Below, in pieces: positions 1-64,000 of a DNA stretch of 64,000 nt. Location: assembly GCF_902506105.1 (NCBI RefSeq), contig NZ_LR733304.1, positions 1,016,334 through 1,080,333 of the forward strand. Reading direction: 5' to 3'. The notes beneath the pieces were generated by a model. The model was given only the letters and a program-made list of their open reading frames with translations, was not told the DNA's origin and searched no databases. Source of the DNA: Aeromicrobium sp. 9AM (lineage in GTDB: Bacteria > Actinomycetota > Actinomycetes > Propionibacteriales > Nocardioidaceae). Every line of letters starts with the position of its first letter. The first letter of the stretch is position 1. The position numbers and the translations under genes are program-made.

Positions 1-1764
1 ACCGCCGCCTCCGCCGCCACCTGAGGACGACGAGGACTGCGTGGCTGAGTAGGCGCTGATCGAGGAGGCCAGCGAGGATTCAAATCCGGAGAAGGCGTCG
101 TTGCTGCCGAAGAAGCTGTGACCCGTGCTGGTGGTGGTCCCGCCGCCGTACCAGGTCGGTACGGGCGGTTCAGACCCCGTCGCGAGCTGGTACTTGCGGG
201 CCCAGCGGTCGGCGCAGTCGAACGCCACGGCGTACGGGATGAAGGCGGTGTAGAGATCCTTCTTGCCGCTGAAGTCGAAGCGGTCCTGTGCGGAGTCGGT
301 CGACAGCAGACGTTTGAAGCCGCCGGCGCGGGACCAGAGGTCGCGCCCCAGGGTGGTACGTCGCCGGCCGACGCCGGAGCTCATCAGGCCGATGCCACCG
401 ATGACGAATCCCGCGATGGGCAACAGATACATGGAGACGGCGGGATGTAGGAAGATGCCGATGGCGAGCAGAGCGATGGCCGCCACGAACACGGCGATCC
501 GCGACAGCATCTCCGAACCAGCCGGCTTCTGCGCACCGACGCCCGAGGCCCAGGCATTCGTCTGGGCTGGCAAGGCGTTGCGGACCGACTGCAGCTTCTG
601 GCCCGACGTGACCGAGTCGGGGCTCGACTTGAAGTGCGCGCCAGGCTGCGTGACCCCGAGGGACTCGCCGACGAACCGCGTGACGTCGTCGGTCTTGGCC
701 CACGCGGCCGCGTCGCCGACGCCCGTGATGGTCCACGACTTGCCGCCGTTGTCGACGAGCGTGGTGAGGCCCTGCTCCGCCTGGTAGAGCAAGGTCGACA
801 CGAGCCCACGGCTGGGGACGGTCTCGGTCGTGACGTATGCCGTCTGGACCGGTCCCAGCCCCGGTGGCGGCTCGTACATGACCGGCGTGCCGGGCTCCTT
901 CTCACGCGAGCGGCGATCGAGGTAGTAGCCGACGGCCATCAGGCCCAGCGTGATCGCCAGGACGATGCCGAGCTTGCTGGTGCTCGTGCCCAGCGCGCGG
1001 TCGGCGGCGACCGGCCATGGCACCGTAACGCGGTCCGGCGGCTCGACGGGCAGCCCGATGCGCACCGTCACGGGCGTCCGGGGCGACAGGTGACCCGTCG
1101 TGATGGTGACCTTGTCCGTGCCGGCGCCGCTGATGTCACAGGTCCCGGAGCCGTCGAAGCTCGAGGTGCACTGCACCTTGCCCGACTTGGCCGGCAGGGT
1201 GATGTTGACCGTGGACTTGTCGATGTCCATCTGCCAGCCCTGCGCGACGACGTTCCAGTAGAACACCGACTGGGCCGGCTGCTTGTCGGTCCAGCTCGAC
1301 GAGGCGAACGTGCCGGGACCGGCCGTGCTGGGCGCGAGTGCGCCGTCGATCCGGTAGGTGATCGTGTAGACGTGCGTGCCCGAGGAGACGTACGAGTCCG
1401 GGTCGCCGATCTTGGCCACGCGGAAGTGGCGGCCCTGCCGCCACTGCAGGTCGTACGGCACGCTTTTGCCGTCGAGTCCGACCGTGATGCTCTTGGGGAC
1501 CAGGCGCACGTTCTTGTCGGACGGATCGGTGACGTCCCAGAACCGGAAGATCCCGTGCCGACCGGCAGGGAACTCGGTGGTGATCCGCTCCTGGGCCACC
1601 AGGTCGCCGTCGGCCGTCACGACATAGTTGGCGGTGTAGTCCGAGATGCGTACGGGATCGGGACCCGAGTCGGTCGGCGCGATCGTCACGAGCGCGAACA
1701 ACGCGGGGAGGAACAACACCCCGGCGGTGACGATGAGCGCCAGAGCTCGCAGGACGATCCGCAT
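1..1764 (-). CDS. DUF2207 family membrane protein (C-terminus cut by window edge)
   Basis: The minus-strand frame is open for 588 codons up to the first base of the window, so the gene is partial at its 3' end. The product has an N-terminal signal or membrane segment (about residues 3-28), a beta-rich extracytoplasmic domain with GRHGIFRFWD near residue 66, a membrane helix near 263-283 and two adjacent helices near 418-463. The visible C-terminus is a Ser run followed by a Gly run, as is usual for the tails of this family. These features match DUF2207 (PF09972); its biochemical role is not known. ATG 1764 is preferred because AGGA lies 8 nt upstream; ATG 1773 is an in-frame alternative. It is divergent from argG with fewer than 100 bp between them. 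Confidence 0.85.
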   Translation of the reverse strand, partial: MRIVLRALALIVTAGVLFLPALFALVTIAPTDSGPDPVRISDYTANYVVTADGDLVAQERITTEFPAGRHGIFRFWDVTDPSDKNVRLVPKSITVGLDGKSVPYDLQWRQGRHFRVAKIGDPDSYVSSGTHVYTITYRIDGALAPSTAGPGTFASSSWTDKQPAQSVFYWNVVAQGWQMDIDKSTVNITLPAKSGKVQCTSSFDGSGTCDISGAGTDKVTITTGHLSPRTPVTVRIGLPVEPPDRVTVPWPVAADRALGTSTSKLGIVLAITLGLMAVGYYLDRRSREKEPGTPVMYEPPPGLGPVQTAYVTTETVPSRGLVSTLLYQAEQGLTTLVDNGGKSWTITGVGDAAAWAKTDDVTRFVGESLGVTQPGAHFKSSPDSVTSGQKLQSVRNALPAQTNAWASGVGAQKPAGSEMLSRIAVFVAAIALLAIGIFLHPAVSMYLLPIAGFVIGGIGLMSSGVGRRRTTLGRDLWSRAGGFKRLLSTDSAQDRFDFSGKKDLYTAFIPYAVAFDCADRWARKYQLATGSEPPVPTWYGGGTTTSTGHSFFGSNDAFSGFESSLASSISAYSATQSSSSSGGGGGGG

Positions 1765-1822
1765 GGCTTGCATCCTAGGGGCGGATCTCCGTCCTGCCGC
1801 CGGAATGGCGCACCCACCCCCG

Positions 1823-1851
1823 AATGCAAGAAATTGCAGAGGTGTGCAAGA
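1823..1851. promoter_or_regulatory. Candidate ArgR operator upstream of argG
   Basis: The 96-bp gap before argG holds an inverted repeat TGCAAGAAATTGCA (1825-1838) followed by a further half-site TGTGCAAG (1843-1850). AT-rich TGCA-containing palindromes resemble actinobacterial ARG boxes, and argR lies in the same cluster. The assignment rests on pattern and context only. The region immediately before argC shows nothing comparable. Confidence 0.4.
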
Positions 1852-1857
1852 ATGTGA

Positions 1858-5512
<3,655 letters not shown>

Positions 5513-5516
<4 letters not shown>

Positions 5517-6519
5517 ATGATGCGACAGACAGCACTCTCGACGAGTGGCAGCCCGAGGACTGGAAGAAGGCGACCGACAAGGCCGCCACCCTCGCCCGGG
5601 CTCTGCCGTGGCTGAAGAAGTATCACGGCAAGGTCGTCGTGGTGAAGTACGGCGGCAACGCCATGACCGACGAGACGCTCAAGCACGCGTTCGCCGAGGA
5701 CATCGTGTTCCTGCGCATGGCCGGGTTCAAGCCCGTCGTCGTGCACGGCGGCGGACCACAGATCAGCGCGATGCTCGACAAGCTGGGGATCGAGTCGGAG
5801 TTCCGGGGTGGCCTGCGGGTCACGACGCCCGAGACGATGGACGTCGTACGCATGGTGCTGACCGGTCAGGTCGGTCGCGAGCTCGTCGGCCTGCTCAACC
5901 AGCACGGCGACCTGGCGGTCGGCCTCTCGGGCGAGGACGGCGGGCTGTTCACCGCTGAGAAGACCATGCCGGTCATCGACGGCGTCGAGACCGACATCGG
6001 CTTGGTCGGCGAGGTCGTCGGCGTACGCCCTGAGGCCGTGCTGGACCTGATCGAGGCCGGACGCATCCCGGTCGTCTCGACCGTCGCGCCCGATGCTGAC
6101 GGCCAGGTGCACAACGTGAACGCCGACACCGCCGCCGCCGCACTGGCCGTGGCCCTGGACGCCGAGAAGCTCCTGGTCCTCACCGACGTCGAGGGTCTGT
6201 ATGCCGACTGGCCCAACAGCTCCGACGTGATCGGCGAGATCAGCCCGGAGTCCCTTGCCGAGCTCATCCCCGACCTCTCGACCGGCATGATCCCCAAGAT
6301 GACCGCGTGCCTCAAGGCCGTCCAGGAGGGTGTGCGCCGAGCGACGGTGATCGACGGCCGCGAGCCGCACGCCGTGCTGCTTGAGATCTTCACCGACGAG
6401 GGTGTGGGCACCCAGGTCGTACCCGGTGCCGAGACCCGCATCCGCACGGCGCTCTACTCCACGAGCGTCACGAAGGACGCGAAGGGCGACACCAAGGGCG
6501 ACACCAAGGGAGAGAAGGC

Positions 6520-6523
<4 letters not shown>
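5513..6523 (+). CDS. argB: Acetylglutamate kinase with repetitive basic tail
   Basis: Phosphorylates N-acetylglutamate and is the usual arginine-feedback point in organisms with the cyclic pathway. ATG 5513 overlaps the argJ stop (ATGA) and gives 336 residues; the frame continues upstream but only as a shadow of argJ. The amino-acid-kinase loop VVKYGGNAM lies near 44-52, VVHGGGPQI near 78, and AALAVAL and LVLTDVEG follow in the C-terminal half. The last roughly 20 residues ([16 protein letters not shown]) form a lysine-rich repeat beyond the usual family end, built from a duplicated 12-bp unit at 6482-6505. The stop overlaps argD by 4 bp. Confidence 0.95.
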
Positions 6524-10527
<4,004 letters not shown>

Positions 10528-10549
10528 CGGCCGGCCACCGGTGCATGGC

Positions 10550-10555
10550 TAGGGT
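10550..10555 (+). promoter_or_regulatory. Candidate -10 element (TAGGGT)
   Basis: TAGGGT lies between argH and the methyltransferase gene, 22 bp before ATG 10578. It resembles the actinobacterial sigma-A-type -10 seen elsewhere in the window. It places transcription start near 10562, downstream of the ATG at 10545, and therefore argues against that start. No convincing -35 is seen. Confidence 0.4.
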
Positions 10556-10577
10556 GGTCCCGACCGAGACCGTTGAC

Positions 10578-11513
10578 ATGGGGGAGACCGTGGCCATTCG
10601 TACGAGCACGGGCAGGACATTGCGCAAGGTCATCGGATCGCGCCGCACCGAGGCCGTACGCCGTTGGGAGCGCAAGATGCGAGTGGGCGCCGCGCGCAAG
10701 CTCAGCCCACACGGCACGCCCTCGGTCGACAAGGCCAAGCACGCCTACGTGCCGGCCGACCCGTTCGCCGAGTTCCCGGAGCCCACGCGGTCGCGTCACC
10801 AGGTGCTGCGGGCGCTCCACCGCCAGCTGAAGCCTCGGACCTACCTCGAGGTCGGCGTCTTCACGGGTGCAAGCCTCGGCCTCTCACGCACGCGCTCGAT
10901 CGGCATCGATCCGGCGTACACGATCACCAAGGAGATCCAGTGCGAGGTGCAGCTGCACCGCACGACGAGTGACGAGTTCTTCTCGCGCCCGGATCCGGTG
11001 GCGTTCTTCGACGGTGTCCCGATCGATCTGGCGTTCATCGACGGCATGCACCTGGCCGAGTTCGCGCTGCGTGACTTCATGAACGTCGAGAAGCACATGT
11101 CGCCGGCCGGCGTCGTCCTGATCGACGACATGCTGCCGCGCAACTCGTTGGAAGCCGCCCGCGACCGCAAGACGTCGGCGTGGGCCGGCGACGTCTTCAA
11201 GGTCGCCGACATCCTGCGGTCGTACCGGCCGGACCTCACGATCATCCCGGTCAACACCTCGCCGACCGGCGTCGTGATCGTCCTGGGCCTCGACCCGACG
11301 TCGCGCGTCCTCGAGGACAACTACGACGCAGCACTGGCGGCGTGCCTCGCACCGGATCCGCAGATCGTGCCGGAGGAGACCCTGCGACGGACCCACACAG
11401 CCGACCCGGCGAGCCTCATCGCGTCGCCGGTCTGGGGCAAGCTCGCCGACCTGCGCAAGAAGACCGTCAACCGCGCTGCCCTCGACAAGGTGCTCGCAAA
11501 CCTCTCAGCGTGA
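10578..11513 (+). CDS. Class I SAM-dependent methyltransferase-like protein
   Basis: Unassigned protein of about 311 residues with a Methyltransf_24-like core: TYLEVGVFTGASLGLS, the expected SAM-binding GxG region, then IGIDPAYTI, and later DLAFIDGMHLAEFALRDF and GVVLIDDMLP, which fit strands 4-5 of the fold. The N-terminus is basic and not domain-like. Such proteins often act on sugars or lipids in cell-surface gene sets, but nothing here names a substrate. ATG 10578 is chosen because a TAGGGT element excludes ATG 10545; GTG 10590, preceded by GGGGGAG, is possible. The stop overlaps mpg by 4 bp. Confidence 0.7.
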   Translation: MGETVAIRTSTGRTLRKVIGSRRTEAVRRWERKMRVGAARKLSPHGTPSVDKAKHAYVPADPFAEFPEPTRSRHQVLRALHRQLKPRTYLEVGVFTGASLGLSRTRSIGIDPAYTITKEIQCEVQLHRTTSDEFFSRPDPVAFFDGVPIDLAFIDGMHLAEFALRDFMNVEKHMSPAGVVLIDDMLPRNSLEAARDRKTSAWAGDVFKVADILRSYRPDLTIIPVNTSPTGVVIVLGLDPTSRVLEDNYDAALAACLAPDPQIVPEETLRRTHTADPASLIASPVWGKLADLRKKTVNRAALDKVLANLSA

Positions 11514-12070
11514 CCGAGAGCGCTGTCGTCGGCCACGCGCGGGGCCTCCTGGGTCGCGTGCTGCACGGCCACGGCGTCGGGGTGCGCATCACCGAGGTCG
11601 AGGCGTACGGTGGGATCAACGATCCTGCCTCGCACGCCTACACCCGGACCGCTCGCTCGGAGATCATGTACGGCGAGCCGTGGCGGCTCTACGTCTATCG
11701 CTCGTACGGCATGCACTTCTGCGCCAACGTCGTCACGGGGCCGACGGAAGAGGCGTCCGCCGTCCTGATCCGTGCCGGTGAGGTCGTCGACGGTCACGCA
11801 GTCGCCCGCCAGCGTCGCCCGGCGGTGGAGGATGTCGCCCTGGCCCGCGGTCCCGGCAACCTCGCCCGGGCTCTCGGTCTGACGTTGGACGACCTCGGCA
11901 CGGACCTGCTCGGACCTGATGGCGTACGCCTGGGGGAGCGGTCTGCCGAGACGCCGGAGATCAGCGCCGGCCCGCGCGTCGGCGTCTCCAAGGCCGCCGA
12001 TGTCCCATGGCGCTTCTGGATCACCGGTGACCCGACCGTGTCGGCATATCGGCGAAGCCCCCGCGCCTAG
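11510..12070 (+). CDS. mpg: 3-methyladenine DNA glycosylase (AAG/MPG family)
   Basis: Base-excision glycosylase removing alkylated purines such as 3-methyladenine. GTG 11510 overlaps the previous stop (GTGA) and gives 186 residues, in the usual bacterial size range. Family motifs: ARGLLGRVL, the catalytic-glutamate segment ITEVEAYGGINDPASHAY, MYGEPWRLYVYRSYGMHFCANVV and ARGPGNLARALG, ending in PWRFWITGDPTVSAY. In Mycobacterium the orthologue lies directly before tyrS; here about 9.8 kb separates them. Confidence 0.93.
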   Translation: MTESAVVGHARGLLGRVLHGHGVGVRITEVEAYGGINDPASHAYTRTARSEIMYGEPWRLYVYRSYGMHFCANVVTGPTEEASAVLIRAGEVVDGHAVARQRRPAVEDVALARGPGNLARALGLTLDDLGTDLLGPDGVRLGERSAETPEISAGPRVGVSKAADVPWRFWITGDPTVSAYRRSPRA

Positions 12071-12111
12071 AGGATTTCCAAGAGCCCGAGCTCGTGGGGG
12101 ATGCCGGTTCC

Positions 12112-14019
12112 TCACTCCCGGGCCGCCAGCAGTGCCACAGGCGCCTGCCGGGTGGCATTCCGCGACGTGATGACGCTGGTCACGGTGGTGAGGGCCACGA
12201 CGACGCCCACCAGGCCGGCGATGATGTCCCACGGCAGGCTCAACGCTCCGGTCCCGGTGACCTCGGCCGTCGTCGTCATGACGGCGACCCAGGACGTGGA
12301 TGCCGCCACGAGTCCGAGCATGACCGCGGCTGCAGTCACGGACACGGACTCCAGCAACGCCGTGCGGACCACGTGGGCCCGGGTCAGTCCGGTCGCACGT
12401 GCACACGCGAACTCATGCGCACGGGCGGCGGCTCCGATCGCCACGGCGTTCACGACACCGATCAGCGCGTAGGCCGCACCGAGGCCGAGGATCACGAGCA
12501 GGATGTTGGTGCTCGTCTTGGTGTCCTCGCTCGAGGAGTCGTCCAACCATCGCTCGATCGACATGACCGAGCCGTGATCGGCCAGGGCCGCGGAGACCTT
12601 GGCCCTGTCGGCGCCGGCCTCGAGACTCACGAACGTACGGGAGTGGGCTTCGGCCAGCACCGACGTCGGCACGAGGCCTGCGGGTGCGAGCAGCGCTGCG
12701 CCGCCGCCGATCGTCTGGGTGGCCTTGGCGACGACGGGAAGCTTGCCGAGCCTCTGGTCCCCGATGCGTACGCTGACGGTGTCCCCGGGCGACATGCCCA
12801 ACGCGCCGGGGCCGGCCGCGACAGTTTGGGACTGGAGCTTGTCGAGCGAGCCAGCGCGGGGGTGCGCCACGGCGTACGCCGTCGGATCGACGACCAGCAG
12901 GCGCCCGGACTCGGTCGTCCGGTCCTCGCCCGACCCGAGCGTCAGGGCGATCGGGACGTCGATCTCGGTGGAGGCAGACCGCACTCCTTGGACCTGCGAG
13001 ACATCGAGGGTCAACGGACGGGTGGACTCGAGCACGAGATCCGCGGAGGTTCCCGCACGCAGCTCGTCCTTGGCCGAGGAGGCGAACGAGCTCAATGCAC
13101 TGGCCTGACCGACGACCAGCCCGACCAGCACGATGAGAGGAGCGGCGGTGGAGGCGTTGCGGCGGACGCTGTCCCGTACGTTGGCCGAGGCCAGGCGGCC
13201 GAGCACCCCGCGGAACGGCAGCAGGAGGAGTGCGGCGATCGGCGACACGAGCACCGGTGCCAGCATCGCGAGGGCGATGGCGCCACAGATCGAGGCGCAC
13301 GGCGCCATGGCCTGGCCACCGCTGGCTCCGCCCTTGGGCGAGAGCAGGACGAGCGCTCCCGCGCCGGCCAGGGCCACGATGCCGACGAACCAGCGCCCGG
13401 CAGTCATCGAACGACGAGCTGCCCCGGTGCTACGCAGTGCTGCGAGCGGTTGGACCCGCGCAGCCCGGCGGGCTGCCATCAGCACGCCGGCGAGGGCCAG
13501 GCCCACCCCGACGCCCACGGAGGCGCCGAACACCCATACCGGCGTTGCCGGGTCGAATCCGCTGGGGGAGAGGTCGAGGCGAGCGAGCAGGCGCTCCTGG
13601 AACGACGTCAGTGCGACGCCGAGAGGGATGCCGATGACGGTGCCGGTCAGTCCCAGCAGGACTGCCTCACCGGTCAGCAGGCGCCGGACCTGGCTGCGGC
13701 TGCCGCCGACGAGGCGCAACAGTGCGAGATCCCGCTGACGCTGCGCGACGGTGAAGGCGAACGTCGAGCTGATCACGAACACGGCGAGGAACGCCGACAA
13801 CGCCAAGGTCATCGACAGGACGGTGATCGCAACGGTCGTGCTCTCGTCGAAGGTCATGATCTCGATGGCGCTGGAGCCCCGAGGCGCGTCGCCGGTGACA
13901 GCGGCGAGCAGCAGGACCAAGGACGACTGCACGAGGGCGACACCGAGGCAGACCGTGACGATCGCGCCGATGAACAGGCTCCAACGCTCACGGAAGCCGT
14001 TCCAGCTGAGCCGGAACAT
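12112..14019 (-). CDS. FtsX-like permease of an ABC exporter
   Basis: Membrane subunit of about 635 residues with two FtsX-type permease units. The first has an N-terminal helix near 15-40, then helices near 75-105 with the coupling segment AQRQRDLALLRLVGGSRSQV, then further helices. The second repeats the pattern with RAHEFACARATGLTRAHVV near the C-terminus. A large extracytoplasmic region lies between the units. The long two-unit form is typical of actinobacterial MacB/LolCDE-like systems acting on peptides, lipoproteins or envelope stress; the substrate is unknown. ATG 14019 lies 1 nt after the stop of the ATPase gene, so the subunits are co-expressed. It ends convergently with mpg, leaving 41 bp with nothing recognisable. 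Confidence 0.88.
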   Translation of the reverse strand: MFRLSWNGFRERWSLFIGAIVTVCLGVALVQSSLVLLLAAVTGDAPRGSSAIEIMTFDESTTVAITVLSMTLALSAFLAVFVISSTFAFTVAQRQRDLALLRLVGGSRSQVRRLLTGEAVLLGLTGTVIGIPLGVALTSFQERLLARLDLSPSGFDPATPVWVFGASVGVGVGLALAGVLMAARRAARVQPLAALRSTGAARRSMTAGRWFVGIVALAGAGALVLLSPKGGASGGQAMAPCASICGAIALAMLAPVLVSPIAALLLLPFRGVLGRLASANVRDSVRRNASTAAPLIVLVGLVVGQASALSSFASSAKDELRAGTSADLVLESTRPLTLDVSQVQGVRSASTEIDVPIALTLGSGEDRTTESGRLLVVDPTAYAVAHPRAGSLDKLQSQTVAAGPGALGMSPGDTVSVRIGDQRLGKLPVVAKATQTIGGGAALLAPAGLVPTSVLAEAHSRTFVSLEAGADRAKVSAALADHGSVMSIERWLDDSSSEDTKTSTNILLVILGLGAAYALIGVVNAVAIGAAARAHEFACARATGLTRAHVVRTALLESVSVTAAAVMLGLVAASTSWVAVMTTTAEVTGTGALSLPWDIIAGLVGVVVALTTVTSVITSRNATRQAPVALLAARE

Positions 14020-14020
14020 G

Positions 14021-14764
14021 TCAGGCCTCCAGCTGGACGAGACGCGCGGCAAGGGCGCCAGCACTTGCGCCGGCGAGGTGGTCGACGACGCGACCGTCCC
14101 GGAGGAACACGGTCGAGTCGGCGCGTGCGGCGGCCGCGGGGTCGTGGGTGACCATGACGATGGTCTGACCGGCGTCGACGGTCGCCCGGAGCAGGTCCAG
14201 AACGCTGTGGGCTGAGGTCGTGTCGAGCGCCCCAGTCGGCTCGTCGGCGAACAGGACCTCGGGGCCGGTGACAAGCGCTCGGGCGATGGCGACCCGTTGC
14301 TGCTGGCCACCGGACAGCTCGCGGGGGCGGTGCCGACCTCGGTCGGCGAGACCGACCGAGGAGAGCGCGGCCTTCACGTCTGCTCGCGAGGGACGCCGGC
14401 CGGCCAGTCGGAGCGGGAGGCTCACGTTCTGCTCGGCGGTGAGCGACCCGACGAGGTTGAAGCTCTGGAACACGAACCCGATCCGCGAGCGCCGCAGGGC
14501 GGTCAGCTGGCGGTCGGAGGACGACGTGATGTCGCTGTCGCCCAGGAACACGCGCCCGGAGTCCGCGTGCTCGAGTCCTGCCGCGATGTGCAGGAGCGTG
14601 GACTTGCCCGAACCCGAAGGACCCATCACTGCAGTCCAGCTGCCGCGCGGGAAGTCGATGTCGACACCGTCGACGGCGCGGACCTCGGCGGACCCGCGTC
14701 CGTACGTCCGGTGGATGTCCCGCATCGAGATGGCAGCGGCTGTCTGGGTGAGTGTGGTGGTCAT
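14021..14764 (-). CDS. ABC transporter ATP-binding protein (MacB/LolD type)
   Basis: ATPase of the exporter, 247 residues. Walker A GPSGSGKST is near 48-56, the Q-loop FVFQSFNL near 97, the signature LSGGQQQR near 148, Walker B VLFADEPTG near 168, and the switch His in VMVTHDP. FNLVGSLTAEQNV is characteristic of the MacB/LolD/FtsE branch that pairs with FtsX-type permeases, which is what follows it. Transcription probably starts in the 107-bp gap upstream, where a perfect palindrome lies. Confidence 0.92.
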   Translation of the reverse strand: MTTTLTQTAAAISMRDIHRTYGRGSAEVRAVDGVDIDFPRGSWTAVMGPSGSGKSTLLHIAAGLEHADSGRVFLGDSDITSSSDRQLTALRRSRIGFVFQSFNLVGSLTAEQNVSLPLRLAGRRPSRADVKAALSSVGLADRGRHRPRELSGGQQQRVAIARALVTGPEVLFADEPTGALDTTSAHSVLDLLRATVDAGQTIVMVTHDPAAAARADSTVFLRDGRVVDHLAGASAGALAARLVQLEA

Positions 14765-14781
14765 GCCGTTCAGTCAATCCT

Positions 14782-14803
14782 CGATCGGCACTGGTGCCGA
14801 TCG
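14782..14803. repeat. 22-bp perfect palindrome upstream of the ABC exporter
   Basis: Two 10-bp arms CGATCGGCAC / GTGCCGATCG are separated by TG. The site sits 18 bp before the ATPase start and 69 bp after the response-regulator stop. No T-run follows on either strand, so an operator for a dimeric regulator is more likely than a terminator. No candidate regulator other than the nearby response regulator is seen. Confidence 0.5.
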
Positions 14804-14871
14804 TGCTGGCCGCACTGAAGCGGGGGTGGCACGCACACCTGAGGTGGACCCAGGCCCACCATGCGCTCGCG

Positions 14872-15540
14872 TCAGGCGGTCGCTGTCCAGCGGTAGCGGC
14901 GCTCGGGCCGTCCGGCGCTGCCGTAGTTCAGGCGTACGACGGCCTGCTCGTCGTCGACGAAGTGCTCCAGGTATCGGCGGGCACTGACCCGTGAGATGCC
15001 GACCCGTTCGCCGCACTCGGTCGCCGACAGCTCCCCGGCATCACGCAGTGCCGCGCCGACCAGTCCCGCGGTCTCGTGGCTGAGGCCCTTGGGCAGGGGC
15101 TGGTCCGCCGGCTGTGTCGTGCCGAACGCGCGGTCGATCGATTCCTGATCGGCCTCGCCCGGCTCCAGCAGGGCCAAGGTGTCCCGTACGCGGAGCAGCC
15201 GGGTGGCGAGGTCCGGATACTCGAACGGCTTGACCAGATACTGCATCGCGCCGCCGTGCAGTGCCTGTCGTACGACATCGGCGTCCCTGTCGGCCGTGAC
15301 CATCACGACGCCAGCCACGTTGCCGGTGGCCCGCAGTCTTTGCAGGACCTCGAGGCCGCTCATGTCGGGCAGGTGGACATCCAGCAGGATCAGGTCGGGC
15401 GCCAGCTCGTCGACGAGGCGAAGCGCCTGCTCGCCGTTGCGCGCCGTGCCGACGACGGTGAACCCCTGCGTCTTCTCGACGAACTTGGCGTGGATCCCCG
15501 CCACCATGAAGTCGTCGTCGACGACCAGCACGCCGATCAT
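14872..15540 (-). CDS. CitB/DcuR-type response regulator
   Basis: Response regulator of 222 residues. Receiver domain with acidic pocket VVDDDF (8-10), phospho-acceptor Asp54 in LILLDVHLPDMSG, Thr in VMVTADRD and Lys in YLVKPFEY. The C-terminal helix-turn-helix (LSATECGERVGISRVSARRYLEHF) and the RRYRW end match the CitB/DpiA/DcuR class. ATG 15540 overlaps the kinase stop by 4 bp, so the pair is coupled. The probable target is the divergent tctCBA-usp transcription unit beginning at 17212. Confidence 0.93.
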   Translation of the reverse strand: MIGVLVVDDDFMVAGIHAKFVEKTQGFTVVGTARNGEQALRLVDELAPDLILLDVHLPDMSGLEVLQRLRATGNVAGVVMVTADRDADVVRQALHGGAMQYLVKPFEYPDLATRLLRVRDTLALLEPGEADQESIDRAFGTTQPADQPLPKGLSHETAGLVGAALRDAGELSATECGERVGISRVSARRYLEHFVDDEQAVVRLNYGSAGRPERRYRWTATA

Positions 15541-17129
15541 GATGCGCCGCCGCTCAACGGGAGCTCGACCCGGAACGTCGTGCCGTCCTCGTGATCGACC
15601 GTGACGCTGCCGCCGCGTTGCGAGCAGATCAGCTGGACGAGCGGCAGCCCGATGCCTCGGCCGCCCAGCACGTCCGGCTTGGTCGAGAAGCCGCGGACGA
15701 AGATGGCCTCGCGCAGGTCGGCCGGTATGCCCGGGCCGTTGTCCCTGACCTCGAGGACGAGGTGGTCGTCCTGGACATGCATGTCGACCACGACGCGGGC
15801 CGACGGCTCGCCGCGGCATGCGTCGATCGCGTTGTCGACGAGGTTGCCGACGACCGTCGTCAGGTCGGCGGACTCAGCCGATGTCAGAGCCTTGAGGCGA
15901 GCGGTCGGGCCCAGCGTCAGTGACACACCAGCCTCGGCCGCGACGCTCGACTTGGCGATCAGCAGCGCCGCGAGGGCGGGATCGGCGACCCGGCTGGTGA
16001 CCTCGTCGGTGATCTCCGCCCGGCGCCGGGTCAGCGTGCCCACCAGGGCCGTCACCTCGTCGTACTCCTCCAGCTGCACGAGTCCCGAGATGGTGTGGAG
16101 CTGGTTGGCGAACTCATGGGTCTGGGCGCGGAGGGTGTCGGTGATCGACAGGTTCGAGCTCAGCTGGCTCTGCATCGAGACGAGCTCGGTCCGGTCACGC
16201 ATGGTCGTGACGGTACCGATGCCCTCGCCGTGGCTCGACGCCGATCGCTGGTTGAACACCAGCACCCGCCCGCCGACGAGCACGACGGCGTCCTGGCTGC
16301 CACCGCCGGCTGTGAGCAGCTCGCTGACCTGCGGGTCGAGGCCCAGGTCCGCGACCGGCCGTCCGACCACGTCCGGTGTGAGCTCCAGCAGCTCGCGCGC
16401 GCCGTCGTTGATCATCGTGACCTTGCCGTCGGTCCCGACCGCGATGACGCCTTCGCGGATGCTGTGCAGGAGCGCCTCGCGGTGATCGGCCAGCGTGGCG
16501 ATCTCGTGTGGTTCGAGCCCGCGTGTACGCCGCTTGATGAGCCGCGCGAGCAGCAGCGACCCGGCCACACCCAGCAGCGCGCCGATCCCGAGGAACAGGG
16601 CCAGGTCGGGAGCCGCGTTGGTCAGCCGCTGCCAGGTGGACGGATAGCGCTGTTGGGCGATCGACAAGCCCACGAGCGTGCCGCTGTCGTCGAGGATCGG
16701 GGCATGTCCGGCCACTGCCTCGTGACCGTTGTCGTCGACGTCGCCGACCCACCCGCGCCCCTCGCGCACACGACTGTCGCCGAGGTCGATCCGCTTGCCG
16801 ACGAGCCGTGGATCGGACGACGACAGCACGATGCCGTCGGGATCGGCGATCGTGACCTCGGTCGCTCCTGACAGGCTGAGCGCTCGGCTGATCGACGGGG
16901 CCAGTGTGCTGGCGGGGGTCGGGCCGTCGATCTCGGAGCGTACGACCGAGATGTTGGCGAGGTACTCGGCGACCGAACGCATCTGCGATCCGCGCTCGCT
17001 CGCGAACGTCGTGGTCGACTGGCGAACCGAGATCACCGCGACGATCGCCAGGACCAGGGCGACGACGAGCAGCTGCAGGGCGAGGAACTGCCCGGCGAGG
17101 GTGAGCCGTTGCCGGCGCGGTGACCACAA
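15537..17129 (-). CDS. CitA/DcuS-type sensor histidine kinase
   Basis: Membrane kinase of about 530 residues. Visible order: N-terminal helix (about 12-37), extracytoplasmic sensor domain, second helix near 180-200, a cytoplasmic PAS domain (REGVIAVGTDGKVTMINDGA), a SpoOB-like phosphotransfer segment with the His in THEFANQLHTISG, and a HATPase domain with NLVDNAIDACRG and DNGPGIP. This architecture is that of citrate/C4-dicarboxylate sensors. The start is set by AAAGGAGG followed 9 nt later by TTG 17129; TTG 17138 lies too close to that site and no in-frame ATG fits. Overlaps the response regulator by 4 bp. Confidence 0.9.
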   Translation of the reverse strand: MWSPRRQRLTLAGQFLALQLLVVALVLAIVAVISVRQSTTTFASERGSQMRSVAEYLANISVVRSEIDGPTPASTLAPSISRALSLSGATEVTIADPDGIVLSSSDPRLVGKRIDLGDSRVREGRGWVGDVDDNGHEAVAGHAPILDDSGTLVGLSIAQQRYPSTWQRLTNAAPDLALFLGIGALLGVAGSLLLARLIKRRTRGLEPHEIATLADHREALLHSIREGVIAVGTDGKVTMINDGARELLELTPDVVGRPVADLGLDPQVSELLTAGGGSQDAVVLVGGRVLVFNQRSASSHGEGIGTVTTMRDRTELVSMQSQLSSNLSITDTLRAQTHEFANQLHTISGLVQLEEYDEVTALVGTLTRRRAEITDEVTSRVADPALAALLIAKSSVAAEAGVSLTLGPTARLKALTSAESADLTTVVGNLVDNAIDACRGEPSARVVVDMHVQDDHLVLEVRDNGPGIPADLREAIFVRGFSTKPDVLGGRGIGLPLVQLICSQRGGSVTVDHEDGTTFRVELPLSGGAS

Positions 17130-17211
17130 AGAACACAACCTCCTTTGGTTCCGCAATAGTGACTCACGCCACACGTGGGGGCCATGCTCGGGGTCGACCA
17201 CAGGAGGTTCC
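17130..17211. promoter_or_regulatory. Divergent control region between kinase and tctC
   Basis: The 82-bp gap contains both ribosome sites (AAAGGAGG on the minus strand at 17138-17145, CAGGAGG before tctC at 17201-17207) and a partly symmetrical CCACACGTGG at 17170-17179. A binding site of the response regulator is expected here. No -10/-35 pair is clear enough to mark. Confidence 0.45.
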
Positions 17212-18207
17212 ATGACGTCGAGACGACGTGTCCACGCAAGGCTCGCGGGTGTCATCCTCGCAGTCGCCGCAGCGATGGTGCTGGCGAGCTGCGGCGTCAC
17301 CCGCGGGACAGACGACGAGGGCCACCGCCGGCTCCAGATGTGGATCCCCAACAGCCCCGGCGGTGGGTACGACCTCACGGGCCGCGCCGCCACGCACGTC
17401 CTGGAGGACGCGGACCTCGCCGGGCGGTTCGAGATCACGAATGTGCTCGGCGCGAGCGGGACCGTCGCGATGCAGCGACTGCTCAACGCCAAGGGCGCCA
17501 ACGACGTCGTCATGACGATGGGGCTTGGCGTCGTGGGCGCGGTCTACACCAACGAGTCGAACGCCCGCGTCTCCAAGGCGACGCCGATCGCCCGGCTGAT
17601 CGAGGACCAAGAGGCGCTCATCGTGCCCAAGGACTCGCCGTACAAGACGGTCGAGGACCTGATGGCGGCGTGGAAGAAGGACCCCAAGAGCGTCACGATC
17701 GGCGGCGGATCGTCGCCGGGCGGCCCCGACCACCTCTTCCCGATGCAGCTGGCCAAGACCGTGGGCATCGACCCCAAGGCCGTCAAGTACATCCCGTACG
17801 ACGGTGGTGGCCCCCTGACGACGGCGCTCCTCGGGGAGAAAATCGATGTCGGCACCTCGGGGCCGAGCGAGTTCGAGGGGCAGATCAAGGACGGCTCGCT
17901 CCGGGTGCTCGCGGTCTCGGGTGGCGAGCGCCTCGACAACGTCGATGCGCCGACCCTCAAGGAGTCCGGCGTCGACATGGTGTTCACGAACTGGCGCGGC
18001 GTCCTCGCGCCTCCCGGCATCAGCGATGAGACCCGGGACTACCTCATCAAGCTCTTCACCGACATGCACGCCACCAAGGGCTGGCAGGCCGAGCTCAAGC
18101 GCAACGGCTGGATCGACGCGTTCGCGACCGGTGATGAGTTCGGCACGTTCTTGAAGGAACAGGACCAACGCGTCGCCTCGACGCTCAAGGAGCTGGGACT
18201 CGCATGA
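17212..18207 (+). CDS. tctC: Tripartite tricarboxylate transporter substrate-binding lipoprotein
   Basis: Extracytoplasmic binding protein, 331 residues. The signal peptide ends in a lipobox LASC, with Cys27 as the lipidation site. The mature part shows IPNSPGGGYDLTGRA near 45-60 and IPYDGGGPLTTALLGEKID, which are Bug/TctC hallmarks for binding a carboxylate through bridging waters. AGGAGG lies 5 nt before the ATG. The ligand may be citrate or another tri/dicarboxylate; the sequence does not decide. Start of a coupled tctC-tctB-tctA-usp unit divergent from the sensor pair. Confidence 0.93.
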   Translation: MTSRRRVHARLAGVILAVAAAMVLASCGVTRGTDDEGHRRLQMWIPNSPGGGYDLTGRAATHVLEDADLAGRFEITNVLGASGTVAMQRLLNAKGANDVVMTMGLGVVGAVYTNESNARVSKATPIARLIEDQEALIVPKDSPYKTVEDLMAAWKKDPKSVTIGGGSSPGGPDHLFPMQLAKTVGIDPKAVKYIPYDGGGPLTTALLGEKIDVGTSGPSEFEGQIKDGSLRVLAVSGGERLDNVDAPTLKESGVDMVFTNWRGVLAPPGISDETRDYLIKLFTDMHATKGWQAELKRNGWIDAFATGDEFGTFLKEQDQRVASTLKELGLA

Positions 18208-18728
18208 CCACGACACAACAACCATCCGCAACACCCCGTGACGGCCGGGTCGTCGACCGGGCCCAGTACGCCCTCGCCGCCGGGATCGGCATCGCCGGTG
18301 CGTACGTCACCTACGACGCGACCACCCTGCACAAGGGATTCGCGGACCAGCCGGTCCAGCCCTACACGTTCCCGTACATCGTCGGAGCGGGGCTGATCGT
18401 CCTCGCGGTCCTGCTGGCACTCGCCACGGCGCGGGGTGACGTGGCCGAGTCCGAGGAGGGCGAGGACGTCGACCTCACCAAGGGCAGTGACTGGGTCACG
18501 GTCGGCAAGCTCGTCGTGGTCTTCGCGCTCAACTTCGCGTTGATCAGCTGGCTCGGCTGGGCCATCACCGGGGCACTGCTGTTCGCCGGCACGGCGCACG
18601 TGCTCGGGGCCCGCTCGATCGTCCGGTCCCTCGCGATCGGCGTCGTGCTGTCGGTCCTGTCCTGGTACGGCTTCTACTCCGGTCTGGGTCTCGCGATCCC
18701 GGCCGGCGTCCTGGACGGAGTGCTCTGA
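18204..18728 (+). CDS. tctB: Tripartite tricarboxylate transporter small membrane subunit
   Basis: Poorly conserved small permease subunit of 174 residues with about four hydrophobic helices: near 16-36, 52-75, 95-125 (two close segments) and 132-165. The loop between helices 2 and 3 is acidic ([13 protein letters not shown]). Assigned mainly by topology and by its place between tctC and tctA. ATG 18204 overlaps the tctC stop by 4 bp; its TGA shares one base with the tctA ATG. Confidence 0.88.
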
Positions 18729-20236
18729 TGGGATCGTTCGACCTGTTGATGCAAGGCTTCGAGAACGCCTTCACCCCGACCAACCTGCTCTACGCGTGCA
18801 TCGGCGTGCTGCTCGGCACCGCCGTCGGCGTGCTCCCCGGCATCGGCCCGGCGATGACGCTCGCGCTCCTGCTGCCGATCACCTACAGCGTCGAGCCTGC
18901 GAGCGCGCTGATCATGTTCGCCGGCATCTACTACGGCGGCATGTACGGCGGGTCGACCACCTCGATCCTGCTCAACACTCCGGGGGAGTCCTCCTCGGTC
19001 GTGACGGCGATCGAGGGCAACAAGATGGCCAAGGCGGGCCGAGCGGCTCAAGCCCTCGCGACCGCGGCGATCGGTTCCTTCGTCGCGGGCACGATCGGCA
19101 CACTGCTGCTCGTGCTGTTCGCCCCGAAGCTGGCCACCGAGGTCGTCAAGCTGGGCGCACCGTCGTACTTCGCGCTCCTGCTCCTGGCCCTCTTCGCGGT
19201 CACCGCAGTCCTCGGCACCTCGCGTCTGCGCGGGTTCACCGCGCTGTTCATCGGGCTGGCGATCGGCCTGGTCGGCACCTCGACGGGACAGCCCCGCCTC
19301 ACGTTCGGCAGCCCGCTGCTCGCCGACGGCATCGACATCGTGGTCGTCGCGGTCGCGATCTTCGCGATCGGCGAGGCGCTGTGGGTCGCGTCCCACCTGC
19401 GCCGCCGGCCGCTCGACATCATCCCGGTCGGGCAGCCCTGGATGAGCCGCGACGACTGGGGCCGTTCGTGGAAGCCGTGGTTGCGCGGCACCGCGTTCGG
19501 ATTCCCGTTCGGCGCCCTGCCCGCCGGCGGCGCTGAGCTCCCGACATTCCTGTCGTACATCACGGAGCGCAAGCTCGCCAAGAACCCCGAGGAGTTCGGC
19601 CACGGCGCGATCGAGGGCGTGGCGGGACCCGAGGCGGCCAACAACGCGTCGGCAGCCGGCACACTCGTGCCCCTGCTGGCGATGGGCCTGCCCACCACGG
19701 CGACGGCAGCCGTCATCCTGCTGGCGTTCCAGAGCTACGGCATCGAGACCGGTCCCGGCCTGTTCGACAGCCAGCCGCTCTTGGTGTGGACGCTCCTGGC
19801 GAGCCTGTTCATCGGCAACACGCTGCTGTTGGTGCTCAACCTGCCGCTCGCACCGGTGTGGGCCAAGCTGTTGCAGATCCCGCGGCCGTACCTCTACGCG
19901 GGCATCCTGTTCTTCGCCTCGCTCGGTGCCTACAGCGTCAACTTCCAGTGGTTCGACCTGCTGATCCTGCTCGTCATCGGCCTGCTCGGCCTGGCGATGC
20001 GGCGCTTCGGGCTGCCGGTGCTCCCGCTGATCATCGGCGTGATCCTCGGCCCCAGGCTCGAGGCGCAGCTGACCGAGGCTCTCGCGATCTCCTCGGGCAA
20101 GGTCAGCACGCTGTGGAGCGAGCCCGTCGCGGTCATCGTGTACGTCATCATCGCCGGCGCGCTGCTGTTCATCATGGGCAACGGCGTCCGCACTCTCCTC
20201 CGCAACAACAACCAGAAGAAGAAGGTCCTGGCATGA
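18728..20236 (+). CDS. tctA: Tripartite tricarboxylate transporter large permease
   Basis: Main channel subunit, 502 residues, about 11-12 membrane segments. Family motifs are [17 protein letters not shown] near 34-50, [22 protein letters not shown] near 65-85 (here given only as a family landmark), [17 protein letters not shown] and [20 protein letters not shown]. It completes a TctABC system that imports carboxylates using the ion gradient. The last codons overlap the following stress-protein gene by 4 bp, an unusual addition to this operon type. Confidence 0.95.
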
Positions 20237-20634
20237 GCGTGGTCGTCGCATACAGCGCAGATGTGTACGGCAAGGCGGCTCTGGCGTACGGCGCCACCGA
20301 GGCGTCGCGGCGCGACGAGAAGCTCATCGTCGTCAACGACACCAAGGGCGACGCGTACGTCGACAAGCGGCTCGCGGCCGACGCGGAGATCGAAGCCCTG
20401 CGCGCCGAGCTCAGCCGGCTCGACGTCGAGACGGAGATCCACCAGGACGTCGTCCGAGACGTCGCCGAAGCGGTCCTCCAGGTCAGCGCCGAGTCATCGG
20501 CGAGCCTGATCGTCGTCGGCGTACGCCCCCGGTCGCCGGTCGGCAAGCTGCTGCTCGGCAGCGTCGCCCAGCGGATCATCCTGGACGCGACCTGCCCCGT
20601 GCTGGCGGTCAAGCCCGACGGATCCGGCGTCTAG
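20233..20634 (+). CDS. Universal stress protein family, coupled to tctA
   Basis: Single-domain Usp fold of 133 residues, beginning with the strand [16 protein letters not shown] and ending [20 protein letters not shown] and [10 protein letters not shown]. The canonical nucleotide motif G-x2-G-x9-G-S/T is present except that the second Gly is Pro (GVRP), so ATP binding may be altered. It has a close relative at 21451-21837. ATG 20233 overlaps the tctA stop (ATGA). Its last 4 bp overlap convergently with the small Cys peptide. It may tune or stabilise the transporter, by analogy with Usp domains attached to other permeases. Confidence 0.9.
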
Positions 20635-20729
20635 TCCTCGTCGACAGACTCGGTGGAGGGAATCTCGCAGACGCCGTCCTCGCACACGGGGGCGGTGTCT
20701 GCGCCCACCATCTCCAGAGGCCCGATCAT
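20631..20729 (-). CDS. 32-residue peptide with CxxxxC motif, coupled to the FrnE-like gene
   Basis: Short gene too small for most gene finders. ATG 20729 overlaps the stop of the DsbA-family gene (ATGA), a typical coupling arrangement, and the frame ends at TAG 20631. The product begins MIGPLEMVGADTAP, has CEDGVC in the middle and an acidic tail. Two cysteines four residues apart in a tiny acidic protein next to a thiol oxidoreductase suggest a redox partner, substrate or metal ligand, but no known family is claimed. Coding is supported only by the coupling and the structured composition. Confidence 0.5.
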   Translation of the reverse strand: MIGPLEMVGADTAPVCEDGVCEIPSTESVDED

Positions 20730-21376
20730 TCGCCCGACGCCGCCTTCTGCAGCACGTCGACGAACACCGACGGGTCCTGAGCGCCTGACACACCGAACTT
20801 GCCGTCGATCACGAAGAAGGGCACTCCGCTGATCCCGTACGCGATGGCCTGGTCCTTGTCCGCCTGCACGTCGGCGAGGAACCGCTCGGACTTCAACGCG
20901 TCGACGACCTCGGCCCGGTCGAGCCCGATCTCCTCGGCGAGGTCGGCGAGATCGTCGACCCGGCCCACGTGCCGGCCCTGCTCGAAGTACGCCGAGAGCA
21001 GCCGTTCCTTCATCTCGAGCTGCCGGCCCTGTGCCTTGGCGTAGTGCAGCAGCTCGTGCGCCTTGACGGTGTTGGTGTGCTGCAGCGCGTCGAAGTCGTA
21101 CGACAGGCCCTCGGTGCTCGCGAGCTGGGTCATCTGCGCCAGCATCGACTCGACCTGCGCGGCCGGCATGCGCTTGTGGCCGACCAGGAAGTCGACCTCG
21201 GTGCCCTCGAAGTCGACCGGTGTGTCCGGGGCCAGCTCGAAGGAGTGGTACTCGACCTCGATCGATCCACCGCCTTCGGCGAACTCGGCCGCTGCGGTCT
21301 CGAACCGGCGCTTGCCGACGAAGCACCACGGGCACGCGATGTCTGACCAGATGTCTACCTTGACTGTCTCGTTCAC
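20726..21376 (-). CDS. DsbA family oxidoreductase, FrnE-like
   Basis: Cytoplasmic thioredoxin-fold protein of about 216 residues without signal peptide. The active site CPWC is in IWSDIACPWCFVGKRRF near residues 15-18, and the C-terminal cis-Pro element is GISGVPFFVIDGKFGVSGAQ. Members of this group include polyketide isomerase-like FrnE and stress-linked disulfide isomerases. GTG 21376 (VNETVKVDIW) is preferred; in-frame ATG 21421 would add 15 residues unlike the family start. It is followed by the overlapping Cys peptide and is divergent from the second Usp gene. Confidence 0.9.
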   Translation of the reverse strand: MNETVKVDIWSDIACPWCFVGKRRFETAAAEFAEGGGSIEVEYHSFELAPDTPVDFEGTEVDFLVGHKRMPAAQVESMLAQMTQLASTEGLSYDFDALQHTNTVKAHELLHYAKAQGRQLEMKERLLSAYFEQGRHVGRVDDLADLAEEIGLDRAEVVDALKSERFLADVQADKDQAIAYGISGVPFFVIDGKFGVSGAQDPSVFVDVLQKAASGE

Positions 21377-21450
21377 GACGTGTGCAACGCCATGGTTCGC
21401 GGCAGATATTCCGTTCGCCACGGGGCATCTCGCACCGCTACGCTCATGTC

Positions 21451-21837
21451 ATGACAATTGCTGTCGCATACCGGCCCGACGAGTTCGGACGGGCCGCCCT
21501 CGAGTGGGCTGCCGCGCAAGCGCGCGCCACGGATGACTCGCTCATCATCATCAACGTCCACCGGGTCGAGCCCCGCCTCGACACCGGTCATGCCAAGGGT
21601 CGTCACCTCCAGGACGTCACCGAGGCTCTCGCCAAGGACAACGTGACCTACGAGCTGCGGCAGGTCGAGGGTGAGAACATCGCCGGCACCGTCCTGTTCG
21701 AGGCCGAGCAGGCCGGCGCATCCCTCGTGGTGATCGGCGTACGCCCGCGCAGCCCGGTCGGCAAGATCCTGATGGGCAGCGTCGCGCAGCAGATCCTGCT
21801 CGACTCGGCAGTGCCTGTCGTCGCTGTCAAGCCTTAG
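21451..21837 (+). CDS. Universal stress protein family, second copy
   Basis: Usp fold of 128 residues, paralogous to the gene at 20233: both end with nearly the same [20 protein letters not shown] stretch and share the Pro in place of the second Gly of the ATP motif. The start begins MTIAVAYRPDEFGRAAL. A TACGCT hexamer 9 bp before ATG 21451 could be the -10 of a nearly leaderless transcript; no Shine-Dalgarno is visible. It lies alone between the FrnE-like gene and tyrS. Confidence 0.88.
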   Translation: MTIAVAYRPDEFGRAALEWAAAQARATDDSLIIINVHRVEPRLDTGHAKGRHLQDVTEALAKDNVTYELRQVEGENIAGTVLFEAEQAGASLVVIGVRPRSPVGKILMGSVAQQILLDSAVPVVAVKP

Positions 21838-21897
21838 AGGAGACGGGGGAGTGCCGCGCTAAAGTCGCGGTGCATCCCCGACCTTAAGGACTGGCCA

Positions 21898-23157
21898 GTG
21901 ACCCACGTACTCGACGACCTCGACGCGCGAGGACTCATCGCGCACTCGACGGACCGCGACGCCTTGCGCGCGGTGCTGTCAGCGGGGCCGATCACCTACT
22001 ACGTGGGGTTCGACCCGACAGCCCCGAGCCTGCACATCGGCAATCTCCTGCAGATCCTCACGGCTCGCAGGCTGCAGCTCGCCGGCCACAAGCCGTTGAT
22101 GCTCGTCGGCGGGTCAACGGGCCTGATCGGTGATCCGAAGGAAGCCGGCGAGCGGGTCATGAACACCAAGGAGACCGTCGGCGAGTGGGTCGACAACATC
22201 CGTGAGCAGGTCTCGCGCTTCGTCGAGTTCGGTGGCGACAACGGCGCGACGGTCGTCAACAACCTCGACTGGACCGCCGGCCTCAGCACGATCGACTACC
22301 TCCGCGACATCGGAAAGCATTTCCCGGTCAACCGCATGCTGGCCCGCGACGTCGTCAGCAACCGTCTCGAGTCCGGCATCAGCTACACCGAGTTCAGCTA
22401 CGTCCTGCTGCAGTCCCTCGACTACCTCGAGCTGCATCGACGCCACGGGTGCGTCCTGCAGACCGGCGGCAGCGACCAGTGGGGCAACATCACTGCCGGC
22501 GTCGAGCTGATCAGGCGAGCAGACGGCGACAAGGTCCACGCCATGGCGACGCCGTTGATCACCAAGGCGGACGGCACCAAGTTCGGCAAGACCGAGTCCG
22601 GCACGGTGTGGCTCGACCCAGGTCTCACGAGTCCGTACGCCTTCTACCAGTCCTGGATCCAGGCCGAGGACTCCAAGGTCATCGAGTACCTCCGCCAGTT
22701 CACGTTCCTCGATCTCGACGAGATCAGCGCGATCGAGGCCGAGCACGTCGAGAAGCCCGGGCTGCGCGCCGCCCAACGGCGGCTCGCTGCCGAGGTCACG
22801 ACGATCGTGCACGGCCCGGAGGAGACGGCGGCGGCGGAACTGGCCTCGCGCGCCCTGTTCGGGCGGGCCGAGCTCGCCGAGCTGTCGGAGCCGACGCTCG
22901 CGGCCGCCCTGCGCGAAGCCGGCGCCGTCGACCTCCTGTTGGCGGACCGACCCAATGTCGTCGACGCCTTCGTGGCCGCCGGCCTCGCCGAGAGCAAGTC
23001 CGCAGCACGTCGAGCGGTGGCCGACGGGGGAGCGTACGTCAACAACGAACGCGTCTCCGACCCCGATCTCGAGCTCACCTCTGAGCGCCTCCTGCACGGC
23101 AAGTGGGCGGTCCTGCGCAAAGGAAAGCGGTCGATCTCGGGCGTGTCGGTGTCCTGA
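21898..23157 (+). CDS. tyrS: Tyrosyl-tRNA synthetase
   Basis: Class I synthetase charging tRNA-Tyr, 419 residues, normal length. Tyrosine pocket YVGFDPTAPSLHIGN with the HIGH variant HIGN near 48, the second signature KFGKT near 230, and a C-terminal S4 RNA-binding domain (SKSAARRAVADGGAYVNNER). GTG 21898 with AAGGA 8 nt upstream; a TAAAGT hexamer at 21860-21865 may be its -10. The next feature is an rRNA operon rather than the lprJ gene seen in Mycobacterium. Confidence 0.96.
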   Translation: MTHVLDDLDARGLIAHSTDRDALRAVLSAGPITYYVGFDPTAPSLHIGNLLQILTARRLQLAGHKPLMLVGGSTGLIGDPKEAGERVMNTKETVGEWVDNIREQVSRFVEFGGDNGATVVNNLDWTAGLSTIDYLRDIGKHFPVNRMLARDVVSNRLESGISYTEFSYVLLQSLDYLELHRRHGCVLQTGGSDQWGNITAGVELIRRADGDKVHAMATPLITKADGTKFGKTESGTVWLDPGLTSPYAFYQSWIQAEDSKVIEYLRQFTFLDLDEISAIEAEHVEKPGLRAAQRRLAAEVTTIVHGPEETAAAELASRALFGRAELAELSEPTLAAALREAGAVDLLLADRPNVVDAFVAAGLAESKSAARRAVADGGAYVNNERVSDPDLELTSERLLHGKWAVLRKGKRSISGVSVS

Positions 23158-23211
23158 ACCCCGTCATTTCAGGGGCTCGGAACCATGTGACGTGGACCAT
23201 ACGGACCCGAT

Positions 23212-23241
23212 TTGACGAAGCGGGAAACGCCCCCGTAATGT
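23212..23241 (+). promoter_or_regulatory. rrn promoter P1
   Basis: TTGACG (23212-23217) and TAATGT (23236-23241) are separated by 18 bp. This is a good match to the vegetative promoter, about 410 bp before the mature 16S 5' end. Confidence 0.75.
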
Positions 23242-23394
23242 TCTTCTTGTTGGACAGCACGGCGGAGCGAAAGGCCGAAAGGCCGGTCACTCGGAGCTTC
23301 CAACCAGCTCAACCGAAACGGTCGACGGCACGGCGCCTCAGGCGCCCGGAGACGGACCGCGGACAACGAAGCTGAACATGGTGACCGACCCGGT

Positions 23395-23423
23395 TTGACC
23401 GGTGAAAACGAGCCGTGTAAGTT
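23395..23423 (+). promoter_or_regulatory. rrn promoter P2
   Basis: TTGACC (23395-23400) and TAAGTT (23418-23423) are spaced by exactly 17 bp, a strong vegetative promoter about 230 bp before 16S. Tandem promoters are normal for rRNA operons. Confidence 0.8.
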
Positions 23424-23651
23424 AGACGAGTTGCCCCAAGGCAGAGACCGCGAGGTCGAAGCCGAGGTGAGCGTCTGATCCTTGAGAACTCAACAGTGTG
23501 CCAAAAGTCGACGAGATTAATTAGTAGTACCCCGTCGAGACCATCGGAGAGCTTAGGCTCGCCGACCTTGATGGAAATCAATTCCGACAATTTATTTGTC
23601 AGCAAATAGTTTGTCAGAGTCGAACTGAAGTTTGGCAGCGCTTTAGCTGCT

Positions 23652-28612
<4,961 letters not shown>

Positions 28613-28622
<10 letters not shown>

Positions 28623-28654
28623 TACAAAGATCTACCGCGTCCACTGTGAGGTTC
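28613..28654 (+). other. 3' arm of the 23S rRNA processing stem
   Basis: Reverse complement of 25486-25528 over about 40 positions with few mismatches. It is followed by two local hairpins in the 23S-5S spacer: GGTTCCCGA/TCGGGAACC (28650-28674) and GCTCTC/GAGAGC (28681-28697). Confidence 0.8.
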
Positions 28655-28726
28655 CCGAGATATGTTCGGGAACCGGAAAAGCTCTCTTCATGAGAGCTCC
28701 AAGGTTTTGATTGATATCTCAATAGA

Positions 28727-28844
28727 GTTTCGGCGACCATGGCGAAAGGGAAACACCCGGTTACATTCCGAACCCGGAAGTTAAGCCTTTCAGCGCCGAT
28801 GGTACTGCACGGGAGACTGTGTGGGAGAGTAGGACGTCGCCGGA
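28727..28844 (+). rRNA. rrf: 5S ribosomal RNA
   Basis: About 118 nt. Typical segments are GTTTCGGCGACCATGGCGAA, CCGAACCCGGAAGTTAAGCC, GATGGTACTGCA and GGGAGAGTAGGACGTCGCCG. The 5' and 3' ends pair (GGCGAC with GTCGCC). The start is about 100 nt after 23S. Confidence 0.95.
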
Positions 28845-28858
28845 CAATCTTTAGCGCG

Positions 28859-28882
28859 AGGCCGCTCCTTCGGGAGCGGCCT
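28859..28882 (+). terminator. rRNA operon terminator with UUCG loop
   Basis: AGGCCGCTCC-TTCG-GGAGCGGCCT is a perfect 10-bp stem with a stable tetraloop, directly after 5S. The tail is T-poor (TGCTGCATTT), as common in high-GC genomes. Confidence 0.85.
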
Positions 28883-28921
28883 TGCTGCATTTACGCAACA
28901 TTTTGATGGAAGGAACGACTC

Positions 28922-29857
28922 ATGGCAGAGTCGAGAAACCCCCGCCGTGACGGCGGGAAGCCTGCTGGCCGTGGAGCCGGCAGTGGTGGTGCCCGAGGCG
29001 GCAAGCCTGGCGGACAGGGTCGTGACCGTCGTGGCAGCGGGGATCCCGTACGCCGTGATGGCAAGCCCACCGATCGACGCGACAGCAAGCCCACGACGCC
29101 GCGCCGCGACGGCAAGCCCTACGAGGCCCGTCGCGATCGCCGCCAGGAGGAGGGCGACCGCACGGCTGCCCAGAAGATCTATGACGGACCGCCGATCCCG
29201 GACGACGTCAGCGCGAAGGATCTCGACAAGCACGCGCGCCAGGCGCTGCAGAGCCTTCCCGAGAAGCTCGCCGACAAGGTCGCGCGTCACCTCGTGATGG
29301 CCGGACTGCTGATCGCCGAGGATCCCGAGACCGCGCACCTGCACGCGCTTGCTGCCAAGGCACGGGCAACGCGTACCGGGCTGGTTCGTGAGGCGTGCGG
29401 TGAGACGGCGTACGCCGCCGGCAAGTTCGCCGAGGCGTTGTCGGAGTTCCGCGCTGCTCGCCGGATGACCGGTGGCTACCTCTACGCGCCGATGATGGCG
29501 GACTGTGAGCGCGCTCTGAAGCGTCCTGACAAGGCGATCGCCTACGACACCCCGGAGATCCGGGGCCAGCTCGACGATGCCGGCCAGATCGAGCTGTCGA
29601 TCGTCGTGGCGGGCGCACGCCGGGACCAGAAGCAGTACGACGCCGCGGTGCGGCTGCTCGAGACCGAGCCGCTGCACACCAAGGGGCGTTCGGACTGGGT
29701 GCCGCGTCTCCGTTATGCGTACGCCGACGCACTGCTGGATGCCGGGCGCCGTGACGAGGCGATCGAGTGGTTCCACCGCACGGTCGCTGTCGACGGCAAC
29801 GGGCAGACCGACGCCGAGGAGCGACTGGCCGAGCTCGACAAGCGTCCACAGGCCTGA
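28922..29857 (+). CDS. TPR-like protein with basic disordered N-terminus (Rv1691-type)
   Basis: Protein of 311 residues. Residues 1-80 are Arg/Gly/Lys/Pro-rich and look disordered, with repeated RRDGKP words; residues about 95-305 are helical with TPR-like pairs (ACGETAYAAGKFAEALSEFR, YAYADALLDAGRRDEAIEWF). In Mycobacterium a similar gene (Rv1691) lies before the HAD phosphatase and tlyA, as here. The RGG-like basic region directly behind an rRNA operon could bind RNA, but that is inference. AAGGAA lies 8 nt before the ATG. Confidence 0.85.
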   Translation: MAESRNPRRDGGKPAGRGAGSGGARGGKPGGQGRDRRGSGDPVRRDGKPTDRRDSKPTTPRRDGKPYEARRDRRQEEGDRTAAQKIYDGPPIPDDVSAKDLDKHARQALQSLPEKLADKVARHLVMAGLLIAEDPETAHLHALAAKARATRTGLVREACGETAYAAGKFAEALSEFRAARRMTGGYLYAPMMADCERALKRPDKAIAYDTPEIRGQLDDAGQIELSIVVAGARRDQKQYDAAVRLLETEPLHTKGRSDWVPRLRYAYADALLDAGRRDEAIEWFHRTVAVDGNGQTDAEERLAELDKRPQA

Positions 29858-29893
29858 ACCTCACGCGTCGTCGTCCACAACGCACGCCCTGAA

Positions 29894-29924
29894 CAATGCC
29901 CTCTGCCCTTGGTGGAGGGCATTG
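29894..29924 (+). terminator. Inverted repeat just before the SSB-like gene
   Basis: CAATGCCCTC (29894-29903) and GAGGGCATTG (29915-29924) form a perfect 10-bp stem with an 11-nt loop. No T-run follows. It ends 7 bp before the next ATG, so it may be a weak terminator for the TPR gene, or a structure hiding the next ribosome site. Confidence 0.55.
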
Positions 29925-29931
29925 TCATGTC

Positions 29932-30270
29932 ATGACTGATGACAACAATCGAGTACATCTTGTGGGCCGGGTGTCGGCGGACCCCGAGACCCGAGTCCTT
30001 CCCAGCGGCGACGAGGTCGTCTCGTTCCGCCTGGTCGTCCGGCGCAGTGCCGCCGCGCGGCGACGCTCCAAGCAGGTCGTCGACACGATCGAGTGCTCCG
30101 CGTGGAGCGCCTCGATGCGCCGCACGGTGGGTCGCCTCGAGGCAGGCACCGAGGTCGAGGTGACCGGCGAGCTGCGTCGACGCTTCACCCGCGGCGCCAT
30201 CAGCTTCGTGTCCGTGGACGTCGACTCCTGCCGGAAGGTCACGGCGCCGGCGGTAGCCTCGGGGGCATGA
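29932..30270 (+). CDS. SSB-like OB-fold protein
   Basis: 112 residues with the N-terminal half of a single-stranded DNA-binding protein: VHLVGRVSADPETRVLPSGDEVVSFRLVVRR, then DTIECSAWSASMRRTVGRLEAGTEVEVTGELRRRF. It lacks the long acidic-tipped C-terminal tail of the main replication SSB, so it is likely an accessory paralogue. ATG 29932 is preceded by no clear Shine-Dalgarno; the upstream in-frame ATG 29896 falls inside a hairpin. The stop overlaps the HAD gene by 4 bp. Confidence 0.85.
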   Translation: MTDDNNRVHLVGRVSADPETRVLPSGDEVVSFRLVVRRSAAARRRSKQVVDTIECSAWSASMRRTVGRLEAGTEVEVTGELRRRFTRGAISFVSVDVDSCRKVTAPAVASGA

Positions 30271-31286
30271 CACTGAGCGCCACCGGCCTGGGCTCGACGA
30301 CGCAGGCGCTCAGCGCACGCTACGACCTGGCAATGCTGGATCTCGACGGCGTCGTCTACGTCGGCCCGGACGCCGTCCCTGGTGCTGCCGACGCGCTCAA
30401 GGCGGCGCAGGCCAACGGGATGCGACTGGCGTACATCACGAACAACGCCGCGAGGACTGCGCACGACGTCGCTGAGCATCTTCGGGAGCTCGCGATGCCC
30501 GACGTGAGCGACGGCGACGTGGTGACGTCGGCGCAGGCGGTGGCACATCTGGTCGCGGATGCCGTGCCCGCTGGCTCGCCAGTGCTCCTCGTGGGCGGCG
30601 AAGGCCTGCGATCACCACTCGAGGAGCGCGGGCTGCGCTGCGTGGCGAGCCTGGACGACGGGCCGGTCGCTGTCGTTCAGGGCTTTCATCCGGATGTGGG
30701 CTGGCGTCAGCTGTCCGAGGCCTCGTTCGCGATTCAGGCAGGGCTCCCGTGGTTCGCCAGCAACACCGACCTCACGATCCCGACCGCGCGCGGCATCGCG
30801 CCGGGGAACGGCTCGCTGGTGCAGGCCATCCGCAATGCGACGGGAGCGTCGCCGATCGTTGCCGGCAAGCCGGAGAAGGCACTGTTCGACGAGACCATGG
30901 AGCGAGTCGGTGGCAAGAACCCGCTCATGGTGGGCGACCGGCTCGACACCGACATCGACGGCGCGATCAATGCCGGCACCGACAGCCTTGCGGTCCTGAC
31001 GGGGGTCAGCACGTTGCAGGAGATCCTGGATGCGGGGCCGGAGCACCGGCCCACCTTCGTGTCGGCCGACCTCGCTGGACTCAACGAGACTCACCTCGAG
31101 GTCGAGTACGACGCGGACCGGTCTCGATGCGGGTCTGCGACGGCACTGGTGCGTGACGGTGTCGTCAGCGTGGAGGGTGGCGACCCGCGAAGCACCGACG
31201 CCCTGCGTGCTGTCGTTGGACTCGCGTGGTCGGTGCGTGATCGCTCCGACGAGTCCGTGACGCTTGATGGGACACTGAAGGCATGA
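30267..31286 (+). CDS. HAD-IIA phosphatase (NagD / glycerol-3-phosphate phosphatase type)
   Basis: 339-residue HAD superfamily hydrolase. Motif I DLDGVVYVG (about 24-32), motif II YITNNAAR, the Lys motif AGKPEKALF and motif III MVGDRLDTDIDGAINAG are all present. It corresponds in place and type to Rv1692 of M. tuberculosis, reported as a glycerol-3-phosphate phosphatase in lipid recycling. A C-terminal extension of about 70 residues beyond the core is shared by actinobacterial members. Overlaps both neighbours by 4 bp. Confidence 0.9.
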   Translation: MTLSATGLGSTTQALSARYDLAMLDLDGVVYVGPDAVPGAADALKAAQANGMRLAYITNNAARTAHDVAEHLRELAMPDVSDGDVVTSAQAVAHLVADAVPAGSPVLLVGGEGLRSPLEERGLRCVASLDDGPVAVVQGFHPDVGWRQLSEASFAIQAGLPWFASNTDLTIPTARGIAPGNGSLVQAIRNATGASPIVAGKPEKALFDETMERVGGKNPLMVGDRLDTDIDGAINAGTDSLAVLTGVSTLQEILDAGPEHRPTFVSADLAGLNETHLEVEYDADRSRCGSATALVRDGVVSVEGGDPRSTDALRAVVGLAWSVRDRSDESVTLDGTLKA

Positions 31287-31534
31287 GCGACCCTTCGACA
31301 AGCTCAGGGACCGACGTCCCTGACGAGACCCACGACGAGCCGGTCGACGAGCTGGCGGGAGAGACGGTCCAGTCGACGGGCCATGCCGACATCGACGCGG
31401 CACTCGAACGACTGGATCGACTCGACGGCCTCGAGATCACCGCGCATCCTGAGGAGTTCGACGCGATCCACCGGGTGCTGCGCGAGTCGCTTGCCAACGC
31501 CGGCCGCGACGGGGACATCCCCGAGAGCGCGTGA
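31283..31534 (+). CDS. Small conserved acidic protein (Rv1693-type)
   Basis: 83 residues, acidic. The first half (SDPSTSSGTDVPDETHDEPVDE) looks disordered; the second half forms one helical hairpin (HADIDAALERLDRLDGLEIT, then HPEEFDAIHRVLRESLANA). It fills the position of Rv1693 between the HAD phosphatase and tlyA; function unknown. Its first codons contain the repeat word at 31291-31309. ATG 31283 overlaps the preceding stop. Confidence 0.8.
   Translation: MSDPSTSSGTDVPDETHDEPVDELAGETVQSTGHADIDAALERLDRLDGLEITAHPEEFDAIHRVLRESLANAGRDGDIPESA
31291..31309 (+). repeat. REP-like palindromic word inside a coding region
   Basis: CCCTTCGACAAGCTCAGGG is recognised as a repeat word that is widespread in high-GC genomes. 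Here it encodes PSTSSG near the start of the small acidic protein. Only one copy is seen in the window. Confidence 0.45.
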
Positions 31535-31541
31535 GGTCCGC

Positions 31542-32381
31542 ATGACTCGTCGGCTGCGGCTGGACGCCGAGCTCGTACGCCGAGGTCTGGCCCGTTCGCG
31601 GGAGCACGCTGGGACGCTGATCGAGGACGGTCAGGTCAAGGTCGCGGGATCGGTCGCCACCAAGGCCGCGACCGGGGTGACGACCGACCAGGCGATCGTC
31701 GTCAAGGCGAGCACCGAGCCGACGTACGCCTCTCGCGGCGCGCACAAGCTTCTCGGGGCCCTCTCGGTGTTCGAGCCGATGGGCCTGTCGGTTGAGGGCA
31801 AACGTTGTCTCGACGCGGGCGCCTCGACAGGCGGATTCACCGATGTCCTGCTGCGCAGGGGAGCGCGGCAGGTGTGTGCGGTCGACGTGGGGTACGGCCA
31901 GCTGGTCTGGGCGCTGCAGTCCGACGAGCGGGTGGTGGTGTTCGATCGTACGAACGTGCGCCACCTGGAGGCCGACGACATCGGAGGTCCGGTCGAGCTG
32001 ATCGTCTCGGATCTGTCGTTCATCTCGCTTACGGTGGTCATGCCTGCCCTGACGAGGGTGTGCGAGCCGAGCAGCCCAGAAGGCGGAGGTGACATCGTGC
32101 TGATGATCAAGCCGCAGTTCGAGGTGGGCAAGAGCAACCTCGGCAAGAACGGCGTGGTGCGCGATCCGGCGCTGCACGCAGACGCCGTGCAGCGTGTGTG
32201 CCTGTCGGCGTACGAGCTGGGCTGGGGCACCAAGGCCCTGGCGCCGAGTCCGCTGCCCGGTCCCGCCGGCAACGTCGAATACTTCTGCTGGTTGCGCAGC
32301 GACGCCGACCCGCCCCATGAGGACGCAGCACGTGCAGTCGTCGCGGCTGGTCCTCTCGACACGACGGGTGAGGGCGCATGA
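31542..32381 (+). CDS. tlyA: TlyA family rRNA 2'-O-methyltransferase
   Basis: 279 residues. N-terminal S4 domain (RLDAELVRRGLARSREHAGTL, then GQVKVAG), then an FtsJ-like Rossmann domain with CLDAGASTGGFTDVLLRRGA, VDVGYGQL and MIKPQFEVG; the catalytic K-D-K-E set fits these motifs. Mycobacterial TlyA methylates C1409 of 16S and C1920 of 23S rRNA and its loss gives capreomycin resistance. The N-terminal extension RRLRLDAELVRRG matches the long form that acts on both subunits. ATG 31542 lies 7 bp after the preceding stop. Confidence 0.92.
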   Translation: MTRRLRLDAELVRRGLARSREHAGTLIEDGQVKVAGSVATKAATGVTTDQAIVVKASTEPTYASRGAHKLLGALSVFEPMGLSVEGKRCLDAGASTGGFTDVLLRRGARQVCAVDVGYGQLVWALQSDERVVVFDRTNVRHLEADDIGGPVELIVSDLSFISLTVVMPALTRVCEPSSPEGGGDIVLMIKPQFEVGKSNLGKNGVVRDPALHADAVQRVCLSAYELGWGTKALAPSPLPGPAGNVEYFCWLRSDADPPHEDAARAVVAAGPLDTTGEGA

Positions 32382-33295
32382 CTCGACGGGTTCTGCTGAT
32401 CGTCCACGTCGCCCGCGAGGAGGCGAGCAAGGTCGCCACCGCGTTCGCTGCCGACCTGAGGGCAGAGGGCGTCGAGATCTGCGTCCTTGACGCCGAGCTG
32501 GAGACGCTCCGGGCGGCCGGCCTGGAGGATCCCGGTGTGATCGAGGCCGGTCCCGGAGCGGCGGACGGCTGCGAGCTCGCGGTCGTGTTCGGAGGCGACG
32601 GCACGATCCTGCGAGCCGCCGAGATGTGCCGGGGCACCGACACGCCCGTCCTGGGGGTCAACCTGGGACACGTCGGCTTCCTTGCCGAGGCCGATGTCGA
32701 GGACCTCCACGACGTGGTGCGCGGCGTCGTCGACGGCACCTACACCGTCGAGGAGCGCCTGACGGTCGACGTCTCGGTCTCGGTGGGCGGCGAGGTCGTC
32801 GCGACCAACTGGGCGCTCAACGAGGCCTCGGTCGAGAAGGCCGCACGCGAGCGCATGCTCGAGATCGTCGTCGAGATCGATGGCCGCCCGGTGTCCCGTT
32901 GGGGCTGCGACGGCGTGGTGTGTGCGACGCCGACCGGTTCGACGGCCTACAACTTCAGCGCCGGTGGCCCCATCGTGTGGCCCGAGGTGTCGGCGCTGCT
33001 GATGGTGCCGATCAGCGCGCACGCCCTGTTCGCCCGCCCCCTCGTGGTGTCGCCGGACTCGACGCTGGCGATCGAGGTCGTCGGTGAGGTGTCGACCGGC
33101 GTCCTGTGGTGCGACGGCCGGCGCGCAGCCGACCTCCCTGTCGGTGCGCGTGTCGAGGTGGTCCGGGGCAAGACGCCCGTACGACTGGCGCGGCTGCAGA
33201 TCGCCTCGTTCGCCGACCGGCTCGTACGCAAGTTCGACCTGCCCGTCGCGGGCTGGCGCGGCTCCGCTGAGCGCCGGATGAGGGGTGATGTCTGA
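32378..33295 (+). CDS. nadK: NAD kinase
   Basis: Phosphorylates NAD to NADP using ATP or polyphosphate. 305 residues. The GGDGT motif is in VVFGGDGTILRAAE near 70-83, followed by GVNLGHVGFLAE, the NE motif in WALNEASVEK and the C-terminal TPTGSTAYNFSAGGPIVWP. It overlaps tlyA by 4 bp and shares one base with recN, the same order as Rv1694-Rv1695-Rv1696. Confidence 0.95.
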   Translation: MTRRVLLIVHVAREEASKVATAFAADLRAEGVEICVLDAELETLRAAGLEDPGVIEAGPGAADGCELAVVFGGDGTILRAAEMCRGTDTPVLGVNLGHVGFLAEADVEDLHDVVRGVVDGTYTVEERLTVDVSVSVGGEVVATNWALNEASVEKAARERMLEIVVEIDGRPVSRWGCDGVVCATPTGSTAYNFSAGGPIVWPEVSALLMVPISAHALFARPLVVSPDSTLAIEVVGEVSTGVLWCDGRRAADLPVGARVEVVRGKTPVRLARLQIASFADRLVRKFDLPVAGWRGSAERRMRGDV

Positions 33296-34980
33296 TGTGG
33301 CAGCACCTGCGACTCTCGTCGCTGGGCGTCATCGACTCCGCTGAGCTCGAGCTGTCCGACGGATTCACCGTGATCACCGGCGAGACCGGTGCCGGCAAGA
33401 CCATGGTGGTGACCGCCCTGGGGCTCCTGCGCGGCGATCGCGCCGACCTCGGACTCGTACGCCGGGGGGCTGACCAGGCCCGCGTCGAGGCCAGCATCGG
33501 CGTCCCGGCGGGTGCTGCGGCGACCGCTGCCGTCGAGGATGCCGGCGGCCGGATCGACGACGACGTGGTGATCCTCGGCCGCGTGCTGTCCGCCCAGGGC
33601 CGGTCGCGCGCCATCGCCGGGGGAGCGATGGTGCCTGCCGCGCTGCTCGCCGACGTGACGGACGAGCTCGTCGCCGTGCACGGCCAGTCGGACCAGCACC
33701 GGCTCCTGCGCGCTGCGGAGCAACGGGCCGCCCTCGACCGGTTCGCCGGCAGGGCATTCACTGCCGCCGCTGAGGCGTACGCGCCGGCGTTCGCCCGGTG
33801 GCGCACGGTGGAACGTACGCTCGAGGAGCTGCGCACGCATGCCCAGGAGCGCGCCCGAGAGCTCGACGTCCTGCAGTTCGGGCTCGACGAGATCAACGAG
33901 GTCGAGCCACAGGCGGGCGAGGACGAGCACCTCAAGGTCGAGGAGAGTCGGCTCGCCCACTCCGAGTCCCTGGCCCGCGCAGCAGACCAGGCCCACCGCT
34001 CGCTCGTCGGCGAGGGCGACCTCGATGCGGCCCGCACACAGGTGGCCGAAGCCTCGACGGCGCTGCGGGAGGCCGCCGGCCACGACCCGGCCCTCGACGC
34101 TCTGGCCGAACGGGTCCTCGAGCTCGGCATCCTGCTCGACGACGTCGGCGCCGAGCTGGGCGCTTACTCCGCGGGCGTCGAGCTGGATCCCGAACGCCTG
34201 GCCGAGCTGCAGGAGCGCCGGGCGGCGCTGTCCGGACTGCAACGCAAGTACGGCCCCACCCTCGATGACGTCCTGGCGTGGGCCGACAAGAGCGCGGCAC
34301 GGCTGAGCGAGCTGGGCAACGACGACGAGTCCGTGGCGGCGCTCGAGGCCGAGCAGGCCCAGCTCATCCCCGAGGTGACGCGGCTGGCGCAGGAGATGTC
34401 GGCGATCCGCGCCGAAGCGGCCGCGCGGCTGTCGGGGCTGGTCGACGAGGAGATCGCGCAGCTGTCGATGCCGTCGGCACGCCTCGAGGTCCAGGTCACC
34501 GCCAACACGGATGCCGTACCGGGACCGCACGGCATCGACGACGTCGAGTTCCTGTTCGCCGCCAACAGTGGCACCGGGCTGCGCCCCCTCCACAAGGGCG
34601 CCAGCGGAGGCGAGCTGTCCCGCTTGATGCTGGCCCTCGAGGTCGTGCTGGCAGACCGCACGACCGTGCCGACCCTGGTGTTCGACGAGGTCGACGCCGG
34701 CATCGGCGGCAAGGCGGCGGTCGAGGTCGGTCGCCGGCTGTCCAGGTTGGCTGAGCACGCGCAGGTCATCGCCGTGACGCACCTGCCGCAGGTCGCGGCG
34801 TTCGCGGATCACCACTTCGTCGTCTCCAAGGACGACGACGGCACCGTCACGAGCAGCTCAGTCCTCGAGCTCGACGAGCACAGCCGGGTCGACGAGCTGG
34901 CTCGCATGCTGGCCGGTCAGGAGGACTCGGCGACCGCGCAGGCCCATGCCCGAGAGCTGCTGGAGCTGGCACGCGGATGA
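33295..34980 (+). CDS. recN: DNA repair protein RecN
   Basis: SMC-like ATPase for double-strand break repair, 561 residues. N-terminal half-ATPase with TGETGAGKTMVVTAL (Walker A, about 24-38), Q-loop region VLSAQGRSRAIAGG, central coiled coil roughly 150-400, and C-terminal ASGGELSRLMLALE (signature) with LVFDEVDAGIGG (Walker B). ATG 33295 shares a base with the nadK stop. 88 bp follow before steA and contain a possible start region but no clear promoter. Confidence 0.95.
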   Translation: MWQHLRLSSLGVIDSAELELSDGFTVITGETGAGKTMVVTALGLLRGDRADLGLVRRGADQARVEASIGVPAGAAATAAVEDAGGRIDDDVVILGRVLSAQGRSRAIAGGAMVPAALLADVTDELVAVHGQSDQHRLLRAAEQRAALDRFAGRAFTAAAEAYAPAFARWRTVERTLEELRTHAQERARELDVLQFGLDEINEVEPQAGEDEHLKVEESRLAHSESLARAADQAHRSLVGEGDLDAARTQVAEASTALREAAGHDPALDALAERVLELGILLDDVGAELGAYSAGVELDPERLAELQERRAALSGLQRKYGPTLDDVLAWADKSAARLSELGNDDESVAALEAEQAQLIPEVTRLAQEMSAIRAEAAARLSGLVDEEIAQLSMPSARLEVQVTANTDAVPGPHGIDDVEFLFAANSGTGLRPLHKGASGGELSRLMLALEVVLADRTTVPTLVFDEVDAGIGGKAAVEVGRRLSRLAEHAQVIAVTHLPQVAAFADHHFVVSKDDDGTVTSSSVLELDEHSRVDELARMLAGQEDSATAQAHARELLELARG

Positions 34981-35068
34981 CCTGAGTTCCGGCTGAGAAG
35001 GTGTCTTTTGCACGACACGCCGGGGGAGCGCGCAAATCGATCCGCCTCAGCGGGAAACATGGGCGGCG

Positions 35069-36240
35069 ATGGCCATCAGGAAGCACAAGAGACCCAGTTC
35101 ACCCGAGGTGACGGGGGTCGTCGGCACGGTCCGGTTCGCCCGGCGCGACAGCGATGTTGCGTCGCTGCGCGAGGGCGACATCGCAGTCGTCGACCACCCC
35201 GAGCTCGACTCCCGCCAAGCCCAGGAACTCATCGATCGCCGCGTACGGGCCGTGCTCAACGCGGCCCGGTCGAGCAGCGGCCGCGTGCCCAATGTCGGAC
35301 CGCAGATGTTGTCGCACGCCGGCATCCTGCTCGTCGACATCGCCAGCGACGCGGTCTGGTCGAAGCTCAAGAACGGCGAGCGGGTGCGGATCGAGGACGG
35401 CAAGATCCTCCGCGACGAGATCCTCGTGGTGGCCGGCACCGAGCTCGACGAGTCCCGCACCGCAACGGCGCTGGCCGACGCCGAGTCGGGCCTGGCGACC
35501 AGGCTGGACTCGCTGGCCGCCAACGCCACCGACCACATCCAGCGTGAGCAGACCATGCTGCTGGACGGCGCCCGGGTGCCACGGATCCGCACCAAGCTGC
35601 GCGGCCGGGCGGTCGTCGTGGTCTCCAAGGCGTACGACGACGAGGCGGACCTGCGGGGCCTGCGCCGCTACATCCGCGATGACGACCCGGTGCTGATCGG
35701 CGCCGGTGCCGGCGCCGACGTCCTGCTCAAGGCCGGCTATGTCCCGGCGATCGTGGTCGGCCACCTCGACAACCTCTCGGATGCGGCCATCCGGGCGGCC
35801 GGGGAGGTCGTGGTGACGACGTCGTCCGGCACGGTCGACACTCCAGAGCGGCTGGAGCGCCACGGCAAGGAGGTCGTGACGTTCGTGTCGACAGGAGCCG
35901 ACGACGACCTCGCGATCGTGCTCGCCGACACCAACGAGGCCGCCGTCATCGTGCACGTCGGCGCACCCGCGACGCTCTCGAAGTTCCTCGAGCGACCGCC
36001 GTCGGAGGTGGCGCGGATGTTCGTCGCCCGCCTGCGGGCCGGCTCCAAGATCGTCGACGCCAAGGCGGTCAACCACTTCACCTCGCAGCGCTTCGCCATG
36101 TGGCCGGTGCTGCTGCTCCTCGCCGCAGGCGTCGCAGCCGTCGCGGTCGCGATCGCTGTGACCCCCGTCGGCAACGACTGGTTCGACTCTCTCGGGGATC
36201 GCCTTGCCGATCTCGGAACCTGGATCAAAGGACTCTTCTC

Positions 36241-36244
<4 letters not shown>
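35069..36244 (+). CDS. steA: SteA-like cytokinetic protein
   Basis: 391 residues. The body is a Rossmann-like domain related to thiamin pyrophosphokinase catalytic folds (PVLIGAGAGADVLLKAGYVP, VVGHLDNLSD), followed by one C-terminal membrane helix near 345-368 and a short tail ending WIKGLFS. The orthologue in Corynebacterium, SteA, was described as a cell-division-ring component working with the downstream SteB; Rv1697 is the mycobacterial counterpart. The gene overlaps its downstream partner by 4 bp. No strong ribosome site precedes ATG 35069, only GGGCGGCG. Confidence 0.85.
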
Positions 36245-39543
<3,299 letters not shown>

Positions 39544-39547
<4 letters not shown>

Positions 39548-40470
39548 CGACCGACGCGGAGCGGGCGGTCCAGGACTACCTGAGCCATCTCAGCGTCGAA
39601 CGCGGGCTTGCCGACAACACGCTCCACTCCTACCGCCGCGACTTGAGGCGCTACCTCGAGTTCCTGCACGCGCGAGAGCTCACGGATCCGGCCGCGATCA
39701 CCGAGAACGACATCGCCGCGTTCCTCGGTTCGCTCCGCACGGGCGACCCTGACCACGTCTCGCTGGGCACCGCGAGCGCGGCTCGTACGATCGTCGCGGT
39801 CCGAGGGCTGCACCGGTTCCTGCTGCGCGAGCAGATCGTCTCGACCGACGTCACCGCCGCGATCAAGCCGCCACGTCCCGCATCGCGGTTGCCCAAGGCT
39901 CTGCCGCTGTCGGACATCGAGGCGATCCTCGACGCGGCCGGTGCGCCCGGCACGACCCTGTCCTCGCGCGACCGGGCGCTGCTCGAAGTGCTCTACGGCA
40001 CGGGCGCCCGCATCTCCGAGGCCGTCGGCCTGGACCTCGACGACCTCGACCTCGAGGAGTCCACCGTGCTGCTGCGGGGCAAGGGCGGCAAGCAGCGCAT
40101 CGTGCCGCTCGGCTCGTACGCCCGGCAGTCCTTGCTGGACTACCTGGCCGCGTCGCGTCCGGCCCTCGTGTCCGCCAAGGCGAGCACGCCCGCGGTCTTC
40201 CTCAACGCTCGCGGCGGCCGGCTCTCGCGGCAGAGTGCCTGGACGGTGCTGACCCGGGCTGCTCAGCGGGCCGGCATCGCCGTCGACGTGTCACCGCACA
40301 CCCTGCGGCACTCGTTTGCGACGCACCTGCTGGACGGCGGGGCCGACGTCCGCGTCGTGCAGGAGCTGCTCGGCCATGCCTCGGTGACGACGACCCAGAT
40401 CTACACGCTGGTGACCGTCGAGAAGCTCCGCGAGATCTATGCGACGGCCCATCCGAGGGCGTCGAGATAG
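39544..40470 (+). CDS. xerD: Tyrosine recombinase XerD
   Basis: Chromosome-dimer resolvase subunit, 308 residues. N-terminal SAM-like core-binding domain ([21 protein letters not shown]). The catalytic set is complete: Arg in GTGARISE, Lys in [19 protein letters not shown] (His and Arg), GHASV (His) and the nucleophile Tyr in TTTQIYTLV. Location between the Nudix gene and the parA-scpAB set, with no attachment-site or phage genes, argues for the housekeeping enzyme rather than an integrase. Confidence 0.93.
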
Positions 40471-40588
40471 GTTCTGGCTGCGATCTCGGCAGCCGTGTCG
40501 AGACTTCGTTCCCGCGCGGTCGTCAAGTCGACTTTTCGCGGTAGAGTGACGCTCGTCCGCCGGTCGAGTTCGAGTGCAGGGGTAGCTG
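40471..40588 (+). promoter_or_regulatory. Promoter region of the parA-scpAB unit
   Basis: The 118-bp gap contains TAGAGT at 40542-40547, a good actinobacterial -10, 42 bp before the parA ATG, and GCAGGGGTAG as ribosome site. No good -35 is seen. This probably starts the unit that runs through der. Confidence 0.5.
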
Positions 40589-41437
40589 ATGAGCAAGGAA
40601 CTGGGACCGACCGGAAGGCCATTGCCGAACTTCCCGAAGCCTCAGCCGCGCAAGGCCGGACAGCCCGCGACGATCATCGCGATGTGCAACCAGAAGGGTG
40701 GCGTCGGCAAGACCACGACGACCATCAACCTGGGTGCCGCACTCGTCGAGACCGGCCGCAAGGTGCTGCTCGTCGACTTCGACCCGCAGGGCTCCATGAC
40801 CGTGGGACTCGGGATCAGCGCGCACGAGCTCGACCAGAGCATCTACCACGTCCTGATGGATCGCGAGATCTCGATCAAGGACCTGATCATGCCCACCGCG
40901 GTCGACGGACTCGACCTCGTACCGTCCAACATCGACCTGTCCGCCGCGGAGATGCGGCTCGTGACCGAGGTCGGCCGTGAGCAGGTGCTCGCGCGGGTGC
41001 TGAAGTCGATCCGCCAGGACTACGACGTCATCCTGATCGACTGCCAGCCGTCGCTCGGCCTGCTGACCGTCAACGCCCTGACCGCCGCCGACGGCGTCCT
41101 GGTGCCGCTGGAGTGCGAGTACTTCGCACTGCGTGGCGTGGCGCTGCTCAAGGACACGATCGAGAAGGTGCGCGACCGCACCAACGACGAGCTGCAGATC
41201 ATCGGGCTGCTCGGCACGATGTACGACAGCCGCACGTTGCACGGCAAGGAAGTCCTGGCGACCCTCGTCGAGGGCTGGGGAGACCTGGTGTTCCACACGG
41301 TCATCCGTCGCACCGTGAAGTTCTCCGACTCGACCGTCGCCGGGGAGCCCATCACCGAGTACGCCACGACGTCTCCCGGGGCTGAGTCCTACCGTCAGCT
41401 CGCGAGGGAGGTCCTCGTTCGATGCCCCGACGCGTGA
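40589..41437 (+). CDS. ParA family ATPase associated with ScpAB
   Basis: 282-residue deviant Walker ATPase. CNQKGGVGKTTTTINL (P-loop, near 34-49), LLVDFDPQGSM, DVILIDCQPSLG and the switch region LRGVALLKDTI are present. It has an N-terminal basic extension of about 25 residues. It is the Rv1708 equivalent, an orphan ParA with no parB next to it, followed by scpA and scpB. A role in chromosome organisation is expected, but the partner protein is uncertain; the small gene that follows is a candidate. Confidence 0.9.
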   Translation: MSKELGPTGRPLPNFPKPQPRKAGQPATIIAMCNQKGGVGKTTTTINLGAALVETGRKVLLVDFDPQGSMTVGLGISAHELDQSIYHVLMDREISIKDLIMPTAVDGLDLVPSNIDLSAAEMRLVTEVGREQVLARVLKSIRQDYDVILIDCQPSLGLLTVNALTAADGVLVPLECEYFALRGVALLKDTIEKVRDRTNDELQIIGLLGTMYDSRTLHGKEVLATLVEGWGDLVFHTVIRRTVKFSDSTVAGEPITEYATTSPGAESYRQLAREVLVRCPDA

Positions 41438-41769
41438 CAGCCTCGTCAGGAGGTCCCGGCAAGCGACCCACCATGCCGGGCGCGGATGAGCTCTTCAGGG
41501 CCACCGCTCCGGCGCCGGCCGCCGAGGAGAGCGAGGCCAGCGCGCCGGCCGCGGCGAGCGGGCGGGTCAAGCACGACGAGAAGATGACGGTCTACGTCAC
41601 GGCTGCCGAGCTGCTCGCCGTCGAGCAGGCCAGGCTCAAGCTCCGCAGCGAGCTCGGCCGCAGCGTCGACCGCGGACGGTTCGTACGAGCCGCACTCGCG
41701 GTGGCGCTGGCCGACCTGGAGTCCCGTGGCACCGACAGCGATGTCGCCCGGCGATTGAGCGAGTCGTGA
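41422..41769 (+). CDS. Small linker protein between ParA and ScpA
   Basis: 115 residues, family not recognised. Residues 1-50 are Ala/Pro/Ser-rich and probably disordered; residues about 52-112 (KMTVYVTAAELLAVEQARLK then GRSVDRGRFVRAALAVALAD) resemble a ribbon-helix-helix or short DNA-binding helical module. ATG 41422 has GGGAGG at good distance and overlaps parA by 16 bp; GTG 41434 would overlap by 4 bp. The N-terminal basic stretch plus a ParA neighbour suggests a ParB substitute that stimulates the ATPase. Confidence 0.75.
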   Translation: MPRRVTASSGGPGKRPTMPGADELFRATAPAPAAEESEASAPAAASGRVKHDEKMTVYVTAAELLAVEQARLKLRSELGRSVDRGRFVRAALAVALADLESRGTDSDVARRLSES

Positions 41770-42674
41770 CCATCGCGGACGTCGACGAGTCCGCACCGTC
41801 CGGCTTCTCCGTGGGCCTGACCAACTTCGAGGGCCCGTTCGACCTGCTGCTGCAGCTCATCTCCAAGCATCAGCTCGACATCACCGAGGTCGCCCTGTCG
41901 AAGGTGACCAGCGACTTCATCGCGTACATCAAGGAGCTCGGGGACGACCTCGAGCAGACCACCAGCTTCCTGTTGGTCGCCTCGACCCTGCTCGACCTCA
42001 AGACCGCGCGGCTGCTGCCGCAGGCCGAGGTCGAGGACGAGGAGGACCTCGCCCTGCTCGAGGCCCGCGACCTGCTGTTCGCCCGGCTCATGCAGTACCG
42101 CGCGTTCAAGCAGGTTGCCGGTGTCATCGCCGCCCGCCTCGCCGAGGAGCAGAAGCGGTTCCCGCGGATCGTGTCGCTCGAGCCGCGCTTCGCCGACCTG
42201 CTGCCCGAGGTGCTGATCTCGATCGGTCCCGAGGAGCTGGCGCAGCTCGCGGCCGCGGCCTTCGAGGCCAAGCCCGTGCCGATCCTCTCCCTCGCACACC
42301 TGCACGCCCCGCAGGTCAGCGTGCGCGAGCAGGCGCACCTCGTGGTCGACCAGCTGCGCCGCAAGGGCGAGATGACGTTCCGCGCCCTCACCGCAGACGC
42401 GCCGGACCTGATGACCAAGGTGGCCCGCTTCCTCGCGGTCCTCGAGCTGTTCCGCGAGGGGGTCCTCGCGTTCGAGCAGGCGACCCCGCTGGGTGACCTG
42501 CACGTACGCTGGACCGGCACGGATGACGGCGACATCGACGTCGGCGACGAGTTCGACGAGCCGATCGTGGACCCCGACGACGTACCCATCGTCGAGGACG
42601 CGGATGAGCCGCCGGCCGACGACGAGCCCACCGACGAACAGACCCCTGAGACACGCGAGAGCACTGATGACTGA
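41766..42674 (+). CDS. scpA: Segregation and condensation protein A
   Basis: Kleisin that joins SMC and ScpB. 302 residues. N-terminal FEGPFDLLLQLISKHQLDITEVAL and TSFLLVASTLLDLKTARLLP are the signature of the family; the winged-helix C-terminal part ends with a long acidic tail (about 255-302). GTG 41766 overlaps the preceding stop; the C-terminus overlaps scpB by 8 bp. The smc gene is not in the window. Confidence 0.95.
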   Translation: MTIADVDESAPSGFSVGLTNFEGPFDLLLQLISKHQLDITEVALSKVTSDFIAYIKELGDDLEQTTSFLLVASTLLDLKTARLLPQAEVEDEEDLALLEARDLLFARLMQYRAFKQVAGVIAARLAEEQKRFPRIVSLEPRFADLLPEVLISIGPEELAQLAAAAFEAKPVPILSLAHLHAPQVSVREQAHLVVDQLRRKGEMTFRALTADAPDLMTKVARFLAVLELFREGVLAFEQATPLGDLHVRWTGTDDGDIDVGDEFDEPIVDPDDVPIVEDADEPPADDEPTDEQTPETRESTDD

Positions 42675-43398
42675 CCAGCACGTACCCACCGGCCCCCACG
42701 AGCTCGAGCTGGAGATGCTCGACCTGAGGCCGGCCCTCGAGGCCGTGCTGATGGTCGCCGACCAGCCGCTCGACCACCTGACCCTCGCGCAGGCCGTGGG
42801 GCATCCGCCGGTCGACGTCGAGCAGGCCCTCGCCGAGCTGGCGGCGGAGTACACCGAGCAGGGGCGTGGCTTCGAGCTGCGCAACATCGCCGGTGGCTGG
42901 CGGTTCTTCACACGCGAGGAGTTCGCGGGAGCGGTCGAGCGGTTCATCCTCGACGGTCAGCAGGCCCGGCTGACCCAGGCGGCCCTCGAGACGATGGCTG
43001 TCGTGGCATACCGGCAGCCCATCAGCCGGTCGCGCATCTCGGCCATTCGTGGCGTCAACGTCGACGGCGTCGTTCGTACGCTCGTGACGCGTGGGTTGAT
43101 CGAGGAGGACGGGGTCGACGCCGAGAGCGGCGCGATCCTCTACCGCACGACCAGCTACTTCCTGGAGCGCATGGGTCTCGGTGGTCTCGACGAGCTGCCC
43201 GACATCGCCGGCCACCTGCCGGAGCTCGAGGACATGGAGGACGAGGTTCTCGCCGGCGCCGAGGAGGCGCTCGGAGACCTGGCGAGCCAGGACTCGATCG
43301 GCGACGAGGCCGAGGTCGGTTCGGAACCCGAGGCCGAGCCGGAGCCAGCCGAAGCCCCCGAGGCCGCCGCCGAGCAGGGCGACGACACGCGTGGCTGA
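42667..43398 (+). CDS. scpB: Segregation and condensation protein B
   Basis: Two winged-helix domains, 243 residues. LRPALEAVLMVADQPLDHLTL begins the first and TQAALETMAVVAYRQPISRS with IRGVNVDGVVRTLVTRGLI form the conserved second. TSYFLERMGLGGLDELPD follows, then an acidic Glu/Ala/Pro tail. ATG 42667 lies inside scpA (8-bp overlap) and the end overlaps rluB by 8 bp. Confidence 0.95.
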   Translation: MTDQHVPTGPHELELEMLDLRPALEAVLMVADQPLDHLTLAQAVGHPPVDVEQALAELAAEYTEQGRGFELRNIAGGWRFFTREEFAGAVERFILDGQQARLTQAALETMAVVAYRQPISRSRISAIRGVNVDGVVRTLVTRGLIEEDGVDAESGAILYRTTSYFLERMGLGGLDELPDIAGHLPELEDMEDEVLAGAEEALGDLASQDSIGDEAEVGSEPEAEPEPAEAPEAAAEQGDDTRG

Positions 43399-44116
43399 GA
43401 TCCGACTGCAGAAGGTCCTCGCCCAAGCCGGCCTCGGCAGCCGCCGACGCTGCGACGACATGATCGCGAACGGCCGCGTCGAGGTCAACGGCGAGATCAT
43501 CGACGTCATGGGTGCACGCGTCGACCCCATGACCGACGTCATCCGGGTCGACGGCCAGCGCATTCCGCCGCCCAACGACCACGCGTACGTCCTGCTCAAC
43601 AAGCCCCGCGGGATCGTCACGTCCATGGCCGACGAGCGGGGCCGGCCCGACCTGTCGACGATCGTGGCGGGCCGCGAAGACCGCTTGTTCCACGTCGGCC
43701 GCCTGGACACCGACACCTCCGGGCTGCTGATCCTGACGAATGACGGGGACCTGGCGCACAAGCTGGCGCACCCGTCGTTCGAGATCACCAAGACCTACGT
43801 CGCACTGGTCGACGGCACGGTGCCCGACGGGCTGGGCGCCAAGCTCAAGGCCGGCATCGAGCTCGACGACGGTCCGGCCCAGGTCGACCGGTTCCTCGTC
43901 AAGGACACCTCACGGGGACGTTCGCTCGTCGAGCTCGACATCCACATGGGTCGCAACCGCATCGTCCGGCGGCTCCTGGACGCGGCCGGTCATCCCGTAC
44001 GCGAGCTGACCCGCACGGCGTTCGGTCCGCTGCACCTCGGCGGGCTCTCGTCCGGCTCGATGCGCGACCTGACCCGCGACGAGCTCGGCGCCCTGTTCGA
44101 TAGCGTTGACGGGTGA
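43391..44116 (+). CDS. rluB: RluB/RsuA-type 23S rRNA pseudouridine synthase
   Basis: 241 residues. N-terminal S4 domain (RLQKVLAQAGLGSRRRCDDM). The catalytic Asp is in GRLDTDTSGLLILTNDGDL; YVLLNKPRGIVTSMADE and MGRNRIVRRLLDAAGHPV are the other motifs. By analogy with RluB it modifies a site near the peptidyl-transferase centre, but RsuA/RluE-like specificity cannot be excluded. It matches Rv1711 after scpB. GTG 43391 was taken because the preceding stop overlaps it. Confidence 0.9.
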   Translation: MAEIRLQKVLAQAGLGSRRRCDDMIANGRVEVNGEIIDVMGARVDPMTDVIRVDGQRIPPPNDHAYVLLNKPRGIVTSMADERGRPDLSTIVAGREDRLFHVGRLDTDTSGLLILTNDGDLAHKLAHPSFEITKTYVALVDGTVPDGLGAKLKAGIELDDGPAQVDRFLVKDTSRGRSLVELDIHMGRNRIVRRLLDAAGHPVRELTRTAFGPLHLGGLSSGSMRDLTRDELGALFDSVDG

Positions 44117-45174
44117 ACACTGACCTTCCCGGACCGGTCCTGGTGATCGGCTGCGGACTCATCGGTACGTCCGCCGCGCTCGCGTTGGTCGAGGCGGGTG
44201 TCACGGTGCACCTCGAGGACATCCGCACCTCCAACCTCGAGCTGGCGATCTCCCGCGGAGCCGGCACCGCCGACCCGGTCGAGGCGCCCACGCTCGTCAT
44301 CGTCGCGGTGCCGCCGGCCGACGTCGTCGACACGGTGCGCCGGGTGCTGAAGGACTTTCCCGCGGCCGCCATCACCGACGTCGCCAGCGTCAAGTCCGAC
44401 CTGCAGCACCAGATCGCGCAGCTCGACGGCAGCCAGCGCTACGTCGGCAGCCATCCCATGGCCGGCAGCGAACGCTCCGGTCCCATGGCCGCCTCCGCGC
44501 GGTTGTTCGAGGGCCGGCCGTGGGCCGTCACCACCTCCGAGGGCACCGACCAGGACGCGATCGATCTCGTGGTCCGGCTTGCCGAGGTCGCCGGGGGAGT
44601 GCCGCTCGTCATGGATGCCCCTGATCACGACCGCGCAGTGGCCCTGGTGTCGCACGTGCCGCACATCCTGTCGGTGCTGACGGCGGCGCAGCTCAACGGC
44701 GCGCCGGGCGAGCACCTTGCGCTGGCAGGCCCCGGCCTCCGCGACGTGACGCGCATCGCCGGCAGCGACATCGCGCTGTGGCAGGACATCCTCGGCGCCA
44801 ACGCCGGCCAGGTGCGGGCCGTGCTGCAGCACGTACGCGAAGACCTCGACCGGGTGATCGACTCGATCGGCGCGGACACCGACCGCCTCGGCCAGGTGCT
44901 CCAGTCCGGCCAGGATGGCACCCGGCTGATCCCGGGCAAGCACGGCGACAAGATCGCCGACCTGGCCACGGTTTTCGTCTCCGTGCCCGACCGCCCGGGC
45001 GAGCTGCCGCGCCTCATGGCGCACACGGGCGAGGCCGGGGTCAACATCGAGGACATCCGCATCGACCACGAGCTCGGCCGTCCGGTCGGCCAGGTCGAGA
45101 TCGCCGTCATGGCGGGCTCGGCCGATACGCTCGTCGAGGCATTGACCGCGCGCGGCTGGTCCGCGTACCGCTAG
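44113..45174 (+). CDS. tyrA: Prephenate dehydrogenase
   Basis: Tyrosine-biosynthesis dehydrogenase, 353 residues. N-terminal NAD fold with VIGCGLIGTSAALALVEAG, TDVASVKSDL, the conserved GSHPMAGSERSGP, and a C-terminal ACT-like domain (FVSVPDRPGELPRLMAHTGE) expected to sense tyrosine. The GTG start at 44113 overlaps rluB by 4 bp. The arrangement tyrA-cmk is common in Gram-positives. Confidence 0.93.
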   Translation: MNTDLPGPVLVIGCGLIGTSAALALVEAGVTVHLEDIRTSNLELAISRGAGTADPVEAPTLVIVAVPPADVVDTVRRVLKDFPAAAITDVASVKSDLQHQIAQLDGSQRYVGSHPMAGSERSGPMAASARLFEGRPWAVTTSEGTDQDAIDLVVRLAEVAGGVPLVMDAPDHDRAVALVSHVPHILSVLTAAQLNGAPGEHLALAGPGLRDVTRIAGSDIALWQDILGANAGQVRAVLQHVREDLDRVIDSIGADTDRLGQVLQSGQDGTRLIPGKHGDKIADLATVFVSVPDRPGELPRLMAHTGEAGVNIEDIRIDHELGRPVGQVEIAVMAGSADTLVEALTARGWSAYR

Positions 45175-45202
45175 GCACAACAGCAATCAAGGAGTGGCAC
45201 AC

Positions 45203-45865
45203 GTGAGCAAGCCCCTGGTCGTGGCGATCGACGGACCGTCGGGTTCTGGCAAGTCGAGCACCTCGCGAGGCGTCGCCGACCGGCTGTCGCTGGCCTACCT
45301 CGACACCGGGGCGATGTATCGCGCCATGACCTGGGCGCTTCTCGAGCGTGGCGTCGACCTGCAGGACCCCGACGCGATCGCCACGGCAGCCGAGGACGTA
45401 CGCCTGACGTCGGGCACCGATCCGCTCGATCCCACGATCCACGTCGACGGCACCGACGTCGCGGACCCGATCCGCAGCGAAGAGGTCACCGGTTCGGTCA
45501 GCCTCGTCGCCGCCGTGCCGAGCGTCCGCGAGATGCTGGTCGAGCTGCAGCGCGAGATCATCGCCGGCAGCGATGGCATCGTCGTGGAGGGCCGCGACAT
45601 CGGCTCGACCGTCGCTCCCGACGCGCCGACCAAGATCTATCTGGTCGCCGACCCGGCCGCGCGGGCCGCCCGGCGAGCGGCCGAGACCGGCGCGAGCGAC
45701 GCCGCGGCGACCGAGCTGGCCCTGGCCCGCCGCGACGAGATCGACTCCAACCGCGCCGCCTCGCCGCTGGCCAAGGCAGACGACGCCGTGGTCGTGGACG
45801 GCACGCACCTGACGCTTGAAGAGGTCATCGAGACCATCGTCGGGATCGTCGACGCGGCACGATGA
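45203..45865 (+). CDS. cmk: Cytidylate kinase
   Basis: Phosphorylates CMP and dCMP. 220 residues. P-loop DGPSGSGKSSTSRGVA near 9-24, YLDTGAMYRAMTWALLE, EGRDIGSTVAPDA and the lid RRAAETGASDAA. AAGGAG is 8 nt before GTG 45203; an in-frame GTG at 45194 is too close to that site. The stop overlaps the acyltransferase gene by 4 bp. Confidence 0.94.
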   Translation: MSKPLVVAIDGPSGSGKSSTSRGVADRLSLAYLDTGAMYRAMTWALLERGVDLQDPDAIATAAEDVRLTSGTDPLDPTIHVDGTDVADPIRSEEVTGSVSLVAAVPSVREMLVELQREIIAGSDGIVVEGRDIGSTVAPDAPTKIYLVADPAARAARRAAETGASDAAATELALARRDEIDSNRAASPLAKADDAVVVDGTHLTLEEVIETIVGIVDAAR

Positions 45866-46551
45866 GCGCCGCCGACGGGTTGCCTGAGGGCGGGCTGCGG
45901 CTCGTCCGGCGGCTGGCCCGCGGGCACTTCACGCGGCGGTGGGACATCCACGAGCACGGCCGCGAGCACGTCGCCAAGGCCGGGCCGGTGATCTTCGCCA
46001 GCAACCACATCGGCTGGCTCGACGGCCCGCTGCTCTTCGTGACGGCTCCGCGGCCGCCGCACGCGCTGGTCAAGGAGGAGGAGTTCCACGGGCGTACGGG
46101 GCGGTTGCTCCAGTTCGTCGGGCAGATCAAGGTCAGCAGGACCCGCAACGACACCGGTGCCGTACGTCGTGCGGTTCAGGCACTGGCCGCCGGGCAGACC
46201 GTCCTGGTCTATCCCGAGGCGACCCGTGGCAACGGGGAGTTCGACAACTTCAAGAACGGCGTGGCGTACCTCGCGCTCGTCTCGGGAGCCCCGGTCGTAC
46301 CGATCGCGATCTTCGGGACGCGCCTTGCTGGGGAGCCTGCGGACGCCCGTCCGGCCAAGGGCGCACGCCTGGACGTGGTCTACGGGGAGCCGATCCAGCT
46401 GCCGATGCAGGTTTGGCCGCGAGATCGTGGGATGATGGCAGACGCAGGTGATCAGATCCACGATCATCTGCGTGCTCATGTTTCCCAGGCCAAGTCAGTG
46501 CTCAAGCGCGACCTCCCCGGCCCTCTTCCGACAGGATCCACCGATGGCTGA
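45862..46551 (+). CDS. Lysophospholipid acyltransferase (PlsC-like)
   Basis: 229 residues of the 1-acyl-glycerol-3-phosphate acyltransferase family. The catalytic HX4D motif appears as NHIGWLDGP near 49-57 and the second block as [10 protein letters not shown] (usually PEGTR). No clear membrane helix, so it is probably peripheral. It lies between cmk and der, a frequent actinobacterial order; the start overlaps cmk by 4 bp and its end overlaps der by 8 bp. Confidence 0.88.
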
Positions 46552-47869
46552 CGTTGTACCCGTTCTCGCTGTGATCGGGCGCCCCAACGTCGGCAAGTCG
46601 ACCCTGGTCAACCGCATCATCGGTCGCCGGGAAGCTGTCGTCGAGGACGTGCCCGGCGTGACCCGCGACCGGGTGTCCTACGACGCCCACTGGAACGGCC
46701 GCGCGTTCACCGTGGTCGACACCGGTGGCTGGGACCCCGACGCCCGCGGCCTGGCCGAGCGCATCGCCGCCCAGGCCGAGATCGCGATCCAGGTCGCCGA
46801 CGCGGTGCTGTTCGTCGTGGATGCCACGGTCGGCATCACCGATGTCGACGAGAAGGTCGTCCGCATCCTGCGCGCCGCCAAGAAGCCCGTCGTGCTGGCC
46901 GCCAACAAGGTCGACGACCAGCGCACCGAGGCCGAGGCTGCCGGTCTGTGGAACCTCGGACTCGGCGAGCCCTACCCGGTCTCCGCCCTGCACGGCCGGG
47001 GGAGCGGCGACATGCTCGACGCCGTCCTCGCGGCACTGCCCGACCCGCCGCCCGAGGACTTCGACGCCCCGCAGGGACCGCGTCGCGTCGCGATCGTCGG
47101 CAAGCCCAACGTCGGCAAGTCCAGCCTGCTCAACCGTCTTGCGGGTGAGGAGCGGGTCGTCGTCGACGACGCCTCCGGCACCACGGTCGACCCGGTCGAC
47201 GAGATCGTCACCCTCGGTGGCCGCACGTGGAACTTCATCGACACCGCGGGCATCCGCCGGCGCGTACGCGATGCGTCGGGCCATGAGTACTACGCCAGCC
47301 TGCGCACCAGCTCGGCCATCGATCGCGCTGAGGTCGCTGTCGTCATCATCGACGGCAGCCAGCCGCTCACCGAGCAGGACACCCGCATCATCAGCTCGGT
47401 GGCCGAGGCCGGCCGCGCGCTGATCGTCGCATTCAACAAGTGGGATCTCGTCGACGAGGAGCGCCGCTACTACCTCGACCGCGAGATCGAGCGCGAGCTC
47501 GTGCAGGTCCCGTGGGCGCCGACGATCAACATCACGGCCCGCACCGGCTGGCACATCGACCGGCTCGTACGCGCGCTGGATGCCGCCCTCGAGGGATGGG
47601 AGACCCGCGTGACGACGGGCGCGCTCAACGCGTTCCTCGGGCGGCTCGTCGCCGAGCACCCGCACCCGGTGCGCGGTGGCAAGCAGCCCAAGATCATGTT
47701 CGGCACGCAGGCATCGACGGCTCCGCCGACCTTCGTGCTGTTCACCTCGGGCAAGCTCGAGGCGTCGTACATGCGGTTCATCGAGCGTCGGCTCCGCGAG
47801 GAGTTCGGGTTCGTCGGATCGCCGATCCACCTGCAGCAGCGCCCGCGCAAGAAGCGCGAGCGCCGCTGA
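46544..47869 (+). CDS. der: Ribosome-assembly GTPase Der (EngA)
   Basis: Double GTPase needed for 50S assembly, 441 residues. First G domain [25 protein letters not shown]; second [28 protein letters not shown]; then the KH-like domain ([14 protein letters not shown]) ending in a basic tail KKRERR. The second switch has the unusual [10 protein letters not shown] in the usual TRDSID position, with Val replacing Arg. ATG 46544 overlaps the preceding gene by 8 bp. Confidence 0.95.
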
Positions 47870-47923
47870 ACGACCGGTGCAGGGACCTCGCCGCGGCTGC
47901 GGTAAAGTTCCTCTTCGGTACAA

Positions 47924-47997
47924 CGGGCTGTAGCGCAGCTTGGTAGCGCACCTGACTGGGGGTCAGGGGGTCGCAGGTTCAAATCCTGTCAGCCCGA
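47924..47997 (+). tRNA. tRNA-Pro (anticodon GGG)
   Basis: 74 nt. Acceptor CGGGCTG/CAGCCCG, D arm with TAGCGCAGCTTGGTAGCGCA, anticodon stem CCTGA/TCAGG with loop CTGGGGG, so anticodon GGG at 47958-47960, and T arm GGTTCAAATCC with discriminator A at 47997; CCA is not encoded. TAAAGT at 47903-47908 may be its -10, 16 bp before the mature end. Confidence 0.95.
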
Positions 47998-48021
47998 CGT
48001 TGTGATCTTGCAAGAGAAACA

Positions 48022-48060
48022 GAACTCCCGGACCTGCGGAAGCGGGTCCGGGAGTTCTTT
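48022..48060. terminator. Strong bidirectional terminator
   Basis: GAACTCCCGGACC (48022-48034) and GGTCCGGGAGTTC (48045-48057) form a perfect 13-bp stem with a 10-nt loop and CTTTCG after it on the plus strand. On the minus strand TGTTTC follows. It ends the tRNA transcript and probably also the minus-strand operon stopping at 48080. Confidence 0.85.
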
Positions 48061-48079
48061 CGTGCCGAGGGTGACTCGC

Positions 48080-48988
48080 TCAGGTCACCTGGGTCATCGA
48101 GACCAGCTCGTGCTGGGGCATCGGGTTGTCGCGGGTGGCCTTGCAGGTGAGCTGCACGAGCTCGGCGCCCGGCATCGTGCGGACCTGCACGTCCCAGCGA
48201 ACGTCACCGACGGCGAACGTCGCGTCGGTCAGCTCGTTACGTCTCTGCCGGGACACGAGGCGTACGGCGCCCTCGCGGGTCTCACCCAGGTGGCGGCGCA
48301 ACGCGAGCTCGGCGAACTGCACCGGCATCGTGTACGAGGAGCGGCCCCGGAGGCGGTCGAGGTCGAGCCGCCCGGCGACATGCCCCTCGGCGACTGCGAC
48401 GGACGATTCGGCATCGAGACGTCCGTAGTAGAGGCCTTGGGGGAGCACCAGCATGTTGCCGGCGAAGCGGTCGCCGCCGATGTGCGAGACCTCCCAGGTC
48501 TGCTGGGGGTACGCCTCAGCCAGCGCCGCAGCGACCGGGCGGCCGCGCTCGGCGCAACAGGCGTCGTGGCGGCCGTGCGTGCACACGCAGAAGAGCGGTG
48601 CGTCGTACGGCGTCAGGCCCATCGAGCGTCCGGCACCCAACGCGGCGAGGTCGAGATCGAGCAGCTCGTGCGGATCGGTCAGGACTGTCGCCTCGATCCA
48701 CGAGCGCGACGGGTGGGCGAAGGCCGCGAAGACCTGCACGCCGGCCTCGTCGGTACGCCGATCCGGTCGACGTACGAGCAGCGGACGGACCTTGGCCGCA
48801 GCCGCCGCACGCCTCAGGGAGTCGCCCAACCCGTCAGGCAGCCGAGCGTCCCGCAGCGCGTCGACGCCCCAAGGACCGGGGTGCTCGACGAGCAGGAACG
48901 CCCGGACGGTCGATGCCGTACCCGTCATCGGCTCGTCCCGCTGGTCGCTGGCGATCGCGCAACGGAAGGCGGGGTCGCGAGAGGTCAC
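48080..48988 (-). CDS. Sucrase/ferredoxin-like protein (third gene of repeat-peptide operon)
   Basis: 302-residue thioredoxin-fold protein of the Suc_Fer-like family (PF06999). The key cysteine motif is CVCTHGRHDACCAERGRP near 142-159, followed by AYPQQTWEVSHIGGDRFAGN. Such proteins bind or resemble [2Fe-2S] ferredoxins. GTG 48988 overlaps the stop of the JmjC gene (GTGA), showing coupling. A possible role is electron supply to the oxygenase or reduction of a product; the sequence alone does not settle it. Confidence 0.85.
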   Translation of the reverse strand: MTSRDPAFRCAIASDQRDEPMTGTASTVRAFLLVEHPGPWGVDALRDARLPDGLGDSLRRAAAAAKVRPLLVRRPDRRTDEAGVQVFAAFAHPSRSWIEATVLTDPHELLDLDLAALGAGRSMGLTPYDAPLFCVCTHGRHDACCAERGRPVAAALAEAYPQQTWEVSHIGGDRFAGNMLVLPQGLYYGRLDAESSVAVAEGHVAGRLDLDRLRGRSSYTMPVQFAELALRRHLGETREGAVRLVSRQRRNELTDATFAVGDVRWDVQVRTMPGAELVQLTCKATRDNPMPQHELVSMTQVT

Positions 48989-50115
48989 GAAACGACCTCG
49001 AGCATCCCTTCCCGCACCAGTCGGCGGCAGAGCACGAGCCGACTCTGTGGGTCGAGGTGCTCGGCGAGGTCTCGTGGGGCGAGCTCTCGGCGCTCCCGCA
49101 GGTCGTCCAGAGCGGGTCGCAGCCATCCGGGCACGTCGATGGAGCGGTCGCCCAGCAGCACGTCGATGCGGTCGCCGCGCGCGAGCAGCACGCAGGGGCT
49201 CCCGGGCCGGCGCCGCAGCACGGTGTCGTCGTCGATCGCACCGGCCGCGAGGACGTCGTGCAACCCACCGGACAGGCGCGGACTGCGAGTCGTGAGGAAC
49301 CGGCGCACCTCGGCCTCCACCGCTGCGGTCGTGTCGACGCTGCGAATCTGTGCCGCCAGCGACTCCAGCCGGTGCCCGAGCTCGTCGGCGAGTCCGGCCG
49401 GGTCGTCGAGGTAGCCCGCCGGCAGGTGCGCTTCGGCGACACGGGACACGACGTCAGCCAGGCTGCGCTCGACGAGACCACGCCAGGTCAGCTGGTTGAT
49501 GCCGATCGTGACGTGGAGCGAGACCGTGTCCTGCGCGCGCGCCGCGTGCGGGGTGCCGGTCGGCAGATACATCGACAACCCGGGCTCGAGGAGCACGTCG
49601 TCGACGCCGTCGGGAGCGTGGACCTCCCACTGCTTCGACCCGGCGGTCTGGAAGACGAATACGTCGTGGGAGTCGCTGTGCACCGCGAAACCCTGCGCTC
49701 CGGGCGGGGTGAGGTAGGCATTGGCCTGGCACGGATGGCCGATCTCAAGCTCGAGCTCGGCGACGAGACGGGTCAGCGGCGGCCAGTAGCGGTGCAGGCC
49801 TTGGAAGACGACGGTCGCGCCGCCCTCGAACAGCGCCAGAGCCTTGCGGGCGTCCACCAGACCGGTCAGCGGCTTGCCGGCGAGGGTCGCGCCGCGGGTG
49901 TACGCGGACTCGGGCAGCACGGCGCCGTCCTTGGCCACGCGGACCGACGGCGTACGAATGGCGGACGAGGTGAGCAGGGTGTCCACGTCGTCAAGGGACA
50001 GCAGATCGGCCAGGTCGTCAGGGTTGGCTCGGTGAAGGTGCACCTGCGACGCCCAGACCTTCGAGATGAAGGTCTGGGCGTCGCCGCTGAGCAGGTCGAG
50101 CGCGGATCCGGACAC
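48985..50115 (-). CDS. JmjC/cupin oxygenase, RoxA-like
   Basis: 376-residue protein of the cupin_4/JmjC group (PF08007), whose known members RoxA (YcfD) and NO66 hydroxylate ribosomal-protein residues with Fe(II) and 2-oxoglutarate. The metal triad is visible: HSD within FAVHSDSHDVFVFQTAGSKQ near 143, and His in YLPTGTPHAARAQD. A C-terminal helical part (about 230-376) is the dimer/winged-helix region of this family. GTG 50115 follows the repeat peptide by 2 bp and the end overlaps the ferredoxin-like gene by 4 bp. The substrate may be the neighbouring peptide. Confidence 0.85.
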   Translation of the reverse strand: MSGSALDLLSGDAQTFISKVWASQVHLHRANPDDLADLLSLDDVDTLLTSSAIRTPSVRVAKDGAVLPESAYTRGATLAGKPLTGLVDARKALALFEGGATVVFQGLHRYWPPLTRLVAELELEIGHPCQANAYLTPPGAQGFAVHSDSHDVFVFQTAGSKQWEVHAPDGVDDVLLEPGLSMYLPTGTPHAARAQDTVSLHVTIGINQLTWRGLVERSLADVVSRVAEAHLPAGYLDDPAGLADELGHRLESLAAQIRSVDTTAAVEAEVRRFLTTRSPRLSGGLHDVLAAGAIDDDTVLRRRPGSPCVLLARGDRIDVLLGDRSIDVPGWLRPALDDLRERRELAPRDLAEHLDPQSRLVLCRRLVREGMLEVVS

Positions 50116-50117
50116 GG

Positions 50118-50363
50118 TCAGGACGCGTCGCCGTCCGTGGTGTCCGTGGCATCGCCGTCGGTCCCGTCGGAATCCGTGCCGTCGCCGTCGGTGCCGTCGG
50201 AATCGGTCGTGTCGCCGTCCGTGGTGTCGGTGGCGTCGCCGTCAGTGCCGTCCGCGTCGCCGCCGTCGGTCCCGTCGGCGTCGCCGCCAGAACCTGTGGG
50301 GCCGCCGGTCTGGCTGGTGATGAGGTCGTCGTCGCTGAGCGGCTCTTCAGGGGTGTTGGTCAT
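50118..50363 (-). CDS. 81-residue acidic repeat peptide (D/G/T/S/A only in C-terminal part)
   Basis: ATG 50363 is preceded by a perfect AGGAGG. The first 26 residues begin MTNTPEEPLSDDDLITSQ and end in a TGG/GG segment; residues 27-81 use only Asp, Gly, Thr, Ser and Ala, with 21 Asp. Units are GDADGTDG twice, DATDTTDG, two DxTDSDGTDG and another DATDTTDG. No Cys, Lys, Arg or aromatic residue occurs in this part. It may be a modified peptide, a calcium-binding Asp-rich chain or a substrate of the JmjC protein. No known family is assigned. Confidence 0.75.
   Translation of the reverse strand: MTNTPEEPLSDDDLITSQTGGPTGSGGDADGTDGGDADGTDGDATDTTDGDTTDSDGTDGDGTDSDGTDGDATDTTDGDAS
50121..50285 (-). 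repeat. In-frame tandem repeat encoding D-x-T-D-G units
   Basis: 165 bp of imperfect 24-30-bp repeats, all multiples of three, coding residues 27-81 of the acidic peptide. Short words such as GGTGTCGGTGGCGTCGCCGT (plus strand) recur with third-base changes. Such arrays expand and shrink readily, so length variation between strains is expected. Confidence 0.85.
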
Positions 50364-50521
50364 GTGTCCTCCTGTAGCGAAACGGTTCGCCGCCCGATGA
50401 GACGGCTCGTTCACAGTCTGCTGCCACCGCTCAAGGCGGACAACCCGAGGAATCGCGGGAGTCCACGATTCGGTCCTGCAGACGGCGGGCGCGCCAGCCA
50501 CAACGGGCCTAGGGTGGCCCC
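50364..50521. promoter_or_regulatory. Divergent region with leaderless promoter for the 50522 gene
   Basis: TAGGGT at 50510-50515 ends 6 bp before ATG 50522, as in leaderless actinobacterial transcripts. On the other strand AGGAGG serves the repeat peptide. A promoter for the minus-strand operon is expected near 50400-50450, but none is distinct. Confidence 0.6.
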
Positions 50522-50884
50522 ATGAGTGACGAAGCGTCTCCGATCGCGTACACCGCCCTCGAGCCCGGTACGCCGGTGCAGTCCAGCGACGGTCAGCAGT
50601 TCGGCACGGTCGTCGCCGTGCTGGTGGTCGAGGAGGTCAGTGTGTTCGACGGCATCGTCGTCGAGACGTCTGCCGGGACCCGATTCGTCGACGCGGACCA
50701 CGTCGGCACCATCACGACCGCGTACGTACGCACGTCGTTATCGGCCGACGAGGCGGCGCAGCTGCCGGAGCCCGACGACAGCACGCCGGTGTTCCGTGCC
50801 GATGCCAGAGACGACACCGGCAGCTCGCTGGCCGATCGCTTCGGCCGCATGTTCGGCCGTGGCAAGTGGAAGCGGGAGGAATAG
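50522..50884 (+). CDS. PRC-barrel-like small protein
   Basis: 120 residues. The N-terminal half (YTALEPGTPVQSSDGQQFGT then VAVLVVEEVSVFDGIVVETS, and GTRFVDADHVGTI) resembles a PRC-barrel/DUF2171-type beta domain used for small-molecule or protein contacts; the C-terminal part is charged and probably disordered, ending in a basic patch GRGKWKREE. Start set by the leaderless TAGGGT promoter. Function unknown. Confidence 0.7.
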   Translation: MSDEASPIAYTALEPGTPVQSSDGQQFGTVVAVLVVEEVSVFDGIVVETSAGTRFVDADHVGTITTAYVRTSLSADEAAQLPEPDDSTPVFRADARDDTGSSLADRFGRMFGRGKWKREE

Positions 50885-50903
50885 TGTCTGCCACGATGTG
50901 ACC

Positions 50904-51500
50904 ATGTCCCTCAGCGCGATCGCCATCTTCTGTGGCTCCAGCTTCGGCAATGACCCGGCGTACGCGGAGGCGGCACGCCACACGGGACGTACGCTCGCCG
51001 AGCGCGGCATCACGGTCGTCTACGGCGGCGGCCACGTCGGACTGATGGGCACCGTCGCCGACGTGGCCCTCGAGGCCGGGGGCAAGGTCATCGGCGTCAT
51101 CCCACGGCAGCTCGACGACCGGGAGCTCGCGCACCACCGGCTCACCGAGCTGCACGTCGTCGAGTCGATGCACGAGCGCAAGGCCCTGATGGCCGACCTG
51201 TCGGATGCGTTCATCGCGCTGCCGGGCGGCGCAGGCACGCTGGAGGAGATCGCCGAGCAGTGGACCTGGGCCCAGCTGACGATCCACTCCAAGCCGTCGG
51301 GATTCCTCGACGTGGCCGGGTTCTGGTCGCCGATGCGTGACCTGCTCGACGGCATGGTCGGGTCGGGCTTCGTACGCGAGGAGCAGTCGGGGATCGTGTC
51401 GTTCGCGGACGACCTCGACACGCTCCTCACGATGCTGGAGGCGCCGCCGTCGTGGACCGACAAGTGGGGCCGGGCGAGCGACGACGTGCCGCAGCCGTGA
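50904..51500 (+). CDS. LOG family protein (TIGR00730-type)
   Basis: 198 residues. Carries the LOG motif PGGAGTLEEIAEQW near 103 and the N-terminal IAIFCGSSFGNDPAY. The family includes cytokinin-riboside monophosphate phosphoribohydrolases (LOG) and enzymes long annotated as lysine decarboxylase; phosphoribohydrolase activity on AMP-type nucleotides is the better guess. The stop overlaps the Nudix gene by 4 bp. Confidence 0.88.
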   Translation: MSLSAIAIFCGSSFGNDPAYAEAARHTGRTLAERGITVVYGGGHVGLMGTVADVALEAGGKVIGVIPRQLDDRELAHHRLTELHVVESMHERKALMADLSDAFIALPGGAGTLEEIAEQWTWAQLTIHSKPSGFLDVAGFWSPMRDLLDGMVGSGFVREEQSGIVSFADDLDTLLTMLEAPPSWTDKWGRASDDVPQP

Positions 51501-51898
51501 CGCCTCCGGTCATCCACGTCGCGGCGGCGTTGACGGTCGATGCCGAGGGCCGGGCCCTGATGGTCCGCAAGCACGGCACGACCGTCTTCATGCAACCCGG
51601 CGGCAAGATCGAGCCCGGCGAGAGCCCGCTGGACTGCCTGCGCCGCGAGCTGCTCGAGGAGCTGGGCCTCGACCTGCCCGCTGACGCATTCACCTGGCTC
51701 GGGACGTTCGAGGAGGACGCCGCCAATGAGCCGGGGCACCGGGTGCTCGCCGAGGTGTTCCGGCTGAAGATCGATGCATCGACCCCGGTCGTCGCGGCCG
51801 AGATCGCCGAGAGCATCTGGGTTGACCCGGTAGCGCCGGGTGACATCGACCTCGCGCCGCTCAGCAGCCGGGCGCTCCTGCCGATCCTGGTCGGCTAG
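51497..51898 (+). CDS. Small Nudix hydrolase (MutT-like)
   Basis: 133 residues. The Nudix box is complete (GKIEPGESPLDCLRRELLEE then LGLDL near 34-58). N-terminal HVAAALTVDAEGRALMVRKH fits the MutT/8-oxo-dGTP-like group but the substrate is not determined. GTG 51497 overlaps the LOG gene (GTGA). It ends convergently with the S4-domain gene by 4 bp. Confidence 0.88.
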   Translation: MTPPVIHVAAALTVDAEGRALMVRKHGTTVFMQPGGKIEPGESPLDCLRRELLEELGLDLPADAFTWLGTFEEDAANEPGHRVLAEVFRLKIDASTPVVAAEIAESIWVDPVAPGDIDLAPLSSRALLPILVG

Positions 51899-52266
51899 CG
51901 CCGGCGCAGCCGGTCGAGAGCCCTGCGCTCGCGCTTGGTGGGCCGGCCGGCGCCTCGGTCGCGTCTGGGCATGATGGCGACCTCCTCCTTGGGCGGTGGC
52001 GGGGGAGTGTGGTCCTCGTAGCACTCGACCGCGACGGCCGCGCCGACCCGCTTGACGATGATCTTGGTGACCACGACGATCCTCATGCCGCCCTCCGTGA
52101 GGGCCTCGATGCGGTCGCCCACCTTGACCGGTTGTGCGGGCTTGGCCTTGGCGCCGTTGATGCGTACGTGCCCCGCCTTGCACTCCGCCGACGCGATCGA
52201 TCGCGTCCTGTAGAGGCGTACGGACGAGATCCACACGTCGGCGCGCGCGTTGGTGGCGCCGGTCAT
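51895..52266 (-). CDS. S4-domain RNA-binding protein, Hsp15-like
   Basis: 123 residues. S4 domain VWISSVRLYRTRSIASAECK and GHVRINGAKAKPAQPVKVGD near 11-50, followed by a short Pro-rich linker and a basic tail (GRPTKRERRALDRLRRR). This is the HslR/RqcP architecture: such proteins bind stalled 50S subunits carrying peptidyl-tRNA. ATG 52266 overlaps the HAD gene stop by 4 bp. Confidence 0.85.
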   Translation of the reverse strand: MTGATNARADVWISSVRLYRTRSIASAECKAGHVRINGAKAKPAQPVKVGDRIEALTEGGMRIVVVTKIIVKRVGAAVAVECYEDHTPPPPPKEEVAIMPRRDRGAGRPTKRERRALDRLRRR

Positions 52267-52916
52267 GCGGTGTCCAGGGTGATGACGAGCTCGTCGGCAT
52301 CGAACGCGGCACGAGCTGCGGTGAAGTCCGGTATGCGGGGCAGGCCTTCGGCACTGGGCCCGTCATACGAGCCGACGACGACAACCTGGGCGCCGGCCGA
52401 GCGTGCGGACTCGATGCCGGCCGGCGCGTCCTCGAACACGACGGTCTCCGCGGGGTCGTGCCTGAGCAGTGAGGCCGCCCGCGTGTAGCCCTCGGGATCG
52501 GGCTTGCCGTTGGTCACGTCCTCGGCGGGCACCACAACCGGAGGCATCGGCACTCCTGCGTCGGCCATCCGCGTCCTGGCGAGCGCGAGCGGAGCCGACG
52601 TCACGAGGGCCGTGCGCTCGGAGGGAATCGACGCCACGAACGCAGAGGCGCCGGGGACCTCGACGATGCCGTCAGGCGTCTCGATCTCGGTGCTGGCGAG
52701 CTCGACGGCCAGGGCGGCATGGTCGGCGTCCGGCGGCGCGAACTGCCGGACCGTGTCGATCGTCTGCCGACCGTGCGAGAACGCCAACACGTCTGCTGTG
52801 GAGAGGCCGTGCTGCTCGGCGAACCGGGTCCAGATGGCCTCCACGACGGCGTTGGAGTCGACCAAGGTGCCGTCCATGTCGAAGATCACGGCTCGGGCGC
52901 GGACCGTCTGCTCCAT
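52263..52916 (-). CDS. HAD-IA hydrolase (beta-phosphoglucomutase/phosphatase-like)
   Basis: 217 residues. Motif I FDMDGTLVDSN near 11-21, motif II LVTSAPLALA, motif III NGKPDPEGY and motif IV VFEDAPAGIESARSAG. The closest named types are sugar-phosphate phosphatases or phosphoglycolate phosphatase-like enzymes; a substrate cannot be given. It is first in a two-gene unit with the Hsp15-like gene. Confidence 0.88.
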   Translation of the reverse strand: MEQTVRARAVIFDMDGTLVDSNAVVEAIWTRFAEQHGLSTADVLAFSHGRQTIDTVRQFAPPDADHAALAVELASTEIETPDGIVEVPGASAFVASIPSERTALVTSAPLALARTRMADAGVPMPPVVVPAEDVTNGKPDPEGYTRAASLLRHDPAETVVFEDAPAGIESARSAGAQVVVVGSYDGPSAEGLPRIPDFTAARAAFDADELVITLDTA

Positions 52917-52966
52917 GCCGTCGATCCTCGCACGCGCGGGACAGGGTGTCGTGGCAGGCTGGACTC

Positions 52967-53200
52967 ATGGCTCCCGACAACATCGACGTCGTCCCGATCA
53001 CCGGTGACATGATCCGGCTGGGACAGTTCCTCAAGTTCGCGAACTTCGCGGAGTCCGGCGCTGCGGCGGGTGATCTGATCCAGGGCGGCGACGTCAAGGT
53101 CGACGGCGAGGTCGAGACCAGGCGCGGCCGTCAGCTGGGCAAGGGCATGCTCGTCGAGGTCCAGCTGCCCGGTACGACGCTCGCGGCGCGCGTCGGTTGA
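52967..53200 (+). CDS. YbcJ-type S4-domain protein
   Basis: 77 residues. The whole chain is an S4-like RNA-binding module: MIRLGQFLKFANFAESGAAA, LIQGGDVKVDGEVETRRGRQ and GKGMLVEVQLPG. It matches the small YbcJ/YaaA family thought to bind RNA. A CAGGCT hexamer 7 bp before the ATG could be a -10 of a leaderless transcript. Its TGA overlaps a TTG start of the next gene. Confidence 0.85.
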   Translation: MAPDNIDVVPITGDMIRLGQFLKFANFAESGAAAGDLIQGGDVKVDGEVETRRGRQLGKGMLVEVQLPGTTLAARVG

Positions 53201-54342
53201 GCCGGTCGAAAGGGTTCGTCTCGGCGCTGGTCGTGGTGGTGACGATCGCCTTGGCGTTCGTGCTGTACACCCGCTCGAACGACGACGGGACCGCGGTGTT
53301 CAAGACCACGGTGCCCGCAGTGCCGGTCACGGTGACGCCTCCCGAGGCGGCGACGGTCGTTCCGGGCGGGATGCAGGTGACCGGGGCAGGTCAGACCCGC
53401 GTGGTGCCCGATGCGGTCTTCGCGCGGTGGTTGCCGACCGGTCGGGTGCTGCTCGCGATCGAGCGCAAGGAGCCGGGTTATGTCGGGCAGGTCTACCGCC
53501 TGTACGACCCGGTGTACGGAACGTTCAGTGGTGCGCCGATCGGGGACCAGCTGAACCTGCCGAAGGACCCCACCACCGACCTGGCGTTCCTCGACGGCCG
53601 TCGACTGCTTCGCTGGGACCTCGAGCTCACCGATCGCGAGGTCGTGAGGCTCCCGGGCAAGCCGCGGGCCAAGGGCAGCGGTGGCGACATCGAGCGGTCG
53701 TACGCGGCCGACCCCGTCACGGTGGGCGGCGTGACGTTCCTGCGCTTCAGCGAGGTGGAGAACGAGGAGAAGACCTTGGCGTACGGCGTGACCAGGGTCG
53801 TCGCGGATGGTTCCACCTCCGACGTCCTCAGGGGGCAACGGATCACGCGCCTGCGAGTCTCGGCCGACGGGCGCAGCCTGCTCGCCGTGCAGCAGCACAA
53901 GGGCGAGCCCTGCGGTGGATGTGTCGTCCGGCAGGACGTCGTCGAGATCGACCCGGCCAACGGGAAGATCGCCGGTACGTACGGCGCCCCGCCGGGCTAC
54001 ACCAAGGCCTGGCGCATCACCCGGCTGGACAAGGTCGGGCGCACGGTGGCCGTGCGCTACGAGGGGATCTGCGTGACAGGCGACGCCGAGTGCATACCGA
54101 AGCAGTTCGGTACGTGGACCTATCGTGACGGCTCCTGGTCGAAGGTCGCCGGCAGTGAGCGGACCGAGACGTGGTGGCAGGGTCGCAAGGACCGGATCGT
54201 GCGCCGGGCGGACCGCAACGTCCTGCGTGAGCCGTTGTACTGGCTGCACGGCGGGCAGCGAGCGCCTTTGGCGGGCACCTTGACCGGTGCTGACGGCAAC
54301 ACGGGCGACGTCGCCGGCGGCCTGCTGCGCCCCGCGGCATGA
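53197..54342 (+). CDS. Exported or membrane-anchored protein of unknown function
   Basis: 381 residues. One N-terminal membrane helix (FVSALVVVVTIALAFVLY, about 6-23) then an extracytoplasmic part with repeated beta-rich segments (VYRLYDPVYGTF, LAFLDGRRLLRWDLELTDRE, ITRLRVSADGRSLLAV) that suggest a beta-propeller. Two Cys pairs (EPCGGC near 233-236 and CVTGDAEC near 289-296) may form disulfides. TTG 53197 overlaps the previous stop (TTGA); no other start fits well. No family is recognised. Confidence 0.75.
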   Translation: MSRSKGFVSALVVVVTIALAFVLYTRSNDDGTAVFKTTVPAVPVTVTPPEAATVVPGGMQVTGAGQTRVVPDAVFARWLPTGRVLLAIERKEPGYVGQVYRLYDPVYGTFSGAPIGDQLNLPKDPTTDLAFLDGRRLLRWDLELTDREVVRLPGKPRAKGSGGDIERSYAADPVTVGGVTFLRFSEVENEEKTLAYGVTRVVADGSTSDVLRGQRITRLRVSADGRSLLAVQQHKGEPCGGCVVRQDVVEIDPANGKIAGTYGAPPGYTKAWRITRLDKVGRTVAVRYEGICVTGDAECIPKQFGTWTYRDGSWSKVAGSERTETWWQGRKDRIVRRADRNVLREPLYWLHGGQRAPLAGTLTGADGNTGDVAGGLLRPAA

Positions 54343-54402
54343 CAGGGGAACACCACGATGGCGCCGGGCGTTGCACAGGCGAACCTCAACCCGGGAGATG
54401 AC

Positions 54403-55443
54403 ATGGCACAGCTCGAGCTCGGCCTCGACACGTTCGGCGACGTGACGTTCGGTGACGACGGCGCGCCGTTGCCGTACGACGAGGTCATCCGCAACATCGT
54501 CGACCAGGCGGTGCTCGCCGACGAGCTGGGACTCGCCTTCTTCGGTGTGGGGGAGCACCACCGCGAGGACTTCGCGGTCACGGCCCCGGAGGTCGTGCTC
54601 GCTGCGATCGCCGCGCGGACGACCAACATCCACCTCGGCACGGCCGTGACGGTCCTGAGCTCCGACGATCCGATCCGCGTATACGAGCGGTTCGCGACGC
54701 TCGACGCGCTCTCCAACGGCCGCGCGGAGGTCATCCTCGGTCGGGGCTCGTTCACCGAGTCGTTCCCGTTGTTCGGCTTCGACCTCGGCCAGTACGAGGA
54801 GCTGTTCAGCGAGAAGCTCGACCTGTTCGCGGCGCTGCGCGAGGAAGGGCCGATCACCTGGTCCGGCAACCTCCGGCCGCCGCTCGACGGGCAGGAGGTG
54901 TTCCCCAAGACCGCCGCCGGGAGCCTCACGACGTGGATCGGAGTCGGCGGGAGCCCCGAATCGGTCATCCGCGCCGCCCGCTACGGCATCCCGCTGATGC
55001 TGGCGATCATCGGCGGCCCTCCCGCGCAGTTCAAGCCGTACGCCGACCTCTACCGGCAGGCGCTCGAGCAGCTCGGCAAGCCGCAGCTGCCGATCGGTGT
55101 CCACTCGCCCGGTCACGTCGCCGACAGCGACGAGCAGGCACTCGACGAGCTGTGGCCGCACTACGAGGTGCAGCGCACGCGCATCGGCCGTGAGCGTGGC
55201 TGGCCGCCCGCGACCCGCGAGGAGTTCGAGGCGTCGGCGGGTCCGGAGGGCGCGTTGTACGTCGGGTCGCCGCGGACCGTCGCCGACAAGATCGTCCGCA
55301 ACGCCAGGATCCTCGGCATGGACCGGTTCGACCTCAAGTTCAGCAACGGCACGCTGCCGCACGACAAGCTCATGCGCAGCATCGAGCTGTACGGCCGGGA
55401 GGTCGTGCCGCTCGTGCACGCGGCCCTAGAGTCCTCGTCATGA
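54403..55443 (+). CDS. Luciferase-like (LLM) flavin-dependent oxidoreductase
   Basis: 346 residues with TIM-barrel features of the bacterial luciferase superfamily: LELGLDTFGDV, FFGVGEHHREDFAVTAPEVV, NIHLGTAVTVLSSDDPIRVY, RAEVILGRGSF and ALYVGSPRTVADKIV. These enzymes use FMN or F420; which one is not clear. ATG 54403 with GGGAG 5 nt upstream is chosen; in-frame ATG 54358 also has a weak site (AGGGG). The stop overlaps the next gene by 4 bp. Confidence 0.88.
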   Translation: MAQLELGLDTFGDVTFGDDGAPLPYDEVIRNIVDQAVLADELGLAFFGVGEHHREDFAVTAPEVVLAAIAARTTNIHLGTAVTVLSSDDPIRVYERFATLDALSNGRAEVILGRGSFTESFPLFGFDLGQYEELFSEKLDLFAALREEGPITWSGNLRPPLDGQEVFPKTAAGSLTTWIGVGGSPESVIRAARYGIPLMLAIIGGPPAQFKPYADLYRQALEQLGKPQLPIGVHSPGHVADSDEQALDELWPHYEVQRTRIGRERGWPPATREEFEASAGPEGALYVGSPRTVADKIVRNARILGMDRFDLKFSNGTLPHDKLMRSIELYGREVVPLVHAALESSS

Positions 55444-56477
55444 CCCTCGCCTCGTTGCCGACCCCGCGTACGCCGGACCCGATGGACGCACCGACCCTGC
55501 GGTGGGGCGTGATGGGCCCGGGCTGGATCGCATCGCAGTTCACCCAGTCGCTGCAGGCGCACACCCGCCAGGAGGTCGTGGCGGTGGGCTCGCGCGCCCT
55601 GCCGCGGGCGCAGGAGTTCGCCGACAAGCACGGCGTACGTACGGCCGTCGGCAGCTACGAAGAGCTCGCCGCGCTCGACGACGTCGACATCGTCTATGTC
55701 GCGACCCCGCACCCCGCGCACCTCGAGCACGCGATCCTGAGCCTCGAGTCGGGCAAGCACGTCATCGTCGAGAAGCCGATTGGCCTCAGTGCCGGCCAGG
55801 CTCGCGAGATCGCCGCCGTCGCGCAGCGGACCGGGCTCTACTGCGCCGAGGCGCTGTGGACGATGTTCCTGCCCAAGTGGGACGTGGTGCGCCAGGTCGT
55901 CGAGCTCGGCGGGATCGGTGAGATCACGTCGGTCCACTCGGACTACGGCGAGTCGTTCCCTGACGGTCACCGGGTGTTCGACCCGGCTCTTGCCGGCGGC
56001 CCGCTGCTCGATCTCGGCATCTACCCCCTGGCGTTCGTCACGTCGCTGCTCGGACCGTACGAGTCGATCGCCGCGCTCGGACAGCCGGATCCACACGGGG
56101 TCAACGGGCAGCTCGGCGCCGCCATGACCCACGCGGGCGGCACGCTGTCGGTCATCTCGACGACGCTGCACGGCTTCCTGGCCAACCAGGTCACGATCGT
56201 CGGCACCGAGGGCGTGCTGACCGTCGAGCCCACCCACCACAGCCCGGGACCACTGACCCTGCGCTACGCGGACCGCACGCTGACGTACGACGAAGCACCC
56301 GGCAACCAGGCGTCCGGCCTGCACTTCCAGGCGGTCGAGGCTGTTCGCCGCATCGCCGCCGCGGAGACACAGACGCCGCTCTGGACGCTCGACGACTCGG
56401 TCGTCGCGCTCGAGGCTTCCGACGAGATCCGGCGGCAGATCGGCGACGACCTGACGGCGGCCGGGCTGCACGAGTGA
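55440..56477 (+). CDS. Gfo/Idh/MocA family oxidoreductase
   Basis: 345 residues. N-terminal NAD(P) fold (RWGVMGPGWIASQFTQSL), DIVYVATPHPAHLEHAILSL, the catalytic-site EKPIGLS and the C-terminal GGPLLDLGIYPLAFV. The pattern is close to dihydrodiol/aldose dehydrogenase members. The first 18 residues before RWGVMG are extra; an internal ATG (55482) may be the real start. It overlaps the spermidine-synthase-like gene by 4 bp. Confidence 0.87.
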   Translation: MTLASLPTPRTPDPMDAPTLRWGVMGPGWIASQFTQSLQAHTRQEVVAVGSRALPRAQEFADKHGVRTAVGSYEELAALDDVDIVYVATPHPAHLEHAILSLESGKHVIVEKPIGLSAGQAREIAAVAQRTGLYCAEALWTMFLPKWDVVRQVVELGGIGEITSVHSDYGESFPDGHRVFDPALAGGPLLDLGIYPLAFVTSLLGPYESIAALGQPDPHGVNGQLGAAMTHAGGTLSVISTTLHGFLANQVTIVGTEGVLTVEPTHHSPGPLTLRYADRTLTYDEAPGNQASGLHFQAVEAVRRIAAAETQTPLWTLDDSVVALEASDEIRRQIGDDLTAAGLHE

Positions 56478-57289
56478 CCGAGCGCGCGATCGAGATCGTC
56501 CAGGACCGCGACCGGCCGTCCGGGCACACGCTCCGGATCGACGGCACGGACCAGTCGCACGTCGACCTCGACGATCCCAGCCGGCTCGAGTTCGACTACA
56601 TGCAGCGCATCGCCGATGTCATTGACGCCTTGGGCAGTCCCGGGAAGCCGTTGCGCTTCGTGCACATCGGCGGCGCGGCGATGACGATCCCGCGGTACGT
56701 CTCGGTGTCCCGGCCGACGTCGGCGCAGATCGTCCTCGAGCCCGACACCCGCGTCACCGAGCTCGTGCGCGAGCAGCTGCCCCTGCCACGGCAGAGCGGC
56801 ATCAAGGTCCGCCCGATCGACGGACGCGCCGGGATCGCGGCTCTGCGGCCCGACTTCGCCGATGTCGTGATCCTCGACGCGTACGACGGTGCTCAGGTCC
56901 CGGCGGAGCTGTCAACGGCCGAGTTCTTCGCCGACCTCGCCAGGGTCGTCGCCGACGACGGGGTGGTCCTGCTGAACCTCGCGGACCGTGCACCGTTCCC
57001 GTACGTACGTCGGGTGGTCCGTGGTGTGCGCGACAGCTTCGACCAGGTCATGATCAGCGCCGAGCCCGCAACCCTCAAGGGCCGCCGGTTCGGCAACGTC
57101 CTCGTGTCGGCGTCGCAGGGACCATTGCCATGGGAGGCGTTGGCGCGCCGCGCCGCGAGCTCCCCGTTCCCGTACCGCGTCGTGCCCTACCGCGAGGTCA
57201 TCGAGAAGTTCGCCGGCAAGACACCGTTCACCGACGCGGACAGCGAACGGTCGCCGGCACCTCCGGGCGGCGCTGCGTTCTTCAGCTGA
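56474..57289 (+). CDS. Spermidine-synthase-like protein
   Basis: 271 residues with a polyamine aminopropyltransferase-like Rossmann domain: LEFDYMQRIADVI, RFVHIGGAAMTIPRYVSV, IVLEPDTRVTELV and DVVILDAYDGAQVPAEL. The Asp in ILDAYDG fits the catalytic base of this fold. Many actinobacterial members lack polyamine activity and their role is unknown. GTG 56474 overlaps the preceding stop. It ends 3 bp before the convergent rocD stop. Confidence 0.83.
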   Translation: MTERAIEIVQDRDRPSGHTLRIDGTDQSHVDLDDPSRLEFDYMQRIADVIDALGSPGKPLRFVHIGGAAMTIPRYVSVSRPTSAQIVLEPDTRVTELVREQLPLPRQSGIKVRPIDGRAGIAALRPDFADVVILDAYDGAQVPAELSTAEFFADLARVVADDGVVLLNLADRAPFPYVRRVVRGVRDSFDQVMISAEPATLKGRRFGNVLVSASQGPLPWEALARRAASSPFPYRVVPYREVIEKFAGKTPFTDADSERSPAPPGGAAFFS

Positions 57290-57292
57290 GAC

Positions 57293-58507
<1,215 letters not shown>

Positions 58508-58625
58508 GTGACCCACGGTACATACGTACGAGGTTCACCTCGAACACCGGGATTCCGGAGGCTGATCGCGTCCTCAACTCACCGCCGGTGAAGCCCGTCC
58601 CGAACGCGATCGATAGCCTGATCCC
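58508..58625. promoter_or_regulatory. Divergent region between rocD and the copper cluster
   Basis: Contains the palindrome CGAGGT-TC-ACCTCG (58529-58542), which would overlap the -35 region of rocD, and TAGCCT (58614-58619) with GTG 58626 6 bp further on, a leaderless pattern. The words GTAC-AT-ACGTAC (58518-58529) form the likely rocD -10 area. Confidence 0.5.
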
Positions 58626-59153
58626 GTGCCCGGGTCCGCGTTCGATGCTGCGCTGCGACCGGCCGCAGGTCCCATCCGGCTCGTACGCTCGACGGCCGCC
58701 GCGCTGGCCTGTGTCGCCGCTGCGGCGACGGGGCACGCCACGGCCGGTGGCACCCTTGGTGCTGTCGCGGTGCTGGCCACGTTCGTCGGTGCGGCAGCCG
58801 TCGCCTGGCTGCTCTCCGCACGCCGTGTCACCCCCGGTCAGACCGTGGGACTCCTGATCCTCTGCCAGGTCTGCGTCCATCTGGGCGGATCGACCGGCGA
58901 GATGCAGATGTCCGTCGCGATGGTGGCCGGCCACATCGCCGCGACGGCGGTCAGCGCCCTTGCCCTCGCACGCGGCGAAGCGTTCGTCTGGCAGCTCGCC
59001 GAGCGGCTCGGCCTGCGGGTCGCCGCGCACGAGCTCACGATCGCCCCGATCCCCGCGTGGCGGCCGCCGGCGCCCGTCGTCGCGCCGCGATCACTGCAGG
59101 ACGTACGCCTCGCGCACTCGCGGGCCGAGAGGGGACCGCCGAGCGGGTCCTGA
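58626..59153 (+). CDS. Membrane protein of unknown function at the head of the copper cluster
   Basis: 175 residues. Three to four hydrophobic helices near 24-40, 41-62, 75-92 and 98-115, and a hydrophilic C-terminus of about 55 residues with Pro and Arg. The stretch STGEMQMSVAMVAGHIAATA has two Met and a His that could contact copper, in line with its neighbours. Starts with GTG in a leaderless context. Similar small membrane genes are common beside actinobacterial ycnI, but no family name is claimed. Confidence 0.75.
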   Translation: MPGSAFDAALRPAAGPIRLVRSTAAALACVAAAATGHATAGGTLGAVAVLATFVGAAAVAWLLSARRVTPGQTVGLLILCQVCVHLGGSTGEMQMSVAMVAGHIAATAVSALALARGEAFVWQLAERLGLRVAAHELTIAPIPAWRPPAPVVAPRSLQDVRLAHSRAERGPPSGS

Positions 59154-59190
59154 CCCCGCTCCGCACTCCCTTCACAGAAAGCACTTTTTC

Positions 59191-59871
59191 ATGAATCGCA
59201 TCACCGCGCGGCTTTCCGCTGCGCTCCTCACGGCTGCCCTCGTGGGCATCGCCGGTCCGGCGTTCGCCCACGTGAACGTCTCCTCGACCGACGCCACCCA
59301 GGGCGGCTTCGGCAAGGCGGTCTTCCGCGTGCCGACCGAGTCCGAGACGGCCTCGACGACCAAGCTCGTCGTGACGTTGCCCCAGGACACGCCGTTCGCC
59401 TTCCTCACCACACAGACCAAGCCGGGCTGGAAGGTCACGATCAAGGAGGCCAAGCTCGCCAAGCCGACCAAGGTCGGCGACTTCGAGCTGACCAAGGCCG
59501 TACGCACGATCACCTGGACGTCGACCGGTGACGGCATCCCGCCGTCGCAGTTCGACGAGTTCGCGATCTCCGGCGGTCCGTTCCCCGAGGCCGACACGAT
59601 CGCGTTCACCGCCGAGCAGACCTACAGCGACGGCAAGGTCGTCGCCTGGGACCAGGTGCAGAAGGGCGACAAGGAGCCCGAGCACCCGGCTCCGACGCTG
59701 ACGCTCGCTCAGCCGGTCGAGGACAAGGCCGCCGACAGCAAGACGGCTGCCGGCAAGGTGGAGGCCACTTCGGCCTCCGACAACACGGGTCGCTGGCTCG
59801 GCGGTGGCGCCCTCGTCGTGGCGGCCGTCGCCCTGGTTGTGGCTCTGCGGGAGAATCGACGTCGTGCGTAA
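59191..59871 (+). CDS. YcnI family copper-binding protein
   Basis: 226 residues. The signal peptide ends LVGIAGPAFA so that mature protein begins with His (HVNVSSTDATQGG), the N-terminal ligand of the monohistidine copper brace described for YcnI (DUF1775). The DUF1775 domain follows to about residue 165 (FRVPTESETASTTKLVV, GWKVTIKE), then a C-terminal linker and a membrane helix near 205-222. It overlaps copC by 8 bp. AGAAAG lies 10 nt before the ATG. Confidence 0.9.
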   Translation: MNRITARLSAALLTAALVGIAGPAFAHVNVSSTDATQGGFGKAVFRVPTESETASTTKLVVTLPQDTPFAFLTTQTKPGWKVTIKEAKLAKPTKVGDFELTKAVRTITWTSTGDGIPPSQFDEFAISGGPFPEADTIAFTAEQTYSDGKVVAWDQVQKGDKEPEHPAPTLTLAQPVEDKAADSKTAAGKVEATSASDNTGRWLGGGALVVAAVALVVALRENRRRA

Positions 59872-60376
59872 CGTCGTTCTCCGTGTGGCTCTCCTGAGCT
59901 TCGCCCTGCTCCTCATGGGGTCGGGCCCGGCGTCGGCGCATGCGTCGCTCGTCGGGTCCGACCCCGCGGACGGGGCCACCCTCGGCGCGGCGCCGACGGT
60001 CATCACGTTCACGTTCAACGAGAACATCGGCAACCCCGCATACATCGCCGTGACCGCGCCCAACGGCAGCAAGGTCGATGTCGGTGACGTACGAGCGATC
60101 GACAACAAGGTCTCGGCGAAGCTGCCCGATGTCGACCAGAAGGGCCGCTACACGGCGTCCTACCGGGTGGTGTCGGCCGACGGGCACCCCGTCGAGGGCA
60201 CGATCCACTACTCCTCGACGACCGGGCGCACCGTCAAGCAGGTCGCCGCACCCGACAAGGAGACCTTCATCCACCGTCACAGTGCCCACCTGTTCTGGGG
60301 CATCCTCGCCGCTGCTGTGGCGATCGCCCTGCTCCTGGCTCCGTTGAGGAGGCGAGATGACAAGGACGACGCGTGA
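59864..60376 (+). CDS. CopC domain protein with membrane anchor
   Basis: 170 residues. Cleavage after GPASA exposes His (HASLVGSDPADGA), the first copper ligand of CopC; a second ligand pair is in RVVSADGHPVEG. One C-terminal helix near 142-160 anchors it. GTG 59864 overlaps ycnI, and ATG of the next gene overlaps its end by 20 bp. It should hand copper to CopD or hold it outside the membrane. Confidence 0.9.
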   Translation: MRNVVLRVALLSFALLLMGSGPASAHASLVGSDPADGATLGAAPTVITFTFNENIGNPAYIAVTAPNGSKVDVGDVRAIDNKVSAKLPDVDQKGRYTASYRVVSADGHPVEGTIHYSSTTGRTVKQVAAPDKETFIHRHSAHLFWGILAAAVAIALLLAPLRRRDDKDDA

Positions 60377-62315
60377 CGTGGTCCTGGCCTTCCTGCTGGC
60401 CGTCGCAGTCCTGACGTTCTTCCTGGCCGTCGGCGGGGGAGCACCGAAGACCGCGCCCGCCGGCATCCCGGACCCAGGGCCCTTCGTGGGCTGGGCGGTG
60501 CCCTTCACGAAGCTTCTGACCGACGTGTCGGCCGTGCTGGTCATCGGGTTCCTCGCGGCGGCGGTGTTCCTGCTGCCGTCGACCCAGAGCGAGGTTGAAG
60601 GCCTCTCCGTCCAGGCCGTACGTGTTGCGGCCCGTTGGGCGATCGTGTGGTCGGCGGCCAGCGTGTTCTACTTCTTCGTCAAGGTCGCAGACACCTTCGC
60701 CAAGCCCCTGTCGGGGCTGTCCTGGGCCTTCATCGACGGTTATGCGGGTGCGTCCGAAGGGCGCGCGATCCTGTTGCAGGCCCTCGCGGCAGGGCTCGTG
60801 GCGATCGCCGCGCGGTGGACGCTCGGCACCGCGCCGCTGGCCGGGATCCTGGGTCTCGCGCTTGCGGCGATGGCGCCGATCGCGTTGACCGGCCACACGG
60901 CGTCGTCCGGCTCGCACGACCTGGCCACGACCAGCCTCCTGCTGCACCTCGTGGGCGTGACGATGTGGGTCGGCGGCCTCGCCGCACTCGCCTGGGTCGG
61001 ACTGCGGGGGAGCAAGCGCCTGGAGGCCGCGATCACCCGCTTCTCGACGCTCGCACTGTGGTCCTTCGTCATCATCGGTGCCTCGGGGGCGATCAACGCG
61101 TCGGTTCGGCTCGGATCGATCGGGGAGGTGTTCGGTTCGGCGTACGGTCGGCTGGTCCTGCTGAAGGTTGCCGCGCTGGTGGTCCTGGGCGTGTTCGGGC
61201 AGCTGCAGCGCCGGCGCATCGTGGCCCAGAGCGCCGGATTCCTGCGTCTCGCCCTGACCGAGCTGTTCATCATGAGCGCGACGGTGGGGCTGGCTGTGGC
61301 GCTCTCTCGGACTCCCACCCCGGTCGGCAACAATGTCCTCAACACCCCGGTCGAGGAGCTCTTGGGCGGTCCGATGCCGGCCGCGCCGACCGTGCTGCGG
61401 CTGCTGTGGGGCTGGTCCGGCAACGGTGTCGGGCTGGCGATCGTCTGCCTGGGCACGGCGCTCTACCTCCGCGGCGTCTGGGCGATGCGCCGGCGCGGCG
61501 ATGCGTGGCCGGTCGGACGTACGATCTCGTGGTTGCTCGGCATGGTCATCATCGCCTGGGCCACGTTCGGCGGGCTCGGCGTCTACTCACACGTGCTGTT
61601 CAGCGCCCACATGGCGTCGCACATGCTGCTGTCGATGGTTGCGCCGATCTTCCTCGTGCTCGGCGCCCCCATGACCCTGGCGCTGCGCACGTTGCCCGGC
61701 CCGCGGCAGCCGGGCGAGGTGTCACCCCGCACGATGCTGCTGGGATTCCTGCACTCGCGGTTCTCGCGGTTCTTCACGCACCCGTTGGTTGGGCCGGTGC
61801 TGTTCGTCGGCAGCCTCTACGGCCTCTACTTCAGCGGCGCCTTCGAGAGCCTCATGGGCAACCACTGGGGCCACGCGATCATGGAGCTGCACTTCCTGAC
61901 CGTCGGCACGCTGTTCTACTACGTCCTGATCGGCGTCGATCCCGCACCGCGGGCCATCGCCCCGCTCGTACGTTTCGGCATGCTGCTGGTCACGGTGCCG
62001 TTCCACGCGTTCTTCGCCGTCGTGGTGATGTCGTCCAACACGGTGTTCGCCGGCGACTACTGGCGCTCCCTCCACCGGCCCTATCGCACCGACCTGCTCG
62101 CCGACCAGTACCTCGGCGGCGGCATGGCCTGGGCGATGGGCGAGATCCCGCTGATCCTCGTGATGGGCGCGATCCTCGTGCAGTGGTACCGCTCCGACGC
62201 GCGGGAGGCCAAACGGTTCGACCGGTCCGAGAGCCGTACGGGCGACGAGCAGCTCGAGGCGTACAACGCCCGCCTGCGCGACCTCGCCGAACATGGAAAA
62301 CGGCGGGACCCCTAG
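60357..62315 (+). CDS. CopD-CtaG fusion copper membrane protein
   Basis: 652 residues with about 15 membrane segments. Residues 1-330 are a CopD-type permease (AFIDGYAGASEGRAILLQAL, TGHTASSGSHD, LLLHLVGVTMWVGGLAALAW). Residues 345-620 are a CtaG/caa3-type assembly domain (HVLFSAHMASHMLLSMVAPI, PMTLALRTLPGP, NHWGHAIMELHFL, PFHAFFAVVVMSSNTV), where His and Met could bind copper. The role is copper uptake or delivery to cytochrome oxidase. GAGGAGG lies before ATG 60357. Its stop sits inside the loop of a terminator hairpin. Confidence 0.92.
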   Translation: MTRTTRDVVLAFLLAVAVLTFFLAVGGGAPKTAPAGIPDPGPFVGWAVPFTKLLTDVSAVLVIGFLAAAVFLLPSTQSEVEGLSVQAVRVAARWAIVWSAASVFYFFVKVADTFAKPLSGLSWAFIDGYAGASEGRAILLQALAAGLVAIAARWTLGTAPLAGILGLALAAMAPIALTGHTASSGSHDLATTSLLLHLVGVTMWVGGLAALAWVGLRGSKRLEAAITRFSTLALWSFVIIGASGAINASVRLGSIGEVFGSAYGRLVLLKVAALVVLGVFGQLQRRRIVAQSAGFLRLALTELFIMSATVGLAVALSRTPTPVGNNVLNTPVEELLGGPMPAAPTVLRLLWGWSGNGVGLAIVCLGTALYLRGVWAMRRRGDAWPVGRTISWLLGMVIIAWATFGGLGVYSHVLFSAHMASHMLLSMVAPIFLVLGAPMTLALRTLPGPRQPGEVSPRTMLLGFLHSRFSRFFTHPLVGPVLFVGSLYGLYFSGAFESLMGNHWGHAIMELHFLTVGTLFYYVLIGVDPAPRAIAPLVRFGMLLVTVPFHAFFAVVVMSSNTVFAGDYWRSLHRPYRTDLLADQYLGGGMAWAMGEIPLILVMGAILVQWYRSDAREAKRFDRSESRTGDEQLEAYNARLRDLAEHGKRRDP

Positions 62316-62331
62316 AAGGAGGTCCCGCCGT
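62296..62331. terminator. Terminator shared by copD-ctaG and sodA
   Basis: ACGGCGGGACC (62300-62310) and GGTCCCGCCGT (62321-62331) form an 11-bp stem with a 10-nt loop that includes the copD-ctaG stop. On the minus strand the stem is followed by TTTTCC, so it is a canonical terminator for sodA; on the plus strand no T-run follows. Confidence 0.85.
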
Positions 62332-62346
62332 CGGCCGTGTCGTCGG

Positions 62347-62964
62347 TCAGAAGATGATCTGGCCGCCGGAGGTCGCCGCCGTGAAGCGTGCCTGGGCATC
62401 GGCCCAGTTGGCGATGTTCCACCACGCCTTGACGTAGTCGCCCTTGACGTTGAGGTAGTCGAGGTAGAACGCGTGCTCCCACATGTCCAGCTGGATGATC
62501 GGGATCAGCGTCGCCGGGATGTTGTTCTGCTGGTCGAACAGCTGCACGTTGATCAGCCGCTGGCCCAGCGTGTCCCAGGCCAGGATCGCCCAGCCCGAGC
62601 CCTGCAGGCCCAGCGCCGACGCCTCGAACTGCGCGCGGAACGCGTCGAACGAGCCGAAGTTGTCGTCGATCGCGGCGCCCAGCTCACCGTCGGGCTTGTC
62701 GCCGCCCTCGGGGGAGAGGTTCTTCCAGAAGATCGAGTGGTTGATGTGACCGCCGAGGTTGAACGCGAGGTTCTTCTCCAGCAGGTTGATCGTGTCGTGG
62801 GCCTCGGTGCTGCGCGCCTCTTCGAGCTTCTCGAGCGCGGTGTTCAGGCCGTTGACGTAGTTCTGATGGTGCTTCGAGTGATGAAGCTCCATGATCTTGC
62901 CCGAAATGTGCGGATCCAGAGCGCCATAGTCGTACGGCAGATCCGGAAGTGTGTAGTCAGCCAC
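62347..62964 (-). CDS. sodA: Fe/Mn superoxide dismutase
   Basis: Converts superoxide to oxygen and hydrogen peroxide. 205 residues. Metal ligands are His in [14 protein letters not shown], His in [10 protein letters not shown], and Asp and His in [11 protein letters not shown]. The mixture of residues ([25 protein letters not shown]) fits the Mn/Fe actinobacterial type and no signal peptide is seen. GTG 62964 has AGGAGG only 3 nt away. It lies head-on to the copper cluster. Confidence 0.95.
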
Positions 62965-63175
62965 GATCCTCCTCGGGACGTGGGCACCTCATGTGCCCGG
63001 TGTGTAGTTGTATGCGTTTCAACTGCCAGTCTGTCAGTCCTGTTCCCATACGCAACGGCGGTGCCCAACCCGTGGGCGGCAGGCCCGTGTCCGCGAGCAG
63101 ATGACGGGTTGGCATGTCCTAGTCTGTCTGTGGACATTCCGGGGGTAACCACCACGACGTACGAGGAGGATCGAG
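62965..63175. promoter_or_regulatory. Divergent intergenic region sodA / phosphatidyltransferase
   Basis: 211 bp without a gene. The ribosome sites are AGGAGG before sodA and GAGGAGGATCGAG before 63176. An AT-richer patch (TAGTTGTATGCGTTTCAACT near 63004-63023) is the likely sodA promoter area on the minus strand; ACTGCCAGTCTGTCAGT contains a direct repeat. No certain promoter can be marked. Confidence 0.4.
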
Positions 63176-63751
63176 ATGGAGGAGCGCATCCTCACGATCC
63201 CCAACGCACTCAGCTTCGTACGCCTCCTGCTGGTCCCGGTGTTCCTGTGGCTCGTGCTCGGGCCCGAGTACGACGAGCTGGCGCTGGCCGTCCTCATGGT
63301 CTCGGGCATCACCGACTACCTCGACGGCAAGCTGGCACGCAGGCTCAACCAGACGTCCAAGATCGGCGCGATCCTCGACCCTGTCGCCGACCGGTTCTTC
63401 ATCCTCGCCGTCGTGATCGGCCTCGGCTACCGCGACATCATCCCGTGGTGGCTCGCCGTGATCCTGCCGCTGCGGGACGTCTTCTTGTTCAGCCTCGTGC
63501 CGTTCCTGCGCACGCGCGGCTACAGCTCACTGCCCGTCCACTTCCTCGGCAAGGCCGCCACCGCGAGCCTGCTGTATGCCTTCCCGTTGCTCCTGCTGGG
63601 TGACGGGAGCGGCACGGTCGCGGACCTGGCCAACGTGTTCGGCTGGGCGTTCACGATCTGGGGTGTGGCGCTCTACTGGTGGGGCGGCGTCCTGTACGCC
63701 TTCCAGGTGCGGCGGCTCATGACCTCGACGGCACCAGTCGTCCGGAGCTGA
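63176..63751 (+). CDS. CDP-alcohol phosphatidyltransferase (PgsA2-type)
   Basis: 191 residues with the CDP-alcohol motif: D-x2-D-G-x2-A-R-x8-G-x3-D-x3-D, visible in GITDYLDGKLARRLNQTSKI and ILDPVADR near 41-68. About five membrane helices. Possible products are phosphatidylglycerophosphate or phosphatidylinositol phosphate. The following DUF881 gene gives the order of Rv1822 (pgsA2)-Rv1823 in Mycobacterium. GAGGAGG lies 6 nt before ATG 63176. Confidence 0.9.
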   Translation: MEERILTIPNALSFVRLLLVPVFLWLVLGPEYDELALAVLMVSGITDYLDGKLARRLNQTSKIGAILDPVADRFFILAVVIGLGYRDIIPWWLAVILPLRDVFLFSLVPFLRTRGYSSLPVHFLGKAATASLLYAFPLLLLGDGSGTVADLANVFGWAFTIWGVALYWWGGVLYAFQVRRLMTSTAPVVRS

Positions 63752-63752
63752 C

Positions 63753-64000
63753 ATGGCCGAGCAGGAGGCGCCGATGCGGGCCGAGGGCCTGCTCGAGCAG
63801 ATCGCCGAGACGGCGCTCGACGACGACTACTACGTCGTACGCGCCGGCAGCTACGCCGACTCACGCGAGTTCAACACGCCACTGACGGGTCTCGTGCTGG
63901 CGGCCTTCGCGCTCCTCGTGGTGATCGCGGCCGTGCAGACCCGCAACGACCGGCCGGCGACCGAGCGCGAGCGTGACTCGCTCATCAGCGACGTCGCAGC
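63753..64000 (+). CDS. DUF881 family protein (N-terminal part only)
   Basis: Frame open from ATG 63753 for 82 codons to the window end. The visible part has an acidic start, LDDDYYVVRAGSYADSREFN, one membrane helix near 47-63 (LTGLVLAAFALLVVIAAVQT) and then RNDRPATERERDSLISDV, which is the beginning of the DUF881 domain with its predicted coil. It is one of two DUF881 genes that normally surround a small basic protein gene in actinobacteria. GGAG is 8 nt upstream and the previous stop 1 nt before. Confidence 0.8.
   Translation, partial: MAEQEAPMRAEGLLEQIAETALDDDYYVVRAGSYADSREFNTPLTGLVLAAFALLVVIAAVQTRNDRPATERERDSLISDVA

Follow-up and report, generated by a model that had tools for sequence, protein, structure and literature searches.

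The window, the 64,000-nucleotide stretch of Aeromicrobium sp. 9AM DNA that was analysed, contains an operon of three genes, all on the minus strand, for an Asp-repeat peptide, a JmjC oxygenase and a Suc_Fer protein (Table 1). The JmjC gene has a GTG start 2 nt past the stop codon of the peptide gene, and the Suc_Fer gene, also with a GTG start, overlaps the JmjC stop by 4 nt. The first-pass annotation had described this same arrangement, from the ribosome site of the 81-residue peptide to the 4-bp overlap, and it could be read directly from the sequence, with Pfam supporting the assignment of both enzymes.

None of the three operon proteins has a trusted NCBIfam model, and neither the peptide of the window nor the related peptides matched a named Pfam or NCBIfam family. 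A promoter scan of the operon found none, and a single terminator-like site beyond its end was no better than those given by shuffled sequences. The host genome has a single JmjC_2 gene and a single Suc_Fer gene, both of them in this operon. A PqqD-family gene is also present in the genome but far from the operon (G000:C7:2920516-2920716, L217), and a tRNA-Pro (GGG) gene at positions 47924-47998 of the window is convergent with the operon. Phage origin was rejected as no phage match was found and all plasmid matches had less than 60% identity.

Table 1. Features of the operon, in window coordinates. Residue numbers refer to the protein in question.
Feature	Position	Strand	Remarks
Ribosome-binding site AGGAGG of peptide gene	50368..50373	-	4 nt before ATG; from sequence
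Peptide gene, proposed precursor/substrate	50118..50363	-	ATG start, 81 aa
Leader motif LSDDDLIT (residues 9-16), proposed recognition sequence	50316..50339	-	Equivalents in other families and classes
Repeat core (residues 28-81), proposed modification site	50121..50282	-	21 D, 13 T, 12 G, 5 A, 3 S
JmjC (PF08007) Fe(II)/2-oxoglutarate oxygenase, NO66/MINA53-like	48985..50115	-	376 aa; Pfam E=1e-18
Active-site stretch of oxygenase	49546..49680	-	H146 (49678-49680), D148 (49672-49674), K161, H190 (49546-49548)
Winged-helix domain of oxygenase (residues 296-376), candidate leader-binding	48988..49230	-	Model: strands then three helices
Suc_Fer (PF06999), thioredoxin-like [2Fe-2S] ferredoxin-type	48080..48988	-	302 aa; Pfam E=5e-19
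Cys motif C136 to C145 with operon-specific H141 (48566-48568)	48554..48583	-	C136, C144, C145 invariant
Second cluster motif H169-x-G-G-D173	48470..48484	-	D173 at predicted [2Fe-2S] ligand position

Linkage of the peptide and oxygenase genes

Relatives were drawn from named genomes, from genus and order relatives and from samples of 345 genomes of the class and 296 genomes of the phylum. Loci were selected via the JmjC gene and not via the peptide. This gave 159 loci of the JmjC subfamily, eight of which end too close upstream, leaving 151 that were testable. In all but two of these, 149 loci, the JmjC gene is preceded by a gene for an Asp-rich peptide, so that the putative precursor lies beside the enzyme as is usual for RiPPs. 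The first-pass annotation had proposed that the peptide is the substrate of the oxygenase; when checked by co-occurrence, the peptide was neither absent nor unlinked in most genomes.

The two testable loci without the peptide, L023 and L024, look like outliers. Directly upstream of the JmjC homologue (1453-2706) of L023, in genome G055, there is a gene resembling, by eye, a SagB-type dehydrogenase, which suggests another RiPP-type context. Two loci counted within the 149, L134 and L135, encode an acidic peptide that does not show the usual repeat; the only Suc_Fer protein of their genomes is of the ordinary HxGGH form and located elsewhere. More distant JmjC_2 genes (L118-L121, L123, L129, L143, L153 and L155-L158) have short upstream peptide ORFs of other types, for example MQEQQFDGDLMVAVEEITTERSRGDQPSDGGGTGRSDTNDGIR, and often no Suc_Fer gene. 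Loci with a JmjC gene plus a peptide may form a larger group extending beyond the Asp-repeat type.

The unit is spread across the actinobacterial phylum but its distribution is patchy, a matching JmjC gene being found in 13 of 37 genomes of the same genus. Its surroundings also differ. The der gene was seen at no locus except that of the window, a single further genome (L003) shares the gene on the far side of the peptide, and none of 20 other loci scanned has the tRNA-Pro gene. General synteny as the cause of the linkage is ruled out by these differences. Among 64 distant loci no neighbour beyond the trio was recurrent except inside single lineages, nor was any dedicated protease, exporter or immunity gene, proteases and exporters being common with RiPPs though not required. 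The differing neighbourhoods and the lack of any other recurrent gene in these loci indicate that the unit is held together by function and not by synteny.

The peptide and its leader and core

The core of the window peptide is 54 amino acids long and 21 of these are Asp. Comparison of orthologues of the same length showed approximately three to four times as many differences at third codon positions as at first or second positions, the window and L003 peptide genes having 5, 5 and 24 differences at codon positions 1, 2 and 3 respectively. This excess indicates that the protein is under selection despite the repetitive DNA. The upstream ORF richest in Asp was also identified, by one procedure, at these loci and at two sets of control loci. 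It reached at least 15% Asp in 130 of the 148 loci from this JmjC subfamily, in none of the 24 where a Suc_Fer gene stands alone and in 1 of the 22 with a different JmjC_2 gene. Orthology, the third-position excess and the control loci rule out both a DNA microsatellite and a chance ORF.

Across classes the peptides have almost nothing in common except a short acidic leader motif. It reads LSDDDLIT in the window and LNDDDMTT (LxDDDMTT) in members of the same order with 8-Mb genomes; family f7 has LDDDDITT, and LTDEEIETV or LSDDDIETV is found outside the class. The peptides of some lineages do not have the acidic motif. Within the window's own genus a divergent operon (L011, L013, L015 and L020-L022) encodes a GPADGGAEGTPGVQDGGADGGA-type peptide without the DDD leader motif.

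The number and type of the core repeats, in contrast to the shared acidic motif, differ between orthologues (DGTDGD, GPADGGAEGTPGVQDGGADGGA, (DGGA)n, DADGTDADGTD and ADADASDADA), a conserved leader joined to a variable core being the pattern found in RiPPs. For the first 122 peptides, Gly, Asp, Ala, Thr and Ser make up 87% of the sequence past residue 20 and approximately 61% of the Asp residues have Gly next. Only Asp, Gly and Ala occur in the core of L113, and the core of L199 is composed almost entirely of Asp, Ala and Ser, which leaves Asp as the sole functional side chain common to all cores.

It could be argued that the peptide is a disordered acidic partner, such as a chaperone, inhibitor or scaffold, of an oxygenase acting on ribosomal or other proteins, given that the enzyme is in the ribosomal-oxygenase fold group and that strongly acidic proteins are able to imitate nucleic acid or attach to basic surfaces. 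However, the leader is kept while repeat number and sequence vary widely, a precursor-like behaviour, and only part of the genus carries the operon, which would not be expected of a conserved modification of the ribosome. Such a role is considered very unlikely. As judged from the sequences, the linkage in 149 of 151 loci, the phylum-wide leader and the fast-changing cores that nevertheless keep Asp strongly support the proposal that the peptide would be a dedicated substrate of the oxygenase.

The oxygenase and its C-terminal domain

Alignments A1 and A3 show no variation in the HxD...H motif or in the presumed 2-oxoglutarate-binding Lys, and the protein has all of the features of the JmjC_2/NO66-MINA-YcfD superfamily (JmjC fold, HxD...H and a 2-oxoglutarate-binding Lys/Arg). 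The model of the oxygenase, mean pLDDT 91, matched NO66 over its full length (Z 27, rmsd 5.4, 360 residues, 22% identity) with MINA53 and YcfD as the next structural matches, and a profile search of solved structures agreed. The enzyme had been called RoxA-like in the first-pass annotation; it is indeed a JmjC oxygenase but the structure and profile comparisons place it closer to NO66/MINA53 than to RoxA/YcfD.

The likeness to NO66 (RIOX1), MINA53 and YcfD (RoxA) extends over the whole-length fold, including a C-terminal winged helix, and the HxD...H iron site. Unlike those proteins, to which it is only ∼20% identical, the operon enzyme is encoded beside its own small peptide gene and is absent from most genomes of the genus. 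The patchy distribution and the linked peptide would argue against hydroxylation of ribosomal proteins by this enzyme.

NO66 and MINA53 are known beta-carbon hydroxylases, and the shared fold points to a beta-hydroxylase in the operon. JmjC/cupin-like enzymes have been proven to hydroxylate RiPP precursors, on ornithine, in biphenomycin-type pathways (PMC12707348, PMC12257519). The enzymes concerned, BipG and PbsQ, are JmjC/cupin-like 2-oxoglutarate enzymes like the operon enzyme, for which peptide modification is predicted. They differ in that they target ornithine and are found in clusters with an MNIO, a radical SAM enzyme, a transporter and a protease, whereas the operon has no such genes and an Asp-repeat core. 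An MNIO is known to beta-hydroxylate Asp in a RiPP (PMC13060819), which makes a hydroxy-Asp product chemically reasonable. Hydroxylation of Asp by the JmjC enzyme is plausible, with Asp proposed as the target from the composition of the cores alone.

The JmjC enzyme might instead carry out other oxidative chemistry on the core, for example cross-linking, desaturation or backbone oxidation. 2-Oxoglutarate oxygenases are capable of more than hydroxylation, and the cores are rich in Gly and Ala as well. Furthermore, an alpha-ketoglutarate-dependent macrocyclisation has been reported in RiPPs (Xia et al. 2025, as cited in a passage of PMC12710340). This is nevertheless judged quite unlikely as the nearest structural relatives are hydroxylases and the known RiPP JmjC enzymes hydroxylate.

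The order of secondary structure in the C-terminal domain, strands then helices, is the one used to define an RRE in the relevant passage of PMC12710340. The passage also places PF08007-RRE fusions, as bacterial homologues, in RiPP-like contexts, and the operon enzyme resembles them in having a JmjC_2 domain followed by a winged-helix domain. The fusions differ in that the passage gives them neither a precursor nor a product nor a Suc_Fer partner. The operon enzyme also differs from them in that comparison of its C-terminal domain with the PqqD profile gave no support for PqqD/RRE membership. A full-length domain was found together with the leader motif in 124 cases, a short domain without the motif in 18 and a full-length domain without the motif in 5. 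The 2 loci with a short domain and a motif are truncated contigs. Shortening of the domain where the motif is missing fits a reading of the leader by the winged-helix domain, which would be its function. Nearly all of the short domains are in one clade and so the association counts as about one evolutionary event.

The Suc_Fer protein and the proposed modification

The model of the Suc_Fer protein (pLDDT 94.5) has a thioredoxin-like [2Fe-2S] ferredoxin fold, with best structure matches to 1f37/1m2d/5abr, and a sizeable additional domain at its N-terminus, which contains invariant residues. The profile match and the fold place it in the Suc_Fer-like superfamily (PF06999), and it has the Cys motif and HxGG motif of Suc_Fer/Apd1-type proteins (the Apd1 site is described in PMC11126956). 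Two positions set the operon type apart when 146 operon-type proteins were compared with 17 stand-alone Suc_Fer proteins. Residue 141 is His in 139 of the 146 but the fixed Arg in 17/17 stand-alone proteins. Residue 173, the second His of HxGGH in 15 of the 17, is Asp in 144 operon-type proteins and Cys in the other 2. Operon-type sequences therefore do not have the two Cys plus two His (HxGGH) ligands of the Apd1 type. Nearly all other invariant residues are common to both types. That Asp and Cys are the sole replacements at 173 suggests that this residue may still be a cluster ligand. Two stand-alone proteins of family f18 (L178 and L179) have HxGGD yet retain Arg at 141, a possible intermediate form.

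The Suc_Fer gene adjoins the oxygenase gene in 142 of the 159 loci and is not adjacent in the other 17. The HxGGD variant is encoded away from the oxygenase in four genomes of family f27 (G096, G111, G123 and G136), for three of which the peptide-JmjC locus was read (L144, L124 and L127). The diagnostic residue changes, kept even when the gene is elsewhere in these four genomes, are in keeping with the maturation operon proposed below. However, no Suc_Fer match was found in the whole genomes G230, G138 and G156, which keep the peptide and the oxygenase. This indicates that Suc_Fer is not strictly needed, the peptide and oxygenase being the core of the system and Suc_Fer a frequent specialised helper.

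In [2Fe-2S] dihydroxyacid dehydratases the cluster acts as a Lewis acid. The Suc_Fer protein could similarly be a second modifying enzyme in which the cluster, at its Cys/His/Asp site, dehydrates or otherwise converts beta-hydroxy-Asp and is not an electron carrier. In keeping with this, the operon type departs from the stand-alone proteins at two sites that do not otherwise vary, one being a predicted cluster ligand, and its N-terminal domain has invariant residues. The fact that most invariant residues are common to the stand-alone proteins, together with the retention of peptide and oxygenase by some genomes that have no Suc_Fer match, makes it doubtful. The first-pass annotation had the Cys-motif protein supplying electrons or a further modification; given the non-adjacent loci, the three genomes without a match and an altered cluster site that would also fit a second activity, electron supply should be regarded as one option only. 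The wider proposal of a phylum-wide RiPP-like class, in which leader-guided JmjC enzymes would make poly-hydroxyaspartate peptides that Suc_Fer then modifies, for example by dehydration, to give metal-binding peptides, is unlikely.

The reading preferred here, with a probability of roughly 0.55, is a minimal RiPP-like maturation operon in which the JmjC enzyme, guided by the leader, beta-hydroxylates many of the core Asp residues, and from which we infer a metal-binding product. The oxygenase would bind the leader motif, probably via its C-terminal winged-helix domain, and with Fe(II), O2 and 2-oxoglutarate would beta-hydroxylate many of the core aspartates. The product would be a poly-hydroxyaspartate peptide suited to the binding of metal ions, which is perhaps its function. 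Less certainly, the [2Fe-2S] Suc_Fer protein would keep the iron of the oxygenase reduced or would act on the hydroxylated residues. Since the operon has no protease or exporter, general enzymes may process the product, or it may remain intracellular.

No description of the trio, the peptides or the peptide sequence strings was found in a search of 5.39 million open-access papers. From its genes and their relatives, the operon apparently represents an undescribed family of modified bacterial peptides, and the chemistry of Suc_Fer is the part most likely to surprise. If the preferred reading is correct, this would be a small and widespread peptide-modification system in which the substrate is genetically linked to its JmjC enzyme. 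With only three small genes it should be easy to reconstitute. Asp-repeat peptides would join RiPP chemistry, and the poorly understood Suc_Fer/Apd1 family would gain a defined partner as well as a natural His-to-Asp comparison at a predicted cluster ligand for the study of [2Fe-2S] coordination.
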